Below are positions 1 to 64,000 of a stretch of DNA of 64,000 nucleotides, in pieces. The number at the start of each line of letters is the position of its first letter. Position 1 is the first letter of the stretch. Origin of the DNA: Pseudomonas sp. Lineage in GTDB: Bacteria > Pseudomonadota > Gammaproteobacteria > Pseudomonadales > Pseudomonadaceae. Under the pieces are notes generated by a model, which did not search any database, was not told the DNA's origin, and worked only from the letters and a program-made list of their open reading frames with translations. The stretch lies in assembly GCF_030684895.1 (NCBI RefSeq), contig NZ_JAUXXP010000046.1, positions 1-64,000 of the forward strand, in the 5' to 3' direction. The position numbers and the translations under genes were made by a program.

Positions 1-373
1 AATCGTCGAGCTGCGTTGCAGCTACGACGAAAACACCCTGGGCAAGAACCCCGAAGGCCGCAAGGTCAAGGGCGTGATCCACTGGGTGCCAGCGGCTGAA
101 AGCGTTGAGTGCGAAGTGCGCCTGTACGACCGCCTGTTCCGCTCTGCCAACCCGGAGAAAGACGAAGAGGGCGGCAGCTTCCTCGATAACATCAACCCGG
201 ATTCGCTGGTGGTGCTCAAGGGCTGTCGCGCCGAGCCATCCCTGGCCGAAGCCGCGCCAGAAGAACGCTTCCAGTTCGAGCGCGAAGGCTACTTCTGCGC
301 CGACATCAAGGACAGCAAGCCGGGTGCGCCCGTCTTCAACCGTACCGTAACGCTGCGCGATTCCTGGGCTTAA
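1..373 (+). CDS. glnS: glutaminyl-tRNA synthetase, C-terminal fragment (5' truncated by window edge)
   Basis: Translation ...[34 protein letters not shown]...[17 protein letters not shown]...[16 protein letters not shown]...[12 protein letters not shown] matches the GlnS anticodon-binding C-terminus. Confidence 0.93.
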
Positions 374-435
374 TCAAGCCGAACGTGCCATAGACCGGGC
401 CAGTGCGCTGGCCCGTGGTTTTCCAAGGAACCCCG

Positions 436-1818
436 ATGCTCTCGATCTACAACACGCTGACCAAAAGCAAAGATGTTTTCAAACCGCTGGTGGGTAACCA
501 GGTGCGCATGTATGTGTGCGGCATGACGGTTTACGACTTCTGTCATATCGGTCATGCGCGGGTGATGGTGGCGTTCGATGTGGTGACTCGCTGGCTGCGT
601 CATCGCGGCTATGAGGTGACCTACGTGCGCAATATCACCGACATCGACGACAAGATCATCAAACGCGCCAATGACAACGGCGAGCCGTTTGAGGCGCTGG
701 TCGAGCGCATGATCGCGGCCATGCACGAAGACGAGGCGCGCCTGAATGTCCTGCGTCCGGATCAGGAGCCACGTGCCACCGGGCATATCGCCGGTATGCA
801 TCAGATGATCCAGACCCTGATCGACAAGGGCTTTGCCTATGCACCTGGCAATGGTGACGTGTACTACCGCGTTGGCAAGTTTGTCGGTTACGGCAAGTTG
901 TCGCGCAAGAAGATTGAAGACCTGAAGATCGGCGCACGCATTGAAGTGGACGAAGCCAAGCAGGACCCTCTGGATTTCGTGCTGTGGAAGGGCGTCAAAC
1001 CGGGCGAGCCGAGCTGGGAATCGCCCTGGGGCGCGGGCCGTCCAGGCTGGCATATCGAGTGCTCGGTAATGTCCACCTGCTGCCTGGGCGAGACCTTCGA
1101 TATCCATGGCGGCGGTCCTGATCTGGTGTTCCCGCACCACGAAAACGAGATCGCACAGAGCGAGGCGGCCACTGGCAAGCTTTACGCCAACGCCTGGATG
1201 CACGCCGGGGCGGTGCGCGTGGATGGCGAGAAGATGTCCAAATCCCTGGGCAACTTCTTCACCATCCGTGAAGTGCTGGAGAAGTATCACCCGGAAGTGG
1301 TGCGCTACCTGCTGGTGTCCAGCCATTACCGCAGCCCGATCAACTACTCCGAAGACAGCCTGCGCGAAGCCAAGGGTGCGCTGGAGCGTTTCTACAACGC
1401 GCTCAAGGGCCTGCCCGATACTGCACCATCAGGCGGTGAAGCCTTTGTCGAGCGCTTCGCCACGGCCATGGATGACGACTTCAACTCGCCGGAAGCCTGC
1501 GCCGTGTTGTTCGAGCTGGCCCGCGAGATCAATCGCCTGCGTGAAAACGATGTGCAGGCCGCAGCCGGCTTGGCAGCGCGCTTGAAGGAACTGGCTGGAG
1601 TGCTGGGTGTGCTGCAGCTGGAGCCCGAGGCTTTCCTGCAGGCCGGTGCCGCCGGCAAGGTTGATGCTGCCGAGGTTGAAGCCTTGATCGCCGCACGTCT
1701 GCAGGCTCGCGCTGAGAAGAACTGGGGCGAGTCCGACCGTATCCGCGACCAGCTCACCGCCATGGGCGTGGTGCTGGAAGATGGCAAGGGTGCGACCACC
1801 TGGCGTTTGGCTGACTAG
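436..1818 (+). CDS. cysS: cysteinyl-tRNA synthetase
   Basis: [50 protein letters not shown] and KMSKSLGN motif; start at ATG 436. Confidence 0.97.
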
Positions 1819-1871
1819 CTCAGTTGCTGGACTGAAAAGGCTGCTTTTGAGCGTAATGCTGCTCATATAAG

Positions 1872-1913
1872 AAAAATGCCGCTTCTGCGTTGCCAGGGAA
1901 GTGGCATTTTTTT
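1872..1913 (+). terminator. rho-independent terminator after cysS
   Basis: AAAAATGCCGCTT / AAGTGGCATTTTTTT stem followed by a T-run. Confidence 0.75.
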
Positions 1914-1948
1914 GTGCTAAAGAACAGTTGAGTTGAGGAGCAGCGTGG

Positions 1949-2055
1949 CGAAGCCCAACGAGGCATGTTGTGATTTGTTGGGCTTCGCTGCGCTCAGCGC
2001 TAACCTACGCCTTATCGCCTCGCAACACGCAATGGGTACAAAGCCTTTTTGTTGG
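1949..2055. repeat. Composite intergenic palindromic repeat, copy 1
   Basis: CGAAGCCCAAC (1949-1959) inverted with GTTGGGCTTCG (1977-1987), followed by tail CGCAACACGCAATGGGTACAAAGCCTTTTTGTTGG (2021-2055), which is also found at 56428-56462. Confidence 0.75.
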
Positions 2056-2177
2056 CCCGCATCCGGCGATCTTTACGCTTTCTTTATGCCTTGAGGCATC
2101 GCCCGCACTCGTTCCTTTACGCCCTGGTTGCCGACAATTTGCCCTACGCGGTAGCCACCGTAACAAGGAGCAAACAC

Positions 2178-2267
2178 ATGAGCATTCTCGACGGGGTGTC
2201 CCTAGGCCTGGCCTTGGGACTTTTCATCTATTTGTTGGTTGCGCTGCTGCGCGCTGATCAGGCGTAG
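2178..2267 (+). CDS. kdpF: K+-transporting ATPase small subunit KdpF
   Basis: 29-aa hydrophobic peptide [29 protein letters not shown] with RBS AAGGAG, directly upstream of kdpA. Confidence 0.88.
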
Positions 2268-2275
2268 GGGTGCAT

Positions 2276-3976
2276 ATGCACAGTTACGATTTCACGTTGA
2301 TCCTGGCGTTCTTCGTCCTGGTTCTGCTGCCGGCGCCCTTTATCGGGCGTTACCTGTACCGCGTGATGGAAGGCGAAAAAACCTGGCTCAGCCCTGTGCT
2401 GCAGCCGGTCGAGCGGCTGTGCTACCGGCTTGCCGGGGTCGATAGCAACCGCGAGCAGGACTGGAAAACCTACAGCCTGGCGTTGTTGGCCTTCACCCTG
2501 ATCAGCCTGCTGACGCTGTTCGCCATTCTGATGCTGCAAGGCAGTTTGCCGCTCAACCCGCAGCAATTGCCCGGGTTGGAGTGGACGCTGGCGTTCAACA
2601 CCGCCGTGAGCTTTGTCACCAATACCAATTGGCAGGCGTATAGCGGCGAAGCGCAGATGAGCTACTTCAGCCAGATGGTTGGCCTGGGCGTGCAGAACTT
2701 CGTCAGCCCGGCAGTCGGTCTGGCCGTGCTGGTGGTGTTTTGCCGCGGCATCGCCCGGCGTTCGAGCAATAGCGTCGGCAACTTCTGGGTCGACCTGACC
2801 CGCGCCACGCTCTACGGCCTGCTGCCGTTCTGCCTGGTTCTGGCGCTGTTTCTGGTGTGGCAGGGCGTGCCACAAACCTTCCTCGAATACGTCACTGCGC
2901 ACACCATCGGCGGCACCGATCAGGTTGTGCCGCTGGGTCCTGCAGCCAGCCAGATTGCCATCAAGCAGCTAGGCACCAACGGCGGCGGTTTCTTCGGCGT
3001 CAACTCGGCGCATCCGTTCGAGAACCCCACGGCCTGGAGCAACCTGTTCGAGGTGGCCTCGATCATCCTGATTCCCGCTGCGCTGCTGTTCACCTTTGGC
3101 CATTACGTCAAAGACCTGCGCCAGAGCCGCGCGCTGCTGGCCTGCATGCTGATTCTGTTCAGCATTGGTCTGGGCGGCACCCTGTATGCCGAGCATCAGC
3201 CGAACCCGGCGCTGGCTGGCTTGCCGATTGAGCAAAGCGGTTCGCTGGAAGGTAAGGAAAGCCGCTTCGGCACCACGGCCTCGGCGCTGTGGGCTGTGAC
3301 CACCACGGCCGCCTCCAACGGCTCGGTCAATGCGATGCACGACAGCTTCAGTGCACTGGGCGGGATGATTCCGCTGTTCAACATGATGCTTGGCGAGGTG
3401 ATCTTCGGCGGTGTCGGTGCTGGCCTCTACGGCATGCTGTTGTTTGTGCTGATCGCGGTGTTCCTTGCCGGCTTGATGATCGGCCGCACCCCGGAATACC
3501 TCGGCAAGAAGCTTGAGGCGCGCGAAGTACGCCTGCTGGTGGCCACCTTGCTGGTGATGCCGCTTGGTGTGCTGGTTCTGGGCGCCCTTGCGGCCACTCT
3601 GCCAGGACCTGCTGAATCCATCACCAACCCAGGTGCGCATGGCCTTAGCCAGGTTCTCTATGCCTACACCTCGGGCACCGGCAACAACGGTTCAGCTTTT
3701 GCCGGCTTTGGCGCGGGCACCCCGTACCACAACCTGATGATTGGCCTGGCCATGCTGCTTGGGCGCTTCGGTTACATCCTGCCGATTCTGGCGATTGCTG
3801 GCAGCCTGGCGGCGAAGAAACGCTCGCCGGTGGGCAGCAACAGCTTCCCGACTCACGGCCCGCTGTTTGTCACCCTGCTGACCCTGACCGTTGTACTGAT
3901 CGGCGGTCTGACCTTCCTGCCGGCACTGGCCCTGGGCCCGATTGCCGAGCACCTGACTCTATTCCAGGGCTTCTAA
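2276..3976 (+). CDS. kdpA: K+-transporting ATPase subunit KdpA
   Basis: [67 protein letters not shown] selectivity-filter motifs. Confidence 0.97.
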
Positions 3977-3985
3977 GGGAGAACC

Positions 3986-6040
3986 ATGATGAATGCCCGT
4001 ACTGAACCTGCGCTGAACAGCGCCCAGCAACACCCGAAAACCTCGCTCGCCGCCTTGTGGAAGCCGGCGCTGCGCCAGGCTTTCGTCAAGCTTGATCCGC
4101 GCCAGCTGCTGCGCTCGCCGGTGATGCTGGTGGTTGAACTCACAGCGGTGGTGACCACCGTGCTGTGCTTTATCCCCAACCCTCAGGTCTCCACTGGCCT
4201 GGCCGTGCAGATTGCCCTGTGGCTGTGGTTTACCGTGCTGTTTGCCAACTTCGCCGAAGCGCTGGCTGAAGGCCGTGGCAAAGCTCGCGCTGACAGCCTC
4301 AAAGCCGGCAGTCAGGGGCTGAATGCGCGGCGTAAGAAGGGTCAGCAGTTCGAGACCGTGGCAGCCAGCAGCCTGCGCCGGGGCGATATCGTGCGGGTCG
4401 AGGCCGGCGAGCTGATCCCTGGTGATGGCGAAGTCGTCGAAGGCATCGCCGCAGTCAACGAAGCGGCGATTACCGGCGAATCCGCGCCGGTAATCCGCGA
4501 GTCCGGTGGCGACCGTTCGGCCGTTACCGGCAACACCCGGGTGGTCTCCGACTGGCTGCTGGTACAGATCACTGCCAACCCCGGCGAGTCGACCCTGGAC
4601 CGGATGATCGCCCTGGTCGAAGGCGCCAAGCGGCAGAAGACGCCCAACGAAGTGGCGCTGGATATTCTGCTGATCGGCCTGACTTTGATCTTCCTGCTGG
4701 TGGTGGCGACGCTGCAGCCCTTCGCTCGTTACTCTGGCGGCGATCTGCCGCTGGTGTACTTGGTGGCGCTGCTGGTGACGTTGATTCCGACCACCATCGG
4801 CGGCTTGCTCTCGGCCATCGGCATCGCCGGCATGGATCGCCTGGTGCGCCTGAATGTGATCGCCAAGTCCGGCCGCGCGGTGGAAGCAGCGGGGGATGTG
4901 CATGTGCTGCTGCTCGACAAAACCGGCACCATCACCTTCGGTAACCGCCGGTGCAGCGCGCTGTACAAGGCGCCAGGGGTCTCCGGCAAGCTGCTCAGCG
5001 ATGCCGCATTGTTGGCTTCGCTGGCGGATGACACTGCCGAAGGCAAGTCGATTGTCGAATACCTGCGTGCGCTGAATAGCATGGTTGAGCCTGAGCGCAG
5101 TGCGATCAAATCGATTGCCTTCAGTGCCGAGACGCGCCTCTCCGGCGCCGACTACAACGGCCACAGTTACCGCAAGGGTGCAGTGGATGCGGTGCTGCTG
5201 TATCTGGGTATCCAGCGCAGCGACGTGCCGCCGGTATTGGCCCGTGAAATCGAAAAGATCGCCCAGAGCGGCGGTACTCCCTTGCTGGTAGCCGGTGACG
5301 GTCAGTTGCTCGGCGCCATTCACCTCAAGGACGTGGTCAAACCGGGTATCCGTGAACGCTTTGCCGAGCTGCGCGCCATGGGCATCCGCACCGTGATGGT
5401 GACCGGCGACAACCCGCTGACCGCCGCCGCCATCGCCGCTGAAGCGGGCGTGGATGATGTGATCGCCGAAGCCACGCCAGAGAAGAAGCTGCAACGCATC
5501 CGCAGTGAGCAGGCCGAAGGCAAGATGGTCGCCATGTGCGGTGACGGTGCCAACGACGCCCCGGCGCTGGCCCAGGCCGATGTGGGCCTGGCGATGAACG
5601 ACGGCACCCAGGCGGCGCGAGAGGCGGCGAATCTGGTCGACTTGGACAGTGATCCGACCAAGTTGCTCGACGTGGTGCAGGTAGGCAAAGAGCTGCTGGT
5701 GACCCGTGGCGCGCTGACCACCTTCTCGGTGGCCAACGATGTGGCCAAGTACTTCGCCATTCTTCCGGCGCTGTTTGCCGGCATCTACCCGCAGCTTGGC
5801 GCGCTCAACCTGATGCAGCTGCACAGCCCGCAGAGCGCGATTCTCTCGGCGATTGTGTTTAACGCGCTGATCATCGTCGCGCTGATTCCGCTGGCCCTGC
5901 GCGGGGTGCGGGTAAAAGCCGCCGATGCCGCCAGCCTGCTACGGCGCAACCTGTTGATCTACGGCCTGGGCGGCCTGCTGGCGCCCTTTGTCGGGATCAA
6001 GCTGATTGACCTGCTGTTGGTGGCCGTCGGCCTCGTTTAA
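3986..6040 (+). CDS. kdpB: K+-transporting P-type ATPase subunit KdpB
   Basis: P-type ATPase motifs [58 protein letters not shown]. Confidence 0.97.
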
Positions 6041-6053
6041 GCACCCGTAATCC

Positions 6054-6105
6054 GTAGCCCGGATGCAATCCGGGAGATCCCGTCCCCGGATTACATCCGG
6101 GCTAC
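6054..6105. repeat. REP-like palindrome between kdpB and kdpC
   Basis: GTAGCCCGGATGCAATCCGGG (6054-6074) and CCCGGATTACATCCGGGCTAC (6085-6105), near-perfect inverted repeat. Confidence 0.8.
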
Positions 6106-6125
6106 ACCAAATCTGGAGATTTATC

Positions 6126-6692
6126 ATGCTCAAACAACTCCGCCCAGCCATTAGCGTGCTGGCGTTTATGACCCTGGTCACCGGCGTGGTCTATCCGCTG
6201 ACCGTTACCGGTGTGGCACAGCTGGCGTTCCCGGCGCAGGCGGGTGGCAGCCTGTTACGTAATCAACAAGGTGAGGTGCTCGGCAGTGCGTTACTGGCAC
6301 AACCTTTCGAGGGCGCGCAGTGGTTTCAGCCGCGCCTATCGGCCGGTGATTACGCCACCGTAGCCAGCGGTGCGAGCAACCTGGCACCGAGCAACCCGGC
6401 GTTGGCCGAGCGTATCGCTGCAGATGCTCAGCGCTTGCAGGCTGAAGGCCAGGGCGCAGTGCCCATGCAACTGGTGACCACCTCCGGCAGCGGTCTCGAC
6501 CCGCATCTGTCACCCGAGGCCGCCCGTTATCAGGTGGCACGTATTGCTGCGGCCCGTGGCATTGCCCCAGTCAGCCTGCAACGGCTGATTGAACAGCATG
6601 TGGAAAGGCCACTGGTTGGCCCGGCAGTGGTCAACGTGCTGGCGCTTAACCTGGCGCTGGCCGACAATTCGCCTCCCGCCAAAGCTGAGTAA
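6126..6692 (+). CDS. kdpC: K+-transporting ATPase subunit KdpC
   Basis: [44 protein letters not shown]...[25 protein letters not shown]. Confidence 0.95.
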
Positions 6693-6697
6693 CCTGC

Positions 6698-9352
6698 ATG
6701 AGTGATGCTGTACGCGCCGATGCCCTGCTCGATGAGATGCCGCGAGAAGGGCGTGGCCGGTTAAAGGTCTTTCTCGGTGCGGCACCTGGCGTGGGCAAGA
6801 CCTACGCCATGTTGCAGGCGGCGCAGGCGCAGTTGCGCCAGGGCGTCGACCTGCGCGTGGGCGTGGTGGAAACCCATGGCCGCGCGGAAACCGAGGCGAT
6901 GCTTACCGGCTTGCCACAACAACCGCAGCAGCGTCTGGAATACCGTGGCGTGGCGCTGAGCGAGATGGACCTTGACGGCATTCTGGCCAAGCCGCCAAAG
7001 CTGCTGTTGGTCGATGAGCTGGCCCACAGCAATGCCCCCGGCAGCCGCCACAGCAAGCGCTGGCAGGATGTGCAGGAGCTGCTAGATGCCGGCATCGATG
7101 TGTACACCACGGTCAACGTCCAGCACCTCGAAGCGCTGAATGATCAGGTGCGTGATATCACCGGCGTGCAGGTGCGCGAAACCTTGCCGGACTGGGTGCT
7201 GCAGGAAGCCGACGAGATTCTGCTGATCGACCTGCCGCCGCGCGAGCTGCTGGAGCGTCTGCGTGAGGGCAAGGTGTACGTGCCGGAACAGGCGCGCGCC
7301 GCCATCGATGCGTTTTTCAGTCAGACCAACCTCACGGCGTTGCGCGAACTGGCGATGCAGACTGCTGCGGCGCGGGTCGATGCGGACCTCAGCCGGCGCT
7401 ACCGCCAGCAGGGCCAGCAAGCGCCTGCGCTGCGTGGCCGCCTGCTGGTCGGCATCGACGGCGATGCCCAGGCCGAGCGCCTGGTACGGCATGCCTGCCG
7501 GGTGGCCGAGCGCCGTCATCTGCCCTGGTCGGTCGTGTATGTGGACACCGGCGGTGAGCGTGACGAAACCCGCTTGAGCTACCTGCAAGGCGCGCAGCAA
7601 TTGGCCGAACGTCTGGGCGGCGAGGTGGTCAGCCTGCGCGGCGGCGAGGTGGCGAAAACCCTGATCGAGCATGCCCGCGAACGGCGCGCCAGCCTGATTC
7701 TGGTTGGCCGCAGCCGGCAACGGCTGCGGCGTATCTGGCGCCTTGGCCGGGGCCTGGCAGAGCGTCTGCTGCAGCACGGGCAGGGCCTGGAAATCAGCGT
7801 GCTGGATACTGAGGCGAGTCATGCCCCAGCGCTGTCGCGGCGGCGCCAGCCGGTGGTCTGGCGTGACTACCTTCTGGCGCTGATAGCTACGCTGCTGGCC
7901 TCAGCCGTGGCGCTGGGCTTATCCCGCGTGCTGGAACTGCCGAATATTTCGTTGATCCTGCTGGCAGCGGTATTGGTGGTGGCGGTGCGTAGCAGCCTGG
8001 GCCCGGCCATGGCGTGCGCCGGGCTTTCGTTTCTGGCATACAACTTTCTGTTTATCCCGCCGACTCTGACCCTGACCATCGACCGTCAGCAGGATGTGCT
8101 GACCCTGTTGTTCTTTCTGCTGATGGCCGGGCTGACCGGCAATCTGGCCAGCCGCCAGCGCCAGCAACTGCAGGCCCTGCGTGAGACGCAGCGGGAAACC
8201 AGCGCACTGCTGGAACTGTCGCGCAAACTGACAGCGGCCACTGACCGTCAGGCGGTGCTGGCTGCGGCCATGCAGCAGCTGGGCCTGTGGCAGGACGTCG
8301 AGGTCAGCTTGCTGTCGCGTAGCCCGGATGCGCTGTGGAAGGTGGAGGCGGGGGCGCAGCGCCTGCTCACTGATCTGGAACGCGCGGCGGCGGATTGGTC
8401 CTGGCAGCACGATCAGCCGGCTGGGTTGGGTACCGGCACCTTGCCGGACGGGCGCTGGTGGTGGTTGCCGCTATCCGGCGAAGAAGGGCCGTTGTTGCTG
8501 CTCGGTATCAGCCCCAAGGACGGCAGGAGCTTACCTGCCGAACGACGGCGTCTGCTCACGGCGCTGGGCCAACCCTTGGCCCAGGCCCTGGAACGCGCGC
8601 AGCTGGCCGAGGATCTGGAGGCCGCGCGCCTGCATGGGCAAACCGAGGAGCTGCGCAGCGCGCTGCTGGCCTCGGTCTCCCATGACCTGCGCACACCGCT
8701 GACCGCCATGCGCGGCTCAATCGACAGCCTGCTGGCGCTTGGCGAGCAGATTCCCCTGGCGGATCGCCGCGAGCTGCTGGAAGGCACCCGCGATGAGGCA
8801 GAACGCCTCGATCGCTATATCCAGAACCTGCTGGACATGACCCGCCTGGGCCACGGCGGTTTGAAGTTGGAGCGGGATTGGGTGGCGCCGGCGGATGTTG
8901 TCGCCAGTGCGACCCAGCGGCTGCGCCCGGTATTGTCCGCGTTGCAGCTGGAAATACAGGTGCCGCAAGAGTTGCCGCTACTCTATGTGCATGCCGCGTT
9001 GATTGAGCAGGCGTTGGTCAATGTGCTGGAGAATGCCGCGCGCTTTTCCCCGCCCCAGGGCCGTTTACGGGTGGCCATCGAGGCGGATGCCGCAGAGCTG
9101 CGCTTTATTGTCAGTGACCAGGGGCCGGGTATTCCCGAACACGAGCGCACGAAGATTTTCGATATGTTCTACACCGCCGCCCGTGGTGATCGCGGTGGCC
9201 AGGGCACTGGTCTGGGCCTGGCGATCTGCCAGGGGATGCTCGGCGCACATGGTGGCCGAGTGACGGTGGGCGAAGGGCTGGATGGCCTGGGTGCAAGCCT
9301 GACCCTGCACCTGCCGTTGCACACGCAGCCACAGATGGAAGACGAACAGTGA
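6698..9352 (+). CDS. kdpD: Osmosensitive K+ channel histidine kinase KdpD
   Basis: N-terminal KdpD domain GRLKVFLGAAPGVGKTYAMLQAA, USP domain, four TM, HisKA SVSHDLRTPLTAMRGS, HATPase. Confidence 0.96.
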   Translation: MSDAVRADALLDEMPREGRGRLKVFLGAAPGVGKTYAMLQAAQAQLRQGVDLRVGVVETHGRAETEAMLTGLPQQPQQRLEYRGVALSEMDLDGILAKPPKLLLVDELAHSNAPGSRHSKRWQDVQELLDAGIDVYTTVNVQHLEALNDQVRDITGVQVRETLPDWVLQEADEILLIDLPPRELLERLREGKVYVPEQARAAIDAFFSQTNLTALRELAMQTAAARVDADLSRRYRQQGQQAPALRGRLLVGIDGDAQAERLVRHACRVAERRHLPWSVVYVDTGGERDETRLSYLQGAQQLAERLGGEVVSLRGGEVAKTLIEHARERRASLILVGRSRQRLRRIWRLGRGLAERLLQHGQGLEISVLDTEASHAPALSRRRQPVVWRDYLLALIATLLASAVALGLSRVLELPNISLILLAAVLVVAVRSSLGPAMACAGLSFLAYNFLFIPPTLTLTIDRQQDVLTLLFFLLMAGLTGNLASRQRQQLQALRETQRETSALLELSRKLTAATDRQAVLAAAMQQLGLWQDVEVSLLSRSPDALWKVEAGAQRLLTDLERAAADWSWQHDQPAGLGTGTLPDGRWWWLPLSGEEGPLLLLGISPKDGRSLPAERRRLLTALGQPLAQALERAQLAEDLEAARLHGQTEELRSALLASVSHDLRTPLTAMRGSIDSLLALGEQIPLADRRELLEGTRDEAERLDRYIQNLLDMTRLGHGGLKLERDWVAPADVVASATQRLRPVLSALQLEIQVPQELPLLYVHAALIEQALVNVLENAARFSPPQGRLRVAIEADAAELRFIVSDQGPGIPEHERTKIFDMFYTAARGDRGGQGTGLGLAICQGMLGAHGGRVTVGEGLDGLGASLTLHLPLHTQPQMEDEQ

Positions 9353-9362
9353 TGGATAGCCG

Positions 9363-10055
9363 ATGAGCCAAAACTCCGCGACCATTCTGGTCATCGACGA
9401 TGAAGCGCAGATTCGCAAGTTTCTGCGCATCAGCCTTACGGCCCAGGGCTACAAGGTGCTGGAAGGCGCTACGGGGCAGGAAGGTCTGGCCCAGGCCGCC
9501 TTGGGCAAGCCGGATCTGGTGGTGCTCGACCTCGGCCTGCCGGATATGGACGGCCAGCAGGTGCTGCGCGAGCTGCGCGCCTGGTCGCAGGTGCCGGTAC
9601 TGGTGCTCTCGGTGCGCGCCAGCGAGGGCGAAAAGGTCCTGGCGCTGGATGGCGGCGCGAATGACTACGTGACCAAACCGTTCGGTATTCAGGAATTCCT
9701 CGCCCGCGTGCGCGTGTTGCTGCGCCTGGCCGGCGGTGTGGAGCAGGCCAGCGCGGCGGTCAGCAGCGGCCCGCTGCAGGTGGATTTCGCCTACCGCCGA
9801 GTCAGCCTCGATGGTGTTGAAGTCAGCCTGACCCGTAAGGAATATGCGGTGCTGGCGCAACTGGCCAAACACATCGGCCGAGTGGTGACCCAGCAGCAAC
9901 TGCTCAAAGACATCTGGGGCCCAACCCACGGCGAGGACAGCCACTATCTGCGCGTGGTGGTCGGTCACTTACGGCAGAAACTCGGCGACGACCCCACCGC
10001 GCCGCGTTTTATCGTCACCGAAGCCGGCGTTGGCTATCGCTTGCGTGAAGCCTAG
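9363..10055 (+). CDS. kdpE: Two-component response regulator KdpE
   Basis: REC domain (VIDDEAQIRKFLR, VVLDLGLPDMDG) and OmpR-type winged helix; follows kdpD. Confidence 0.95.
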   Translation: MSQNSATILVIDDEAQIRKFLRISLTAQGYKVLEGATGQEGLAQAALGKPDLVVLDLGLPDMDGQQVLRELRAWSQVPVLVLSVRASEGEKVLALDGGANDYVTKPFGIQEFLARVRVLLRLAGGVEQASAAVSSGPLQVDFAYRRVSLDGVEVSLTRKEYAVLAQLAKHIGRVVTQQQLLKDIWGPTHGEDSHYLRVVVGHLRQKLGDDPTAPRFIVTEAGVGYRLREA

Positions 10056-11077
10056 CGGTCGCCACGCTCGTACTTATCCAGGGTATCGCTGGCGATCTGC
10101 CGGCCGAGCATGATCAGCTCCGGCGCCTTGTAGAACTCGAAGAAACGGCACACCCGCTTGGGCACGTTGATCAGGATATCCGGCGGGTAGCCGGCGATCT
10201 TGTACTGGGCCAGAGAGGTTTGCATCACTTCGAAGCTCTGGTTGATCAGCTCCAGCAGCGAGGCGGGGCCGCTGAGGTCGGCGACTCGCGAGCCGCTGGC
10301 CGATTTCGGCGCGGCGGGTTTGTCCAGGCTGCCGCGAGCGTTCTGCTGCCAGGGGTTGATGGCTTCAGGCTGGACTGCATGGCTCTGGTCTTCCAGCAGA
10401 AGCAGTTCGTCGTCTTCCCCAGGTTTGCGTTTGAACGAGGGCAGGCGCGAGCCGAGTGAACTCATCAGCAGGTCGAAACGGCCCTTGAGCGCCGGCGCGC
10501 GTTCGATAATCGGCAGCTCGTAGTGCTGCTGATGGGCCGAGTTGAGGTTGACCGCGATAATCAGGTCGCAGTGCGCAGACACCACCGGGACGATGGGCAA
10601 AGGGTTAAGCAGGCCGCCATCGACCAGCATGCGCTTGCCTTGCACCACTGGGGTAAACAGGCTGGGAATCGCCGCCGAGGCGCGCATGGCCTGGTGCAGA
10701 CAGCCTTCCTGGAACCAGATTTCTTGCTGGTTGGTCAGGTCGGTGGCCACGGCGGTGAAGGGGATCGGTAGCTCTTCAATATTGATTTCGCCGACTATTT
10801 CGCGAATCTTGCCGAAGACCTTTTCACCGCGAATCGCCCCTAAGCGAAAGCTCACATCGAGCAGACGCAGTACGTCCAGATAATCCAGGCTCTGCGTCCA
10901 TTCGCGGTATTCATTGAGTTTGCCGGCGGCGTAGATGCCGCCGACCACCGCGCCCATGGAACAACCGGCAATGCAGGCGATTTCATAACCGCGGGCTTCC
11001 AACTCTTCAATCACGCCGATGTGCGCATAACCGCGCGCACCACCGGAGCCCAGTACCAGGGCAATGCGCTTACTCAT
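10052..11077 (-). CDS. Patatin-like phospholipase family protein (RssA-like)
   Basis: MSKRIALVLGSGGARGYAHIGVIEELEARGYEIACIAGCSMGAVVGGIYAAG; GxSxG (GCSMG) and DGG motif (VDGGLLNPLP). Confidence 0.88.
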   Translation of the reverse strand: MSKRIALVLGSGGARGYAHIGVIEELEARGYEIACIAGCSMGAVVGGIYAAGKLNEYREWTQSLDYLDVLRLLDVSFRLGAIRGEKVFGKIREIVGEINIEELPIPFTAVATDLTNQQEIWFQEGCLHQAMRASAAIPSLFTPVVQGKRMLVDGGLLNPLPIVPVVSAHCDLIIAVNLNSAHQQHYELPIIERAPALKGRFDLLMSSLGSRLPSFKRKPGEDDELLLLEDQSHAVQPEAINPWQQNARGSLDKPAAPKSASGSRVADLSGPASLLELINQSFEVMQTSLAQYKIAGYPPDILINVPKRVCRFFEFYKAPELIMLGRQIASDTLDKYERGDR

Positions 11078-11322
11078 CCTGACGTCCCCCATCACTATTT
11101 ATCTCGCGAACATACGCGCCGTGCCGCGCGCCGCCAAGGCGCGATTTGCTAGTATCCAGCGCATTCGAGTTTACCCGCTGTGGCTGGCTAGAGCGGTTTC
11201 AGCAGTGTCGGCACTTTTCTCTGTTCTACGCGTCTTACTGGCTGTATTGATGCATCGCGAACATTGACGGCGATGCGTTGTGCTGCCGAGTCAATCGTCT
11301 GTCTATTTGCAGGAGTTACCTG

Positions 11323-11601
11323 ATGAAACTGTGGATCGTGTTGCCCATGCTGCTGTTGGTGCTAAGCGGTTGTGCGGGGAAAACGGCTTATCGCAACAGC
11401 TGCGCCAATCAGCTGGACGCTGCCTGGCGCGAGCTGGACCTGGCCAAGGCTGAGGGCTTTGCCGGTACGGTGAGTTACTCCAAGGCGTTGTCGCTGCTGA
11501 CGGCGGCGAAAACCCAGCAGCAGTTCGAGGGTTACAAGGGCTGTACGGCGAAGTCCGAACGGGCCCGTTTCTATATCCGTGAGTCGCGAGCAGGCCGCTA
11601 A
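11323..11601 (+). CDS. Small lipoprotein, unknown function
   Basis: MKLWIVLPMLLLVLSGCAGK: lipobox LSGC; 92 aa; RBS AGGAG upstream. Confidence 0.75.
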   Translation: MKLWIVLPMLLLVLSGCAGKTAYRNSCANQLDAAWRELDLAKAEGFAGTVSYSKALSLLTAAKTQQQFEGYKGCTAKSERARFYIRESRAGR

Positions 11602-12206
11602 TGCAACTGGATTTCAGCGCACTCGAACCGCTCGAACGCTACCGCTGGCTGGCCTCGACCATCACCCCACGACCGATTGCCTGGGTCTCCAGCCAATCGG
11701 TCGAGGGTGTTAACAACCTGGCGCCGTTCAGCTTCTTTCAGGTGATCAGCGATGACCCACCGACCTTGATGGTCAACGTCAATCACCGCGCCGATGGTGG
11801 CCTCAAGGACACCCTGCTGAATGTGCAAGCCAGCGGCGAGCTGGTGATTCAGTTGGTGTCCTTTGCCCAGGCCGAGGCGATGAATGCCAGTGCAGCGGTG
11901 CTGCCCTACGGCATCAGCGAGTTCGAGCAGTGCGGCATCGCCAGCCAGCCTTCGCAGCGAGTCGCACCGCCTCGGGTGGCCGGTGCGGCGGTGGCCTTTG
12001 AGTGCCGGGTGGCGCAGATTCAGGCCTACCCGGCAGATAAGCCCAATTGCCATCTGATCTTCGCCGAAGTGCTGTTGGCGCATATCGACGATGCGGTGCT
12101 CAATGAGCAGGGCCGTATCGACAGCAGTCAGCTCGACCTGATTGGTCGTCTCGGCGGCAGTGGTTATACCCGCACGCTGCAGCGCTTTGAACTACAACGC
12201 CCTTAA
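11601..12206 (+). CDS. Flavin reductase family protein (FMN-binding split barrel)
   Basis: PRPIAWVSSQSVEGVNNLAPFSFFQVISDDPPTLMVNVNHR is characteristic of DIM6/NTAB flavoproteins. Confidence 0.87.
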   Translation: MQLDFSALEPLERYRWLASTITPRPIAWVSSQSVEGVNNLAPFSFFQVISDDPPTLMVNVNHRADGGLKDTLLNVQASGELVIQLVSFAQAEAMNASAAVLPYGISEFEQCGIASQPSQRVAPPRVAGAAVAFECRVAQIQAYPADKPNCHLIFAEVLLAHIDDAVLNEQGRIDSSQLDLIGRLGGSGYTRTLQRFELQRP

Positions 12207-14890
12207 GCGCGTTGCAGTCGGCGCAACAGCCACTTCTCCGCTTCAACACAGGCGCATACCCCCAGCGCTACCAGCAGGCACCAGCCCCAGGCGAATGCCG
12301 GCAGGGCGGCGGTGGCGAAGACCTGTTGCATGGCCGGCCAGTAGGTGAGCAGCAGTTGCAGGCTGAGCAGCAGGCCGACCATGCTCCAGATCATCGGGTT
12401 GTCGCGCAGGCCAAAGTTCGCCGGCCCTGCGAGGTGCCGGCTGCTGAACAGGTAGCCGATTTCGCAGGCAACCACGGCGTTGACCGCCAGGGTGCGGCTG
12501 CTTTCAAGGCTCCAACCGAGCATCTGGGTGTAGAGGAACAGGCCCAGACTGGCCAGGGTCATCAGCGTGCCAATAAACAGCACGCGCCAGAGCAGGTGCC
12601 GGCTGAGCAGATTGACCTTGGGATCGCGTGGCGGGCGGCGCATCAGGTCGGCTTCTGCCGGCTCAAACGCCAGGGCCAGCGCCAGGGTCACGGCGGTGAT
12701 CATATTAATCCAGAGAATCTGCAAAGGAGTTATGGGCAAGGTCAGGCCCAGGGCGATGGCCGCCAGCAGGATCATCGCTTCGCCGCCATTGGTGGGCAGG
12801 ATAAACAGGATGGTCTTCTTCAGGTTGTCATAGACCGTGCGACCTTCCTCGACTGCATGGGCGATGGTGGCGAAGTTGTCGTCGGCCAGGACCATTTGCG
12901 CGGCTTCCTTGGCCGCCTCGGTACCCTTGATACCCATGGCGATGCCGATATCCGCACGTTTCAGGGCCGGCGCGTCGTTGACCCCGTCGCCGGTCATGGC
13001 CACCCGCGCGCCGCAGGCTTGCAGGCGTTCAACCAGGCGCAGTTTGTGCGCCGGGCTGGTGCGGGCGAATACGCTGGTGGTGGGTAGCAACTGATCCAGC
13101 TGACTGTCGCTGAGGCTGTCGAGATCGGCGCCGGTCAGCGGTTTGCCATCGCCCAGGCCGAGGCGCTGGGCAATGGCGCTGGCGGTGCCGGCATGGTCGC
13201 CGGTGATCATCTTCACCGCGATGCCGGCGCTGTGGCAGTCGGCGATGGCGGCAATGGCTTCTTCGCGGGGTGGGTCGAGCATGCCAACCAGGCCTAGCAG
13301 CACGTAATCGCCGTCCAGGTCCTGATAGTCGAGGCTCTGCTGCGGTTCGCCGAGCGGCCGAATGGCCAGGCCGAGCATGCGCAGCCCCTGGCTGGCGCCG
13401 CTGTCCAGGGCTTGATGCCAGTGGCGTGGGTCGAGCGGTTCGGGATGGCCGTCACGCCATTGGCGGTTGCAGGCTTCGAGCACACGTTCTGGCGCGCCGA
13501 TCATATAGATCAGGCCATGGCGGGCATGGTCATGGTGCAGGCTGGCGGTGCAGCGTTGTTCTGAGCTGAAGGGGATGGCATCGACCTGCGGCAGGTTGCG
13601 CGCTTCGTGCTGCAACTCCAGACCGATCTTACCGGCCAGGGTCAGCAGGGCGGCTTCGGTGGGGTCGCCGCTAATGCTCCAGCCGTTCTCGTCGCTGCGC
13701 AGGCTGGCGTTATTGGCCAGCAGGCCGGCACGGGCCAGCTCGCGTAGGTCATCGGCGGCGTCCAGTTGGCACAGCTGGCCGTCATCGCAGTGAATGCTGC
13801 CTTGCGGTGCATAACCGACGCCATCGACGCTGTAATGGTGGGCGGCGGTAAACACCTGCTGCACGGTCATCTCGTTGCGCGTCAGGGTGCCGGTTTTGTC
13901 TGAGCAGATCACCGTGACCGCGCCGAGGCTTTCCACCGCTGGCAGATGGCGAATGATCGCCCGGCGTTTGGCCATGCGCTGCACGCCGAGGGCGAGGATG
14001 ATCGTCAGCACCGCCGGCAGGCCTTCCGGAATGGCCGCCACCGCCAGGCTGACTGCGGCTAGCAGCATGTCCTCGGCGCTGTAGCCCCGCAGCAGCACGC
14101 CAAAGACAAAGGTCAGCAGCGCCAGAACCAGAATACCCAGGGTCAGGTGGCGGGCAAATTTGGCCATGTCGACCAGCAATGGGGTTTGCAGGCTGACCAC
14201 GTTTTCCAGCATATGGCTGATCTTGCCCAGTTCGGTCTGCTTGGCCGTGGCCACCACCACGCCTGATGCGCTGCCGGCATTCACCAGGGTGCCGGAGTAG
14301 GCCATGCAGCGGCGGTCGGCGAGGCTGGTAGCGGCATCAACGGCATTAGGGTGTTTATCCACGGGCAGGGATTCACCGGTCAGCGCGGCCTCATCAATGC
14401 GCAGATCGCGGGTTTCCAGCAGGCGCAGGTCGGCGGGCACGCGGTCGCCGGCCTCCAACAGCACCCAGTCGCCGGGCACCAGTTGTTCGGCGGCAATGCT
14501 GTGTACCTGGCCGTTGCGGCGCACCCGGCTTTCCAGGCTGAGCATCTGCTGAATCGCCAGCATGGCGTGCTGGGCTTTGCCTTCCTGGACAAAACCGACC
14601 AGGGCATTGATCAGCACCACGGCAAAGATCACCGCACTGTCGAGCCATTCGCCCAGCAGCAGGGTGAGCAGGCAGGCGCCGAGCAGGACGTAAATCAACA
14701 GGTTGTGAAACTGCAGGGCAAAGCGCTTTAGCGGCCCGCTGGTCTGTTGTTGCGGCAGTAGGTTGGGGCCGTGCTCGCTGAGCCGCTGGGCGGCGTCGGC
14801 ACTGTCCAGGCCCTGGGCGCTGCTGTTGAGGTGCTGCAGGCTTTGTTGCGCCGGCAGGGCGTGCCAGTCATGGCCAGATGGCGCTTGCAT
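12203..14890 (-). CDS. Cation-translocating P-type ATPase (P2-type, Ca2+-ATPase-like)
   Basis: [62 protein letters not shown]-terminal cation ATPase domain. Confidence 0.92.
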
Positions 14891-15109
14891 TCGATGTGCT
14901 CCAGCGCTGTTCGGGCAATTGGGGGTTGCTGCCGTTTCGTCATATCGCGAACGAAGCGGGAACAGCCCCTATCCTAAACACCACAACAAGGGTGGGTGTT
15001 GGCTTGGATCAATTGAATGGCTCACAAGTTCGTCAGTAAAGGTTTCCAGCCGCTATGCCGTGGCAACGCGGCGCAGTAGCATCGCCAATCGGTCTTAAAG
15101 GAGTGATAC

Positions 15110-16027
15110 ATGCGCGCCAAACTGGAAACTGTGCTGCAGACGGTCAATCACGTGCTTCTGGGCAAGGAGCCGCAGGTGCGGTTGGCGTTGACGTGTTTGT
15201 TGGCCCAGGGCCACCTGCTGATCGAAGACTTACCTGGCATGGGTAAAACCACTCTCAGCCACGCCCTGGCCAAGGTACTGGGCCTGAGTTTTCAGCGCAT
15301 CCAGTTCACCTCTGACCTGCTGCCCGGCGACATCCTCGGCACCTCGGTGTTCGACAAGGATACCGGGCAATTTATCTTCCATCCCGGGCCGATCTTCGCC
15401 GAGCTGGTTCTGGCCGATGAGATCAACCGCGCCACGCCGAAAAGCCAGAGTGCGCTGCTCGAAGCCATGGAAGAGGGCCAGGTGACCATCGAAGGTGCTA
15501 CCCGGCCATTGCCTGAGCCTTTCTTTGTGATTGCCACGCAGAACCCCGTGAGCCAGGGCGGCACCTTTGCCTTGCCTGAGTCGCAGCTGGACCGCTTTCT
15601 GATGCGCCTGTCGCTCGGCTACCCCGGCAAGGCCGCAGAAAAAGCCTTGCTGCTGGGCGACTCGCGGCGCTCTTTGCTGCCCACTCTGCCAGCGCTGCTG
15701 GATCATGCAGAACTGGCTCTGCTGCAGGCCGAAGTACCGAAAGTACGCGCCAGCGATGCCCTTATCGACTATGTGTTGCGCCTGGTCGATGCTACCCGCA
15801 CCCAGCCGCAGTTCGCCTGGGGCCTGTCGCCACGGGCCAGTCTGGCGCTGCTGGCGGCGGCGCGGGCCTGGGCCTTCCTCGCCGGGCGTGATTATGTGAT
15901 CCCGGAAGATGTGCAGGCCGTGCTGCCGTCGGTGGTTGGCCACCGTCTGCGCGAGCGCGCCGACCCCGCCGGGCATGGCGCCGGCAGCCTGGTGCAGTGG
16001 TTGCTGCGTGAGGTGCCGGCGCTTTGA
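15110..16027 (+). CDS. MoxR family AAA+ ATPase
   Basis: EDLPGMGKTTLSHALAKVLGLSFQRIQFTSDLLPGDILG; Walker B LADEINRATPKSQSALLEAMEE. Confidence 0.93.
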   Translation: MRAKLETVLQTVNHVLLGKEPQVRLALTCLLAQGHLLIEDLPGMGKTTLSHALAKVLGLSFQRIQFTSDLLPGDILGTSVFDKDTGQFIFHPGPIFAELVLADEINRATPKSQSALLEAMEEGQVTIEGATRPLPEPFFVIATQNPVSQGGTFALPESQLDRFLMRLSLGYPGKAAEKALLLGDSRRSLLPTLPALLDHAELALLQAEVPKVRASDALIDYVLRLVDATRTQPQFAWGLSPRASLALLAAARAWAFLAGRDYVIPEDVQAVLPSVVGHRLRERADPAGHGAGSLVQWLLREVPAL

Positions 16028-16980
16028 TCGCCCAGCTCAGACCGCGCTGGAACCGCTGGCTGGCCCGGCGTATTCCGCCAGCCAGCAGTGTGCGCCTGAA
16101 CCAGCGGCGAATCTTTATCATCCCCAGCCGGGTCGGCGCGGCCTTTGCGCTGGCGTTGCTGTTGATGCTGCTGGCAGCGATCAATTACCAGAACAGCCTG
16201 GCCTATGGCCTGACCTTTCTGTTGGCCTCGGTGTTTGTCGTCGCCATTTTGCACACCTACCGCAACCTGGCCGGGTTGATCCTCAAGGCCGGCAGTGCGC
16301 CGGCAGTATTTGTTGGCGAACCGGCTGGTTTTCGCGTGCGCCTGGAAAGCAGCCAGCGGCCCCATCAGGCTGTCAGCCTGGGCTGGCCACCGGCCGAACT
16401 GCAGACGCTGGATGTGCCAGCTGAAGGCGTGAGCGAGTGCCAGTTAAACCTGCCGGTGATGCAGCGTGGCTGGCTACGGCCCGGCCGCCTGCGCGTCGAG
16501 AGCCGTTTTCCGCTGGGTATTCTGGTGGCCTGGAGCTGGGTCGATCTGGATCAGCGCGTGCTGGTTTATCCACGTCCCTTGCCCGGTGAACTGCCGCTGT
16601 CCGCCGGTACCAGCGAGGATCAGGACGAGGAGGGCAGTCGGCCCCATGGTCAGGGTGTGGATGACTATCAGGGGCTGAAGACGTATCAGCCCGGCGACTC
16701 CAAGCGTCGTCTGCACTGGAAAGCCTATTCCCGTGGCCAGGGTTTGCTGGTCAAGGACTTTGCCTCGATCACTGGGCGTGACCTGTATTTGGATTTCGAC
16801 GCACTGCCCGGTGATGTCGAAACCCGCCTGTCGCTGCTCTGTCACTGGGTGCTGCAGCTGTCCGAGCGTCAGCAACCCTTTGCCCTGAGTCTGCCGGGCC
16901 AGGTGCTGGGCGCCGATAGCGGCGAACTGCACCGCGATGCCTGTTTGCGCGCTCTGGCGCTGTTCGGGCGTGCGCCATGA
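16024..16980 (+). CDS. DUF58 domain-containing protein
   Basis: FPLGILVAWSWVDLDQRVLVYPRP... DDYQGLKTYQPGDSKRRLHWKAYSRGQGLLVKDF; 4-bp overlap with moxR-like gene. Confidence 0.92.
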   Translation: MIAQLRPRWNRWLARRIPPASSVRLNQRRIFIIPSRVGAAFALALLLMLLAAINYQNSLAYGLTFLLASVFVVAILHTYRNLAGLILKAGSAPAVFVGEPAGFRVRLESSQRPHQAVSLGWPPAELQTLDVPAEGVSECQLNLPVMQRGWLRPGRLRVESRFPLGILVAWSWVDLDQRVLVYPRPLPGELPLSAGTSEDQDEEGSRPHGQGVDDYQGLKTYQPGDSKRRLHWKAYSRGQGLLVKDFASITGRDLYLDFDALPGDVETRLSLLCHWVLQLSERQQPFALSLPGQVLGADSGELHRDACLRALALFGRAP

Positions 16981-18971
16981 GCCGTGTTGCCGTGATCCCG
17001 CGGATCAGCCTGACCTGGCTGCTGGTGGCGCAGGTGCTGGTGATCATTCCCCATCTGACGCATTTACCGCTGTGGATCATCGGCCTGTGGCTGGGCAGTG
17101 CGGCCTGGCGCATCCAGATTTTCCGCATGCGTGCGCGCTACCCGAATGCCTGGGCCAAGGGTGGTTTGATGCTGGCGGCGGCGCTCGGGGTATTTCTTTC
17201 CCGTGGCAGCCTGATCGGTCTGGATGCCGGGGTGGTGCTGCTGGTTGCGGCGTTTGTGCTCAAGTTGCTGGAGATGCGTACGCGACGTGATGCGCTGGTG
17301 CTGATCTTTCTTGGTTTTTTCGTTGTGGTCACCGCCTACCTGTTCGATGACAGCATGCTGATGGCCTTCTACAGCCTGCTGCCGGTCACCGCTTTGCTTG
17401 CCGCGCTGGTCGGTCTGCAACAGAGCAATCTGGCCACTCAACCCTGGCCGACCGCACGCCTGGCCGGGACGATGCTGCTGCAGGCGCTGCCGGTGATGTT
17501 GCTGCTGTTTATATTCTTCCCGCGTTTGGACCCGTTGTGGTCATTACCCATGTCCAATGACAAGGCCACCACGGGCCTCTCAGACAGCATGACCCCAGCA
17601 GATATTGCCAATCTAAGTCGCTCTTCCGCTTTGGCGTTTCGCGCCAGCTTTACTGGTGAAACACCGTCGCGTAGTGAGCTGTACTGGCGTGCGCTAACTT
17701 TGGATCACTTCGATGGGAGGCGTTGGTCGCAATCACCCTACGTTCAACATACTCCCAGTGTGGAGTGGCAAAAACGCGGTGAAGCACTGAGTTACAGCAT
17801 CGTTATGCAACCCAGCGCGCAGCGCTGGCTGTTTGCCCTGGATGTGGCGGAAACTCCACTGGAACAGACCCGGCAGATGAGCGATTTCCGTCTGCAGCGC
17901 CAGCAGCCGGTAAATCACTCGTTGATCTATCAGGTAACCTCCTGGCCGCAGGCGTTGCGTGAGTCAAAACCGCCGCAGGAAACCCAGCGCCGTGCGTTGC
18001 AGTTACCACAACGAGGTGAACCGCGCACTCGCGCCTGGGCCGAGCAGCTCAAGCGCGAGCATCCGCAACCCGAGCAACTAGTGCAGGCGCTGCTTAGCCA
18101 TTTCAACCGTGAGCCCTTTGTTTACACCCTGCGTCCGCCAAGGTTGGGGGTGAACAGTATTGATGATTTCCTGTTTGAGACCCGCAGAGGTTTCTGCGCC
18201 CACTACGCTGGGGCCATGACCTATGTCCTACGTGCTGCAGGTATCCCCGCGCGTGTAGTAGCCGGCTACCAGGGTGGCGAGTACAACCCGTCCGGCAACT
18301 ATGTGCAGGTGCGTCAGTTTGATGCCCATGCCTGGGTTGAGTACTGGCAGGCGGGGCTAGGTTGGGTCAGTGTCGACCCGACTTTTCAGGTGGCTCCTGA
18401 GCGAATAGAGATGGGCCTGGAGGAGGCGCTAGCAGATGAGCAGAGCTTTTTAGAGGACTCACTCTTTTCCCCGCTGCGCTACCGCAATCTCAGCTGGCTG
18501 AATGAGTTGCGCTTGGGCTGGGATAACGTCAACTACGGCTGGCAGCGCTGGGTGTTGGGCTACCAGAGTCAGCAGCAGCTGGAGTTTCTCCAGCGCTGGC
18601 TGGGGCGGGTAGATGCTCAGTCGCTGGTGATCGGCTTGGTCGGCGGCGGGGCGCTGCTGCTCGGTCTGCTGTCACTCTGGCTGTTTAAACCCTGGCAGCG
18701 TGAGCGCGATGTGCAGCAGCGGCTGTTCCGTCGTTTCGAGGGGCTGCTGGCGCGCCACGGCGTGCCGCGCAAACCCGGCGAAGGGCCGCGCGACTATGCC
18801 GCGCGAGCAGGCCTGCTATTGCCCGCGCAGGCTCAGGTGATTGCTGATTTTGCAGCGGCCTTCGAGGCGCAGCGTTATGCCGGACAGGCGCCTTCGGCCC
18901 TGCAGTTGCGTCAGCATTTGAAGGCGCTGCGGCGGGCGTTGCCTTGGCGTTTTACCCGTTTGGACTCATAG
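16977..18971 (+). CDS. tgpA: Transglutaminase-like membrane protein (DUF3488/DUF4129, TgpA)
   Basis: N-terminal TM region, transglutaminase core RRGFCAHYAGAMTYVLRAAGIPARVVAGYQGGEYN...FDAHAWVEYW...VDPT; operon context moxR-DUF58-tgpA. Confidence 0.92.
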   Translation: MSRVAVIPRISLTWLLVAQVLVIIPHLTHLPLWIIGLWLGSAAWRIQIFRMRARYPNAWAKGGLMLAAALGVFLSRGSLIGLDAGVVLLVAAFVLKLLEMRTRRDALVLIFLGFFVVVTAYLFDDSMLMAFYSLLPVTALLAALVGLQQSNLATQPWPTARLAGTMLLQALPVMLLLFIFFPRLDPLWSLPMSNDKATTGLSDSMTPADIANLSRSSALAFRASFTGETPSRSELYWRALTLDHFDGRRWSQSPYVQHTPSVEWQKRGEALSYSIVMQPSAQRWLFALDVAETPLEQTRQMSDFRLQRQQPVNHSLIYQVTSWPQALRESKPPQETQRRALQLPQRGEPRTRAWAEQLKREHPQPEQLVQALLSHFNREPFVYTLRPPRLGVNSIDDFLFETRRGFCAHYAGAMTYVLRAAGIPARVVAGYQGGEYNPSGNYVQVRQFDAHAWVEYWQAGLGWVSVDPTFQVAPERIEMGLEEALADEQSFLEDSLFSPLRYRNLSWLNELRLGWDNVNYGWQRWVLGYQSQQQLEFLQRWLGRVDAQSLVIGLVGGGALLLGLLSLWLFKPWQRERDVQQRLFRRFEGLLARHGVPRKPGEGPRDYAARAGLLLPAQAQVIADFAAAFEAQRYAGQAPSALQLRQHLKALRRALPWRFTRLDS

Positions 18972-19040
18972 CGACCATTGGCCACTTGTGGCTAATCAAT
19001 AAGCGCATAAGCTGGGGAGCGATTTCACAGGAGTGAGGCG

Positions 19041-19814
19041 ATGCAAGGCTTGATTGATGAGGTGCCGCGACACGTACTGCGTATACAGATGCGCTTGTTT
19101 GCCTGTCGTGAACGGCTGCGGGTGAGCACCGACGACGAGGCTTTGCACGATCTGCGCATCGCCTTGCGTCAATTGCGCAGTCTGCTGCGGCCGCTGTCCT
19201 CGGTTGCAGTCTGTGAAGACTTGCAGCAGCGTGCGGCAGAGTTGGGTCGCTTGACCGGCCCGCTACGCGATCTTGAGGTGCTGCTGGGCTATCTGCAGCA
19301 GCAAGGGCTCGACAGCGCCGCACAATCGCGCCAGCCACTGTTACAGCAGGGTTATCTGCAGCTATTGGACAGTACGCCGTTGGTAGATCTGCTGAGCGCG
19401 TTGGATGACTGGCCGCAGCAGTGGCGCCAGGCGGCCAGCAGCGGGCAGCTGCGTGGCCTGCACAAGCTGATCAGGCAGCGCTTGCGCAAAGACCGCAAGC
19501 GCTTGGCCAAGGCGCTGCTTGATCCCGCCCATGACCGCCACCGCCTGCGTTTGCTGGTTAAGCGGCTGCGCTATGCTGCCGAGGCCTATCCGCAGCTTGC
19601 CGACTTGTCTGGGCGCATGCGTATGCAGCTGAAACAGGCGCAGTCGGCGCTGGGCGATTGGCACGACCATTGGCAGTGGCTGCTGCGCGCCGAAGCCGAG
19701 ACGGATTTGCAGCCGTGCGTGCCAGCTTGGCGCACAGCGCTGCAGGCTGCCGAACAGCAGGCCGATCTGGCCCTGCAGGCATTGACCGCAGGTTTTGCTC
19801 ACGCCAGCGGCTGA
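19041..19814 (+). CDS. CHAD domain-containing protein
   Basis: Histidine/arginine-rich helices: VHDLRIALRQLRSLLRPL-type motif (ALHDLRIALRQLRSLLRPLS), HDRHRLRLLVKRLRYAAEAYPQL, LGDWHDHWQWL. Confidence 0.88.
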   Translation: MQGLIDEVPRHVLRIQMRLFACRERLRVSTDDEALHDLRIALRQLRSLLRPLSSVAVCEDLQQRAAELGRLTGPLRDLEVLLGYLQQQGLDSAAQSRQPLLQQGYLQLLDSTPLVDLLSALDDWPQQWRQAASSGQLRGLHKLIRQRLRKDRKRLAKALLDPAHDRHRLRLLVKRLRYAAEAYPQLADLSGRMRMQLKQAQSALGDWHDHWQWLLRAEAETDLQPCVPAWRTALQAAEQQADLALQALTAGFAHASG

Positions 19815-19921
19815 GTTGGCTGAAAGGTCGTTATACCTTCGGCTTGTTTGGCCGAAATGTCGTGTCACCCATGCTCGCCTTTGCCCTAAGATCACCCGCA
19901 TCTTCAGTGTTCGAGGTGGTT

Positions 19922-20719
19922 ATGGGCTTTTCCGAGTTACTCCAGGCGGTGCGCGACAATCCACAGGCGGTAGTGATTCCCGCGCAGTGGGGGCAGGGCC
20001 GCGCCAGTTTTGGCGGTTTGGTCGCCGCACTGGTGTATGAAGCCATGCGCGCTCAGGTGCCGAGCGGGCGCCCGCCGCGCTCCCTGGCTATTACCTTTGT
20101 CGGCCCTGCCGCGCCTGATGTTCCGGTGAGTTTCGAAGTGGAAGTGCTGCGCGAGGGAAAAGCCGTTAGCCAGGTGCTGGGCCGGGCAATACAGAATGGC
20201 CAGGTGGTGACCCTGGTACAGGGCAGCTTCGGCGCTGGGCGCGAGTCGCGCATCGCCGTGCAGGCCGATCCCGCGCCGCAGGCCAAGGCGGTGGAGGAGT
20301 GCCAGGAAATGCCGTATATCCCCAACGTTACCCCCGAATTTACCCGTTACCTGGCCATGCGCTGGGCGTTTGGCGGCATGCCTTTTACCAACAATCCGTC
20401 ACGCGATATGGGTGGCTGGGTGCGCTTGCGTGATCAAGGCGTGGCCGAGCCAGCCAATGAGGCGCATCTGCTGGCGCTGGTCGATGCCTGGCCACCTGCG
20501 GTGTTGCCGCATCTGAGCGCGCCGGCGCCGGGCAGCTCACTGACCTGGACCATCGAATTCGTCCAGCCGATGAGCGAGCTGAGTACTCTGGACTGGTGCT
20601 TGTACCGCGCGCAGATCGAACATGCCCGTGATGGTTACGGCCATGTTGCGGCGGCGCTGTGGTCGCCAGCGGGTGAGCTGTTGGCGATCAGCCGGCAGAC
20701 AGTTGCTGTGTTCGGTTAA
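19922..20719 (+). CDS. Acyl-CoA thioesterase family protein (TesB-like double hotdog)
   Basis: QGRASFGGLVAALVYEAM...RSLAITFVGPAAPDVPVSFEVEVLREGKAVSQVLGRAIQNGQVV; C-terminal SLTWTIEFVQP...YGHVAAALWSPAGELLAISRQTVAVFG. Confidence 0.85.
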   Translation: MGFSELLQAVRDNPQAVVIPAQWGQGRASFGGLVAALVYEAMRAQVPSGRPPRSLAITFVGPAAPDVPVSFEVEVLREGKAVSQVLGRAIQNGQVVTLVQGSFGAGRESRIAVQADPAPQAKAVEECQEMPYIPNVTPEFTRYLAMRWAFGGMPFTNNPSRDMGGWVRLRDQGVAEPANEAHLLALVDAWPPAVLPHLSAPAPGSSLTWTIEFVQPMSELSTLDWCLYRAQIEHARDGYGHVAAALWSPAGELLAISRQTVAVFG

Positions 20720-20736
20720 GCGTCCTGCGCCAGCTC

Positions 20737-22203
20737 TTATAGCTTGAGCTGGCGAATCGCCGTGTTCAGCTCACCTGCGAGACTGGCTAAGTCGGCACTG
20801 GTGACGGCTGATTGACCAGTCTGGCCGACGGTCTGTTCGGTCACGTCGCGGATGCGGATCACCGCGCGGTTCATCTCTTCGGCCACCTGGCTCTGCTGCT
20901 CGGCCGCTACCGCTATCTGCGTATTGCTTTCCCGCATAAGCGCCACGGATTCGGTAATCGCCACCAGCGCCTGGCCGGCTTCACCGGCCTGTTTGACGCA
21001 TTCATCGGCTTTGATCGAGCTGTCCTGCATAAAGTCCACGGCATCGCGGGTGCCGCTTTGTAGGGTGTTGATCATCTGGGTGATGACGTCGGTGGAGTCT
21101 TGCACGCGTTTAGCCAAGTTGCGCACTTCATCGGCGACCACGGCAAAGCCACGGCCCATTTCGCCGGCGCGAGCAGCTTCGATGGCGGCGTTTAGCGCGA
21201 GCAAATTGGTCTGTTCGGCAATGCCGTGAATCTCACTGACCACACCGCCGATCTTCTGGCTGTCGACCGCCAGCTGTTCGATCATCTGCGCGGTCTGCTG
21301 CACACCGCTGGACAGCCCGGAGATCGACAGGCTCACGCGGTTGACCGCCTGCTGGCCGCTGCGCGCCAGGTGCTCAGCGTTCTTTGATTGGTCACGGGTA
21401 TCAGCCGTGTGCTCGGCGATATGGTGCACGGTGGCGGACATTTCGTTGATGGCGGTGGCCGCCTGTTCGGTTTCGCTCTGCTGTTCGAGCATGCCCTGGC
21501 GCACATCACGCATATTGCCGGCCAGGCGTTCGGCGCCTTCATCCAACTGCGCCGCCGACTGGGCGACGATACCAACCACCCGTTGGTAGCCAGCCTGCAT
21601 GGCATTGAAAGCGCTGGCCATCTGGCCCACTTCATCTTTGCAGTCCAGCGGCACACGGGCGCTGAGGTCGCCGCTTTTTTCCACCTGCAGCATCACATCC
21701 TTGAGGGTGTTGAGGTGGCTGAGCAGAAAGCGAATCAGCAACTGTGAGGCCGCCAGCAAGAGCAGCATCAACAGCGCGACGACCAGGGCATAGCTGGGTG
21801 CACGGTCGAAAAAAACCTCGGTTAGACTCGGTGCCGAAGCGGTGATGGCCAGGCGTTGGCCGTCTTCGCGGACGATGACTTCGGCGCCGATCAGCCCATC
21901 GCTGCCGTTTAAATCGACCCAACCACGTGCGTTAGCCAGAGCGCTGCCCTGATTGTCCGGCAAGCGTGGCGTCTGCCCGCTGGCAACGCTCAGCAGATTA
22001 CCAACCTTCGGCAAGGCCTGCTCCTGCGGCCATTGGCTTAATAAGCGTGCCTGCTGCTGCACAGCCTGCTTGGCGGCATCGTGATGCACCTGTTGTTCCA
22101 GGTGCAGCGCATAGAGCACCAGCAGCAGCGTGGTAAAGAAGGCCACGGCATTTACGGCCCAGAATTTGTACTTCAGGGAAAGGTCGCTGATCCAATGGCC
22201 CAT
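20737..22203 (-). CDS. Methyl-accepting chemotaxis protein
   Basis: Two TM segments, HAMP, signalling hairpin [44 protein letters not shown]. Confidence 0.93.
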
Positions 22204-22309
22204 GCAGGTGTCTCGTGTGAGGTGAAGGCTTGGCAAAGTGCCAGTAGTGTCGCTCAGCCTCACAGTGGATCTATTGATCCTTATCAACCGCACTGCGCGA
22301 TTGGACTAA

Positions 22310-23128
22310 TTAGCTGGCCGCGCCACTGAATGCAGGCAGGTTGAAGAAGGCCTGAGCCGCAGCGCTGGTATGGGCTGCCAGTACCTGCTCGGTTTCACTG
22401 CGGTGTAGCGCCACTTCACGCAGCACCTCAACGAGAAAGGCCGGCTCGTTACGGCCGTTCTTCGGTTTCGGCCGCAGGCTGCGCGGCAGCAGAAAGGGCG
22501 CGTCGCTTTCCAGCATCAGACGGCCACGGGGGATTTCCTTGACCAGCGGGTGCAGATGGCTGCCACGGCGCTCGTCGCAGATCCAGCCGGTGATGCCGAT
22601 ATGCAGGTCCATATCCAGGTAATTGAACAGCGCGCGCTTTTCCCCGGTAAAACAGTGCACCACGGCCGCCGGCAGCTGGTCGCGGAAGTGCCGCAGGATC
22701 GCCAGCAGGCGTTCGTCAGCATCGCGTTCATGCAGAAACACCGGCAATTGCAGTTCCACCGCCAGGGCCAACTGCTGCTCCAGCACCTGCTCCTGTTGCG
22801 GCCGGGGTGAGAAGTCACGGTTGAAGTCCAGTCCACATTCGCCCACCGCGCGCACTCTGGGATCGGCCAGCAGCGCCTTGAGTTGCGCATGGCTGTCGCT
22901 GTTCCAGCTGCTGGCGTCGTGGGGGTGAATGCCGGCCGTGCTGAACAAATGCTCGGCGCTGTCATCCAACTGCCGGCACAGCTCCAGGGCGTGCTGACTT
23001 TCCGCCAGGCTGGTGCCGGTCAGCAGCATTTGCTGGATGCCCGCCGCATAAGCGCGAGCAAGGAGTGCTTCGCGTTGTTCGGCAAAGCTTGGGTGAGTCA
23101 GATTGACGCCGATGTCGATGAGTTGCAT
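22310..23128 (-). CDS. TatD family metal-dependent hydrolase/DNase
   Basis: [15 protein letters not shown]...[11 protein letters not shown]...[15 protein letters not shown]...PVFLHERDA...VHCFTG...[13 protein letters not shown]. Confidence 0.92.
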
Positions 23129-23363
23129 GGTGCTACCTGCTGAATTGATTGGGCAGCATAACAGAGCTTTTTTAATAGATTAAAAGCCAATAAATACAGC
23201 TAGTTAAAGCCTATACATGATGTTGTATGTGATTGCTGGCTGGTGTCCGTGGCCGGGCTGTGCCAACCTCCGCGCCCCGCGCGAGGGGTCAGTTGCCTTG
23301 TACGCAGCCTATTCAGACGCGCCGCTGCACTGATCTATCGGTCGATTCTGCCCTGGAGCCTTG

Positions 23364-24749
23364 ATGTTGCGAGTGCTGCTCACCTGCTGCCTATTGCTGC
23401 TGTCCTGCACAGCGGTGGCGCGCGTGGCTGGCCCGTTGGAAGTCGAGCAACCCAAGGCCGCCCGTGACCTGGCGAGCATTCGTAGTAGCGGTGAGTTGCG
23501 CGTGCTGGTCAACCAGAGCCGCAACAGTTCCGGTGAGGTCAAAGGCCAGAGCATTGGCGTCGAATACCAGCGCATGCGCGCCTTCGAGCAGTACCTCAAC
23601 CGCAACGCGCGCGATGGCCGCACGCTCAAGCTGAAGGTCATTCCGCGCGCCAAGGATCAACTGCTGGCCGCCTTGCAGCGTGGCGAGGGTGATCTGGTCG
23701 CCCCCGGTGAACTGCTGAATATGCCGCGCGGCAGCAAACTCAGCGCCAGCGCGGCCATCCGCAGCAATGTGCCGCTGATCATCGTCGCCAAGCAGGGTAA
23801 CCGCAGGTATCAGAACCTCGAACAGCTCTCCGGACGTAGCTTGGCCCTGTCTGCGGGCAGCGTGGCGGGGGAAGCTGTGCGGGCGGTCAACCAGCGGCTG
23901 ATCGACAGCAAACGTTCGCCGATTATCGTCGAGTGGGTCGACCCGAGCCTGGCGGTCGAGGATGTGCTGGAAATGGTTCAGGCCGGCATCTTCAGCGTCA
24001 CTGCGGTCGAGCAACCGATTGCTGAGCGCTGGGCCAAGGTGATGCCCAAGCTGCGCCTGGATCGTCACCTGCAATTGAGCAGCGGCGGTGCTATGCGCTG
24101 GTATGTACGCCGCGACACGCCAATGCTCGGCGCGAGTATCGACCGCTTTCTCAAGGGTTACCGTGACCCGGCGGATCAGGATGTAGCGTTCCAGCGCGTC
24201 TACCGGCGTTTGTATAAGGTGCATTACCCGCTGGGCCGCACTGAGCGTCAGCGCCTGGAGAAAGTGCGTCCGGTGTTGCAACGCTATGCCGAGCAACATG
24301 ACTTCGACTGGCTGGCGCTGGCTGCCTTGGCCTTCAAGGAGTCGACCCTTAACCCGGCGGCGCGAGGGGCCGGTGGCGCTACCGGGCTGATGCAGATCAC
24401 CCCGGCGGCGGCGCGCAGCGTTGGCGTGAGCAATATCGGCGTGCTGGATAACAATGTGCAGGCCAGCGCCAAGTACCTGGCGATGATTCGCCGCAACTAC
24501 TTCAACAGCCCGCAGCTTAATGAGCGTGAGCGCATGGCCTTTATCCTGGCCGGCTACAACATGGGCCCGCAACGCGTGCAAAGCCTGCGGGCAGAAGCAC
24601 GCAGGCGCGGTCTGAACCCCAATCAATGGTTCTTCCAGGTGGAGCGGGTGGCGATGGAGCAGATGGGCATGGGCGTGGTCAGCTATGTGAATAGCGTGAA
24701 TAAGTACTACCTTGCTTATGACCGTGAGCGCTATCTGCTGGAGCCTTAG
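23364..24749 (+). CDS. MltF-like lytic transglycosylase with periplasmic solute-binding domain
   Basis: Signal peptide, SBP-like domain (SIRSSGELRVLVNQSRN), C-terminal SLT: ALAALAFKESTLNPAARGAGGATGLMQITPAAARSVGV...AGYNMGPQRV. Confidence 0.88.
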   Translation: MLRVLLTCCLLLLSCTAVARVAGPLEVEQPKAARDLASIRSSGELRVLVNQSRNSSGEVKGQSIGVEYQRMRAFEQYLNRNARDGRTLKLKVIPRAKDQLLAALQRGEGDLVAPGELLNMPRGSKLSASAAIRSNVPLIIVAKQGNRRYQNLEQLSGRSLALSAGSVAGEAVRAVNQRLIDSKRSPIIVEWVDPSLAVEDVLEMVQAGIFSVTAVEQPIAERWAKVMPKLRLDRHLQLSSGGAMRWYVRRDTPMLGASIDRFLKGYRDPADQDVAFQRVYRRLYKVHYPLGRTERQRLEKVRPVLQRYAEQHDFDWLALAALAFKESTLNPAARGAGGATGLMQITPAAARSVGVSNIGVLDNNVQASAKYLAMIRRNYFNSPQLNERERMAFILAGYNMGPQRVQSLRAEARRRGLNPNQWFFQVERVAMEQMGMGVVSYVNSVNKYYLAYDRERYLLEP

Positions 24750-24875
24750 CAAGTCAGTTGGATAGAATGATTAATTTAATTATTCGATTGAAATTAGCGG
24801 ATTTATCGGCTTTAAGTATTGGCTAATTGGTTTAATCTTCACTCCATCAACTCCCCACTACAAGGACTGCTGCAC

Positions 24876-25310
24876 ATGAACGCTTTGATCAAATCTGTTG
24901 TTGCTACCCAGGCGGGCTACGGCCTTACCGTGCTGCGCATCATCGCCGGCATCACCTTCGCCGCCCACGGCGCGCAGAAGCTGTTTGGCTGGTTTGGCGG
25001 TTACGGCCTGGAAGGGGTCGGCCAGTGGATGGAAAGCATCGGCCTGGCGCCGGGCTATCTGTTGGCACTGATGGCCGGTAGCGCCGAGTTCTTTGGTGGC
25101 ATTGCCTTGATCATCGGTCTGCTGGCGCGTCCAGCAGCAGCGGTGCTGGCGCTGACCATGGTGGTGGCGATCGCCACGGTGCACCTGGCCAATGGCTTCT
25201 TTATGAGCAACAACGGTTATGAGTTTGCCTTGGCCTTGCTGGCGATCAGCGTAGCGATCCTGATTGAAGGGGCTGGCAAGCTGTCGTTGGACAAGCGCAT
25301 CGCCGGTTAA
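24876..25310 (+). CDS. DoxX family membrane protein
   Basis: VLRIIAGITFAAHGAQKLFGWFGGYGLEGVGQWMESIGLAPGYLLALMAGSAEFFGGIALIIGLLARPAA. Confidence 0.92.
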   Translation: MNALIKSVVATQAGYGLTVLRIIAGITFAAHGAQKLFGWFGGYGLEGVGQWMESIGLAPGYLLALMAGSAEFFGGIALIIGLLARPAAAVLALTMVVAIATVHLANGFFMSNNGYEFALALLAISVAILIEGAGKLSLDKRIAG

Positions 25311-25337
25311 GCGTTAAACGACTCGGCAGCAGCCCGC

Positions 25338-25363
25338 AAAAAGCCCACTTCGGTGGGCTTTTT
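25338..25363. terminator. Bidirectional rho-independent terminator between doxX and lif
   Basis: AAAAAGCCCAC-TTCG-GTGGGCTTTTT perfect stem with tetraloop, between convergent genes. Confidence 0.92.
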
Positions 25364-25368
25364 GCGTT

Positions 25369-26397
25369 TCAGGATTCTGGTTTTTCCTTTGTCGCCAGCT
25401 GCTCGGCGGCTTCCAGGCGCAGTTGTTCGCGCTCATCAAAGTTCTCCGCCGCAAGCTGGGCAATGGCGGCACGTTTGTCGCTGGCGCTCATGCCGGGGTT
25501 GTTTTCGATGGCGGCTTTTTCAGTGCTGTACTGGGCGATGCGTTTCTTCCAGGTTTGCCGTTGCTGGTCGAGCACTTCGAGGCGCTGGGTGGCTTCGGCG
25601 CCAACCAGTTGCTGGCGCAGCTGGCGGATCTGTTCCGGTTTGGCGCCGGCGGCTTGCAGTTGCGCGGTTTGCTGGCGTAGCTCGTTCTGCAGTTGCGGCA
25701 GCACGGTGTCCTGCATCTCGGCAGGCAGGCTGTTGCGCAGTTGGTCAACGGCGGCGGCTTTGCCGGCATCGTCCAGCTGGCTGTTATGCAGAATCGCCAG
25801 GCGCTGCAGGGTGAACTGGTTGTAAGCCTCTTCGCGGGCAAAGAACGCCTGCTGCGTTTGGCTATCGAAGATTCGCGCGCGCAGCGCCTGCACGGCGGCC
25901 TCCCGTTGACGCAAGGCATCCAGGTTGGCCATCTGCGGCAGCTCGCGTTCGAGCAGCACCAGCTCGCGTTTGTAGTCGAGGTACTGGTTGAGCAGCGCCA
26001 GGGCCTGCTCGCGTGCCTGGGCTGGCAATTGCGCGGCGATATAGGCGCGCAGCCGTTCAACGCTGGCGCGCAGCGGTTCTTCACCCATGGCGGCAAGAAA
26101 ATAATCGAAGATCCGCCGGATGTCTTCGCTGATCAGCAGGTTGCCATTGGCATCCAGGCGAAATACGCCATCCACCGTGGTGCCGCCGAATGAGGCGGGC
26201 AAGGTTTTTAATGGATCGGCTGTAGTCTGCCTGCTGTGCTGGGCTTGTGTGGTCGGTGGCGCGTCAGTGCGTTGGAGGGGGCGTGGCGTATCACCGCTGA
26301 GCTGCGCGGGAATATCCACGGGTTGCAGGTACAGTGCGAGAGCCAGGCAGACGGCGAACAACAGTGGGGACAGCAGCAGAAGTTTTTTCACAGGCAC
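25369..26397 (-). CDS. lif: Lipase-specific foldase / lipase secretion chaperone
   Basis: N-terminal anchor, [41 protein letters not shown] (RxxFDY motif of Lif); downstream of lipase gene. Likely GTG start. Confidence 0.92.
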
Positions 26398-26438
26398 TCT
26401 TCAGGTGGACAGACGGTCAGGCGAGGCGGGCAGAAACG

Positions 26439-26463
26439 CCAGGGGCTGCAGGGCAGCCCCTGG
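26439..26463 (-). other. Intercistronic hairpin between lipase and foldase genes
   Basis: CCAGGGGCTGC-AGG-GCAGCCCCTGG perfect 11-bp stem, no T-tract. Confidence 0.6.
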
Positions 26464-26471
26464 CTAAGCTG

Positions 26472-27446
<975 letters not shown>

Positions 27447-27508
27447 TCAAGGCAGTCCATGCAGCCAAAACGCCCATCCCGTGGCGTGTACATCAGCCCA
27501 GGGGTATT

Positions 27509-27524
27509 GGCAGAAACCATGCCA
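27509..27524 (-). promoter_or_regulatory. Candidate sigma-54 promoter of lipA
   Basis: Minus strand TGGCATGGTTTCTGCC: GG and GC dinucleotides at correct 10-bp spacing, about 95 nt upstream of lipA start. Confidence 0.4.
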
Positions 27525-27960
27525 GTAGCGGCAAATAGCCGTGTAGCCCTCTGCCACGGGCGCTACATCGACGTTGTGTGCAACCCGGTGCAGGCGCAGT
27601 GCTGCGGGTTTGTTACGGGGTGAAACGGCGCGGGCCTGGATTCAGGCCCCAGATGACAGAGCTGAGGTCTGCGCGCAGGCGGCAAAAGGCCCGGTTGGCA
27701 GGCTGATGAGTGCGGCCACCAACCAAAGGTTGGGGTGGTTGGGTAGGGGCGTGGTTGCCCACCTTGACAGTGCTGCGCGGGCTTCTCTAGGATGCCGACC
27801 CATGCGCCGATTTAAACAGCTACTTGCGGGGCGCCGGGTTACCTGCTGATTGCAGCGCCCTGAGAAGCACTCTTCGGAGGCTTTGAAATTCCGCTAAAGC
27901 GCTGGTTCGGTGTCGCCTCTCACCGCTGCCCAGCGGACTCAATGAGGCGGAGACATATCG

Positions 27961-28269
27961 ATGCACTGTCCCCAACCGCTTATTCGCCTGGCCCCGATCA
28001 CCTCTGGGCTGACCCTGCACAATCCGAAAATCCTCCTGGGCGGCAGTCACCAGCCGACCCTGCTGCGCTACCTCGACGGCTGGCCCAAGCGTTGGCCGGG
28101 CCCGCGTACCTTTCTGATCAACTTTGTTCACGATGGCGAATCCCTGGCGCGCTTTGCCAGCAACCACTTCGATATGGCAGTGATCCAGGCGCCAACGGCC
28201 GCGCAGCTGGATGAAACCGTGCGCCAGTTGACGCGCGTGGCCAAGCAAGGGCTGATCACCCGGCGTTAA
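27961..28269 (+). CDS. Conserved small protein of unknown function
   Basis: 102-aa ORF MHCPQPLIRLAPITSGLTLHNPKILLGGSHQPTLLRYLDGWPKRWPGPRTFLINFVHDGESL...; good codon usage. Confidence 0.6.
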   Translation: MHCPQPLIRLAPITSGLTLHNPKILLGGSHQPTLLRYLDGWPKRWPGPRTFLINFVHDGESLARFASNHFDMAVIQAPTAAQLDETVRQLTRVAKQGLITRR

Positions 28270-28343
28270 GCGAATAGCGCAATAGCGTGGTCAAGGTCAC
28301 GGCCTATCCGCTAGGCTCACACGATATTGTCAGGGAGTGGGCC

Positions 28344-29831
28344 ATGTTCGAATCCGCCGAGATCGGCCGCAGCATCGATAAAGAAACCTTTGAGGCCGAG
28401 GCTCCAGCGTTGCGCGAGGCGCTGTTGGAGGCGCAGTACGAATTGCAGCAGCAAGGGCGTTTTGCCGTGCTTATCCTCATCGATGGCATCGAAGGGGCAG
28501 GCAAGGGCGAGACGGTCAAACTGCTCAACGAGTGGATGGATGCGCGGCTGATTCAGGTCAACACCTTCGACCAGCAGACCGATGAAGAACTGGCGCGCCC
28601 GCCGGCCTGGCGCTATTGGCGGCAACTGCCGCCCAAGGGGCGCATCGGCATCTTCTTCGGTAACTGGTACAGCCAGATGTTGCAGGGCCGGGTACATGGG
28701 CGGATCAAGAATGCCGTGCTCGATCAGGCCATCGACACCACCTTGGGGCTGGAACGCATGCTCTGCGATGAAGGCACGCTGATCTTCAAATTCTGGTTTC
28801 ACCTATCCAAGCCGCATATGAAGGCGCGGCTTAAGGCGCTGAAGGATGACCCGCTGCACAGCTGGCGGATCAGCCCGCTGGACTGGCAGCAATCAAAAAC
28901 CTACGACAAGTTCGTGCGCGTCGGTGAGCGTATCTTGCGGCGCACCAGTCGCGATTACGCGCCCTGGTATGTGGTTGAGGGGGTAGATGAGTATTACCGC
29001 AGCCTGACTGTCGGGCGCATCCTGCTTGATGGCCTTCAAGCGGCATTGAAGGCCACGACTCGGCCCCTCTCTCACCCGCATGCTGCGCCGCTGACCTCCA
29101 GCCTGGATGAACGTGGTCTGCTCGATAGCCTGGACATGAGCCAGGCCTTGGGCAAGGACACGTACTCTGAGCAACTGATCAGTGAGCAGGCGCGACTCTC
29201 TAGCTTGATGCGCGACAAGCGCATGCGTCGCCATTCGCTGATCGCGGTGTTTGAAGGCAACGATGCGGCAGGCAAGGGCGGGGCGATTCGCCGGGTGATT
29301 GGTGCGCTCGATCCACGTCAGTACCGCATCGTCCCGGTTGCTGCGCCGACTGAGGAAGAGCGCGCGCAGCCTTACCTGTGGCGCTTCTGGCGGCATATTC
29401 CGCCACGCGGCAAGTTCACCGTGTTTGATCGTTCCTGGTATGGCCGGGTGCTGGTGGAACGGGTCGAGGGCTTTTGCAGCACCGGCGACTGGCTGCGCGC
29501 CTATGGCGAGATCAATGACTTCGAAGAGCAGCTTAGCGAAGCCGGTGTGGTGCTGGTGAAGTTCTGGCTGTCGATCGATCAGCAGACCCAGTTGGAGCGC
29601 TTCCAGGCCCGTGAACAGATCCCCTTTAAACGCTTCAAGATTACCGAAGAAGACTGGCGCAACCGCGACAAGTGGCCGTTGTACCGCGATGCGGTGGGCG
29701 ATATGGTCGACCGGACCAGCACGGAAATCGCACCTTGGACGCTGGTTGAGGCCAATGACAAACGCTTTGCTCGCATCAAGGTGTTGCGCACTATCAATGA
29801 GGCGCTTGAGGCTGCATTCGATAAGCACTGA
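28344..29831 (+). CDS. pap: Polyphosphate:AMP phosphotransferase (two fused PPK2 domains)
   Basis: Two Walker-A-like motifs: IDGIEGAGKGETVKLLNEWMDARL and FEGNDAAGKGGAIRRVIGALDPRQYRIVPVAAPTEEERAQPYLWRFWRHIPPRGKFTVFDRSWYGRVLVERVEGF. Confidence 0.93.
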   Translation: MFESAEIGRSIDKETFEAEAPALREALLEAQYELQQQGRFAVLILIDGIEGAGKGETVKLLNEWMDARLIQVNTFDQQTDEELARPPAWRYWRQLPPKGRIGIFFGNWYSQMLQGRVHGRIKNAVLDQAIDTTLGLERMLCDEGTLIFKFWFHLSKPHMKARLKALKDDPLHSWRISPLDWQQSKTYDKFVRVGERILRRTSRDYAPWYVVEGVDEYYRSLTVGRILLDGLQAALKATTRPLSHPHAAPLTSSLDERGLLDSLDMSQALGKDTYSEQLISEQARLSSLMRDKRMRRHSLIAVFEGNDAAGKGGAIRRVIGALDPRQYRIVPVAAPTEEERAQPYLWRFWRHIPPRGKFTVFDRSWYGRVLVERVEGFCSTGDWLRAYGEINDFEEQLSEAGVVLVKFWLSIDQQTQLERFQAREQIPFKRFKITEEDWRNRDKWPLYRDAVGDMVDRTSTEIAPWTLVEANDKRFARIKVLRTINEALEAAFDKH

Positions 29832-29951
29832 GTGGCCAGTTCCATGAGCTACAGGATGGTCGCGCATACGACTGATGAATGATCATCGCCGAGTGAGATT
29901 GTCCGGTTTTATTCTCATTGCCAATTCAACCCAAGAACAATGAGGTGCGGC

Positions 29952-31136
29952 ATGCGTGAAGTGGTGATCGTTGACAGCGTACGGACTGGCTTGGCCAAGT
30001 CCTTCCGTGGCAAGTTCAATCTGACCCGTCCAGACGACATGGCGGCTCATTGCGTCAATGCATTGCTGGCGCGTAGCGGCATCGACCCGGCGCTGGTGGA
30101 TGATTGCATCGTCGGCGCCGGCTCCAATGAAGGCGCTCAGGGCATGAACATCGGCCGCAACGTCGCAGTGTTGTCTGGCCTGGGCACCAACGTGGCCGGC
30201 ATGACCCTCAACCGTTTCTGCTCCTCGGGTCTGCAGGCCATTGCGATTGCCGCCAACCAGGTGGCGTCCGGCTGCAGTGATGTGATTGTGGCCGGTGGTG
30301 TTGAGTCGATCACCATGACCCTGAAGAGCATGAACACGCAGAACCTGTTCAACCCGCTGCTGCAAAAAGAGGTGCCGGGCATCTATTACCCGATGGGCCA
30401 GACCGCCGAGATCGTCGCCCGCCGTTACAACGTCAGCCGCGAAGCCCAGGATGCCTACGCCCTGCAGAGCCAGCAGCGCACTGCACGGGCTCAGGCCGAA
30501 GGCCTGTTCGACGATGAAATCGTGCCGATGCACGTCAAGTATCAAGTCGAAGACAAAGCCACGGGCGAGAAGAGCATCGTCGACGGCATCGTCGCCCACG
30601 ACGACTGCAACCGTGCCGACACCACCCTGGAAAGCCTGGCCGCGCTCAAACCAGTGTTTGCTGATGACGGTTCGGTCACCGCAGGCAATGCCTCGCAGCT
30701 GTCCGACGGCGCTTCCATGACCCTGGTGATGAGCCTGGAAAAAGCCATCGAACTGGGCCTCAAACCGCTGGCGTTTTTCCGCGGTTTTGTTGCTGCTGGC
30801 TGTGAACCGGACGAGATGGGCATTGGCCCGGTGTTCTCGGTGCCCAAACTGCTCAAGGCCAAGGGGTTGAGCATTGCCGATATCGACCTGTGGGAGCTTA
30901 ACGAGGCGTTTGCTTCGCAGTGCCTGTATGCGCGCGACCGTCTGGAAATCGACAACGCCAAGTACAACGTCAGTGGCGGCTCAATCTCTATCGGTCACCC
31001 GTTCGGCATGACCGGCTCGCGTCAGGTCGGCCATCTGGTGCGTGAGCTGCAGCGTCGCAAGCTGCGCTACGGCATCGTCACCATGTGTGTAGGCGGCGGT
31101 ATGGGCGCAACCGGGCTGTTTGAAGCGGTGCGCTGA
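29952..31136 (+). CDS. Acetyl-CoA C-acyltransferase (thiolase)
   Basis: MREVVIVDSVRTGLAKSFRGKFNLTRPDDM; NRFCSSGLQAIAIAANQVASG; GGSISIGHPFGMTGSRQVGHL; CVGGGMGATGLFE. Confidence 0.95.
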   Translation: MREVVIVDSVRTGLAKSFRGKFNLTRPDDMAAHCVNALLARSGIDPALVDDCIVGAGSNEGAQGMNIGRNVAVLSGLGTNVAGMTLNRFCSSGLQAIAIAANQVASGCSDVIVAGGVESITMTLKSMNTQNLFNPLLQKEVPGIYYPMGQTAEIVARRYNVSREAQDAYALQSQQRTARAQAEGLFDDEIVPMHVKYQVEDKATGEKSIVDGIVAHDDCNRADTTLESLAALKPVFADDGSVTAGNASQLSDGASMTLVMSLEKAIELGLKPLAFFRGFVAAGCEPDEMGIGPVFSVPKLLKAKGLSIADIDLWELNEAFASQCLYARDRLEIDNAKYNVSGGSISIGHPFGMTGSRQVGHLVRELQRRKLRYGIVTMCVGGGMGATGLFEAVR

Positions 31137-31268
31137 TCAGCGTCGCGATAAATGTCAGGCAATAAAAACCGTGACTAATCTCGTTACAGCACAAATTGCA
31201 CTAAAACTCTGTGAGTGAAGGCCTTCAGGTTAATTTGCTTTTCAGTACATGTACCATTAGGTGTACCA

Positions 31269-31305
31269 CTCCCCGTTGGCGCAAGCCGCAGGGAGTTTTC
31301 TTTTT
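31269..31305 (+). terminator. Putative rho-independent terminator
   Basis: CTCCC CGTTGGC GCAA GCCGCA GGGAG followed by TTTTCTTTTT. Confidence 0.7.
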
Positions 31306-31395
31306 CAGGCGATTAGCATCTCGGAAAGCCCAACGTGCCGGCCAAATGCCTTCGGCGGATGCGCAACACTCAACACATCGACCAATTTCCAAACC

Positions 31396-32340
31396 ATGCC
31401 ATCAATAACTAAAGACATCGCGCTTTGCGCTCAGTACCTACGCGACGGTCATTTGATCGCCATGCCTACCGAAACGGTTTACGGTCTAGCTGCTGACGCA
31501 CTGCAGGAAAGCGCGGTTAACAGAGTCTTCGCCTTAAAAGGACGGCCCAGTACGAACCCTTTGATCGTCCATATTCACGATGCTGAACAGGCAAGCCAGT
31601 GGGCAGCAGAAATTACTCCGCAAACTCAACGCCTGATGGCAGCCTTCTGGCCTGGCCCCTTAACGCTGGTATTACCAGCTCGCGATGAGGTGTTGCGTTG
31701 TGTTACAGCCGGGCAGAACAGCGTGGCCATTCGCGTACCGGCGCACCCAATGGCACAACAGCTACTGCGCTCTTTTGGTAGCGGCCTGGTGGCTCCTTCG
31801 GCCAACCGCTATATGTCAATCAGCCCGACCAGCGCCGAACATGTGGCTAAGCAGTTTCATGACAGCGAGCTGACCGTATTGGACGGTGGTCCCTGCCAGG
31901 TTGGCCTTGAGTCGAGCATTGTCAGTCTATTACCGGGTGACAGGCCGCGGTTGCTGCGCCGCGGCATGATTAGCTGCATGCACTTGCAGCAAATACTCGG
32001 AGAGCAACTTGAAGAGAGCGCTGGCGGCTTGCGCGCTCCGGGCCAACACCTGCGTCACTACGCGCCCACAACCCCGGCACAGAGTTTTACCCAGCCCCCT
32101 GTTGACGCGCTAGATAGCCACGCAAATGGCTGGATCTGGTGCGGTCATGCTCACGCTAGCCAAGGCCCAGGGATTAATCTAGGCAGTGATCCCGAGCAGT
32201 ACGCAGCCGGCTTTTACGCGGCACTTTACCAACTCGATGCCCTGGGTCTACAGCGCATCTATATCCAGCTGCCACCGCACCAAGAAGCCTGGGCCGCTGT
32301 GCATGACCGTATGACGCGAGCCTGTCATTCGATAGCCTGA
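31396..32340 (+). CDS. Full-length Sua5-type L-threonylcarbamoyladenylate synthase
   Basis: YrdC domain GHLIAMPTETVYGLAADALQESAVNRVFALKGRPSTNPLIVHI, FWPGPLTLVLPA, SGLVAPSANR; linker APGQHLRHYAPTTP and C-terminal Sua5 domain. Confidence 0.9.
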   Translation: MPSITKDIALCAQYLRDGHLIAMPTETVYGLAADALQESAVNRVFALKGRPSTNPLIVHIHDAEQASQWAAEITPQTQRLMAAFWPGPLTLVLPARDEVLRCVTAGQNSVAIRVPAHPMAQQLLRSFGSGLVAPSANRYMSISPTSAEHVAKQFHDSELTVLDGGPCQVGLESSIVSLLPGDRPRLLRRGMISCMHLQQILGEQLEESAGGLRAPGQHLRHYAPTTPAQSFTQPPVDALDSHANGWIWCGHAHASQGPGINLGSDPEQYAAGFYAALYQLDALGLQRIYIQLPPHQEAWAAVHDRMTRACHSIA

Positions 32341-32346
32341 GTTGCC

Positions 32347-33276
32347 CTATTGCGGTAACTCGGGTACTGCCAGCTCGCCTTTATCGTCAACAAAAGTGGC
32401 AAACGCCTGGGCTACAGGAGACGGGTTTTTAGTGCGCCAACTCACCAAGTACCAGCGGTTGGGTATGGGAAAGCCGACTACATCCAACTCCACCAAATTG
32501 CCTGGTGCAGTGTGAATCAGCGTGTGCCGCGAAAGGATCGCGATACCCAGCGCAGCGGCGACTGACTCTTTGATGGCCTCGTTACTCTCGATGGTCATCT
32601 GCGGCTTTAGGCTCCAGCCAAACTGGGCAAAATGCTGTTCGATGGCTAGACGAGTGCCAGACCCAGGCTCTCGGCTCAAGAACGGTTCTGCAGCTATTTG
32701 CTCCCACGATATGCGCTTACCGGTAAATCGGTGACCTGCTGGCGCGATCACGACCAATGGGTTTTCAGCAAGCGGGATGGAGACAAGGTCTAAGTTTTTC
32801 GGCGGCTGACTGAACACATAAAGATCATCACGATTATTTTCGAGCCGACGGATAACCTCCGAGCGATTGGCTATGTTGAGCTGCACCTCAACCTGTGGAT
32901 ATTGGCTGCAAAAAGGGCCAAGTAGGCGCGGTACAAGATACTTTGCCGTGGTTACAGCGCCGAGCCGTAGCCGACCAACCGTTAGCCCGTTTAACTTAGC
33001 CAAGCTCATCTCTAATCGATTAAGCGCATCGAAGATCTCCTGCGCCCCTGACTGCACTTCACTACCCGCATCGGTCAAATACAGACGTTTGCCCAATTGC
33101 TCAAACAGCTTCATGCCCAGCGCTTTTTCCAGCTTGGCAATCTGTGTGGATACCGATGGTTGTGCCAAGTGCAAAGCCCTGGCTGCCTCTGTGACATTGA
33201 GTCGTTCGGCCACTTCGAGAAATGTTTCGAGTTGGCGAAAAGTGGTCTGGCGGGTATGAAAGCGTGGATTATCCAT
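32347..33276 (-). CDS. LysR family transcriptional regulator (CbbR/CysB-type)
   Basis: HTH: TTFRQLETFLEVAERLNVTEAARALHLAQPSVSTQIAKLEKALGMKLFEQLGKRLYLTDAG; LysR substrate-binding domain. Confidence 0.9.
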   Translation of the reverse strand: MDNPRFHTRQTTFRQLETFLEVAERLNVTEAARALHLAQPSVSTQIAKLEKALGMKLFEQLGKRLYLTDAGSEVQSGAQEIFDALNRLEMSLAKLNGLTVGRLRLGAVTTAKYLVPRLLGPFCSQYPQVEVQLNIANRSEVIRRLENNRDDLYVFSQPPKNLDLVSIPLAENPLVVIAPAGHRFTGKRISWEQIAAEPFLSREPGSGTRLAIEQHFAQFGWSLKPQMTIESNEAIKESVAAALGIAILSRHTLIHTAPGNLVELDVVGFPIPNRWYLVSWRTKNPSPVAQAFATFVDDKGELAVPELPQ

Positions 33277-33308
33277 TGTTAATCAGCAATAGTTTATTGG
33301 TTAATAAT

Positions 33309-33324
33309 CTATTATCGATTATAG
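33309..33324. promoter_or_regulatory. AT-rich near-palindrome in divergent lysR/zinc-ribbon intergenic region
   Basis: CTATTATCGATTATAG, 14/16 symmetric, in the gap between divergent genes. Confidence 0.4.
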
Positions 33325-33373
33325 CAAAGACTGACGAAAATCCAGGTTACTGCCAACCTAGGAAGCTCAAGCC

Positions 33374-34231
33374 ATGTCAGCTGCCACACCTTATAACGGT
33401 GTTCATTCACTGTTACCGGCAAGAAATCGAGTCTCATTTCTCACATGCCACGATAAAACGCGCCTGGTCAGCGAACCTTTAGACGCACTGGGCTTTGCGC
33501 TGGAGCCGCTGGCGATTTATGACACAGATCATTTTGGGACCTTCAGTCGAGAAGTGAGCAGAACGGGTACTGCGAAGGACACCGTACTGGCAAAGGCCAA
33601 GCTCGCTGCCGAATTGGCTGGCTTACGCTTTGGCCTCGGCAGTGAAGGTAGTTTTGCTAAAGACCCCCACATTGGCTGGATGCCTTGGGATTATGAGCTG
33701 CTCTGTCTATGGGATAACGAGCGCCAATATGCCGTTTTCGCCCTAGCGGGCTCAGGAGCTACCAACTATTCGCATTGCGAAATCGAGGATATCGATGCAG
33801 CAGTCAAATTCATGGATAAAGCGCTATTTCCGGAACACGCGCTGATCCTTGGCAAGCCCGGTGATGCCTGGTTCCGTAAAGGAATACGGGATCGCGACTG
33901 GCTAATCGATCAATTGCACTGGCTACTGTCTAGCCCCAAACGAATCTGGCTAGAAACTGACATGCGGGCCCATTTAAACCCAATGCGTCAGGCCGTTATC
34001 CGCGAAGCTGGGGTTGAGTTAGCCAAACGACTCTCTAGTCGTTGCCCCGAGTGCGCAGCAATGGGATTCGCGGTGGTACGCAGTGAGCCAGGGCTCGTAT
34101 GTATGGACTGCGGAATCAGCACTCCGCTGGCAAGCGCTCACACATGGGAATGTCCTGCATGCGCGCACATCGAACGCCGTCCCGTCACCACAAAAGCCCC
34201 TGCGATAAACTGCGAATTCTGCAACCCATGA
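33374..34231 (+). CDS. Protein of unknown function with C-terminal zinc-ribbon cysteine pairs (DUF6671-like)
   Basis: 285 aa; C-terminal CPEC...CMDC...CPAC...CEFC pairs; N-terminal [28 protein letters not shown]. Family name recalled, not checked. Confidence 0.8.
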
Positions 34232-35163
34232 CAATCTATAACCAATCCTCAATGGGCCTTGGTCACCTGCGAGAGCTGGAAGCTGAAGCCATCTACATCC
34301 TGCGTGAAGTAGTTGCCGTGACGCGTAACCCTTGCCTGTTCTACTCAATCGGCAAAGATTCCACCGTATTGCTGCACCTGGCACGTAAGGCGTTTTATCC
34401 GGGTACGTTGCCGTTCCCGCTTCTACACGTGGATACCGGCTGGGAGTTTGCTGAGATGGCGCAGTTTCGCGACAACCTGGCCAAACGTTTGAGCCTGGAC
34501 ATGCGCGTACACGTCAACCCAGATGGTGAGCGCTTAGGCATTACGCCTTACTCGGTCGGTTCGGCCAAATACACCGATGTGATGAAAACTGAAGCGCTCA
34601 AACAGGCGCTGGATCAGTATGGGTTTGATGCTTGCTTTGGCGGTGCGCGGCGTGACGAAGAGAAATCGCGAGCCAAGGAACGCGTATGTTCATTCCGCGA
34701 TGCCAATCATCGCTGGGAACCCAAGCAACAGCGCCCGGAACTTTGGCAGCTGTACAACACCCAGATCGGACCAGGGGAGAGCCTGCGCGTCTTCCCCTTA
34801 TCGAACTGGACCGAGCTGGATATTTGGCAGTACATCTATCTGGAGAACATCGAGATCGTCGACCTCTACCGTGCAGCTCCACGGCCTGTGGTGGAGCTGC
34901 ACGGCACGCTGATCTGTATTGACGATGAACGCATCCTGCCGCACTTATCCACTGAACAGCGCGCCAGCATCGAGACTCGCTGGGTACGCTTCCGCACCCT
35001 GGGTTGTTATCCGTTGACCGGCGCAGTGGAGTCCACCGCGACTGATCTGCCGCAGATTATTCAAGAAATGCTGATAACACGGACCTCTGAGCGTCAAGGC
35101 CGGATCATTGATCATGACCAAGACGGCTCAATGGAGAAGAAAAAAGTCGAAGGCTACTTCTAA
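34228..35163 (+). CDS. CysD-like sulfate adenylyltransferase subunit 2 (orphan paralogue)
   Basis: PP-loop [85 protein letters not shown]-type C-terminus. No cysN follows; ATGA overlap with previous gene. Confidence 0.92.
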
Positions 35164-35167
35164 AAAG

Positions 35168-35188
35168 ACCGCGCCAAGGTGGCGCGGT
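35168..35188. terminator. Hairpin between convergent cysD-like gene and dabA
   Basis: ACCGCGCC-AAGGT-GGCGCGGT stem in a 34-nt convergent gap. Confidence 0.6.
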
Positions 35189-35197
35189 GTTAATTCC

Positions 35198-37645
35198 TCA
35201 ACGTGGTAGCGGCTGCCATCCTTCAGTCGTGCGACGTTCCAATATGTCGCGGCAATTGCTGTCAATGCGCAGCAGATAAAGCCAGCCATGCATCACCAGG
35301 TCGCTGACTGCAGCATGCTCGGCGATAACCTTATCAATCATGCTCTGCGGCGCTTCAATCACCACTGTCAGCCGCAGTGGCCGATGAATCCAGTTCTTAC
35401 CGTCATGCAGCGACTGGTGCGCCAGGCCGATGCGCAAATCGCCTCCGTTGCCTTCGAACACGCCGATACGACCGCCGACCACGTTGTGCAGCACCTTGTT
35501 ACCGCTGCCAAAACGCAGGTTGTCGGTGGTGGAGGTCAGGTACTGCAGATTGATCCAGTTAGCGACCACCATGGGGGCGGTCATGATCAACTCCAGCACT
35601 TCACCGCTGGTGTCCTGCTGCCAGTCGTAGTCGTGCAAGAAAGCGCGGCCCTGCAAGTTCTGCCCGCAGGTCCTTAGGCGCGGCGCTGCTATAAACGCGG
35701 CGTTGCCGGCCAGGCCCCACTCTGGTCGAGTCTGCGCCCAGTCTTTGCCACGCCGGCGCAAGATGCTCAGCAGTTTTCCCGGCTTTTCGCTCACGTTCGC
35801 CAGCCCTAAAAGAGCGGCACGCTCGCGTCGGGCGCGTTCACCGGCGTCGTCGAGGGCTTGGCGCAGTGTCCGCCAAGATTGCTGCAAACGCTGAGGCAGC
35901 GACTCGCTGGCAAACACCTGGATCTCATCGGTGGTGGTATTATGCAGGCCTGCCAGTACCCGGCAGTCTACTGGCAGATCAATGCCCTCGTTGATTAGGG
36001 CTTTACGCACCTCAGTATCATTTAACACGTCGGCCAGCACGCGGGCGTTGACCTCGCCGCTCTGGCCGCAACAGGCACCACAATCCAAGCCAGCGGCTTG
36101 CGGGTTATTAGTACTTTGGCTGCCATGCCCCAGCAGTACTAGCAGCGGCGGGAAGTCATGAGTGAGGCTCATAGCGCGCAAGATACGCGCCGCCATACTC
36201 GTCCGCTGCTCAAGTGTGATCACGGGTAACGTCGGCTTTAACTGTAGCCACTCGCTTGGCCGAAAAGCGTTGCGATCAGGCGCGGATGGACGGGACAGGA
36301 GACCGCCGACGCGCCCCAGTAGTGCGCCGGCATAACCCAGCCCCAAGGCTTCAACCAACGTAAATGTCGAGGCTGGCAAGCGCTCAAACAGCTGCCAGCG
36401 GCCGGCACGTTCCAAGCGTAGATTGCGCTGGCTGGCCAGGGCCCGGTCGCGGGCGGCATCGCCGCTGCTGTCAGTTACGGTTAACTGCGCAGCCAGCAAT
36501 CCCGGAAGTTGCGGCCGCGTGGCTTGCGTGCCCAAAGGGGTGTAGGCGATCGGTAGACCAAAGAATCCAGCAAAACCACCGGTCTGGACCTGCGGACAAG
36601 CCTCTTCAAGGGCGCGACGAAGCACCTCTGAGCGCACGTCAATACAGAAATACACCCGTGCGATCGGCGTAGCCACGGCCTTAGGTTTGACCGGTTGTTG
36701 CAGCATGCCTTGCAGCTGCTCCTGCCAGGCCAGCTCCTCGGCCCGCTGCCACAGTTGCAGAGCCTGCCACTGTGATGTGGGGACCTGTTCGCGAGCGGTT
36801 TGCCAAGCTACGCGCCACGCACTCCAACAGCTGTCAGCATCTCGCTGGCGGTCATCAACCAGCCATTCCCAAGCTGCGCGAATGGCCAGCAGTTCCTGCA
36901 GCACCGGATCATCACCGCCTTCTAGCCTCGCTTGCCAACGCTGATACGCGCACCAAGACGCCCAGCCGAGGCTGCGTAGCAGCAGGCAATCAAACCACTC
37001 GCTTAGTTCGTGCTCGGCAAGGCCCAAACGCTGAACCGCCGATTCGAGAGCAGCATGCGGTTCCAGGGGTAACTCAGCGATCCGCTCACCCAGCGAGCGG
37101 CAAGCGCTGAGCACGCTTAAGCCACGGTTCTGCAACATTGACTCACGCCAGGCTTGGTAGAGGCTGACCTGCTTCGCTGGACGCCAGTCGGACTGATTTT
37201 CGTCGAACCAAGCGGCGCAGCTTTGGCCGATTTGCTGGGTAATCAATGCAGGCCAGCCAGGTACTTTCATTTCAGCCTTAGCCATGTCTTCCAATAGCGG
37301 CAGGCCCTGGGCAGTAACGGCCGGTTGGTCAAGTAGCTGCAGCAATTGTGGCGGTGTCCATGGATGCGACGTTTCAGCCAGAGCCAGATCTAGGTGGTGT
37401 TGATTGATCTGTCCGGTTTGCCAGGCAGTGCGATAGTCGGCCGCAGTGAGGGTCAAGCGTGTGCCCGCGCGGCGCCAGAGTTGTTCGGCTACTGCCGCCC
37501 AAGGTTGGTCACGTCGCTCCCAGAGTGGGTTAACAGCAATCATGCGATCTAGTGGCCAAGTCGGTGCAATACGCTCGCAGGCCTGCCGAGCGATTTTATG
37601 CAGAGCAACCTTATTAATGCTGGCGATGTGTTCGAGCGCGGTCAT
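35198..37645 (-). CDS. dabA: DabA, DUF2309 inorganic-carbon transporter subunit
   Basis: MTALEHIASINKVALHKIARQACERIAPTWPLDRMIAVNPLWE; carbonic-anhydrase-like YFCIDVRSEVLRRALE, LLGHGSQSTNNPQAAGLDCGACCGQ; C-terminal MLTVVIEAP-type RLTVVIEAPQSMI; start overlaps dabB stop. Confidence 0.92.
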   Translation of the reverse strand: MTALEHIASINKVALHKIARQACERIAPTWPLDRMIAVNPLWERRDQPWAAVAEQLWRRAGTRLTLTAADYRTAWQTGQINQHHLDLALAETSHPWTPPQLLQLLDQPAVTAQGLPLLEDMAKAEMKVPGWPALITQQIGQSCAAWFDENQSDWRPAKQVSLYQAWRESMLQNRGLSVLSACRSLGERIAELPLEPHAALESAVQRLGLAEHELSEWFDCLLLRSLGWASWCAYQRWQARLEGGDDPVLQELLAIRAAWEWLVDDRQRDADSCWSAWRVAWQTAREQVPTSQWQALQLWQRAEELAWQEQLQGMLQQPVKPKAVATPIARVYFCIDVRSEVLRRALEEACPQVQTGGFAGFFGLPIAYTPLGTQATRPQLPGLLAAQLTVTDSSGDAARDRALASQRNLRLERAGRWQLFERLPASTFTLVEALGLGYAGALLGRVGGLLSRPSAPDRNAFRPSEWLQLKPTLPVITLEQRTSMAARILRAMSLTHDFPPLLVLLGHGSQSTNNPQAAGLDCGACCGQSGEVNARVLADVLNDTEVRKALINEGIDLPVDCRVLAGLHNTTTDEIQVFASESLPQRLQQSWRTLRQALDDAGERARRERAALLGLANVSEKPGKLLSILRRRGKDWAQTRPEWGLAGNAAFIAAPRLRTCGQNLQGRAFLHDYDWQQDTSGEVLELIMTAPMVVANWINLQYLTSTTDNLRFGSGNKVLHNVVGGRIGVFEGNGGDLRIGLAHQSLHDGKNWIHRPLRLTVVIEAPQSMIDKVIAEHAAVSDLVMHGWLYLLRIDSNCRDILERRTTEGWQPLPR

Positions 37646-39183
37646 AGGCGTTCTCCAGTTGCAGGCATGGCGGACTGCGACCGAGTTAACGGCCACAGGC
37701 GGAAAGTCAGGCGGGTAAAGTGTTCATCCAGATAAAAGCCGGCAAAAGCCAGGGGGTAGAGTCGCCGGGCGAGTGCGCCTTCAGGTTGGGTAATAATCAA
37801 GGCTTGCAGCGCGTAAAGGCTGAGAAACAGAAGCAACGCGAATAGTCCAAGATACTGCTGAAAATCACTCGTCGTAGGGCTAGAGCCCAGCACGTGCGCG
37901 GCAGCCATGTGCCAGAGCAAGTAGCAGCCAAGCAAGAGCGTAAGCATGCCCAGGCTGTGCAGAGCGCCACTGAGGCGCATACACCAAGGCGCAAGACCAA
38001 TAGCCAAAATAACCAAGGCCATCGCGGGTAGCGAATGCATTGGCAGCAGCAGACTCCAGATGCCATGCAGCAGTACCAACCAGGCCATAACCATAACCAG
38101 TGCCCACAGGGCAAGCCTAAGGCTGGCGGGTGCAGCGTCTTTATGCAGGGTCTGCCTACGCACTTGGGCAACGGTATCGCCAGCCCCGAGAAAGGCATAA
38201 GCCTTGTACAGGGAGTGAGCCAACAGGTGCACTAGGGCTAATTCGTAGAGCCCCAAACCGCACTCCACAAGCATCAACCCCATCTGTGCGCAGGTTGACC
38301 AGGCCAAACGTACCTTGATGCTGATACGGGTCATCATCACAAGACCGGCAAGCACAACCGTCCCCCCGCCCACGACTACCAACAGGGTTTGCGCCGCAGG
38401 TGCAGCGGATAGCAAGGGGGCGAAACGAAGCAGGACAAAGCCGCCCAGGTTGACCAGGCCGGCATGCAGTAGAGCCGAAACGGGTGTCGGTGCTTCCATC
38501 ACCTGAATCAACCAGCCGTGAACCGGCAGCTGGGCGGATTTGAGAATCACCGTCAGCACCAGCAGCACAGTTGCCAGTTGTAGGTCCCAGCCCAAAGTAC
38601 CGCTTGCCTGCAGACGCCGAGCGACTTCATCGAGCATCACTGCAATAGCGCTATCACCGCCGGCGTGTACCAACAGCACGGTCGCCACAATCAGGCAGAG
38701 GTCAGCCAAGCGGCTGGCAAGAAATTTCTTGTGGGCCACAACGTGGGCCATGGGGCGGTCACGGTAAAAGGTCAGCAGTTGATGCAAGCACAGGCTGGAC
38801 ACGATCCAAGCAGCGACCAGCACATACAAATCGCCGCTGGTGACTACCACTGCTACCGCCGCCAGGGTGCCTAGGAGCGCCAGGATATAGCGTTTCTGTC
38901 CAGGCTCACCGTCTAGGTAGCGCTGCGAAAAATCGATGATGACCAGCGCCAAAAGGCTGATTAGCGTGGCCATGGCTAGCCCCAGGCGGTCGCTGTCAGG
39001 TTCGTCCAGCGCCCCTTGTAAAAGAGCAGCCAGAAGCACGGAAAAGCCTGCGTAACCGGCCAGTCGTGCTGGCCACCAGAGTCGTCCAATTGGCGAGGTC
39101 GATGGGTTCAAAGCCACAGGTAGCATGGCCAGCAGGTAAATCCAGGGCAGCAGGGTGCTCAATTGGGGGAGCAAGAGTGACAT
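37642..39183 (-). CDS. dabB: DabB, NuoL/MrpA-like proton-conducting membrane subunit
   Basis: 513-aa polytopic protein; LKSAQLPVHGWLIQVMEAPTPVSALLHAGLVNLGGFVLLRFAPLL...HLLAHSLYKAYAFLGAGDTV. Confidence 0.92.
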   Translation of the reverse strand: MSLLLPQLSTLLPWIYLLAMLPVALNPSTSPIGRLWWPARLAGYAGFSVLLAALLQGALDEPDSDRLGLAMATLISLLALVIIDFSQRYLDGEPGQKRYILALLGTLAAVAVVVTSGDLYVLVAAWIVSSLCLHQLLTFYRDRPMAHVVAHKKFLASRLADLCLIVATVLLVHAGGDSAIAVMLDEVARRLQASGTLGWDLQLATVLLVLTVILKSAQLPVHGWLIQVMEAPTPVSALLHAGLVNLGGFVLLRFAPLLSAAPAAQTLLVVVGGGTVVLAGLVMMTRISIKVRLAWSTCAQMGLMLVECGLGLYELALVHLLAHSLYKAYAFLGAGDTVAQVRRQTLHKDAAPASLRLALWALVMVMAWLVLLHGIWSLLLPMHSLPAMALVILAIGLAPWCMRLSGALHSLGMLTLLLGCYLLWHMAAAHVLGSSPTTSDFQQYLGLFALLLFLSLYALQALIITQPEGALARRLYPLAFAGFYLDEHFTRLTFRLWPLTRSQSAMPATGERL

Positions 39184-39286
39184 CAGAGAACCTCCGCAGA
39201 TGATCGGCAGGTTCAGTTTCTAGTAGTTGATTTTTTAATTAAAATAGATTGAATAGAACCTATCTATCTTTAATAAAGAACAATCA

Positions 39287-40159
39287 ATGCGCCGACTGAA
39301 TTTTCATCACCTGCATTACTTCTGGGCCGTCGCCAAGGAAGGCAACCTGACCCGCGCCGCACAATCATTGCATGTCGCTCAGTCGGCTCTCTCTACACAG
39401 ATTCGCGCCCTGGAAGAGCAGCTTGGTTACGCACTATTCATTCGCTCAGGCCGTAACCTGTTACTGACTGAGGCTGGCCGGCTAGCACTGGATTACGCCG
39501 AGAGCATTTTCGCCCTTGGCAACGAACTGCAAATGACCCTGCAGGGCACTCAGCAGGCTAACCAGAAGCTTCGCATCGGTGCGGTTGCCACTCTTTCACG
39601 TAACTTTCAAGAGAACCTACTGCGGCCGTTTCTAGGCCGCCGTGATGTGCACATCACGTTGGAATCGGGCAGCCTGGGGGAGTTATTGGAACGCCTGGCG
39701 CTGCACAAGCTGGACATAGTTTTAAGCAATACGCCGGTCAGTTCAGATGCCCAGCGCTCTTGGCGTTGCCAGCTATTGGATCGCCAATCAGTGTGCCTGG
39801 TCGGTCCGCCCCGTAGAGCGCCGCTACCTTTCGACCTGAAACGCGATCTGCAGCAAGTGCGCCTCATCGTGCCGGGCCGCAGTAGCGATATACGTAGCCA
39901 GTTCGAGTTGTTTTGCGACAGTCATGGTTTAAGCCCAACCATCTGCGCCGAGGTCGACGATATGGCCATGCTTCGACTCCTGGCGCGTGACTCCGGTGAC
40001 GTGGCGCTCTTACCAGCAGTGGTGGTGCAGGATGAATTACAGGCTGGCGTGCTACAGCTTTACGCACAAATCCCAGAGATTGCAGAGCAGTTTTTCGCGG
40101 TGACCCAGCAAAGACACTTCAACTTAGGGGTTCTCGATGAGCTGCTATCCGCGCATTGA
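39287..40159 (+). CDS. LysR family transcriptional regulator (NhaR-like)
   Basis: MRRLNFHHLHYFWAVAKEGNLTRAAQSLHVAQSALSTQIRALEEQLGYALFIRSGRNLLLTEAG; divergent from dabB. Confidence 0.9.
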   Translation: MRRLNFHHLHYFWAVAKEGNLTRAAQSLHVAQSALSTQIRALEEQLGYALFIRSGRNLLLTEAGRLALDYAESIFALGNELQMTLQGTQQANQKLRIGAVATLSRNFQENLLRPFLGRRDVHITLESGSLGELLERLALHKLDIVLSNTPVSSDAQRSWRCQLLDRQSVCLVGPPRRAPLPFDLKRDLQQVRLIVPGRSSDIRSQFELFCDSHGLSPTICAEVDDMAMLRLLARDSGDVALLPAVVVQDELQAGVLQLYAQIPEIAEQFFAVTQQRHFNLGVLDELLSAH

Positions 40160-40479
40160 CGCCTAGCCATGGATCGAAGAGCGCGACCTCAAGGTAAATC
40201 AAATTTTTGGGAAGATCGCGCTGGGTCTGAAAGTGACTGAGTCGGCCTGGGCTTTTTAGACAACTCAACTAGTGACCTCATCTGGCCGCTTCCTGCCATT
40301 AGCATACGGCCACCTCGGGTCAACAGTTGCCAGTCGTCAGTTCGGCGCGCGCACGTCAGGTATGCGTGCTCATGACGAATGGATTGATTGGTCAGTGGTG
40401 ATGCAAATGGGTGGTCAAGTCCTTGCAATTACGCAAGGTATGAAACGTATATTTAGGACGGCCAATAGCAATATAAAAA

Positions 40480-40508
40480 ATCAAAATAAAGCCCTCTGGA
40501 CGAGGGCT
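40480..40508 (-). terminator. Minus-strand terminator without an adjacent gene
   Basis: Minus strand AGCCCTC-GTCCA-GAGGGCT followed by TTATTTTGATTTTTT. Confidence 0.6.
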
Positions 40509-40602
40509 GTTGGTAGCTTTAGTACATAGTTGGGCGCTGCAAAGAAAGTAATCGCGGTTTTTTATTGGCTCTGTACCAAATATTGTGTTGCAGGCTGCTT
40601 TT

Positions 40603-40753
40603 GTAGGGTGGGTTAGTGGCGCTGAGGCTCGTGATGGGCGGCACCACGCAATTCGGGCGCCGCGTAACCCACCCTACGCTTTACCGCGTTTCATGCACCG
40701 TATCGCTGCTCGGGATGACTCAACAGATAACGGGTACATAGCCTTTTTATTGG
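40603..40753. repeat. Composite intergenic palindromic repeat, copy 2 (different head, same type of tail)
   Basis: GTAGGGTGGGTTA (40603-40615) / TAACCCACCCTAC (40665-40677); tail CAACAGATAACGGGTACATAGCCTTTTTATTGG (40721-40753). Confidence 0.7.
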
Positions 40754-40768
40754 CTGGGGTTTGGTGAT

Positions 40769-40978
40769 TCAGAACGCGCGGCTCTCGATGATCTCGTTGG
40801 CCTGGATCATTCGGCGGATATAGAAGGCGATCTCGCGTTCGGCATCCGTTCGGTTGAAGTAGGGACCTTCCAGGGTGCCCTCGCGGGTGGAGAAGAAGAA
40901 CTGGCCGTTGACCGCACTTACGCGCTCGCTGCGGTAGTGGGTGCCGGGGTTATGGTCGATGTTACGTTGGCCGAACAT
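40769..40978 (-). CDS. Small conserved protein (DUF6316-like)
   Basis: 69 aa MFGQRNIDHNPGTHYRSERVSAVNGQFFFSTREGTLEGPYFNRTDAEREIAFYIRRMIQANEIIESRAF; RBS GGGAGG upstream. Family name from memory. Confidence 0.75.
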   Translation of the reverse strand: MFGQRNIDHNPGTHYRSERVSAVNGQFFFSTREGTLEGPYFNRTDAEREIAFYIRRMIQANEIIESRAF

Positions 40979-41267
40979 AAATGAACCTCCCGCAAAATGA
41001 GCTGCTGAGGTCAGTCTAAACGGCGTTTTTCTGGCTGCAGAATTTAACGACAAATGGTCGTTTTTGCCGAAATTCGGTGCGGTTTTTCCGCTTTTCATAT
41101 TTTTTGACGCCATAAGGCTGACTTGATGCTGTGCGGCCATCAGTACAGTTGCCGTAAATAGCTGTGCCTGGCTGTGGCTGTGCCGGTTTGCAGCTGCGGC
41201 CTAGAATGCTGCGTTGTCGCTTCAACCTGCATCGGGCAACGGTTGCGGCACGGGTTTCGAGGCGTTT

Positions 41268-42230
41268 ATGCATATTTCCTCCGGTCGCTGGCTCTATGGT
41301 CTGTTTCTCGCGCTGTTGACTGCGGTGCTGTGGGGCGTGCTGCCGATCAAGCTCAAGGAAGTGCTGCAGGTGATGGACCCGGTTACGGTGACCTGGTTTC
41401 GTCTGCTGGTTTCCGGCTCCATCTTGTTCGCCTACCTGGCTGCCAGCCAGCGCTTGCCGACGTTTCGTCCGCTGGGCAAGAAGGGCGCCTGGCTGTTGCT
41501 GCTGGCGATAGCCGGGTTGACCGCCAACTATGTGCTGTATCTGGTGGGTCTCAATTTGCTCAGCCCCGGCACGACGCAACTGGTGATTCAGGTGGCGCCG
41601 ATTCTGCTGTTGATCAGCAGCCTGTTTGTCTTCCGTGAACGTTTCAGTCTTGGCCAGGGGCTGGGCTTATTGGTGCTGCTGATCGGCTTTGCCTTGTTCT
41701 TCAACCAACGCTTGGATGAGCTGCTGACCTCGCTGACGGCCTACACCACAGGGGTGTTGATCGTGCTGCTGGCTGCGTTTGTTTGGGCGTTCTATGGGTT
41801 GGCGCAGAAACAGCTGCTGACGGTATGGAATTCGCTGCAGGTGATGATGGTGATCTACCTGGCCTGCGCATTGTTGCTGACGCCTTGGGCGCATCCGCTG
41901 CAAGCGCTGGAGCTGAGCCCGCTGCAGGGTTGGCTGCTGTTTGCCTGTTGCCTGAACACGCTGGTGGCTTATGGCGCGTTTGCCGAGGCGCTGGCGCATT
42001 GGGAGGCTTCGCGGGTCAGCGCCGCGTTGGCGATTACCCCGTTAGTAACCTTCGGCTCTGTGGCGCTGGCCGCCAGTTGGTGGCCTGACCATGTACAGCC
42101 GGAGCAGATCAACTGGTTGGCCTATGGTGGCGCGGTGCTGGTGGTATTGGGGTCTGCGCTGACTGCGTTGGGGCCTTCGCTACTGGCCGGTTGGCGCGCC
42201 CGCAAGGCGCGCTTGGCTGCACTGGCTTAA
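41268..42230 (+). CDS. EamA/DMT family transporter
   Basis: Ten hydrophobic segments; LLTAVLWGVLPIKLKEVLQVMDPVTVTWFRLLVSG. Confidence 0.9.
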   Translation: MHISSGRWLYGLFLALLTAVLWGVLPIKLKEVLQVMDPVTVTWFRLLVSGSILFAYLAASQRLPTFRPLGKKGAWLLLLAIAGLTANYVLYLVGLNLLSPGTTQLVIQVAPILLLISSLFVFRERFSLGQGLGLLVLLIGFALFFNQRLDELLTSLTAYTTGVLIVLLAAFVWAFYGLAQKQLLTVWNSLQVMMVIYLACALLLTPWAHPLQALELSPLQGWLLFACCLNTLVAYGAFAEALAHWEASRVSAALAITPLVTFGSVALAASWWPDHVQPEQINWLAYGGAVLVVLGSALTALGPSLLAGWRARKARLAALA

Positions 42231-42236
42231 GAAGGT

Positions 42237-42857
42237 TTAAGCACGCACGCCCAGTGCTTCGGCGCGGCGTAGCCAGCTCTGGCGCTGTTCCTCGGAAGAG
42301 GGGCGTACCGGTGCGAATTCGGCCAGGCGGCGGGTTTTGATGCCGCTGAAACCGAGGATGGTACGGGTCATCTGCCGATGCCCAGGCGCGCCGTAGATCC
42401 AGCGAAAGTACCAGGGCGGCGTATCCATGGTCACCAGCAGATCGGCGGTGCGCCCAGTTAGCAGCTTGTCCCAGAGTTGCGAGCGGTTGCGATACTTGAA
42501 GGCAAAACCGGGCAGAAAGGTGCGGTCAAAAAAGCCTTTGAGCAGCGCGGGAATGCCACCCCACCAGACCGGGTAGACAAATACCAGATGCTCGGCCCAG
42601 TGGATCTGCCGCTGCGCTTCGAGCAGGTCCGGTTCCAGGGTCTGGCTTTGCTCGTAGCCATCGCGCAGCACCGGGTCGTAGCTCATCTCACCCAGTTTCA
42701 GCTGGCGTACCACGTGGCCCTTGCTGCGTGCGCCCTGGGCATAGGCTTCGCCGAGGGCATGGCAGAAGCTGCTGTTTTTCGGTGTGCCGAGAATCATCAG
42801 GATGCGTTTGCCGTCCCCTTCCAGTGGTGTTGCGCCGCTCTTTGCCGCTTCACTCAT
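42237..42857 (-). CDS. Flavodoxin-like NAD(P)H dehydrogenase family protein
   Basis: [70 protein letters not shown]. Confidence 0.9.
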
Positions 42858-44244
42858 GTTGACCTGCCTCCAGCATGTTTTCGGGACGCACCCAGGCGTC
42901 GAATTGTTCAGTGCTCAGGTAGCCCAGCTGCAGTGCTGCTTCACGCAGGGTGGTGCCATCCTGGTAGGCCTGCTTGGCGATCTGTGCGGCCTTGTCGTAG
43001 CCGATATGTGGGTTGAGTGCGGTCACCAGCATCAGGCCGCGCTCCAGGTGTTCGGCCATTTTCGCCGCGTCCGGTTGCAGGCCAGCGACGCAGTGCTGCT
43101 GGAAGTTATGGCAGCCATCAGCGAGCAAGCGTACCGATTGCAGCAGGTTGTGGATGATCACCGGCTTGAACACGTTGAGCTGCAGATGGCCCTGGCTTGC
43201 GGCAAAGGCAATTGTGGTGTCGTTACCGAGAACCTGGCAGGCCAGCATCGACAGCGCCTCGCATTGGGTGGGGTTGACCTTGCCCGGCATGATCGAGCTG
43301 CCAGGCTCATTGGCCGGCAAACGCACTTCGGCAAAACCTGCGCGGGGACCGGAGCCCAATAAACGCAGGTCGTTGGCAATCTTCATAAGGGCCACTGCGA
43401 GGGTTTTCAAGGCGCCCGATAACGCAACCAGCGGCTCGTGGCCGGACAGGGCGGCAAACTTGTTCGGCGCGCTGACCAGCGGCAGACCACTCAGTGCGGC
43501 CAGTTCAGCGGCCATGGCGTCGGCAAAACCCTGCGGCGAGTTTAAGCCGGTACCGACTGCCGTGCCGCCCTGGGCCAGTTCGCAGACTGCTGGCAGGGCA
43601 GCCTGGATGGCCCGCTCGGCGTAACCCAGCTGCGCGACAAAGGCCGAGAGTTCTTGGCCGAACGTCATTGGCGTGGCGTCCATCATATGGGTGCGGCCGG
43701 TCTTGACTAGGCGCGCATGGCGCTCGGCCTGCTCCTGCAAACCGTCGCGCAGCTCGCGCACGGCGGGCAGCAGCTGCTGTTGTACGGCTTGCACGGCGGC
43801 GATATGCATGGCCGTGGGGAAGCTGTCGTTGGAGCTTTGCGCGCGGTTGACGTGGTCGTTGGGGTGCACTGGCGTCTTGCCGCCACGGCCGCTGCCGGCC
43901 AGTTCATTGGCGCGCCCGGCGATCACTTCATTGACGTTCATATTGGTCTGCGTGCCGCTGCCGGTCTGCCAGACCACCAGGGGGAATTGTTCATCGTGCT
44001 GCCCGGCCAATACCTCGTTGGCCGCTTGCTCGATCAGTCGGGCCAGGTCGGCCGGTAATTCGCCAATGCGCTGGTTGACCCGCGCGGCAGCCTTCTTGAT
44101 CAGCGCCAGGGCATGCACCACAGCCAGGGGCATACGTTCCTGGCCAATGGCGAAATTGATCAGTGAGCGTTGGGTCTGCGCGCCCCAGTACGCTTCATCA
44201 GGTACTTCAATCGGGCCCAGGCTATCGGTTTCAGTGCGGCTCAT
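42850..44244 (-). CDS. fumC: Class II fumarate hydratase
   Basis: [54 protein letters not shown] signature. Confidence 0.95.
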
Positions 44245-44362
44245 GGCGGCTCTCCTGATGGTTGCGCGTGCAGTAAGCGGATTGCCAGGCCAGCGATTGC
44301 CAGCCTGGCGTATCTCAGCTTAGGTCGCTATGCATCAGCAGAGGTTCAACATCGATGGCTTA

Positions 44363-45373
44363 TTACCAGCGGGCGTGGGTTTCACCCAGCCAGCCAAGGG
44401 CGTTGTTGACCGGCACGCGCTCACCTTCCGGGCCGCGCAGAACACCCTCGAAATGCCCGAACCACTGCTGCGTATCTGCATAGAACGGCCCTAGCCGACG
44501 GTAGGCCTGGTGGCGCTGGCGTGGGGTGAAGGTCAGCTGTACGGCATCATCCGTGCTGCGCAGTTGCCACGGCGCCAGTGGGTTGTGCGGCGCCTGGGTG
44601 ATGGCGATGAGGGTATCCAGGTGCTGCAGTTCGCCGCCGAACCACAGGGTGTTCTCGGATAGGCCGCTGTGGTCCGTCCATCCCGCGCCGAAGTTGCCGG
44701 CGATACCGCCCGGCGCAGCAAAGGCGGCGCGGGTCCAGTGGCTGTTGAGCGGCCAGACGCCACGGCCGAAATCCAGCGAAGCAAAGCTTTGCCCGGTGAC
44801 GCAGCTGAAATGCTGCTTACCCAGTTGCACGCTGCCACTGCAGGGCAGGCCCAGCTGACGGCTGGTAGCGTGAAAGCTATGCGGGCCAAGTGGGGCGACC
44901 AGATTGACCGAATCCAAGTGAGCAGGGCGCTGAATATCCAGGGCAACCTGCAGCGCCTGGCCGCCGATATCGGGTGCATTGATAGTGATTCGCGTGCGCC
45001 CGGTGTGTTCCGCCACGCGCAGTTGCAGGCGAGGGTGGTTGAATTCGTGACTGGCCTGCGGCTGATCTGGCAGGTCGCAGCCGCGACCGAATAGGCGGTA
45101 CTGGCTGTAGGCAACGGCTTGTCCGCTTTGCAGATCAAGGAAGTAGGCGGCGGCATAACCCAGGTAGTCGAGGTCGGCCTGGGTGAACGAGAGCATCCAC
45201 TGCGGGGTGGTGATGCACCAATGGTTCCAGCGTTTGCGCCGGCCGAAGTGCCCGGGTATTGCGCAATCAACCATGGGTCTGGGCGACCAGCCGATGGCTT
45301 GCGGGTTAAGCAGGCCGTGGCTGTCGCACAGCGCGATGGCGGCAAGAGGCTCTGGGTGAGTGAAACTGTTCAT
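44363..45373 (-). CDS. DUF2804 domain-containing protein
   Basis: GHFGRRKRWNHWCITTPQWMLSFTQADLDYLGYAAAYFLDL; FASLDFGRGVWPLNSHWTRAAFAA. Confidence 0.83.
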   Translation of the reverse strand: MNSFTHPEPLAAIALCDSHGLLNPQAIGWSPRPMVDCAIPGHFGRRKRWNHWCITTPQWMLSFTQADLDYLGYAAAYFLDLQSGQAVAYSQYRLFGRGCDLPDQPQASHEFNHPRLQLRVAEHTGRTRITINAPDIGGQALQVALDIQRPAHLDSVNLVAPLGPHSFHATSRQLGLPCSGSVQLGKQHFSCVTGQSFASLDFGRGVWPLNSHWTRAAFAAPGGIAGNFGAGWTDHSGLSENTLWFGGELQHLDTLIAITQAPHNPLAPWQLRSTDDAVQLTFTPRQRHQAYRRLGPFYADTQQWFGHFEGVLRGPEGERVPVNNALGWLGETHARW

Positions 45374-45636
45374 CGACACGTCCATGTGTGTGCTGGTGCC
45401 TCGCCTTGTGAGCGTCGGCACGCTGAAGCAGAGATGGTTTATCTGGCCGAGCATGCACAGGCCTTGGCCTGCTCGGCAAGTGCTGGCATTTTGGCCTTTA
45501 AGCAGGCGGTGCGCCAGTGCACAGTTGTAGTGTGAATTGATCGACGTGCTCACTTACTTGAGTGTGAGCGGTGCTTGGGCACAAAATGCCGACAATTGAG
45601 TCCAACAACACTCATTCCCTCCCTCAGGAGTAGTAC

Positions 45637-46137
45637 ATGTCACGTTTACCTGCCTTTTGCGCTGCCTTAATACTGACGTGCGGTAGTGCTCAGGTGCTCG
45701 CCGATGCCAAGAGCCACGCCGCCGACGCTGAGCGCTTCCTGCTGCTGGCCCGCGCCGACAAGCTGGCTGTACCGGTGTATGCCCAGGTGCAGCAGATGTT
45801 TGCCCAGCGTTTTGCCGAAAGCAATGCGCCGCAGAGCGAGAAGGCCGTTCTGGAAACCTATCAGGCCCAGGCCAATGTAGCCCTTGAGCAGGCCGTGGGC
45901 TGGGACAGGCTAAAACCGGATATGGTCAAGCTCTACACCAGTAACTTCACTGAGCAGGAAATGAAAGACCTGATCCGTTTCTATGAATCGCCGCTGGGCA
46001 AGAAAGTCCTGGAAAAGATGCCGACGCTGACCGCGCAGTCTGCACAACTGACCCAGGGCAAGCTGGAAGCCGCCGTACCCAAGGTCAACCAGCTGCTGGC
46101 GGAAATGACCACCAAGCTGACTCCGAAAAAGCCCTGA
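45637..46137 (+). CDS. DUF2059 domain-containing secreted protein
   Basis: Signal peptide; MVKLYTSNFTEQEMKDLIRFYESPLGKKVLEKMPTLTAQSAQL. Confidence 0.9.
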   Translation: MSRLPAFCAALILTCGSAQVLADAKSHAADAERFLLLARADKLAVPVYAQVQQMFAQRFAESNAPQSEKAVLETYQAQANVALEQAVGWDRLKPDMVKLYTSNFTEQEMKDLIRFYESPLGKKVLEKMPTLTAQSAQLTQGKLEAAVPKVNQLLAEMTTKLTPKKP

Positions 46138-46149
46138 GTGACAGTATCA

Positions 46150-46443
46150 ATGCCGAAAATCGATTTACTGCAAGCCGCTCTGGCGAGCCTGCAACCCCAG
46201 CACCTTGAGGTGCTGGATGAAAGCCATATGCACAGCCGTGGCCTGGAAACCCATTACAAGGCAGTGATCGTCAGCGAGCAGTTTGCTGGCCTGAATGCGG
46301 TCAAACGTCACCAGAAAGTCTATGCCTGCGTAGGTGAACTGATGGGGCAGATCCATGCCCTGGCGCTGCACACGTATACCTCCGATGAGTGGTCGCAGCA
46401 GGGTGTGGCGCCGGCGTCGCCGACCTGCAAGGGCGGCCACTGA
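46150..46443 (+). CDS. bolA: BolA family protein
   Basis: [63 protein letters not shown]. Confidence 0.92.
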
Positions 46444-46525
46444 GAACCTGCTTACGATCTCGCGAGCTAGAGCCCTGCTTTTAACGCATCAGGGCCGACG
46501 CGCAGCAGATCGTAAACAGGTTCTG
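46443..46525. repeat. Imperfect inverted repeat between bolA and trhO
   Basis: AGAACCTGCTTACGATCT (46443-46460) vs AGATCGTAAACAGGTTCT (46508-46525): 17/18 complementary. Confidence 0.75.
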
Positions 46526-46690
46526 AGGCAATTCGCCTCTACACGGCGCTTCTCAAGGGCAGTAAACTGCGCACCCCGCCGGCCTAGCGCCGGCGGTTTT
46601 GTTTGCAGGTGGTCAGCCTATCAACTCGCAGCCGGCCACTTTTATATCCCGGTCCGCCCTTTACGTGGGCGACTACTGAAGGACGTGCAC

Positions 46691-47629
46691 ATGACTGACA
46701 AGATCGTTGTCGCCGCGCTGTATAAATTCGTTTCCCTGCCCGACTTCCATGAGCTGCGCGAACCTCTGCTGCAAGCCATGCTGGATAACGGCATCAAGGG
46801 CACGTTGCTGATTGCTGAAGAGGGCATCAACGGCACCGTGTCTGGCAGTCGTGCTGGAGTCGACGGGCTGCTCGCCTGGTTTGCCCTGGATGCGCGCCTG
46901 GCCGATATCGACCATAAAGAGTCCTACTGCGATGAGCAGCCGTTCTATCGCACCAAGGTCAAGCTGAAGAAGGAAATCGTCACCCTGGGCGTGCCGGGTG
47001 TTGATCCGAACCAGAAGGTCGGCACCTATGTTGAGCCCAAGGACTGGAATGCGCTGATCTCGGACCCGGAAGTGCTGCTGATCGATACGCGCAACGATTA
47101 TGAAGTGGCGATCGGCACCTTCGAGGGCGCGGTCGACCCGAAAACCAAGTCGTTCCGCGAGTTTCCCGAGTACATCAAGGCGCACTTCGACCCGGCCAAG
47201 CACAAAAAAGTCGCAATGTTCTGCACCGGCGGTATCCGCTGCGAGAAGGCCTCCAGCTATATGCTCGGTGAAGGGTTTGAGGAGGTTTTCCACCTCAAGG
47301 GCGGCATTCTCAAGTACCTCGAAGAGGTGCCGCAGGAACAGACTAAATGGCAGGGCGACTGCTTTGTCTTCGATAATCGGGTGACCGTGCGTCACGACCT
47401 CAGCGAAGGCGATTACGACCAGTGCCACGCCTGTCGCACGCCGGTGTCGGTGGAAGATCGTCAGTCCGAACTCTATACCCCAGGCGTCAGTTGCCCGCAT
47501 TGCTGGGACTCGCTGCCGGAGAAAACCCGCGCCGGTGCCCGCGAGCGTCAGCGGCAGATTGAGCTGGCCAAAGAACGTAATCAGCCACACCCGCTGGGCT
47601 ACAACCCCCGACAAAACCGCGAGGCTTAA
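46691..47629 (+). CDS. trhO: tRNA uridine(34) hydroxylase, rhodanese family (TrhO/YceA)
   Basis: [52 protein letters not shown]; rhodanese active site [16 protein letters not shown]. Confidence 0.93.
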
Positions 47630-47631
47630 GC

Positions 47632-48264
47632 ATGCAAGCACGCCTGCTCTATGTGATGGACCCGATGTGTTCATGGTGCTGGGGCTTTGCCCCGGTGCTG
47701 GAGTCCCTCGCTGAGCAGGCCGCTGCGGCAGGCGTCGGCCTGCAGCTCGTGCTGGGCGGCTTGCGCCGTGATGGCGTGGCTATCGATGCCGCGGCGCGGG
47801 TGCGTTACCTGGGTTACTGGCAGGCGGTCAATGCCAGCACTGGTCAACTGTTCAACTTCAATGCCGGTTTGCCAGAAGGCTTGGTCTACGACACCGAGCC
47901 GGCCTGCCGCGCATTGGTCACGGCGCGCAGCCTGGCCCCCGAGCTGGTCTGGCCGCTGACTCAGTTGATCCAGCGCGCGTTCTATACCGAAGGGGTGGAT
48001 GTCACCCGCGCCAGTGTGCTGGTGGAGTTGGCCGAGCGCGCGGGGATACCGCGCATCGTGTTTGCCGAAGCCTTCGACAGCGCCGTGCAACGCGCCGCCA
48101 CCGCCGCCGATTTCAGCTGGACCCAGGATTTAGGTATTGCCGGCTTTCCCACTCTGCTGGCAGAGCGCAACGGCCAAGTGGCGCTGTTGACTAACGGCTA
48201 TCAACCTTTAGATGTGCTGCAGCCCTTACTTGCGCGCTGGCTGGAGCGGGTTGCCCATGCCTGA
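47632..48264 (+). CDS. DsbA family thioredoxin-like protein
   Basis: LLYVMDPMCSWCWGFAPVLESLAEQA: CSWC active site. Confidence 0.9.
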   Translation: MQARLLYVMDPMCSWCWGFAPVLESLAEQAAAAGVGLQLVLGGLRRDGVAIDAAARVRYLGYWQAVNASTGQLFNFNAGLPEGLVYDTEPACRALVTARSLAPELVWPLTQLIQRAFYTEGVDVTRASVLVELAERAGIPRIVFAEAFDSAVQRAATAADFSWTQDLGIAGFPTLLAERNGQVALLTNGYQPLDVLQPLLARWLERVAHA

Positions 48265-50035
48265 TCGTTTGAGTTGGGCGGAAGTTCGTCGGCTGGCCCT
48301 TCACCACAAAAAAGCCCTGATCCTGGCTAACCTGGTGGCGGTATTTGCCACCCTGTGCAGCGTGCCGATCCCGCTGTTACTGCCGCTGCTGGTCGATGAA
48401 GTACTGCTCAACGACGGTGACGCCGCGCTCAAGGTAATGGACAACTTCCTGCCGGCCCATTGGGAAACCGCCGCTGGCTATATCGGCCTGATGCTGGTGC
48501 TGACGTTTTTTCTGCGCGGTGGCGCACTGATCTTCAATGTGCTGCAGGCGCGGCTGTTTGCCCGGCTGTCGAAGGACATCGTCTACCGCATCCGTATTCG
48601 TTTGATTGAACGGCTCAAGCGCATTTCCCTCGGCGAGTACGAAAGCCTCGGCGGCGGCACGGTGACCACCCATCTGGTCACCGATCTGGACACGCTGGAT
48701 AAATTTGTTGGCGAAACCCTCAGCCGCTTTCTGGTGGCGGTGCTGACCCTGGCCGGCACCTCGGCGATTCTGATCTGGATGCACTGGCAGCTGGCGCTGC
48801 TGATCCTGTTGTTCAACCCGCTGGTGATCTACGCCACGGTGCAGCTGGGCAAGCGGGTCAAGCACCTGAAGAAGCTGGAAAACGACAGCACCTCGCGCTT
48901 TACCCAGGCGTTGACCGAAACCCTCGAAGCGATTCAGGAAATTCGCGCCGGCAACCGTCAGGGCTTCTTCCTCGGTCGCCTCGGTGGCCGCGCTAAGGAA
49001 GTGCGCGACTACGCCGTCGCCTCGCAGTGGAAGACTGACGCTTCCAATCGCGCCAGCGGCCTGCTGTTCCAGTTCGGCATCGACGTGTTTCGCGCTGCGG
49101 CCATGCTTACCGTGCTGTTCTCCGACCTGTCGATCGGCCAGATGCTCGCAGTGTTCAGCTACCTCTGGTTTATGATCGGCCCGGTCGAGCAGCTGCTCAG
49201 TCTGCAATACGCCTTTTACGCCGCAGGCGGTGCGCTGACGCGGATCAACGAGCTACTGGCGCGCAAGGATGAGCCGCAATACCCCGGTCGCGTCGATCCG
49301 TTCAAAGGCCGCGACACCGTGGGCATCGAAGTCAGTGGTTTGACCTTTGCCTATAACGATGAGCCAGTGCTGAATCAACTCAACCTGAGCATCGCGCCAG
49401 GCGAGAAGGTCGCCATCGTCGGCGCCAGCGGCGGCGGCAAGAGCACCCTGGTACAGCTGCTGCTTGGGCTGTATACGCCGCAGGCCGGAACCATCAGCTT
49501 TGGTGGCAGTAGCCAGGAAGAGATTGGTCTGGAAGCGGTGCGCGAGAATGTCGCCGTGGTGTTGCAACATCCCGCACTGTTTAACGACACGGTACGCGCC
49601 AACCTATGTATGGGCCGTGAGCGCACGGACGAGTTCTGCTGGCGTGCCCTGGAAATCGCTCAGCTGGCCGACACCATTCGCGGCTTGCCGCAGGGGCTGG
49701 ACAGCATCGTCGGCCGCTCCGGCGTACGCCTGTCGGGCGGTCAGCGTCAGCGTCTGGCAATTGCTCGGATGGTGCTGGCTGAGCCGAAAGTGGTGATTCT
49801 GGATGAAGCCACCTCGGCCCTGGACGCCGCAACCGAATACGCCCTGCACCAGGCACTCAACCAGTTCCTGCGCGGCCGCACCACACTGATCATCGCCCAC
49901 CGCCTGAGCGCGGTGAAACAGGCCGACCGGGTGCTGGTATTCGATGGCGGCAGCATTGCTGAAGACGGCGGCCATCAGCAGCTGATCGCCGACGGTGGGC
50001 TCTACGCCAAGCTCTACGGCCATCTGCAGCACTGA
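48257..50035 (+). CDS. ABC exporter, fused permease/ATP-binding protein
   Basis: TM domain plus VAIVGASGGGKSTLVQLLLGLY, VRLSGGQRQRLAIARMVLAEPKVVILDEATSALDAATE. Confidence 0.93.
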   Translation: MPDRLSWAEVRRLALHHKKALILANLVAVFATLCSVPIPLLLPLLVDEVLLNDGDAALKVMDNFLPAHWETAAGYIGLMLVLTFFLRGGALIFNVLQARLFARLSKDIVYRIRIRLIERLKRISLGEYESLGGGTVTTHLVTDLDTLDKFVGETLSRFLVAVLTLAGTSAILIWMHWQLALLILLFNPLVIYATVQLGKRVKHLKKLENDSTSRFTQALTETLEAIQEIRAGNRQGFFLGRLGGRAKEVRDYAVASQWKTDASNRASGLLFQFGIDVFRAAAMLTVLFSDLSIGQMLAVFSYLWFMIGPVEQLLSLQYAFYAAGGALTRINELLARKDEPQYPGRVDPFKGRDTVGIEVSGLTFAYNDEPVLNQLNLSIAPGEKVAIVGASGGGKSTLVQLLLGLYTPQAGTISFGGSSQEEIGLEAVRENVAVVLQHPALFNDTVRANLCMGRERTDEFCWRALEIAQLADTIRGLPQGLDSIVGRSGVRLSGGQRQRLAIARMVLAEPKVVILDEATSALDAATEYALHQALNQFLRGRTTLIIAHRLSAVKQADRVLVFDGGSIAEDGGHQQLIADGGLYAKLYGHLQH

Positions 50036-50052
50036 GATCTTCTGTGGCAAAA

Positions 50053-50125
50053 GTAGGGTGGATGACGCTTCACCCATCCACCAGCGCAGTCTTGCGGTGG
50101 ATGAAAAAAGCGTCATCCACCCTAC
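50053..50125. repeat. Palindromic element upstream of hpd
   Basis: GTAGGGTGGATGACGC (50053-50068) / GCGTCATCCACCCTAC (50110-50125), perfect 16-bp inverted repeat. Confidence 0.85.
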
Positions 50126-50152
50126 GGCTCCTGGCGAAAGCAACACTTTCTC

Positions 50153-50222
50153 GCGGGCATGAACTAGGCGTCCCCGCCGCTCCTGCGGGACAGCACGAGC
50201 CGTAGGAGCGGGCCATGCCCGC
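50153..50222. repeat. REP element upstream of hpd
   Basis: GCGGGCATG (50153-50161) and GTAGGAGCGGGCCATGCCCGC (50202-50222); same core as the element at 52852-52912. Confidence 0.75.
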
Positions 50223-50493
50223 AATTTGTTGTGGATTTCAATCAGGCCTGGGGCAATGCGGTCTTGCACCTGGCAGCTAAATCGACCGCTTTGTAAATCT
50301 TTCGTTACGCAGGGCGGGTGCTTTCGGTCAGCATTCCCGCTGTTTCTCTAGCTGTATTAAAAACTTGCCGAAAGCCATGGCCAAGCCTGGGGCAGGGCGC
50401 TCTGGGCCGGCTTGTGAGCAGGGCTGCGCTCGGTTGTTATGAGGTCAATCCCGCTGAGGCAGCGGCTGACCAAAACAACAACGAGGAGGCGCA

Positions 50494-51591
50494 ATGAACG
50501 CCGTGAACAAGATCGAACAGCACAACCCTATCGGCACCGACGGCTTCGAGTTCGTCGAGTACACCGCGCCGACCCCGGAAGGCATCCAGCAGCTGCGTGA
50601 GCTGTTCACTGCCATGGGCTTTACCGAAACCGCCAAGCACCGCTCGAAAGAGGTCTGGCTGTTCCAGCAGCACGACATCAATTTCGTGCTCAATGGCAGT
50701 CCCACCGGGCATGTGCGCGAGTTCGGTTTGAAGCACGGCCCGAGCGCCTGCGCTATGGCCTTCCGCGTGCAGAACGCGGCTCAGGCTGCTGCTTATGTCG
50801 AATCCCAGGGCGCCAAGCTGGTGGGCAGCCACGCCAACTTCGGCGAGCTGAATATCCCCTGCGTTGAGGGTATCGGTGGCTCGCTGCTGTATCTGGTGGA
50901 CCGCTACGGCGACAAGAGCATCTATGACGTCGACTTCGAGTACATCGAAGGGCGCACGCCGAACGACAACGCGGTTGGCCTGAAAGAGCTGGACCACCTG
51001 ACCCACAACGTCAAACGCGGGCAGATGGATGTGTGGTCGGGCTTTTACGAGCGCATCGCCAATTTCCGCGAGATCCGCTACTTCGATATCGAAGGCAAGC
51101 TCACCGGCCTGTTGTCGCGCGCCATGACCGCGCCGTGCGGCAAGATCCGTATCCCGATCAACGAATCGGCCGACGACAAGTCGCAGATCGAGGAATTTAT
51201 CCGTGAATACCAGGGCGAAGGCATCCAGCACATCGCCCTGAGCAGCGAAGACATCTACGCCACCGTGCGCCAGCTGCGCGCCAATGGCGTGCAGTTCATG
51301 GTCACCCCCGGCACTTATTACGACAAGGTCGACACCCGCGTTGCCGGGCATGGCGAGCCGACCGATGTGCTGCGTGATCTGAGCATCCTGATCGACGGAG
51401 CTCCGGGCGTCGGTACCTCGGGCGATGACGGCATCCTGCTGCAGATTTTCACCAATACTGTGATTGGCCCGATCTTCTTCGAGATCATCCAGCGCAAGGG
51501 CAATCAGGGCTTTGGCGAGGGCAACTTCAAGGCGCTGTTCGAGTCCATCGAGGAAGACCAGATCAAGCGCGGCGTGATCAAGGCTGATTAA
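50494..51591 (+). CDS. hpd: 4-hydroxyphenylpyruvate dioxygenase
   Basis: NPIGTDGFEFVEYTAPTPEGIQQLRELFTAMGFTETAKHRSKEVWLFQQ; LDHLTHNVKRGQMDVWSGFYERIANFREIRYFDIEGKLTGL; FFEIIQRKGNQGFGEGNFKALFESIEEDQ. Confidence 0.96.
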   Translation: MNAVNKIEQHNPIGTDGFEFVEYTAPTPEGIQQLRELFTAMGFTETAKHRSKEVWLFQQHDINFVLNGSPTGHVREFGLKHGPSACAMAFRVQNAAQAAAYVESQGAKLVGSHANFGELNIPCVEGIGGSLLYLVDRYGDKSIYDVDFEYIEGRTPNDNAVGLKELDHLTHNVKRGQMDVWSGFYERIANFREIRYFDIEGKLTGLLSRAMTAPCGKIRIPINESADDKSQIEEFIREYQGEGIQHIALSSEDIYATVRQLRANGVQFMVTPGTYYDKVDTRVAGHGEPTDVLRDLSILIDGAPGVGTSGDDGILLQIFTNTVIGPIFFEIIQRKGNQGFGEGNFKALFESIEEDQIKRGVIKAD

Positions 51592-51605
51592 TCCGGCACC
51601 GCAAT

Positions 51606-51669
51606 GGTGGGTTACGGCGCACCGGTACCAGGGGCAATTCTGCTTCACCGTGTTGGCGCCTAACCCACC
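51606..51669. repeat. Palindromic element between hpd and hmgA
   Basis: GGTGGGTTA (51606-51614) / TAACCCACC (51661-51669). Confidence 0.7.
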
Positions 51670-51705
51670 CTACGCCACAGCTGTCGAGTTGAGGAGACAC
51701 CGGCC

Positions 51706-52845
51706 ATGAGCCGTAACTGGATCAGTTTTCCCCTGCGCGAAGGCGAGTGTTCGCGTCAGGCGCACTGCGACTTTCCCGAAGGCACCTATGAGCGTGAGAT
51801 GGGCCGCGAAGGCTTCTTCGGTCCCACCGCGCACCTGCACCATAAGCATCCACCCACTGGCTGGATCGACTGGCAGGGGCCGCTGCGTCCGCATGCGTTC
51901 AACTTCAACGATATTTCCAGTGAGCGTGATTGCCCGCTGGCCGCGCCACTGACGCTGCATAACAGCGATGTGAAGCTGCGCGTATGGAAAACCCATGGCG
52001 CCATGGGCCATCTGGTGCGCAACGCCGATGGCGATGACCTGCTGTTTATCCATGAGGGAGCAGGGCACTTCTACTGCGATTTCGGTCATTTGACCTACCG
52101 CGACGGCGATTACTTGCTGATTCCGCGCGGCACCGCCTGGCGTATCGAGGCCAGCGAACCGACCTTTATGCTACTGATTGAAAGCACCGACGGCGCCTAT
52201 CAGCTGCCGGACAAAGGCCTGGTTGGCCCGCAGGCGATCTTCGACCCGGCGGTGCTCGATCATCCACGTATCGATGAGGCCTTCAAGGCGCAGCAGGACG
52301 AAAACACCTGGCAGATCCGCATCAAGCGCCGTGGCCAGATCAGCACCGTGACCTACCCGTACAACCCGCTGGATGTGGTTGGCTGGCATGGCGACAACAC
52401 CGTGGTACGGCTCAACTGGCGCGATATCCGCCCGCTGATGAGCCACCGCTATCACCTGCCGCCGTCGGCGCACACCACCTTTGTCGCCAATGGTTTTGTC
52501 ATCTGCACCTTTACTCCGCGCCCGGTGGAAAGCGACCCCGGCGCGCTCAAGGTGCCGTTCTATCACAACAACGACGACTACGACGAAGTGCTGTTCTACC
52601 ACCGTGGCAACTTCTTCAGCCGCGACAATATCGAGCAGGGCATGGTCACCCTGCACCCCTGCGGCTTCCCCCACGGCCCGCATCCCAAGGCGCTAAAAAA
52701 GGCCCAGACCGATCCGGCGACCTTTATCGATGAAGTGGCGGTGATGATCGACACCCGCCGCGCCCTGGAGGTCGGCGAAGCCGCCGCCGGTGTAGACGTT
52801 CCCGAATATGTGAACTCCTGGCGTGCGCCGGGGAAAGACGGTTGA
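51706..52845 (+). CDS. hmgA: Homogentisate 1,2-dioxygenase (short, about 380-aa form)
   Basis: HKHPPTGWIDWQGPLRPHAFN; GDDLLFIHEGAGHFYCDFGHLTYRDGDYLLIPRGTAWRIE; FYHNNDDYDEVLFYHRGNFFSRDNIEQGMVTLHPCGFPHGPHPKAL; cluster context. Confidence 0.93.
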   Translation: MSRNWISFPLREGECSRQAHCDFPEGTYEREMGREGFFGPTAHLHHKHPPTGWIDWQGPLRPHAFNFNDISSERDCPLAAPLTLHNSDVKLRVWKTHGAMGHLVRNADGDDLLFIHEGAGHFYCDFGHLTYRDGDYLLIPRGTAWRIEASEPTFMLLIESTDGAYQLPDKGLVGPQAIFDPAVLDHPRIDEAFKAQQDENTWQIRIKRRGQISTVTYPYNPLDVVGWHGDNTVVRLNWRDIRPLMSHRYHLPPSAHTTFVANGFVICTFTPRPVESDPGALKVPFYHNNDDYDEVLFYHRGNFFSRDNIEQGMVTLHPCGFPHGPHPKALKKAQTDPATFIDEVAVMIDTRRALEVGEAAAGVDVPEYVNSWRAPGKDG

Positions 52846-52851
52846 GCAACC

Positions 52852-52912
52852 TAGGAGCGGGCCATGCCCGCGTATATGCGGTATCAGGCATCGCGGGCAT
52901 GGCCCGCTCCTA
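52852..52912. repeat. REP doublet between hmgA and fah
   Basis: TAGGAGCGGGCCATGCCCGCG (52852-52872) / CGCGGGCATGGCCCGCTCCTA (52892-52912): perfect 21-bp inverted repeat. Confidence 0.92.
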
Positions 52913-52934
52913 CACATACATTGAAGGTTGAACC

Positions 52935-53918
52935 ATGAAACTCGCATCACTCAATCAAGGCCGCGATGGTGTACTCGTCGTGGTATCGCGCGACCTCAGC
53001 CGCGCGACTGAAGTCCCGGCAATTGCCGTCACCCTGCAGGCCGCGCTGGATAACTGGGCGGTGGCCAAGCCCAAGCTGGAGGCGGTGTATCAGCGCCTCA
53101 ATGATGGCCTGGAAGAGGGTGCGTTTGCCTTCGATCAGGCGGCTTGTCACAGCCCGTTGCCGCGCGCCTATCACTGGGCCGATGGCAGTGCCTACGTCAA
53201 CCATGTGGAGTTGGTGCGCAAGGCGCGCGGCGCTGAGATTCCGGAAAGCTTCTGGCATGACCCGCTGATGTATCAGGGCGGCGCCGACTGCTTTATCCCG
53301 CCGCACAGCCCGATCCAGATGGCCGACGAGGCCTGGGGTATCGATCTGGAAGCTGAAATTGCGGTGATCACCGATGACGTGCCGATGGGCGCCAGCGCTG
53401 CCGAGGCTGCCGGGCATATCCAGCTGCTGATGTTGGTCAACGATGTATCGCTGCGTAACCTGATTCCTGGCGAGCTGGCCAAGGGCTTCGGCTTCTATCA
53501 GAGCAAGCCGTCGTCGAGCTTCTCGCCCGTGGCGATCACCCCGGATGAGCTGGGCGATAGCTGGGAGGGTGGCAAGGTGCATCGGCCGCTGGTCTCGCAT
53601 ATCAACGGCGCGTTGTTCGGCCAGCCGGATGCCGGGGTGGACATGACCTTCAACTTCCCGACCCTGGTCGCCCACGCCGCCAAGACCCGCCCGCTGGGCT
53701 GCGGCACCATCATCGGTTCCGGCACCGTGTCGAACTACGACCGCAGCGCGGGTTCTTCCTGCCTGGCGGAAAAGCGCATGCTGGAAATCATCGAGAGCGG
53801 CGAGGCGAAAACCCCGTTCCTCAAGTTTGGTGACCGCGTGCGCATCGAGATGTTCGACGCCGCCGGCCATAGCATGTTCGGCGCTATCGATCAGGCGGTG
53901 GAGCGCTATGAACACTGA
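52935..53918 (+). CDS. Fumarylacetoacetate hydrolase family protein
   Basis: MKLASLNQGRDGVLVVVSRDLSRATEV; IDLEAEIAVITDDVPMG; GCGTIIGSGTVSNYDRSAGSSCLAEKRMLEIIESGEAKTPFLKFGDRVRIEM. Confidence 0.93.
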   Translation: MKLASLNQGRDGVLVVVSRDLSRATEVPAIAVTLQAALDNWAVAKPKLEAVYQRLNDGLEEGAFAFDQAACHSPLPRAYHWADGSAYVNHVELVRKARGAEIPESFWHDPLMYQGGADCFIPPHSPIQMADEAWGIDLEAEIAVITDDVPMGASAAEAAGHIQLLMLVNDVSLRNLIPGELAKGFGFYQSKPSSSFSPVAITPDELGDSWEGGKVHRPLVSHINGALFGQPDAGVDMTFNFPTLVAHAAKTRPLGCGTIIGSGTVSNYDRSAGSSCLAEKRMLEIIESGEAKTPFLKFGDRVRIEMFDAAGHSMFGAIDQAVERYEH

Positions 53919-54567
53919 GTTGACGCTCTACGGCTACTGGCGCTCCAGTGCTGCCTACCGAGTGCGGATTGCGCTGAACCTCAAGGGCCTGGCGTACCAG
54001 CAAGTACCGGTGCACCTGGTCAAGGACGGCGGTCAGCAGCACAGCGCCGAGTATCAGGCGCTAAATCCGCAAGAGCTGCTGCCCTTGCTGGTGGATAAGG
54101 GCAACGGCGGGGTGCGCATTGCCCAGTCGCTGGCGATTCTCGAATACCTCGATGAGGTGTTTCCGACGCCTGCGCTGCTGCCCAGCGATCCGGCGCAGCG
54201 CGCTCAGGTGCGTGCTCTGGCGTTGCATATCGCCTGCGACCTGCACCCGCTGAACAACCTGCGGGTGCTGCAGTACCTGAGCGGTGAACTGGGGGTTGGT
54301 GAGACAGCCAAGGATGCTTGGTACCGCCATTGGCTGCACAAGGGTCTGGCTGCAGTCGAGGCTGGGCTGGTGGTGTTCAATGACCGCCTGTCGCTCGGCG
54401 AGCGCCCCGGATATCTGGAAGCCTGTCTGGTTCCACAGCTGTATAATGCGCGCCGTTTTAACTGTGACCTTGATGCGTACCCGCGCATCCTCGCCATGGC
54501 GGCGCGTTGTGAATCTCTGGATGCCTTTAAGCAGGCGGCGCCGGAGGTGCAACCCGACGCCCAGTGA
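53908..54567 (+). CDS. maiA: Maleylacetoacetate isomerase (GST zeta)
   Basis: LTLYGYWRSSAAYRVRIALNLKGLAYQQVPVHLVKDGGQQHSAEYQALNPQELLPLLVD; DLHPLNNLRVLQYLSGELG. Confidence 0.95.
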   Translation: MNTELTLYGYWRSSAAYRVRIALNLKGLAYQQVPVHLVKDGGQQHSAEYQALNPQELLPLLVDKGNGGVRIAQSLAILEYLDEVFPTPALLPSDPAQRAQVRALALHIACDLHPLNNLRVLQYLSGELGVGETAKDAWYRHWLHKGLAAVEAGLVVFNDRLSLGERPGYLEACLVPQLYNARRFNCDLDAYPRILAMAARCESLDAFKQAAPEVQPDAQ

Positions 54568-54729
54568 TCCTGCCGGCTTCGCCGCCGCTAGGGTCTGGCG
54601 AATCCGGTTTTGCAGAGCGTGCCTGGTGGCCAGATCGGCTGCCTTCAAACTCTGGATGCCTTGCCACTCCGCCGCGCCACAAGCGCTGCGGGTTCTATTT
54701 CGTCACAGATAAAAACAAACAGGTGACGC

Positions 54730-56190
54730 ATGACCCGTGAAAAACCCAAGAACCTCTGGCTCTCGCGCTGGGGCTTTATCCTTGCTGCAACCGGCTCCGC
54801 TGTGGGCCTGGGCAATATCTGGAAATTCCCCTATATCACCGGCGAATACGGCGGTGGTGCGTTTGTACTGATGTACCTGGCCTGCATCCTGGCCATCGGT
54901 ATTCCGGTGATGATGACCGAGATCGCCATTGGCCGCCGTGGCCGTGGCAGCCCCATCGATGCGATCGGTCGGGTGGTCAAGGAAAACGGCGGCAACCCGC
55001 TGTGGAAGACGGTCGGCGGTATGGCCATGCTGGCCGGTTTTATGATCCTGTGTTTCTACGTGGTAGTGGCCGGCTGGGCCTTTGCCTACACGGTGAAAAT
55101 GCTCGATGGCTCCCTGGCTGCCACCAGTGTCGAGGCGCTCGGCGGGGTATTCGAAGCGCATAACGCCAATCCCTGGCAGCTCGGCGGCTGGAGCGTACTG
55201 GTGGCGCTGCTGACCCTGTGGATCGTCGCCAAGGGCGTGCAGAAGGGCATCGAGAATGCCGTGCGCTGGATGATGCCGGGCTTGGCCGTGATGCTGCTGA
55301 TCCTGGTGGGTTACGCCTTTACCAGTGGCGGTTTCAGCGCCGGCTTCGATTTCCTGTTCAGCTTCGATGCCTCGAAAATCACCGGCGAAGCGTTGCTGGC
55401 CGCACTGGGTCATGCATTCTTCACCCTGAGCCTGGCCTCCGGGGCGATTCTCACCTATGGCTCCTACATTCCAGACGGCCAGTCGATTGCCCGCACCACC
55501 TTTATGGTGGCCATCTGCGACACCTGTGTGGCGCTGCTGGCGGGGCTGGCGATCTTCCCGATCATCTTCGCCAATGGCATGAACCCGGGCGCCGGGCCAG
55601 GGCTGATCTTTATGAGCCTGCCGCTGGCCTTCCAGCAGATGCCGTTCGGCACTGCATTTGGCGTGCTGTTCTTTGCCATGGTGTCGATTGCCGCGCTGAC
55701 GTCGGCCATTTCCATGATCGAAGCCACGGTGGCCTACCTGAATGAAAAGCACGGCATCAGCCGCATCAAGTCTGCCGCTCTGGCGGGCAGCGTGTTGTTG
55801 CTGATCAGCCTATTGGCGATGCTCTCGTTCAACCTGCTGGCCGGCTGGACGCCACTGGGCAAGAACTTCTTCGACTGGCTGGATTACCTGACTTCACGCT
55901 GGATGATGCCGCTGGGTGGGATCTTTATGGTGCTGCTGGCCGGTTATGCGCTGCGCAGCGAGATCATGCGTGATGAGCTGAACCTGCCGCCGCTGGGCTA
56001 TGCCCTCTGGCTGTTTATGGTGCGCTACGTCAGCCCGGTGCTGATCATGGTGGTGTTCCTGCACGCCCTGGGTTGGTTGATGTTTGATCCGGTTGCTCAG
56101 TGGTACTGGATTGCCGGCGCCATTGGCCTGCTCGCAGTGCTCGGTGAAGTGCTCAGGCCACGGGTCGTACCGGCGCTCGCCGGGCGTTAA
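54730..56190 (+). CDS. Sodium-dependent transporter (NSS/SNF family)
   Basis: LWLSRWGFILAATGSAVGLGNIWKFPYITGEYGGGAFVLMYLACILAIGIPVMMTEIAIGRRG. Confidence 0.94.
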   Translation: MTREKPKNLWLSRWGFILAATGSAVGLGNIWKFPYITGEYGGGAFVLMYLACILAIGIPVMMTEIAIGRRGRGSPIDAIGRVVKENGGNPLWKTVGGMAMLAGFMILCFYVVVAGWAFAYTVKMLDGSLAATSVEALGGVFEAHNANPWQLGGWSVLVALLTLWIVAKGVQKGIENAVRWMMPGLAVMLLILVGYAFTSGGFSAGFDFLFSFDASKITGEALLAALGHAFFTLSLASGAILTYGSYIPDGQSIARTTFMVAICDTCVALLAGLAIFPIIFANGMNPGAGPGLIFMSLPLAFQQMPFGTAFGVLFFAMVSIAALTSAISMIEATVAYLNEKHGISRIKSAALAGSVLLLISLLAMLSFNLLAGWTPLGKNFFDWLDYLTSRWMMPLGGIFMVLLAGYALRSEIMRDELNLPPLGYALWLFMVRYVSPVLIMVVFLHALGWLMFDPVAQWYWIAGAIGLLAVLGEVLRPRVVPALAGR

Positions 56191-56218
56191 TTCAGCCAAG
56201 CTGAGCTACAGTAGAGAA

Positions 56219-56250
56219 GGGCGCACGGGCCAAAGCCGTGCGCCCTTTTT
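56219..56250 (+). terminator. Rho-independent terminator after NSS transporter
   Basis: GGGCGCACGG-GCCAAAG-CCGTGCGCCC-TTTTT. Confidence 0.93.
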
Positions 56251-56355
56251 ATTGGCGATGTCTGAATGCACGTTGCCTATGCGCGGGGTAGCGGTGCAGA
56301 CCACTGTCCGGAATCCACCTACGATGCGGGTAGGTTGGGTTGAGGAGCAACGCGA

Positions 56356-56462
56356 CGAAGCCCAACAAGACATGCCGCTGCCTGTTGGGCTTCGCTGCGC
56401 TCAACGCCAATCTACGATTTGTAGTTTCGCAACACGTAATGGGTTCATAGCCTTTCTTATGG
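56356..56462. repeat. Composite intergenic palindromic repeat, copy 3
   Basis: CGAAGCCCAAC (56356-56366) / GTTGGGCTTCG (56384-56394); tail CGCAACACGTAATGGGTTCATAGCCTTTCTTATGG (56428-56462). Confidence 0.75.
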
Positions 56463-56757
56463 TCGTCATATCCTTGGCGCGGACTTTCTGGCGATAACTC
56501 GCCATTCGCGATAAAGAATCAGCGGAAACCTGCCGATAAACCGGGTTATCCGCAGCATTCGGCTTTTGGCGTTATCGCCCTGATCCGCCATCAACGCCTC
56601 TGGTCCGGGCCTTGGCGCTGTTGCCTGAACCCAGGCAAGGCCTCTGGCGCAAGGGTTGCAGTAAAGCGGAGCTAAACTGCCATCAGTCGTTCATGTGCGT
56701 GCCTGGATTGCCATCGCGCGCCTCGCAGCACTCGATAATAAAAATGGAGTCGTTGTT

Positions 56758-58713
56758 ATGTCCTCTTCTGTCGCTCGCCTGTTCGCCGACCTGTCTGTCG
56801 GTAAAAAGCTTATGTGTGGCTTCGGCCTGGTGCTGTTGCTCACGGTTGCCGTCACTGGCAGTGGCTTTCTGGCGGTGCAAGCCGTGCTGGACGGGCATGC
56901 CAGCACCAGCGGCCTATCGGTAATCGATGCCCAGGTGCTGCAGGCGCGCCGCGCCGAGCGTGATTTTGCTCTGCGGCAGACCAGTGAGGCAGCCGCCCAG
57001 GTGAATGAGCAGTTGGACCGGGTCAGTTCCGCAGTTGCCCTGCAGCTGGCCGCTGCGTCCAGCGCCGATCAGGTGCGTCTGCAAAGCATGCAGCAAGCCA
57101 TCGCTGACTATCGCCGCCAGTTCGACAGCTTTGTCGAGCAGCAGAACAATGCCCGTGCGGCGCGCACGCAGATGCGTGAAGCGGCCGGTGAGGCACGTGA
57201 TCAGTTCGATGTGATCGAGCTGGACATGTACGACGCCGTGCGTGAGTTGCGCTTGGCAGGTGACAAGCTGCGCGGCAGCGACCCGCTGACCCTGGCGGAA
57301 ACCGCCTCGGGCCTGAGCAAGCGCATGCTCGACCTGCGTGGCCATGAAAGCCAGTACATCATCGATGGCTCGGCCGAAGCGCTGGAAGAGTGGGCCTATG
57401 TCAACGACGACCTGCAAACCGTGGCGCGCAGCCTGATGGTCTGGCTGGATGAGGATCAGAAAGGCGCCATCGAAACCGCCTTGAAGGCACTGACCCTGTA
57501 TCAGCAGGCCTTCACCAACTACCAACAGGTGCGCGGACAGAGCCAGCAAAGCGAAGCCGCCATGGTTGAGCGTGCCCAGGCGGTGCTGGCCCTGGTGGAT
57601 GAAGCCAAGGTTGAGGAAGAACGAGCCATGGCCACTGATAGTCGCCAGGCCATGCTGATGCTCGGTGCCATGGGTATTGCCGCGGTGATTATCGGCATGC
57701 TCGCGGCGCTGATTATTTCCCGCCTGATTGTTGCGCCCTTGCAGCAGACCGTGGTGTTTGCCCAACGCATCGCCGCGGGTGATCTGACCCACGACCTGCC
57801 GCAGGACCGCCGTGACGAGCCTGGCCAGTTGATGGCTGCCATGCAGGTGATGAGCGTGAGCCTGCGCACCCTGGTCGGGCGCATTGGTGGTGGCGTCAGT
57901 CAGATTGCTGCCGCCGCCGAACAGCTGTCGGCGATCACCGCGCAAACCAGCGCCGGCGTGCAGAACCAGAAAATGGAAACCGAACAGACCGCCACCGCCA
58001 TGCATGAAATGGCTGCAACCGTGCAGGAAGTGGCGCAGAACGCTGAGCAGGCTTCCCTGGCCGCCCGCGCTGCCGACCAGGAAGCGCAGCAGGGCAATCT
58101 GGTGGTGCAGCAAGCGGTCAGCCAGATCGGCCATTTGGCCACTGAAGTGGAGGAATCCGCCGAAGCCATCACCGCGTTGAATCAGGAAAGCGCGCGGATT
58201 GGCGGCGTGCTGGAGGTAATCCGCAATGTCGCCGAGCAGACCAATCTGCTCGCGTTGAACGCGGCCATCGAAGCTGCACGGGCTGGCGAACAGGGTCGCG
58301 GCTTTGCCGTGGTGGCCGATGAAGTGCGCGCCTTGGCCAAGCGCGCGCAGGATTCCACCGAAGAAATCGAAGGGCTGATCGCCAGTTTGCAACGCCTGGC
58401 CAAGGGCGCGGTGGAGAAGATGGACAGCAGCCGCAGCCTGACTCAGCGCACCGTCACCCTGGCGGGTGAAGCCGGCGCCGCGCTGGGCCGTATTACCCAA
58501 GCGGTAAGCACCATCGAGCAGATGAACCAGCAGATCGCCGCCGCCGCCGAAGAGCAGAGCGCAGTGGCGGAAACCATCAGTGAAAGCGTGACGCGGGTGC
58601 GTGATATTGGCGAACAAAGCGCCAGCGCCAGCCAGCAGACTGCAGCATCCAGCGCCGAACTGGCGCGTCTGGGCGTCGAACTGCAGGGGCTGGTGGCGCA
58701 GTTCCGCAGCTAG
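56758..58713 (+). CDS. Methyl-accepting chemotaxis protein with probable HBM-type ligand-binding domain
   Basis: Long (about 270 aa) periplasmic helical region with ARRAERDFALRQTSE motif; [55 protein letters not shown]. Confidence 0.9.
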   Translation: MSSSVARLFADLSVGKKLMCGFGLVLLLTVAVTGSGFLAVQAVLDGHASTSGLSVIDAQVLQARRAERDFALRQTSEAAAQVNEQLDRVSSAVALQLAAASSADQVRLQSMQQAIADYRRQFDSFVEQQNNARAARTQMREAAGEARDQFDVIELDMYDAVRELRLAGDKLRGSDPLTLAETASGLSKRMLDLRGHESQYIIDGSAEALEEWAYVNDDLQTVARSLMVWLDEDQKGAIETALKALTLYQQAFTNYQQVRGQSQQSEAAMVERAQAVLALVDEAKVEEERAMATDSRQAMLMLGAMGIAAVIIGMLAALIISRLIVAPLQQTVVFAQRIAAGDLTHDLPQDRRDEPGQLMAAMQVMSVSLRTLVGRIGGGVSQIAAAAEQLSAITAQTSAGVQNQKMETEQTATAMHEMAATVQEVAQNAEQASLAARAADQEAQQGNLVVQQAVSQIGHLATEVEESAEAITALNQESARIGGVLEVIRNVAEQTNLLALNAAIEAARAGEQGRGFAVVADEVRALAKRAQDSTEEIEGLIASLQRLAKGAVEKMDSSRSLTQRTVTLAGEAGAALGRITQAVSTIEQMNQQIAAAAEEQSAVAETISESVTRVRDIGEQSASASQQTAASSAELARLGVELQGLVAQFRS

Positions 58714-58726
58714 TCAGAAGTCGCGC

Positions 58727-60334
58727 TCAGGTCTGAAACTGCATTACCGCGCTCTGCATGCTGCGCGCCACGCGGTCGAGGCTTTGCGCGGCGTCGGCCA
58801 GTTCATGCACGGTGCGGCTGTTTTGCTGCGACATCTGCGCGATATGTTCGACCTGCTGCGCCACCTCGCTACTGGCGCGGCTCTGTTCATCAATGGTCTG
58901 CGATATCTCTTCCACCACCTCGGCCGCGCGTTGTGCACCGCCGCGAATTTCACTGATCGATTCACCAGCCTGACGCGCCAGGCTCACCCCATCGTTCACC
59001 CGGGTAACCCCGGTTTGCATGCTGTTGACCGCCTGCTCGGTGCTGGTGCGGATGCGTTCGATCATTCCGGTGATTTCCTGGGTCGATTGCGCGGTGCGCG
59101 CAGCCAGGTTGCGCACCTCGTCGGCCACCACGGCAAAGCCACGGCCGGCCTCGCCCGCGCGTGCGGCCTCAATGGCGGCGTTTAGCGCCAGCAGGTTGGT
59201 TTGCTCGGCGATGCTCTTGATCACCTGAATGATCGAGTGAATTTCTTCGGATGATTCGCCCAGCGCGGTGATGGTGGCGCTGGATTCGTTGACCGCCTCG
59301 GCAATCCGGCTCATGCCATCGACCACGCCCATGATCACCTGGCCGCCATTGCTGGCCAGGTGTTCGGAGTGTGAGGAAATCTCCTGGGCATTGCGTGCAT
59401 GGCCGGCGATCTGTTCGATGTTTTGCATCATCTGCTCCATGGCCCCGGCCATGCTGCTGGCGCTCTGCGACTCTTCCGTGGTGCTGCGCACGATGCTTTG
59501 CGAGGCGCCGTTAAGGTTGCGCGCGGTTTGCTGCAACTGCTCACCTTCGGCGCGGATGCCGTCGATCATCTGCCGCAGATTGCCCTGCATATCCGCCAGC
59601 GCCTGCTGCAGTTGCCCGGCTTCATCATTGCTGTCGACGCTGATGGTGCTACGCAGGTTGCCCTGGGCAATATTGCGCGCCGCCCCGATGATCTTCTCCA
59701 GTGGACGCAATACCGCTTTCATCAACTGGGTGGTGAGCAGGCAGAGCAGGCAGCAGACCAGCAGAATGCCGCCAATCAGCAACCAGGCGGCTTGTTGCAC
59801 GGCGGCTTCGCCTTCGCTGCGGGTTTGCGCCGAGTGCGCTTCGATCAGGCCGCTGAGGGCTTCGTTCTTTTCTTCCAGATCGCCAAAGCTGGCGTCGAAG
59901 GCGGCCATCTGTTGGCGCGCGGCCTGCGGGTCAGTCAGGGCCAGGTTGACGATGCCTTCAGCTTGCTGAATGTAACTGGCCAGGGCCGGTTGCGACTGGC
60001 TGATGGCCTGGCGAATAGCCGCGCTGAGCGGCAGCTTGGCGTTGTCATTAAGGGTGCGGGTAAACCATTCGCTGTGCTCGCGCAGGTCATCGCGTACCTG
60101 GGTCACCGCCGCGCTGTCGGCGGGGTCAATATAGAAGGCGGCAAGTACATCGGCACGCAGGGCGTCGTGCATCATGTCGCCTTCCAGGTGGTTGCGCAGG
60201 GCGCTGACACTCAGCTGGTTTTCGTTGAGGGCGCTGGCCAGGCGGGTTTGCCCCCAGAAACCGATGCTACCGAGCAGGGTGGCTGCCAGTACGCTGATCG
60301 CGCCGCAGGCGATCATTTTCTGCCGGATATTCAT
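58727..60334 (-). CDS. Methyl-accepting chemotaxis protein (4-helix-bundle-type sensor)
   Basis: TM-periplasm-TM-HAMP then [55 protein letters not shown]. Confidence 0.92.
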
Positions 60335-60395
60335 GGCCAGACTCCAACGGATAAAGGTTGGATTCAGCCTAGCCTATGCGTGGCGTCTCTGTAGG

Positions 60396-60415
60396 GCCGG
60401 CCCCTGCGGGCCGGC
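60396..60415. repeat. Short REP-like hairpin
   Basis: GCCGGCCC-CTGC-GGGCCGGC preceded by GTAG. Confidence 0.55.
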
Positions 60416-60423
60416 AAGCGCTG

Positions 60424-61503
60424 TTATTGCTCGCTGCTGCTGGCCAGCGGCGCTTTACGCAGCTCATCGGCCCAGGCCAGCAGCGGTACTTGTACCTCGG
60501 GCTGCCAGATACGTGCCCACAGCAGCTGCAGGCGCGAGAAATCGCCACGTTCAATCGGCAGGCGCTGGATATGCTCATGCACGCGCCACTGGCCGTTTTC
60601 CAGGGTGGCGAAGTCGAAGCGGAAAGGGTGGAAACCGGTCATGCCCAGACGGATGTCGGTGACCACCAACTGCTCCCCCAGCCGGTCGTAGCGCAGCACA
60701 CCATCGGTAAACCAGGCCAGCCGTGCATGTGCCGGCGAGTCGGCCAGCGCCGCCGCCAGGTGCGTACCACGGGGGATGCGTGCGAGTGTCGGCGGCGTAT
60801 CGTCAAACCAACTGACCAGTGCCTCGTGGTAATCCTCGCCATCGAGCACGATCACCCGCCACAGCAGGCTGTTGAACGGCGTGGGGGTGCTGAAGATTTG
60901 CTGGGCCTCGATGCCCTGGCGCGCCAGTTCGGCTTCCACGCGCTGCTCGGCCATGTATTTACCGCCCAGGGTAAAACCCAGGTACAGCGAGGAAACCAGC
61001 AAGGCCAGGGCCGGCGCCTTGGCCGCCGTTTTCTGCAGACCAGGGTCACGCAGACCATAAAGCAGCCCCAGCGCCACGGCGATGCACAGTGGCACGGTGT
61101 ACAGCGGGTCGATGATGAAGATGCTCGACCAGGCGGTGGGGATCGGCGTTAACGGCCACAGCAGCTGGGTGCCGTAGCTGGTGAAACTGTCGAGCAACGG
61201 ATGGGTAATCAGCACCAGCCACAGGGTGATAAATAGCCGCTGCGCTGAATAACCGGGGTTATGCCTGAATCGTCGGGTCAGCCAGGTCAGTACCAGCGCC
61301 AACCCGGTGAGGACAAACAGCGAATGGCTGAAACCACGGTGATAGGTCATATCGGCCACGGCGTCGCCGTAATCGATGATCACATCCAGATCCGGCAGCG
61401 TGCCGAGCATGGCGCCGTACAACAGCGCCTTACGCCCCTGCCAGCGGCCGAGCAGTGCGCCCTGGATACTGGCGCCAAGTACCGCCTGGGTTATCGAGTC
61501 CAT
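60424..61503 (-). CDS. Membrane-bound metal-dependent hydrolase (YdjM/YfhP-like)
   Basis: MDSITQAVLGASIQGALLGRWQGRKALLYGAMLGTLPDLDVIIDYGDAVADMTYHRGFSHSLFVL. Confidence 0.9.
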   Translation of the reverse strand: MDSITQAVLGASIQGALLGRWQGRKALLYGAMLGTLPDLDVIIDYGDAVADMTYHRGFSHSLFVLTGLALVLTWLTRRFRHNPGYSAQRLFITLWLVLITHPLLDSFTSYGTQLLWPLTPIPTAWSSIFIIDPLYTVPLCIAVALGLLYGLRDPGLQKTAAKAPALALLVSSLYLGFTLGGKYMAEQRVEAELARQGIEAQQIFSTPTPFNSLLWRVIVLDGEDYHEALVSWFDDTPPTLARIPRGTHLAAALADSPAHARLAWFTDGVLRYDRLGEQLVVTDIRLGMTGFHPFRFDFATLENGQWRVHEHIQRLPIERGDFSRLQLLWARIWQPEVQVPLLAWADELRKAPLASSSEQ

Positions 61504-61626
61504 GACTGATCTCTGAATTAAGCAGGCGGCTAAATTAGCCGAACGCCCAGGTTTTGGCAGCGGCTAATTTTCGAGCAAAGGTTTCAGTGGGCTGCAGCAG
61601 TTTGCGCTGCAACCCGGCCCAGCCTG

Positions 61627-63264
61627 CTAGAGCTTGAAGAAGCTGACCTTATCCGTCAGGCGATTGGCCAGGGTGGCCAGCTCGCGGCTGGAGGAGGCCA
61701 CCTGCGCGGAACCGGCCGAGGTTTCCAGGGTGGCGCTGTGGATACGGTTGATGTTCTGGTTGACCTCTTCAGCCACTGCGCTCTGTTCTTCCGAGGCGCT
61801 GGCGATCTGCGCGTTCATTTCGTTGATGGCGGTGACTTCGCTGCGGATCTTGTTCAGCGCAGTTTCGGCCTGACCGGTCTGCTCGACGGTCTGCTGGGCC
61901 AGTTGACGGCTGTTGCGCATCACCTCGGCGGCTTTGCCGGCACCTTCCTGCAGCTTGCCGATCATGCCGCGAATTTCCCGAGTGGAGTCCTGGGTACGGG
62001 TGGCCAGGGAGCGTACCTCGTCGGCCACCACGGCAAAGCCACGGCCGTGCTCGCCGGCTCGTGCGGCCTCAATGGCGGCGTTAAGGGCGAGCAGGTTGGT
62101 TTGCTCGGCAATGGAGGTAATCACCTCGATAATTTTCTCAATGCTCTCGCTGTCCGTGGACACCTGCTGCACGCTTTCGGCGGCGCTTTCCAGGGTGCGC
62201 GCCAGGTTCTGGATGGCGCTGGCGGTAGCGCTGACGACTTGATTGCCGGTGGCAACTTCATTGTCCGCATTGCGGGTGGCGGAGGCTGCGCTGGCGGCAT
62301 AGTTGGCCACTTCATTGACGGTGGCTGCCATCTGGTTGATGGCGGTGGCCATCTGTTCGGCCTCGCTGGATTGCAGACGGATCTGCTGGTTGTTGCTGTC
62401 GGATGTGGTCAGCAGCTGGTCTGAGGCCAGGGTCAGTTCACTGGCGGCACTGCGCACCTGGGTGATGGTCTCGGCCAGGTGCTTGACCATGTCTTGCAGG
62501 GCGCCCATGACGCTGTCCGGGTAACGGGTTTGGATACGTTGATTAAGTTCGCCGTTGGCCAGGCGCTGGATAATCTCGGCGACTTTGTAAGGCTCGGCGC
62601 CCAGTGTGGATTTCAACTTGTTGATGATGATCAGCGACACGCCAATGCTCAGCAGCACGGCTGCGGCGGTGACCAGCAGAATCAGCAGGCGAAAGCCGCC
62701 GGCGGCCTCACGTACTGCACCAATATCCTTACCGATCTCTTGTTCCTGATGGTCGATATAGGCGTTGATGCGCTTGAGCCATTCGCCATATGCCTGCGAG
62801 GCTTGCTCCATCAGCAGGCTTTTAGCTGCGTTGGTATCGCCTTTACTGCGCAAGCTGATCAGCTGTTCAGTCAAGCTCAGGGTGCTGCGCTCTATAGCCT
62901 GAATATCACCCAATAGGCGCTGTTCGGTGGGGGTGGGCGCTTGCTCGCGCAGCAGGTTATCCATGGAGCGGGCGGACTCCTGATAGAAGTCCTTGAGTCG
63001 CTGAATCTCAGCCAGTTGGCGGTTCAGCGCCACATCGTTATCCACCAACACCGCGTCGCGGATGGCGATGGCGCGGTCATGCACGCTGCCACGGAAGTTG
63101 ATGGCATAACGCTGCTTGAGCGAGGCACCCTCACTGACTGCGGTCAGTGTCTCGTCGATAAAGCCAACGCGCTGCACGCCGATAAGGGTGATCAGGATCA
63201 TCAGCGACAGGATCAGCCCAAATCCAAGACTCAAGCGTTGCGCAATGCTCAGTTGTGATTGCAT
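61627..63264 (-). CDS. Methyl-accepting chemotaxis protein (4HB sensor)
   Basis: [21 protein letters not shown] sensor helix; [55 protein letters not shown]. Confidence 0.93.
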
Positions 63265-63626
63265 GAAATCGACTCCTCTTGCCCCTTGGGGCGGCGACTG
63301 CTTACTGCGTTAAAGGGGAGGCTCAGCAGGTGGTGAGTGCTCTCTTGTGCAAACCTTATACATAATATTTAGTCTGTACAATTTTCTTTTAGGTTTTAGC
63401 CATAGTGGCTGATGGCCGGTAACGGCGCTGCACAGGCGTCCATGAAATGGCTGTAATGCCCGCAAATAGGCGGTTTGTGCGGTAAATTAGCGACGAATTG
63501 ATCTGCCACGCTGAGCAGCAGATGATCTGCCGGGTTATACGAAAGTTGTACAATCAGGGCGGGGCGCTAAGAGGCTTATGCAGGCTACAGCGCAGCAGGC
63601 TGCTGTAAACGGCCGGTATGTAAAGC

Positions 63627-64000
63627 TCAGAACGAGGCGAGGATGCGTCCCAGCACGGCCATCGCCTGTTCGCTCTGCGCATCCCAGGGGTGGCCGTAAT
63701 TCAGCCGGGCGCAGTTGCCGAAGCGCCGGGTGGCCGAGAAGATCGGTCCCGGCGCCAGGCTGATGCCCTGGGCCAGGGCCAGTTGGAACAGGCGCAGCGC
63801 ATCGACCTGTTCGGGAAACTCGAACCACAGGAAGTAGCCGCCGCTGGGTCTAGTGACCTTGGTACTGGCCGGGAAGTGCCGCGCGGCAGAGGCGAGCATT
63901 GACGCCTGCTGCGCTTCCAGGGCGTGGCGCAACGTGCGCAGGTGGCGGTCATAACCGCCGTGTTGCAGGTAATCGGCCAGGGCGGCTTGAGCCGGCACCG
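63627..64000 (-). CDS. PLP-dependent aminotransferase / MocR-type regulator, C-terminal part (runs off window)
   Basis: LADYLQHGGYDRHLRTLRHALEAQQASMLASAARHFP...SGGYFLWFEFPEQVDALRLFQLALAQGISLAPGPIFSA...NCARLNYGHPW. Confidence 0.88.
   Translation of the reverse strand, partial: VPAQAALADYLQHGGYDRHLRTLRHALEAQQASMLASAARHFPASTKVTRPSGGYFLWFEFPEQVDALRLFQLALAQGISLAPGPIFSATRRFGNCARLNYGHPWDAQSEQAMAVLGRILASF

Follow-up and report, generated by a model that had tools for sequence, protein, structure and literature searches.

Gene content and setting of the island

The window analyzed here, a 64 kb stretch of Pseudomonas DNA, contains a discrete low-GC insertion of ~9 kb at about 31.2–40.2 kb, which carries the genes sua5, lysR, DUF6671, cysD, dabA, dabB, and a second lysR. 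The island occupies positions 31137–40768, between a thiolase gene ending at 31136 and a DUF6316 gene (40769–41140), and in other Pseudomonas the thiolase, DUF6316, and EamA genes adjoin without it. Across the island, the GC content was mostly 50–58%, being lowest (50%) at 33–34 kb and reaching 62% inside dabA. The flanks have about 61%, and the drop is thus genuine although small. DUF6671 exceeded the cut-off in only six of 300 sampled Pseudomonas. The identical gene order was found in three further Pseudomonas (G119, G155, and G1012), and another one (G014) has kept the order minus cysD and lysR1. Thus, the patchy distribution, the empty site, and the occurrence of such gene sets on plasmids (see below) indicate that the island was horizontally acquired, as a preliminary description of this DNA had proposed. 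The same description had noted the lowered base composition, and its gene identities agree with our profile matches; all of the open reading frames are real, though they number seven and not six as it had counted.

The first gene (31396–32340, plus strand) encodes a Sua5-type threonylcarbamoyl-AMP synthase with both the YrdC domain and the Sua5 C-terminal domain (PF01300 and PF03481 over the cut-off; TIGR00057), and the genome has two other PF01300 genes, making three of the YrdC family. Enzymes of the Sua5 type use HCO3-. In human mitochondrial t6A synthesis, the Km for bicarbonate is 13–31 mM (PMC5951830).

On the minus strand, dabB (37642–39183; PF00361, and NF006029 with 566.8 bits) encodes the proton-conducting NuoL/MrpA-like subunit, and dabA (35198–37645; PF10070, E=1e-253) the inorganic-carbon accumulating subunit of a DAB complex. 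The ATG of dabA at 37645 overlaps the dabB stop codon. DabA aligned as a homologue of the solved DabA2 (9rd0) and keeps the zinc-site and active-site motifs FCIDVRSE, GHGS, DCGAC, and LHxTTTD, which contain the residues named in PMC13144422. By sequence, the family match, the motifs, and the adjacent, overlapping dabB are those of a DAB complex, for which energy-dependent DIC accumulation would be predicted. The genome also encodes two beta-carbonic anhydrases and is therefore not defenseless at low CO2.

The DUF6671 gene (33374–34231, plus strand) encodes a zinc-ribbon protein of 285 residues (PF20376, E=1e-40; 140.2 bits versus a Pfam gathering score of 23.8), in which a putative ITPase/Maf-like N-terminal domain is followed by C-terminal cysteine zinc-ribbon motifs. 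Invariant residues are H26, K28, D52, E91-G92, D196, R198, and the cysteine pairs. When the AF2 model (pLDDT 91.3) was compared by Foldseek, the best structural matches of the N-terminal domain were the ITPase/Ham1 and Maf nucleotide pyrophosphatases, with a probability of 0.99–1.0 but a weak similarity (E=7e-3, TM 0.41), and HHalign gave a short profile match to the same families (probability 57%, E=1e-4). A search of the sequence against the PDB returned zinc-ribbon noise only. Unlike these pyrophosphatases, DUF6671 has the additional zinc ribbon and different conserved motifs (HxK, DTDxxGTF, SEGSFG, and ETDMRA). The fold suggests that DUF6671 may be an enzyme or a sensor that resembles nucleotide pyrophosphatases and bears a zinc ribbon; the protein is unmentioned in the literature that we searched.

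Both lysR genes are divergent from the operons next to them. LysR1 (32347–33276, minus strand), which lies opposite DUF6671-cysD, was closest to CbbR but scored below the cut-off of that model (NF045990; 232.9 bits, cut-off 450), and at 46 of 47 loci DUF6671 and the LysR gene nearest to it are transcribed in opposite directions. A candidate LysR operator, ATAATC-N7-GATTAT, was read from the sequence at 33304–33322, and the alignment showed that two further islands of Pseudomonas have its core, ATAATCTATT, without a change. LysR2 (39287–40159, plus strand), divergent from dabBA, is NhaR-like, again below the cut-off (NF008284; 149.4 bits, cut-off 219), and its relatives are divergent from dabB at many loci. 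The gap between dabB and lysR2 contains a second candidate operator at 39241–39267; AAAATAGATTGA is kept there in four aligned Pseudomonas islands.

Recurrence of DUF6671 neighborhoods

The neighborhoods of DUF6671 were sampled at 101 loci, spread over many phyla, with 40 random 20-kb regions from the same genomes as a control. DabAB, SbtA, SulP, or a beta-carbonic anhydrase was located within 5 kb of DUF6671 at 68 of the 101 loci and in none of the random regions; the loci are phylogenetically related, and the counts are thus not independent. In a sample chosen without regard to similarity, 13 of 18 loci had a transporter of dissolved inorganic carbon (DIC) or a beta-carbonic anhydrase at this distance, and among gammaproteobacteria DabA was present in 11 of 14 DUF6671 genomes against a base rate of 83/369 (P=8.6e-6). 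One or more of sua5, pyrC, ilvD, cysD, purEK, bioAD, and murF occurred at 43 of the 101 loci, mostly on the same strand, and Sua5 at 22. Within 5 kb, the genes sharing the strand of DUF6671 were CysD 12/12, IlvD 8/8, BioD 8/8, PurE 6/6, PurK 6/6, PyrC 11/12, and Sua5 18/20, as compared with 3/6 for ABC and 3/8 for SDR comparison genes. None of these neighbors was found at 22 of the 101 loci, e.g. several cyanobacterial ones. Icd, TerC, and KefB also recur near DUF6671 and are not clearly explained.

The same theme appeared on 12 of 12 DUF6671-bearing plasmids, 11 of which have DabAB or SbtA. Mesorhizobium has, twice, the order dabB-dabA-cysD-DUF6671 without cysN, Nocardia combines dabBA and sua5 with DUF6671, and P. 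hygromyciniae carries TerC-DUF6671-PyrC-IlvD-Sua5-MurF-SbtA with extra IlvD copies.

Genomic islands gather unrelated genes, and the preliminary description had allowed that the genes are neighbors by chance, in which case no recurrent co-occurrence would be seen. DabAB, CysD, and Sua5 do recur beside the zinc-ribbon gene among the 101 loci; the association spans phyla and plasmids, is strand-coherent, and has hardly any counterpart in the controls, so that chance is refuted and keeps a negligible probability. The bicarbonate theme that had been proposed from the window is likewise supported. It extends well beyond DabAB: SbtA, SulP, PurEK, BioAD, PyrC, IlvD, and MurF also take part in it.

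Lysine losses in the linked enzymes

The ATG of cysD (34228–35163, plus strand) overlaps the DUF6671 stop codon (ATGA). Its product is a paralogue of the ATP sulfurylase small subunit, with a full-length match to the family (TIGR02039, 461.7 bits against a cut-off of 396.6; PRK12563 also over the cut-off), the PP-loop SxGKDS retained as SIGKDS, and 70% identity to the canonical CysD, which is encoded in a cysD-cysNC pair on another contig (C12) of the same genome. It differs from the housekeeping subunit in its linkage to DUF6671, in a Lys -> Glu change at the WKF segment, and in lacking a nearby CysN: none was found in the 64 kb window, nor beside the relatives of the orphan CysD in the stretches examined, and the earlier designation as an orphan is thus correct.

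The codon for Glu73 (WEF) lies at 34444–34446 on the plus strand, where CysN-partnered CysDs have lysine (WKF). This position is Lys in 14 of 15 ordinary copies and Glu in 11 of 12 DUF6671-linked or orphan copies (the window copy and ten others), with the reservations that adjacent CysN is unconfirmed at L273 and L279, the gene tables of which are incomplete, and that at L100 CysD and DUF6671 lie 5.4 kb apart on opposite strands. Among 300 columns, it was the best separator of DUF6671-linked and ordinary CysD. Three changes from Lys to Glu were reconstructed, and a single clade was rejected (p-AU 0.019).

Most DUF6671-linked enzymes either consume HCO3- or CO2 or bear a lysine that is carbamylated by CO2. 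Such a lysine is documented in DHOase (PMC8659124), the Ilv/ED family (PMC5770437), and MurE (PMC3829189). At three loci, the AKGE motif of MurF is changed to ANGE (Lys -> Asn), whereas canonical copies retain the lysine; the L060 copy is complete, those of L023 and L092 look truncated, and the Mur-like proteins of L084 and L098 were too divergent to weigh. PyrC has a Lys -> Glu change in two genomes, with different codons; the L056 protein is full length, and the L065 protein, which a rearrangement has fused to Sua5 and which has lost HxH, lends weak support. The carbamylated lysine is retained by all IlvD copies read and by most PyrC copies, and hence only part of the linked enzyme set looks CO2-independent. 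The alignments point to the CysD, PyrC, and MurF proteins of the islands being isozymes, some of them CO2-independent replacements that have lost a CO2-modified lysine. The lysine is modified by CO2 in PyrC and the Mur ligases; in CysD, it might be.

The possibility exists that the islands provide dosage only, DabAB supplying bicarbonate to additional copies of CO2-limited enzymes, with the lysine substitutions being incidental. The intact lysines of IlvD and most PyrC copies are consistent with this, as is the fact that HCO3- or CO2 is a substrate and not a modifier for Sua5, PurK, and BioD. We nevertheless consider it improbable, since, in two families of enzymes, the residue lost is at a site where carbamylation is known, and the best-separating column of CysD has also changed, with more than one origin.

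For CysD, it is also conceivable that the Lys -> Glu change reflects the absence of an adjacent CysN, i.e. an altered subunit interface or substrate, and not independence of CO2. The Glu form coincides with the lack of a neighboring cysN, and no carbamylated lysine in CysD was found in the literature searched; a DUF6671-linked CysD of Methylobacter (L092), however, has no adjacent CysN and retains the lysine, and the parallel losses in PyrC and MurF concern enzymes without CysN. This explanation is unlikely, though a little less so than dosage alone; it bears on no step other than that of CysD, and the remainder of the CO2-sparing explanation given below could hold alongside it.

The preliminary description had linked HCO3- supply to a CysD-derived reaction, which could mean that CysD was recruited, together with DUF6671, to a new bicarbonate-using reaction, e.g. 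adenylation of bicarbonate. The DUF6671-cysD pair is tight and translation-coupled, and DIC genes adjoin it, but CysD retains full-length family scores and its SIGKDS loop, and the many unrelated housekeeping enzymes sharing the theme favor a supply of isozymes. This reading is probably wrong, and we give it very little credence.

A candidate CO2-sparing module and its relation to known systems

Starting from the observed gene content, mobility, recurrence, strand coherence, and lysine losses, we infer the function of the island, its regulation, and CO2 as its signal. The explanation that we favor, and regard as reasonably probable, is that the island is a mobile module for survival at low CO2, which increases the bicarbonate inside the cell and substitutes for steps that depend on CO2. 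Counting against it are the intact lysines of IlvD, of most PyrC copies, and of the L092 CysD, the CysN near the DUF6671-cysD pair of L060, the two beta-carbonic anhydrases of the genome, the 22 loci that have none of the linked neighbors, the recurrence of Icd, TerC, and KefB, and the fact that the literature searched yielded no carbamylated lysine for CysD. Judged by homology to the characterized complex, DabAB would trap inorganic carbon as cytoplasmic HCO3-. Sua5 would boost the capacity for t6A formation on tRNA, a step for which studied relatives have an unusually high bicarbonate Km. The orphan CysD may be an isozyme able to work without CO2: ordinary CysD has a conserved HVDTxWKF segment, whose lysine we predict to be carbamylated or to be sensitive to CO2 in some other way, and Glu73 could provide a built-in carboxylate in place of the modified lysine, the protein probably partnering the housekeeping CysN in trans. 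DUF6671 would be the signature protein of such islands, and LysR1 and LysR2 are expected to switch on the two divergent operons at low CO2.

A stronger, two-part proposal is tentative, and we think it rather doubtful that both parts hold: that DUF6671 marks an undescribed mobile CO2-sparing response of DIC importers and carbamylation-free isozymes, and that housekeeping CysD has an unrecognized lysine carbamylated by CO2, through which sulfate assimilation depends on CO2.

If the explanation is true, DUF6671 gains a field of function, and the presence of DabAB and SbtA in heterotrophs is in part explained. It would also name the enzymes that are perhaps the first to fail when CO2 is scarce, i.e. 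those for t6A, pyrimidines, branched-chain amino acids, cell wall, biotin, purines, and sulfate, and it would offer a genomic route to undiscovered carbamylated lysines, of which that of CysD would be the first to consider.

DabAB itself is known, and to our knowledge the class of system, in which an importer, CO2-independent spare enzymes, and a signature protein are combined on mobile islands, has so far been undescribed. With the DAB/DAC complex, as in DAB2 of Halothiobacillus, the island shares both subunits, the coupled start and stop codons, the active-site motifs, and a LysR gene divergent from dabB. It differs in that DabAB is here found in a Pseudomonas island together with DUF6671, Sua5, and an orphan CysD of the Glu form, and in that SbtA or SulP replaces DabAB in related islands.

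Zur-controlled zinc-sparing islands carry zinc-independent replacements of zinc enzymes beside zinc importers. PyrC and the zinc ribbon prompted us to consider this reading, which is ruled out by IlvD, PurEK, BioAD, Sua5, SbtA, and DabAB. The island is not a member of that class: the scarce factor would be CO2 or HCO3-, the genes are different, and the regulators are LysR proteins and not Zur; the two are analogous in joining an importer of a scarce factor to spare enzymes, some of which would no longer need it.

Gene content and recurrence of the island

All open reading frames of the preliminary description were present at the positions it had assigned, apart from small refinements: sua5 (31396–32340), lysR1 (32347–33276, minus strand), the zinc-ribbon gene DUF6671 (33374–34231), an orphan cysD (34228–35163), dabA (35198–37645, minus strand), dabB (37642–39183, minus strand), and lysR2 (39287–40159). 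ATGA overlaps join DUF6671 to cysD and dabB to dabA, suggesting translational coupling within each pair. The lower GC content described previously was also found, with 50–58% across most of the island versus approximately 61% outside. A REP-like inverted repeat with TAGGGTGGGTTA arms lies immediately to the right (40605–40690) and might mark a junction.

DUF6671 loci were collected by whole-genome sampling at genus, class, and phylum level and by an alignment-based scan of 84,980 species genomes. Up to 20 kb was fetched around each locus, the neighbouring ORFs were clustered with no families named beforehand, and the control consisted of 40 regions of 20 kb drawn at random from these genomes. 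The biggest clusters, Pfam-confirmed on representatives, were LysR, DabA, DabB, SbtA, Sua5, PyrC (dihydroorotase), CysD, IlvD, isocitrate dehydrogenase, and SulP, followed in size by BioA, PurE, PurK, Mur ligase, and BioD. The connection with inorganic carbon that had been proposed from the sequence is well supported: a transporter of dissolved inorganic carbon (DIC) or a beta-carbonic anhydrase occurred within 5 kb in 68 of the 101 loci. DabA was counted near DUF6671 at 33/101 loci versus 0/40 random regions. The corresponding values were 32/101 versus 0/40 for SbtA, 22/101 versus 1/40 for Sua5, 12/101 versus 0/40 for PyrC, 14/101 versus 1/40 for CysD, and 15/101 versus 15/40 for a generic ABC family. 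A transporter, a CO2-linked enzyme, or both were present at 79/101 loci; at the 18 class- or phylum-sampled loci, 13 had a DIC transporter or beta-carbonic anhydrase and 15 any transporter or CO2-linked enzyme. Among Gammaproteobacteria, DabA was found in 11 of 14 DUF6671 genomes (base rate 83/369; P = 8.6e-6). Enzymes within 5 kb almost always shared the strand of DUF6671, and the nearest LysR was on the opposite strand in 46/47.

Several neighbourhoods had features of their own. The densest CO2-related cluster seen, in Sulfuricurvum (L107, L108), holds icd, sulP, DUF6671, sua5, bioA, sbtA, and purK-purE in about 10 kb. At nine loci, among them L041, L068, L075, L091, L099, L106, L107, and L108, the neighbour of DUF6671 is a bacterial isocitrate dehydrogenase that carries a PF18324 domain. 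The melainabacterial locus L098 reads dabB-dabA, then DUF6671-CysD-DUF6671, where cysD stands between two copies of DUF6671. At L131 (G471:C5), an intact dabA stands directly beside degraded DUF6671 reading frames, an island losing its signature gene, and the homologue at L028 (G153:C2:96017–96496) is devoid of the zinc-ribbon half and of DIC neighbours. TerC-family genes repeatedly adjoin DUF6671 on plasmids and chromosomes (L211, L213, L217, L221, L023, L042, L057, L083); CO2 dependence does not account for these, and alkaline or metal stress perhaps does.

Mobility and plasmid-borne relatives

The island is a real, recurrent, and mobile module, and its distribution and setting support acquisition by horizontal transfer. 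The host is a Pseudomonas (its same-genus relatives are Pseudomonas) with a 4.4-Mb genome, in which the window lies on contig C63. Of 300 genomes sampled from this genus, six had a DUF6671 match above the cut-off. The island flanks, a thiolase gene and a DUF6316-EamA pair, adjoin each other in other Pseudomonas (L186, L188, L189, L191, L192, L196, L201). In the Pseudomonas genome G014, a related island sits elsewhere, at approximately 0.81 Mb, and the DUF6316-EamA pair at 1.57 Mb.

Annotated plasmids are an independent view of the gene association. DUF6671 was found on 12 plasmids, eight of them conjugative or mobilizable, and according to their gene tables dabAB or sbtA adjoins it on 11/12 (the sbtA of P. 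hygromyciniae was taken from locus neighbourhoods, its plasmid gene table being incomplete). The remaining plasmid, from Methylocystis, carries ilvD-pyrC-DUF6671 with acyl-CoA carboxylase and bioA. Two Mesorhizobium plasmids have the arrangement lysR / dabB-dabA-cysD-DUF6671; thus, an orphan cysD like that of the window also occurs outside Pseudomonas. A Nocardia plasmid combines dabBA with sua5-HTH-DUF6671. The P. hygromyciniae chromosome holds cysD-cysN, an nhaR-like lysR, raiA, terC, DUF6671, pyrC, ilvD, sua5, a Mur ligase, and sbtA, and a second, partly degraded copy of this cluster is on its plasmid.

Proposed CO2 dependence and lysine replacements

PurK, BioD, and Sua5 are established users of HCO3- or CO2 as substrate, and DabAB, SbtA, and SulP/BicA-like proteins serve to import inorganic carbon or to trap it. 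An active-site lysine is carbamylated by CO2 in dihydroorotase (PMC8659124), Ilv/ED dehydratases (PMC5770437), and Mur ligases (MurE: PMC3829189). In a human mitochondrial enzyme system, t6A synthesis has a Km for bicarbonate of 31 mM and the TC-AMP step one of 13 mM (PMC5951830). Taken together, this makes CO2 dependence the simplest common denominator of the DUF6671 partners.

Some of the partners have lost the lysine. The island MurF of P. hygromyciniae and of two Methylobacter has Asn (ANGE) where the canonical MurF of two sampled genomes (G052, G000) has Lys (AKGE). In the alignment, this column corresponds to the MurE lysine of the AAK motif and, on that basis and from general knowledge, we take it to be the carbamylated position. 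PyrC of Pollutimonas (L056) and of a Uliginosibacterium MAG (L065) reads GEAFLVGATT, whereas other dihydroorotases read KYYPAGATT; the two share the protein change but differ in codons, so a sequencing slip is an unlikely source. In L065, the pyrC is without the HxH motif and is fused in frame to a sua5 start (11727–13074), probably through a deletion or an assembly error. IlvD and most PyrC copies read at DUF6671 loci showed no loss of the lysine.

For CysD, 12 DUF6671-linked or orphan copies were compared with 15 ordinary ones, most of which had cysN annotated alongside or located by search. The best-separating of 300 columns was Lys in 14/15 ordinary copies and Glu in 11/12 of the others, the exception being the DUF6671-linked CysD of Methylobacter (L092), with Lys. 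With this residue masked, the CysD tree required three changes, and a single Glu clade was rejected (p-AU 0.019). The window CysD has Glu73 (codon 34444–34446) and the housekeeping paralogue on contig C12 of the same genome has Lys. The literature searched held no report of CysD carbamylated at this lysine; judging from the sequences, ordinary CysD may need CO2 there. We infer that the window CysD would be a CO2-independent isozyme, because Lys to Glu is the expected swap of a carbamate for a built-in carboxylate and because the identical change is found in PyrC, where the site is proven.

The best available reading of the island is CO2 sparing, in which spare enzymes would replace CO2-dependent steps. 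Because the host encodes two beta-carbonic anhydrases as well, the island would not be generally essential but would count when CO2 is low or when pH or demand is high.

Island proteins compared with known systems

The invariant motifs of DUF6671 are HxK, DTDxxGTF, SEGSFG, KG, ETDxRAxxNPxR, and cysteine pairs. Its AlphaFold model is confident (pLDDT 91), and the top PDB matches were ITPase/Ham1, then Maf and CinA-like folds; match probabilities reached 1.0, but the E-value was 7e-3 and the TM score about 0.4. A profile comparison with RdgB-type sequences gave E = 1e-4 across 74 columns. DUF6671 may be read as a distant NTP-pyrophosphatase-like domain with a zinc ribbon, and could act as a sensor, or a repair or sanitising enzyme, of the low-CO2 state.

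The nearest models were CbbR for LysR1 and NhaR for LysR2, both below the equivalog cut-offs. Among Pseudomonas islands, a short inverted repeat is kept in each intergenic region, on the LysR1 and the LysR2 side, and CO2 control of island expression is predicted. Nearly the whole of DabA could be aligned with DabA2, whose structure is solved (9rd0); the zinc-ligand motifs are kept, as are those with the equivalents of Asp353, Ser356, His585, and Asp590.
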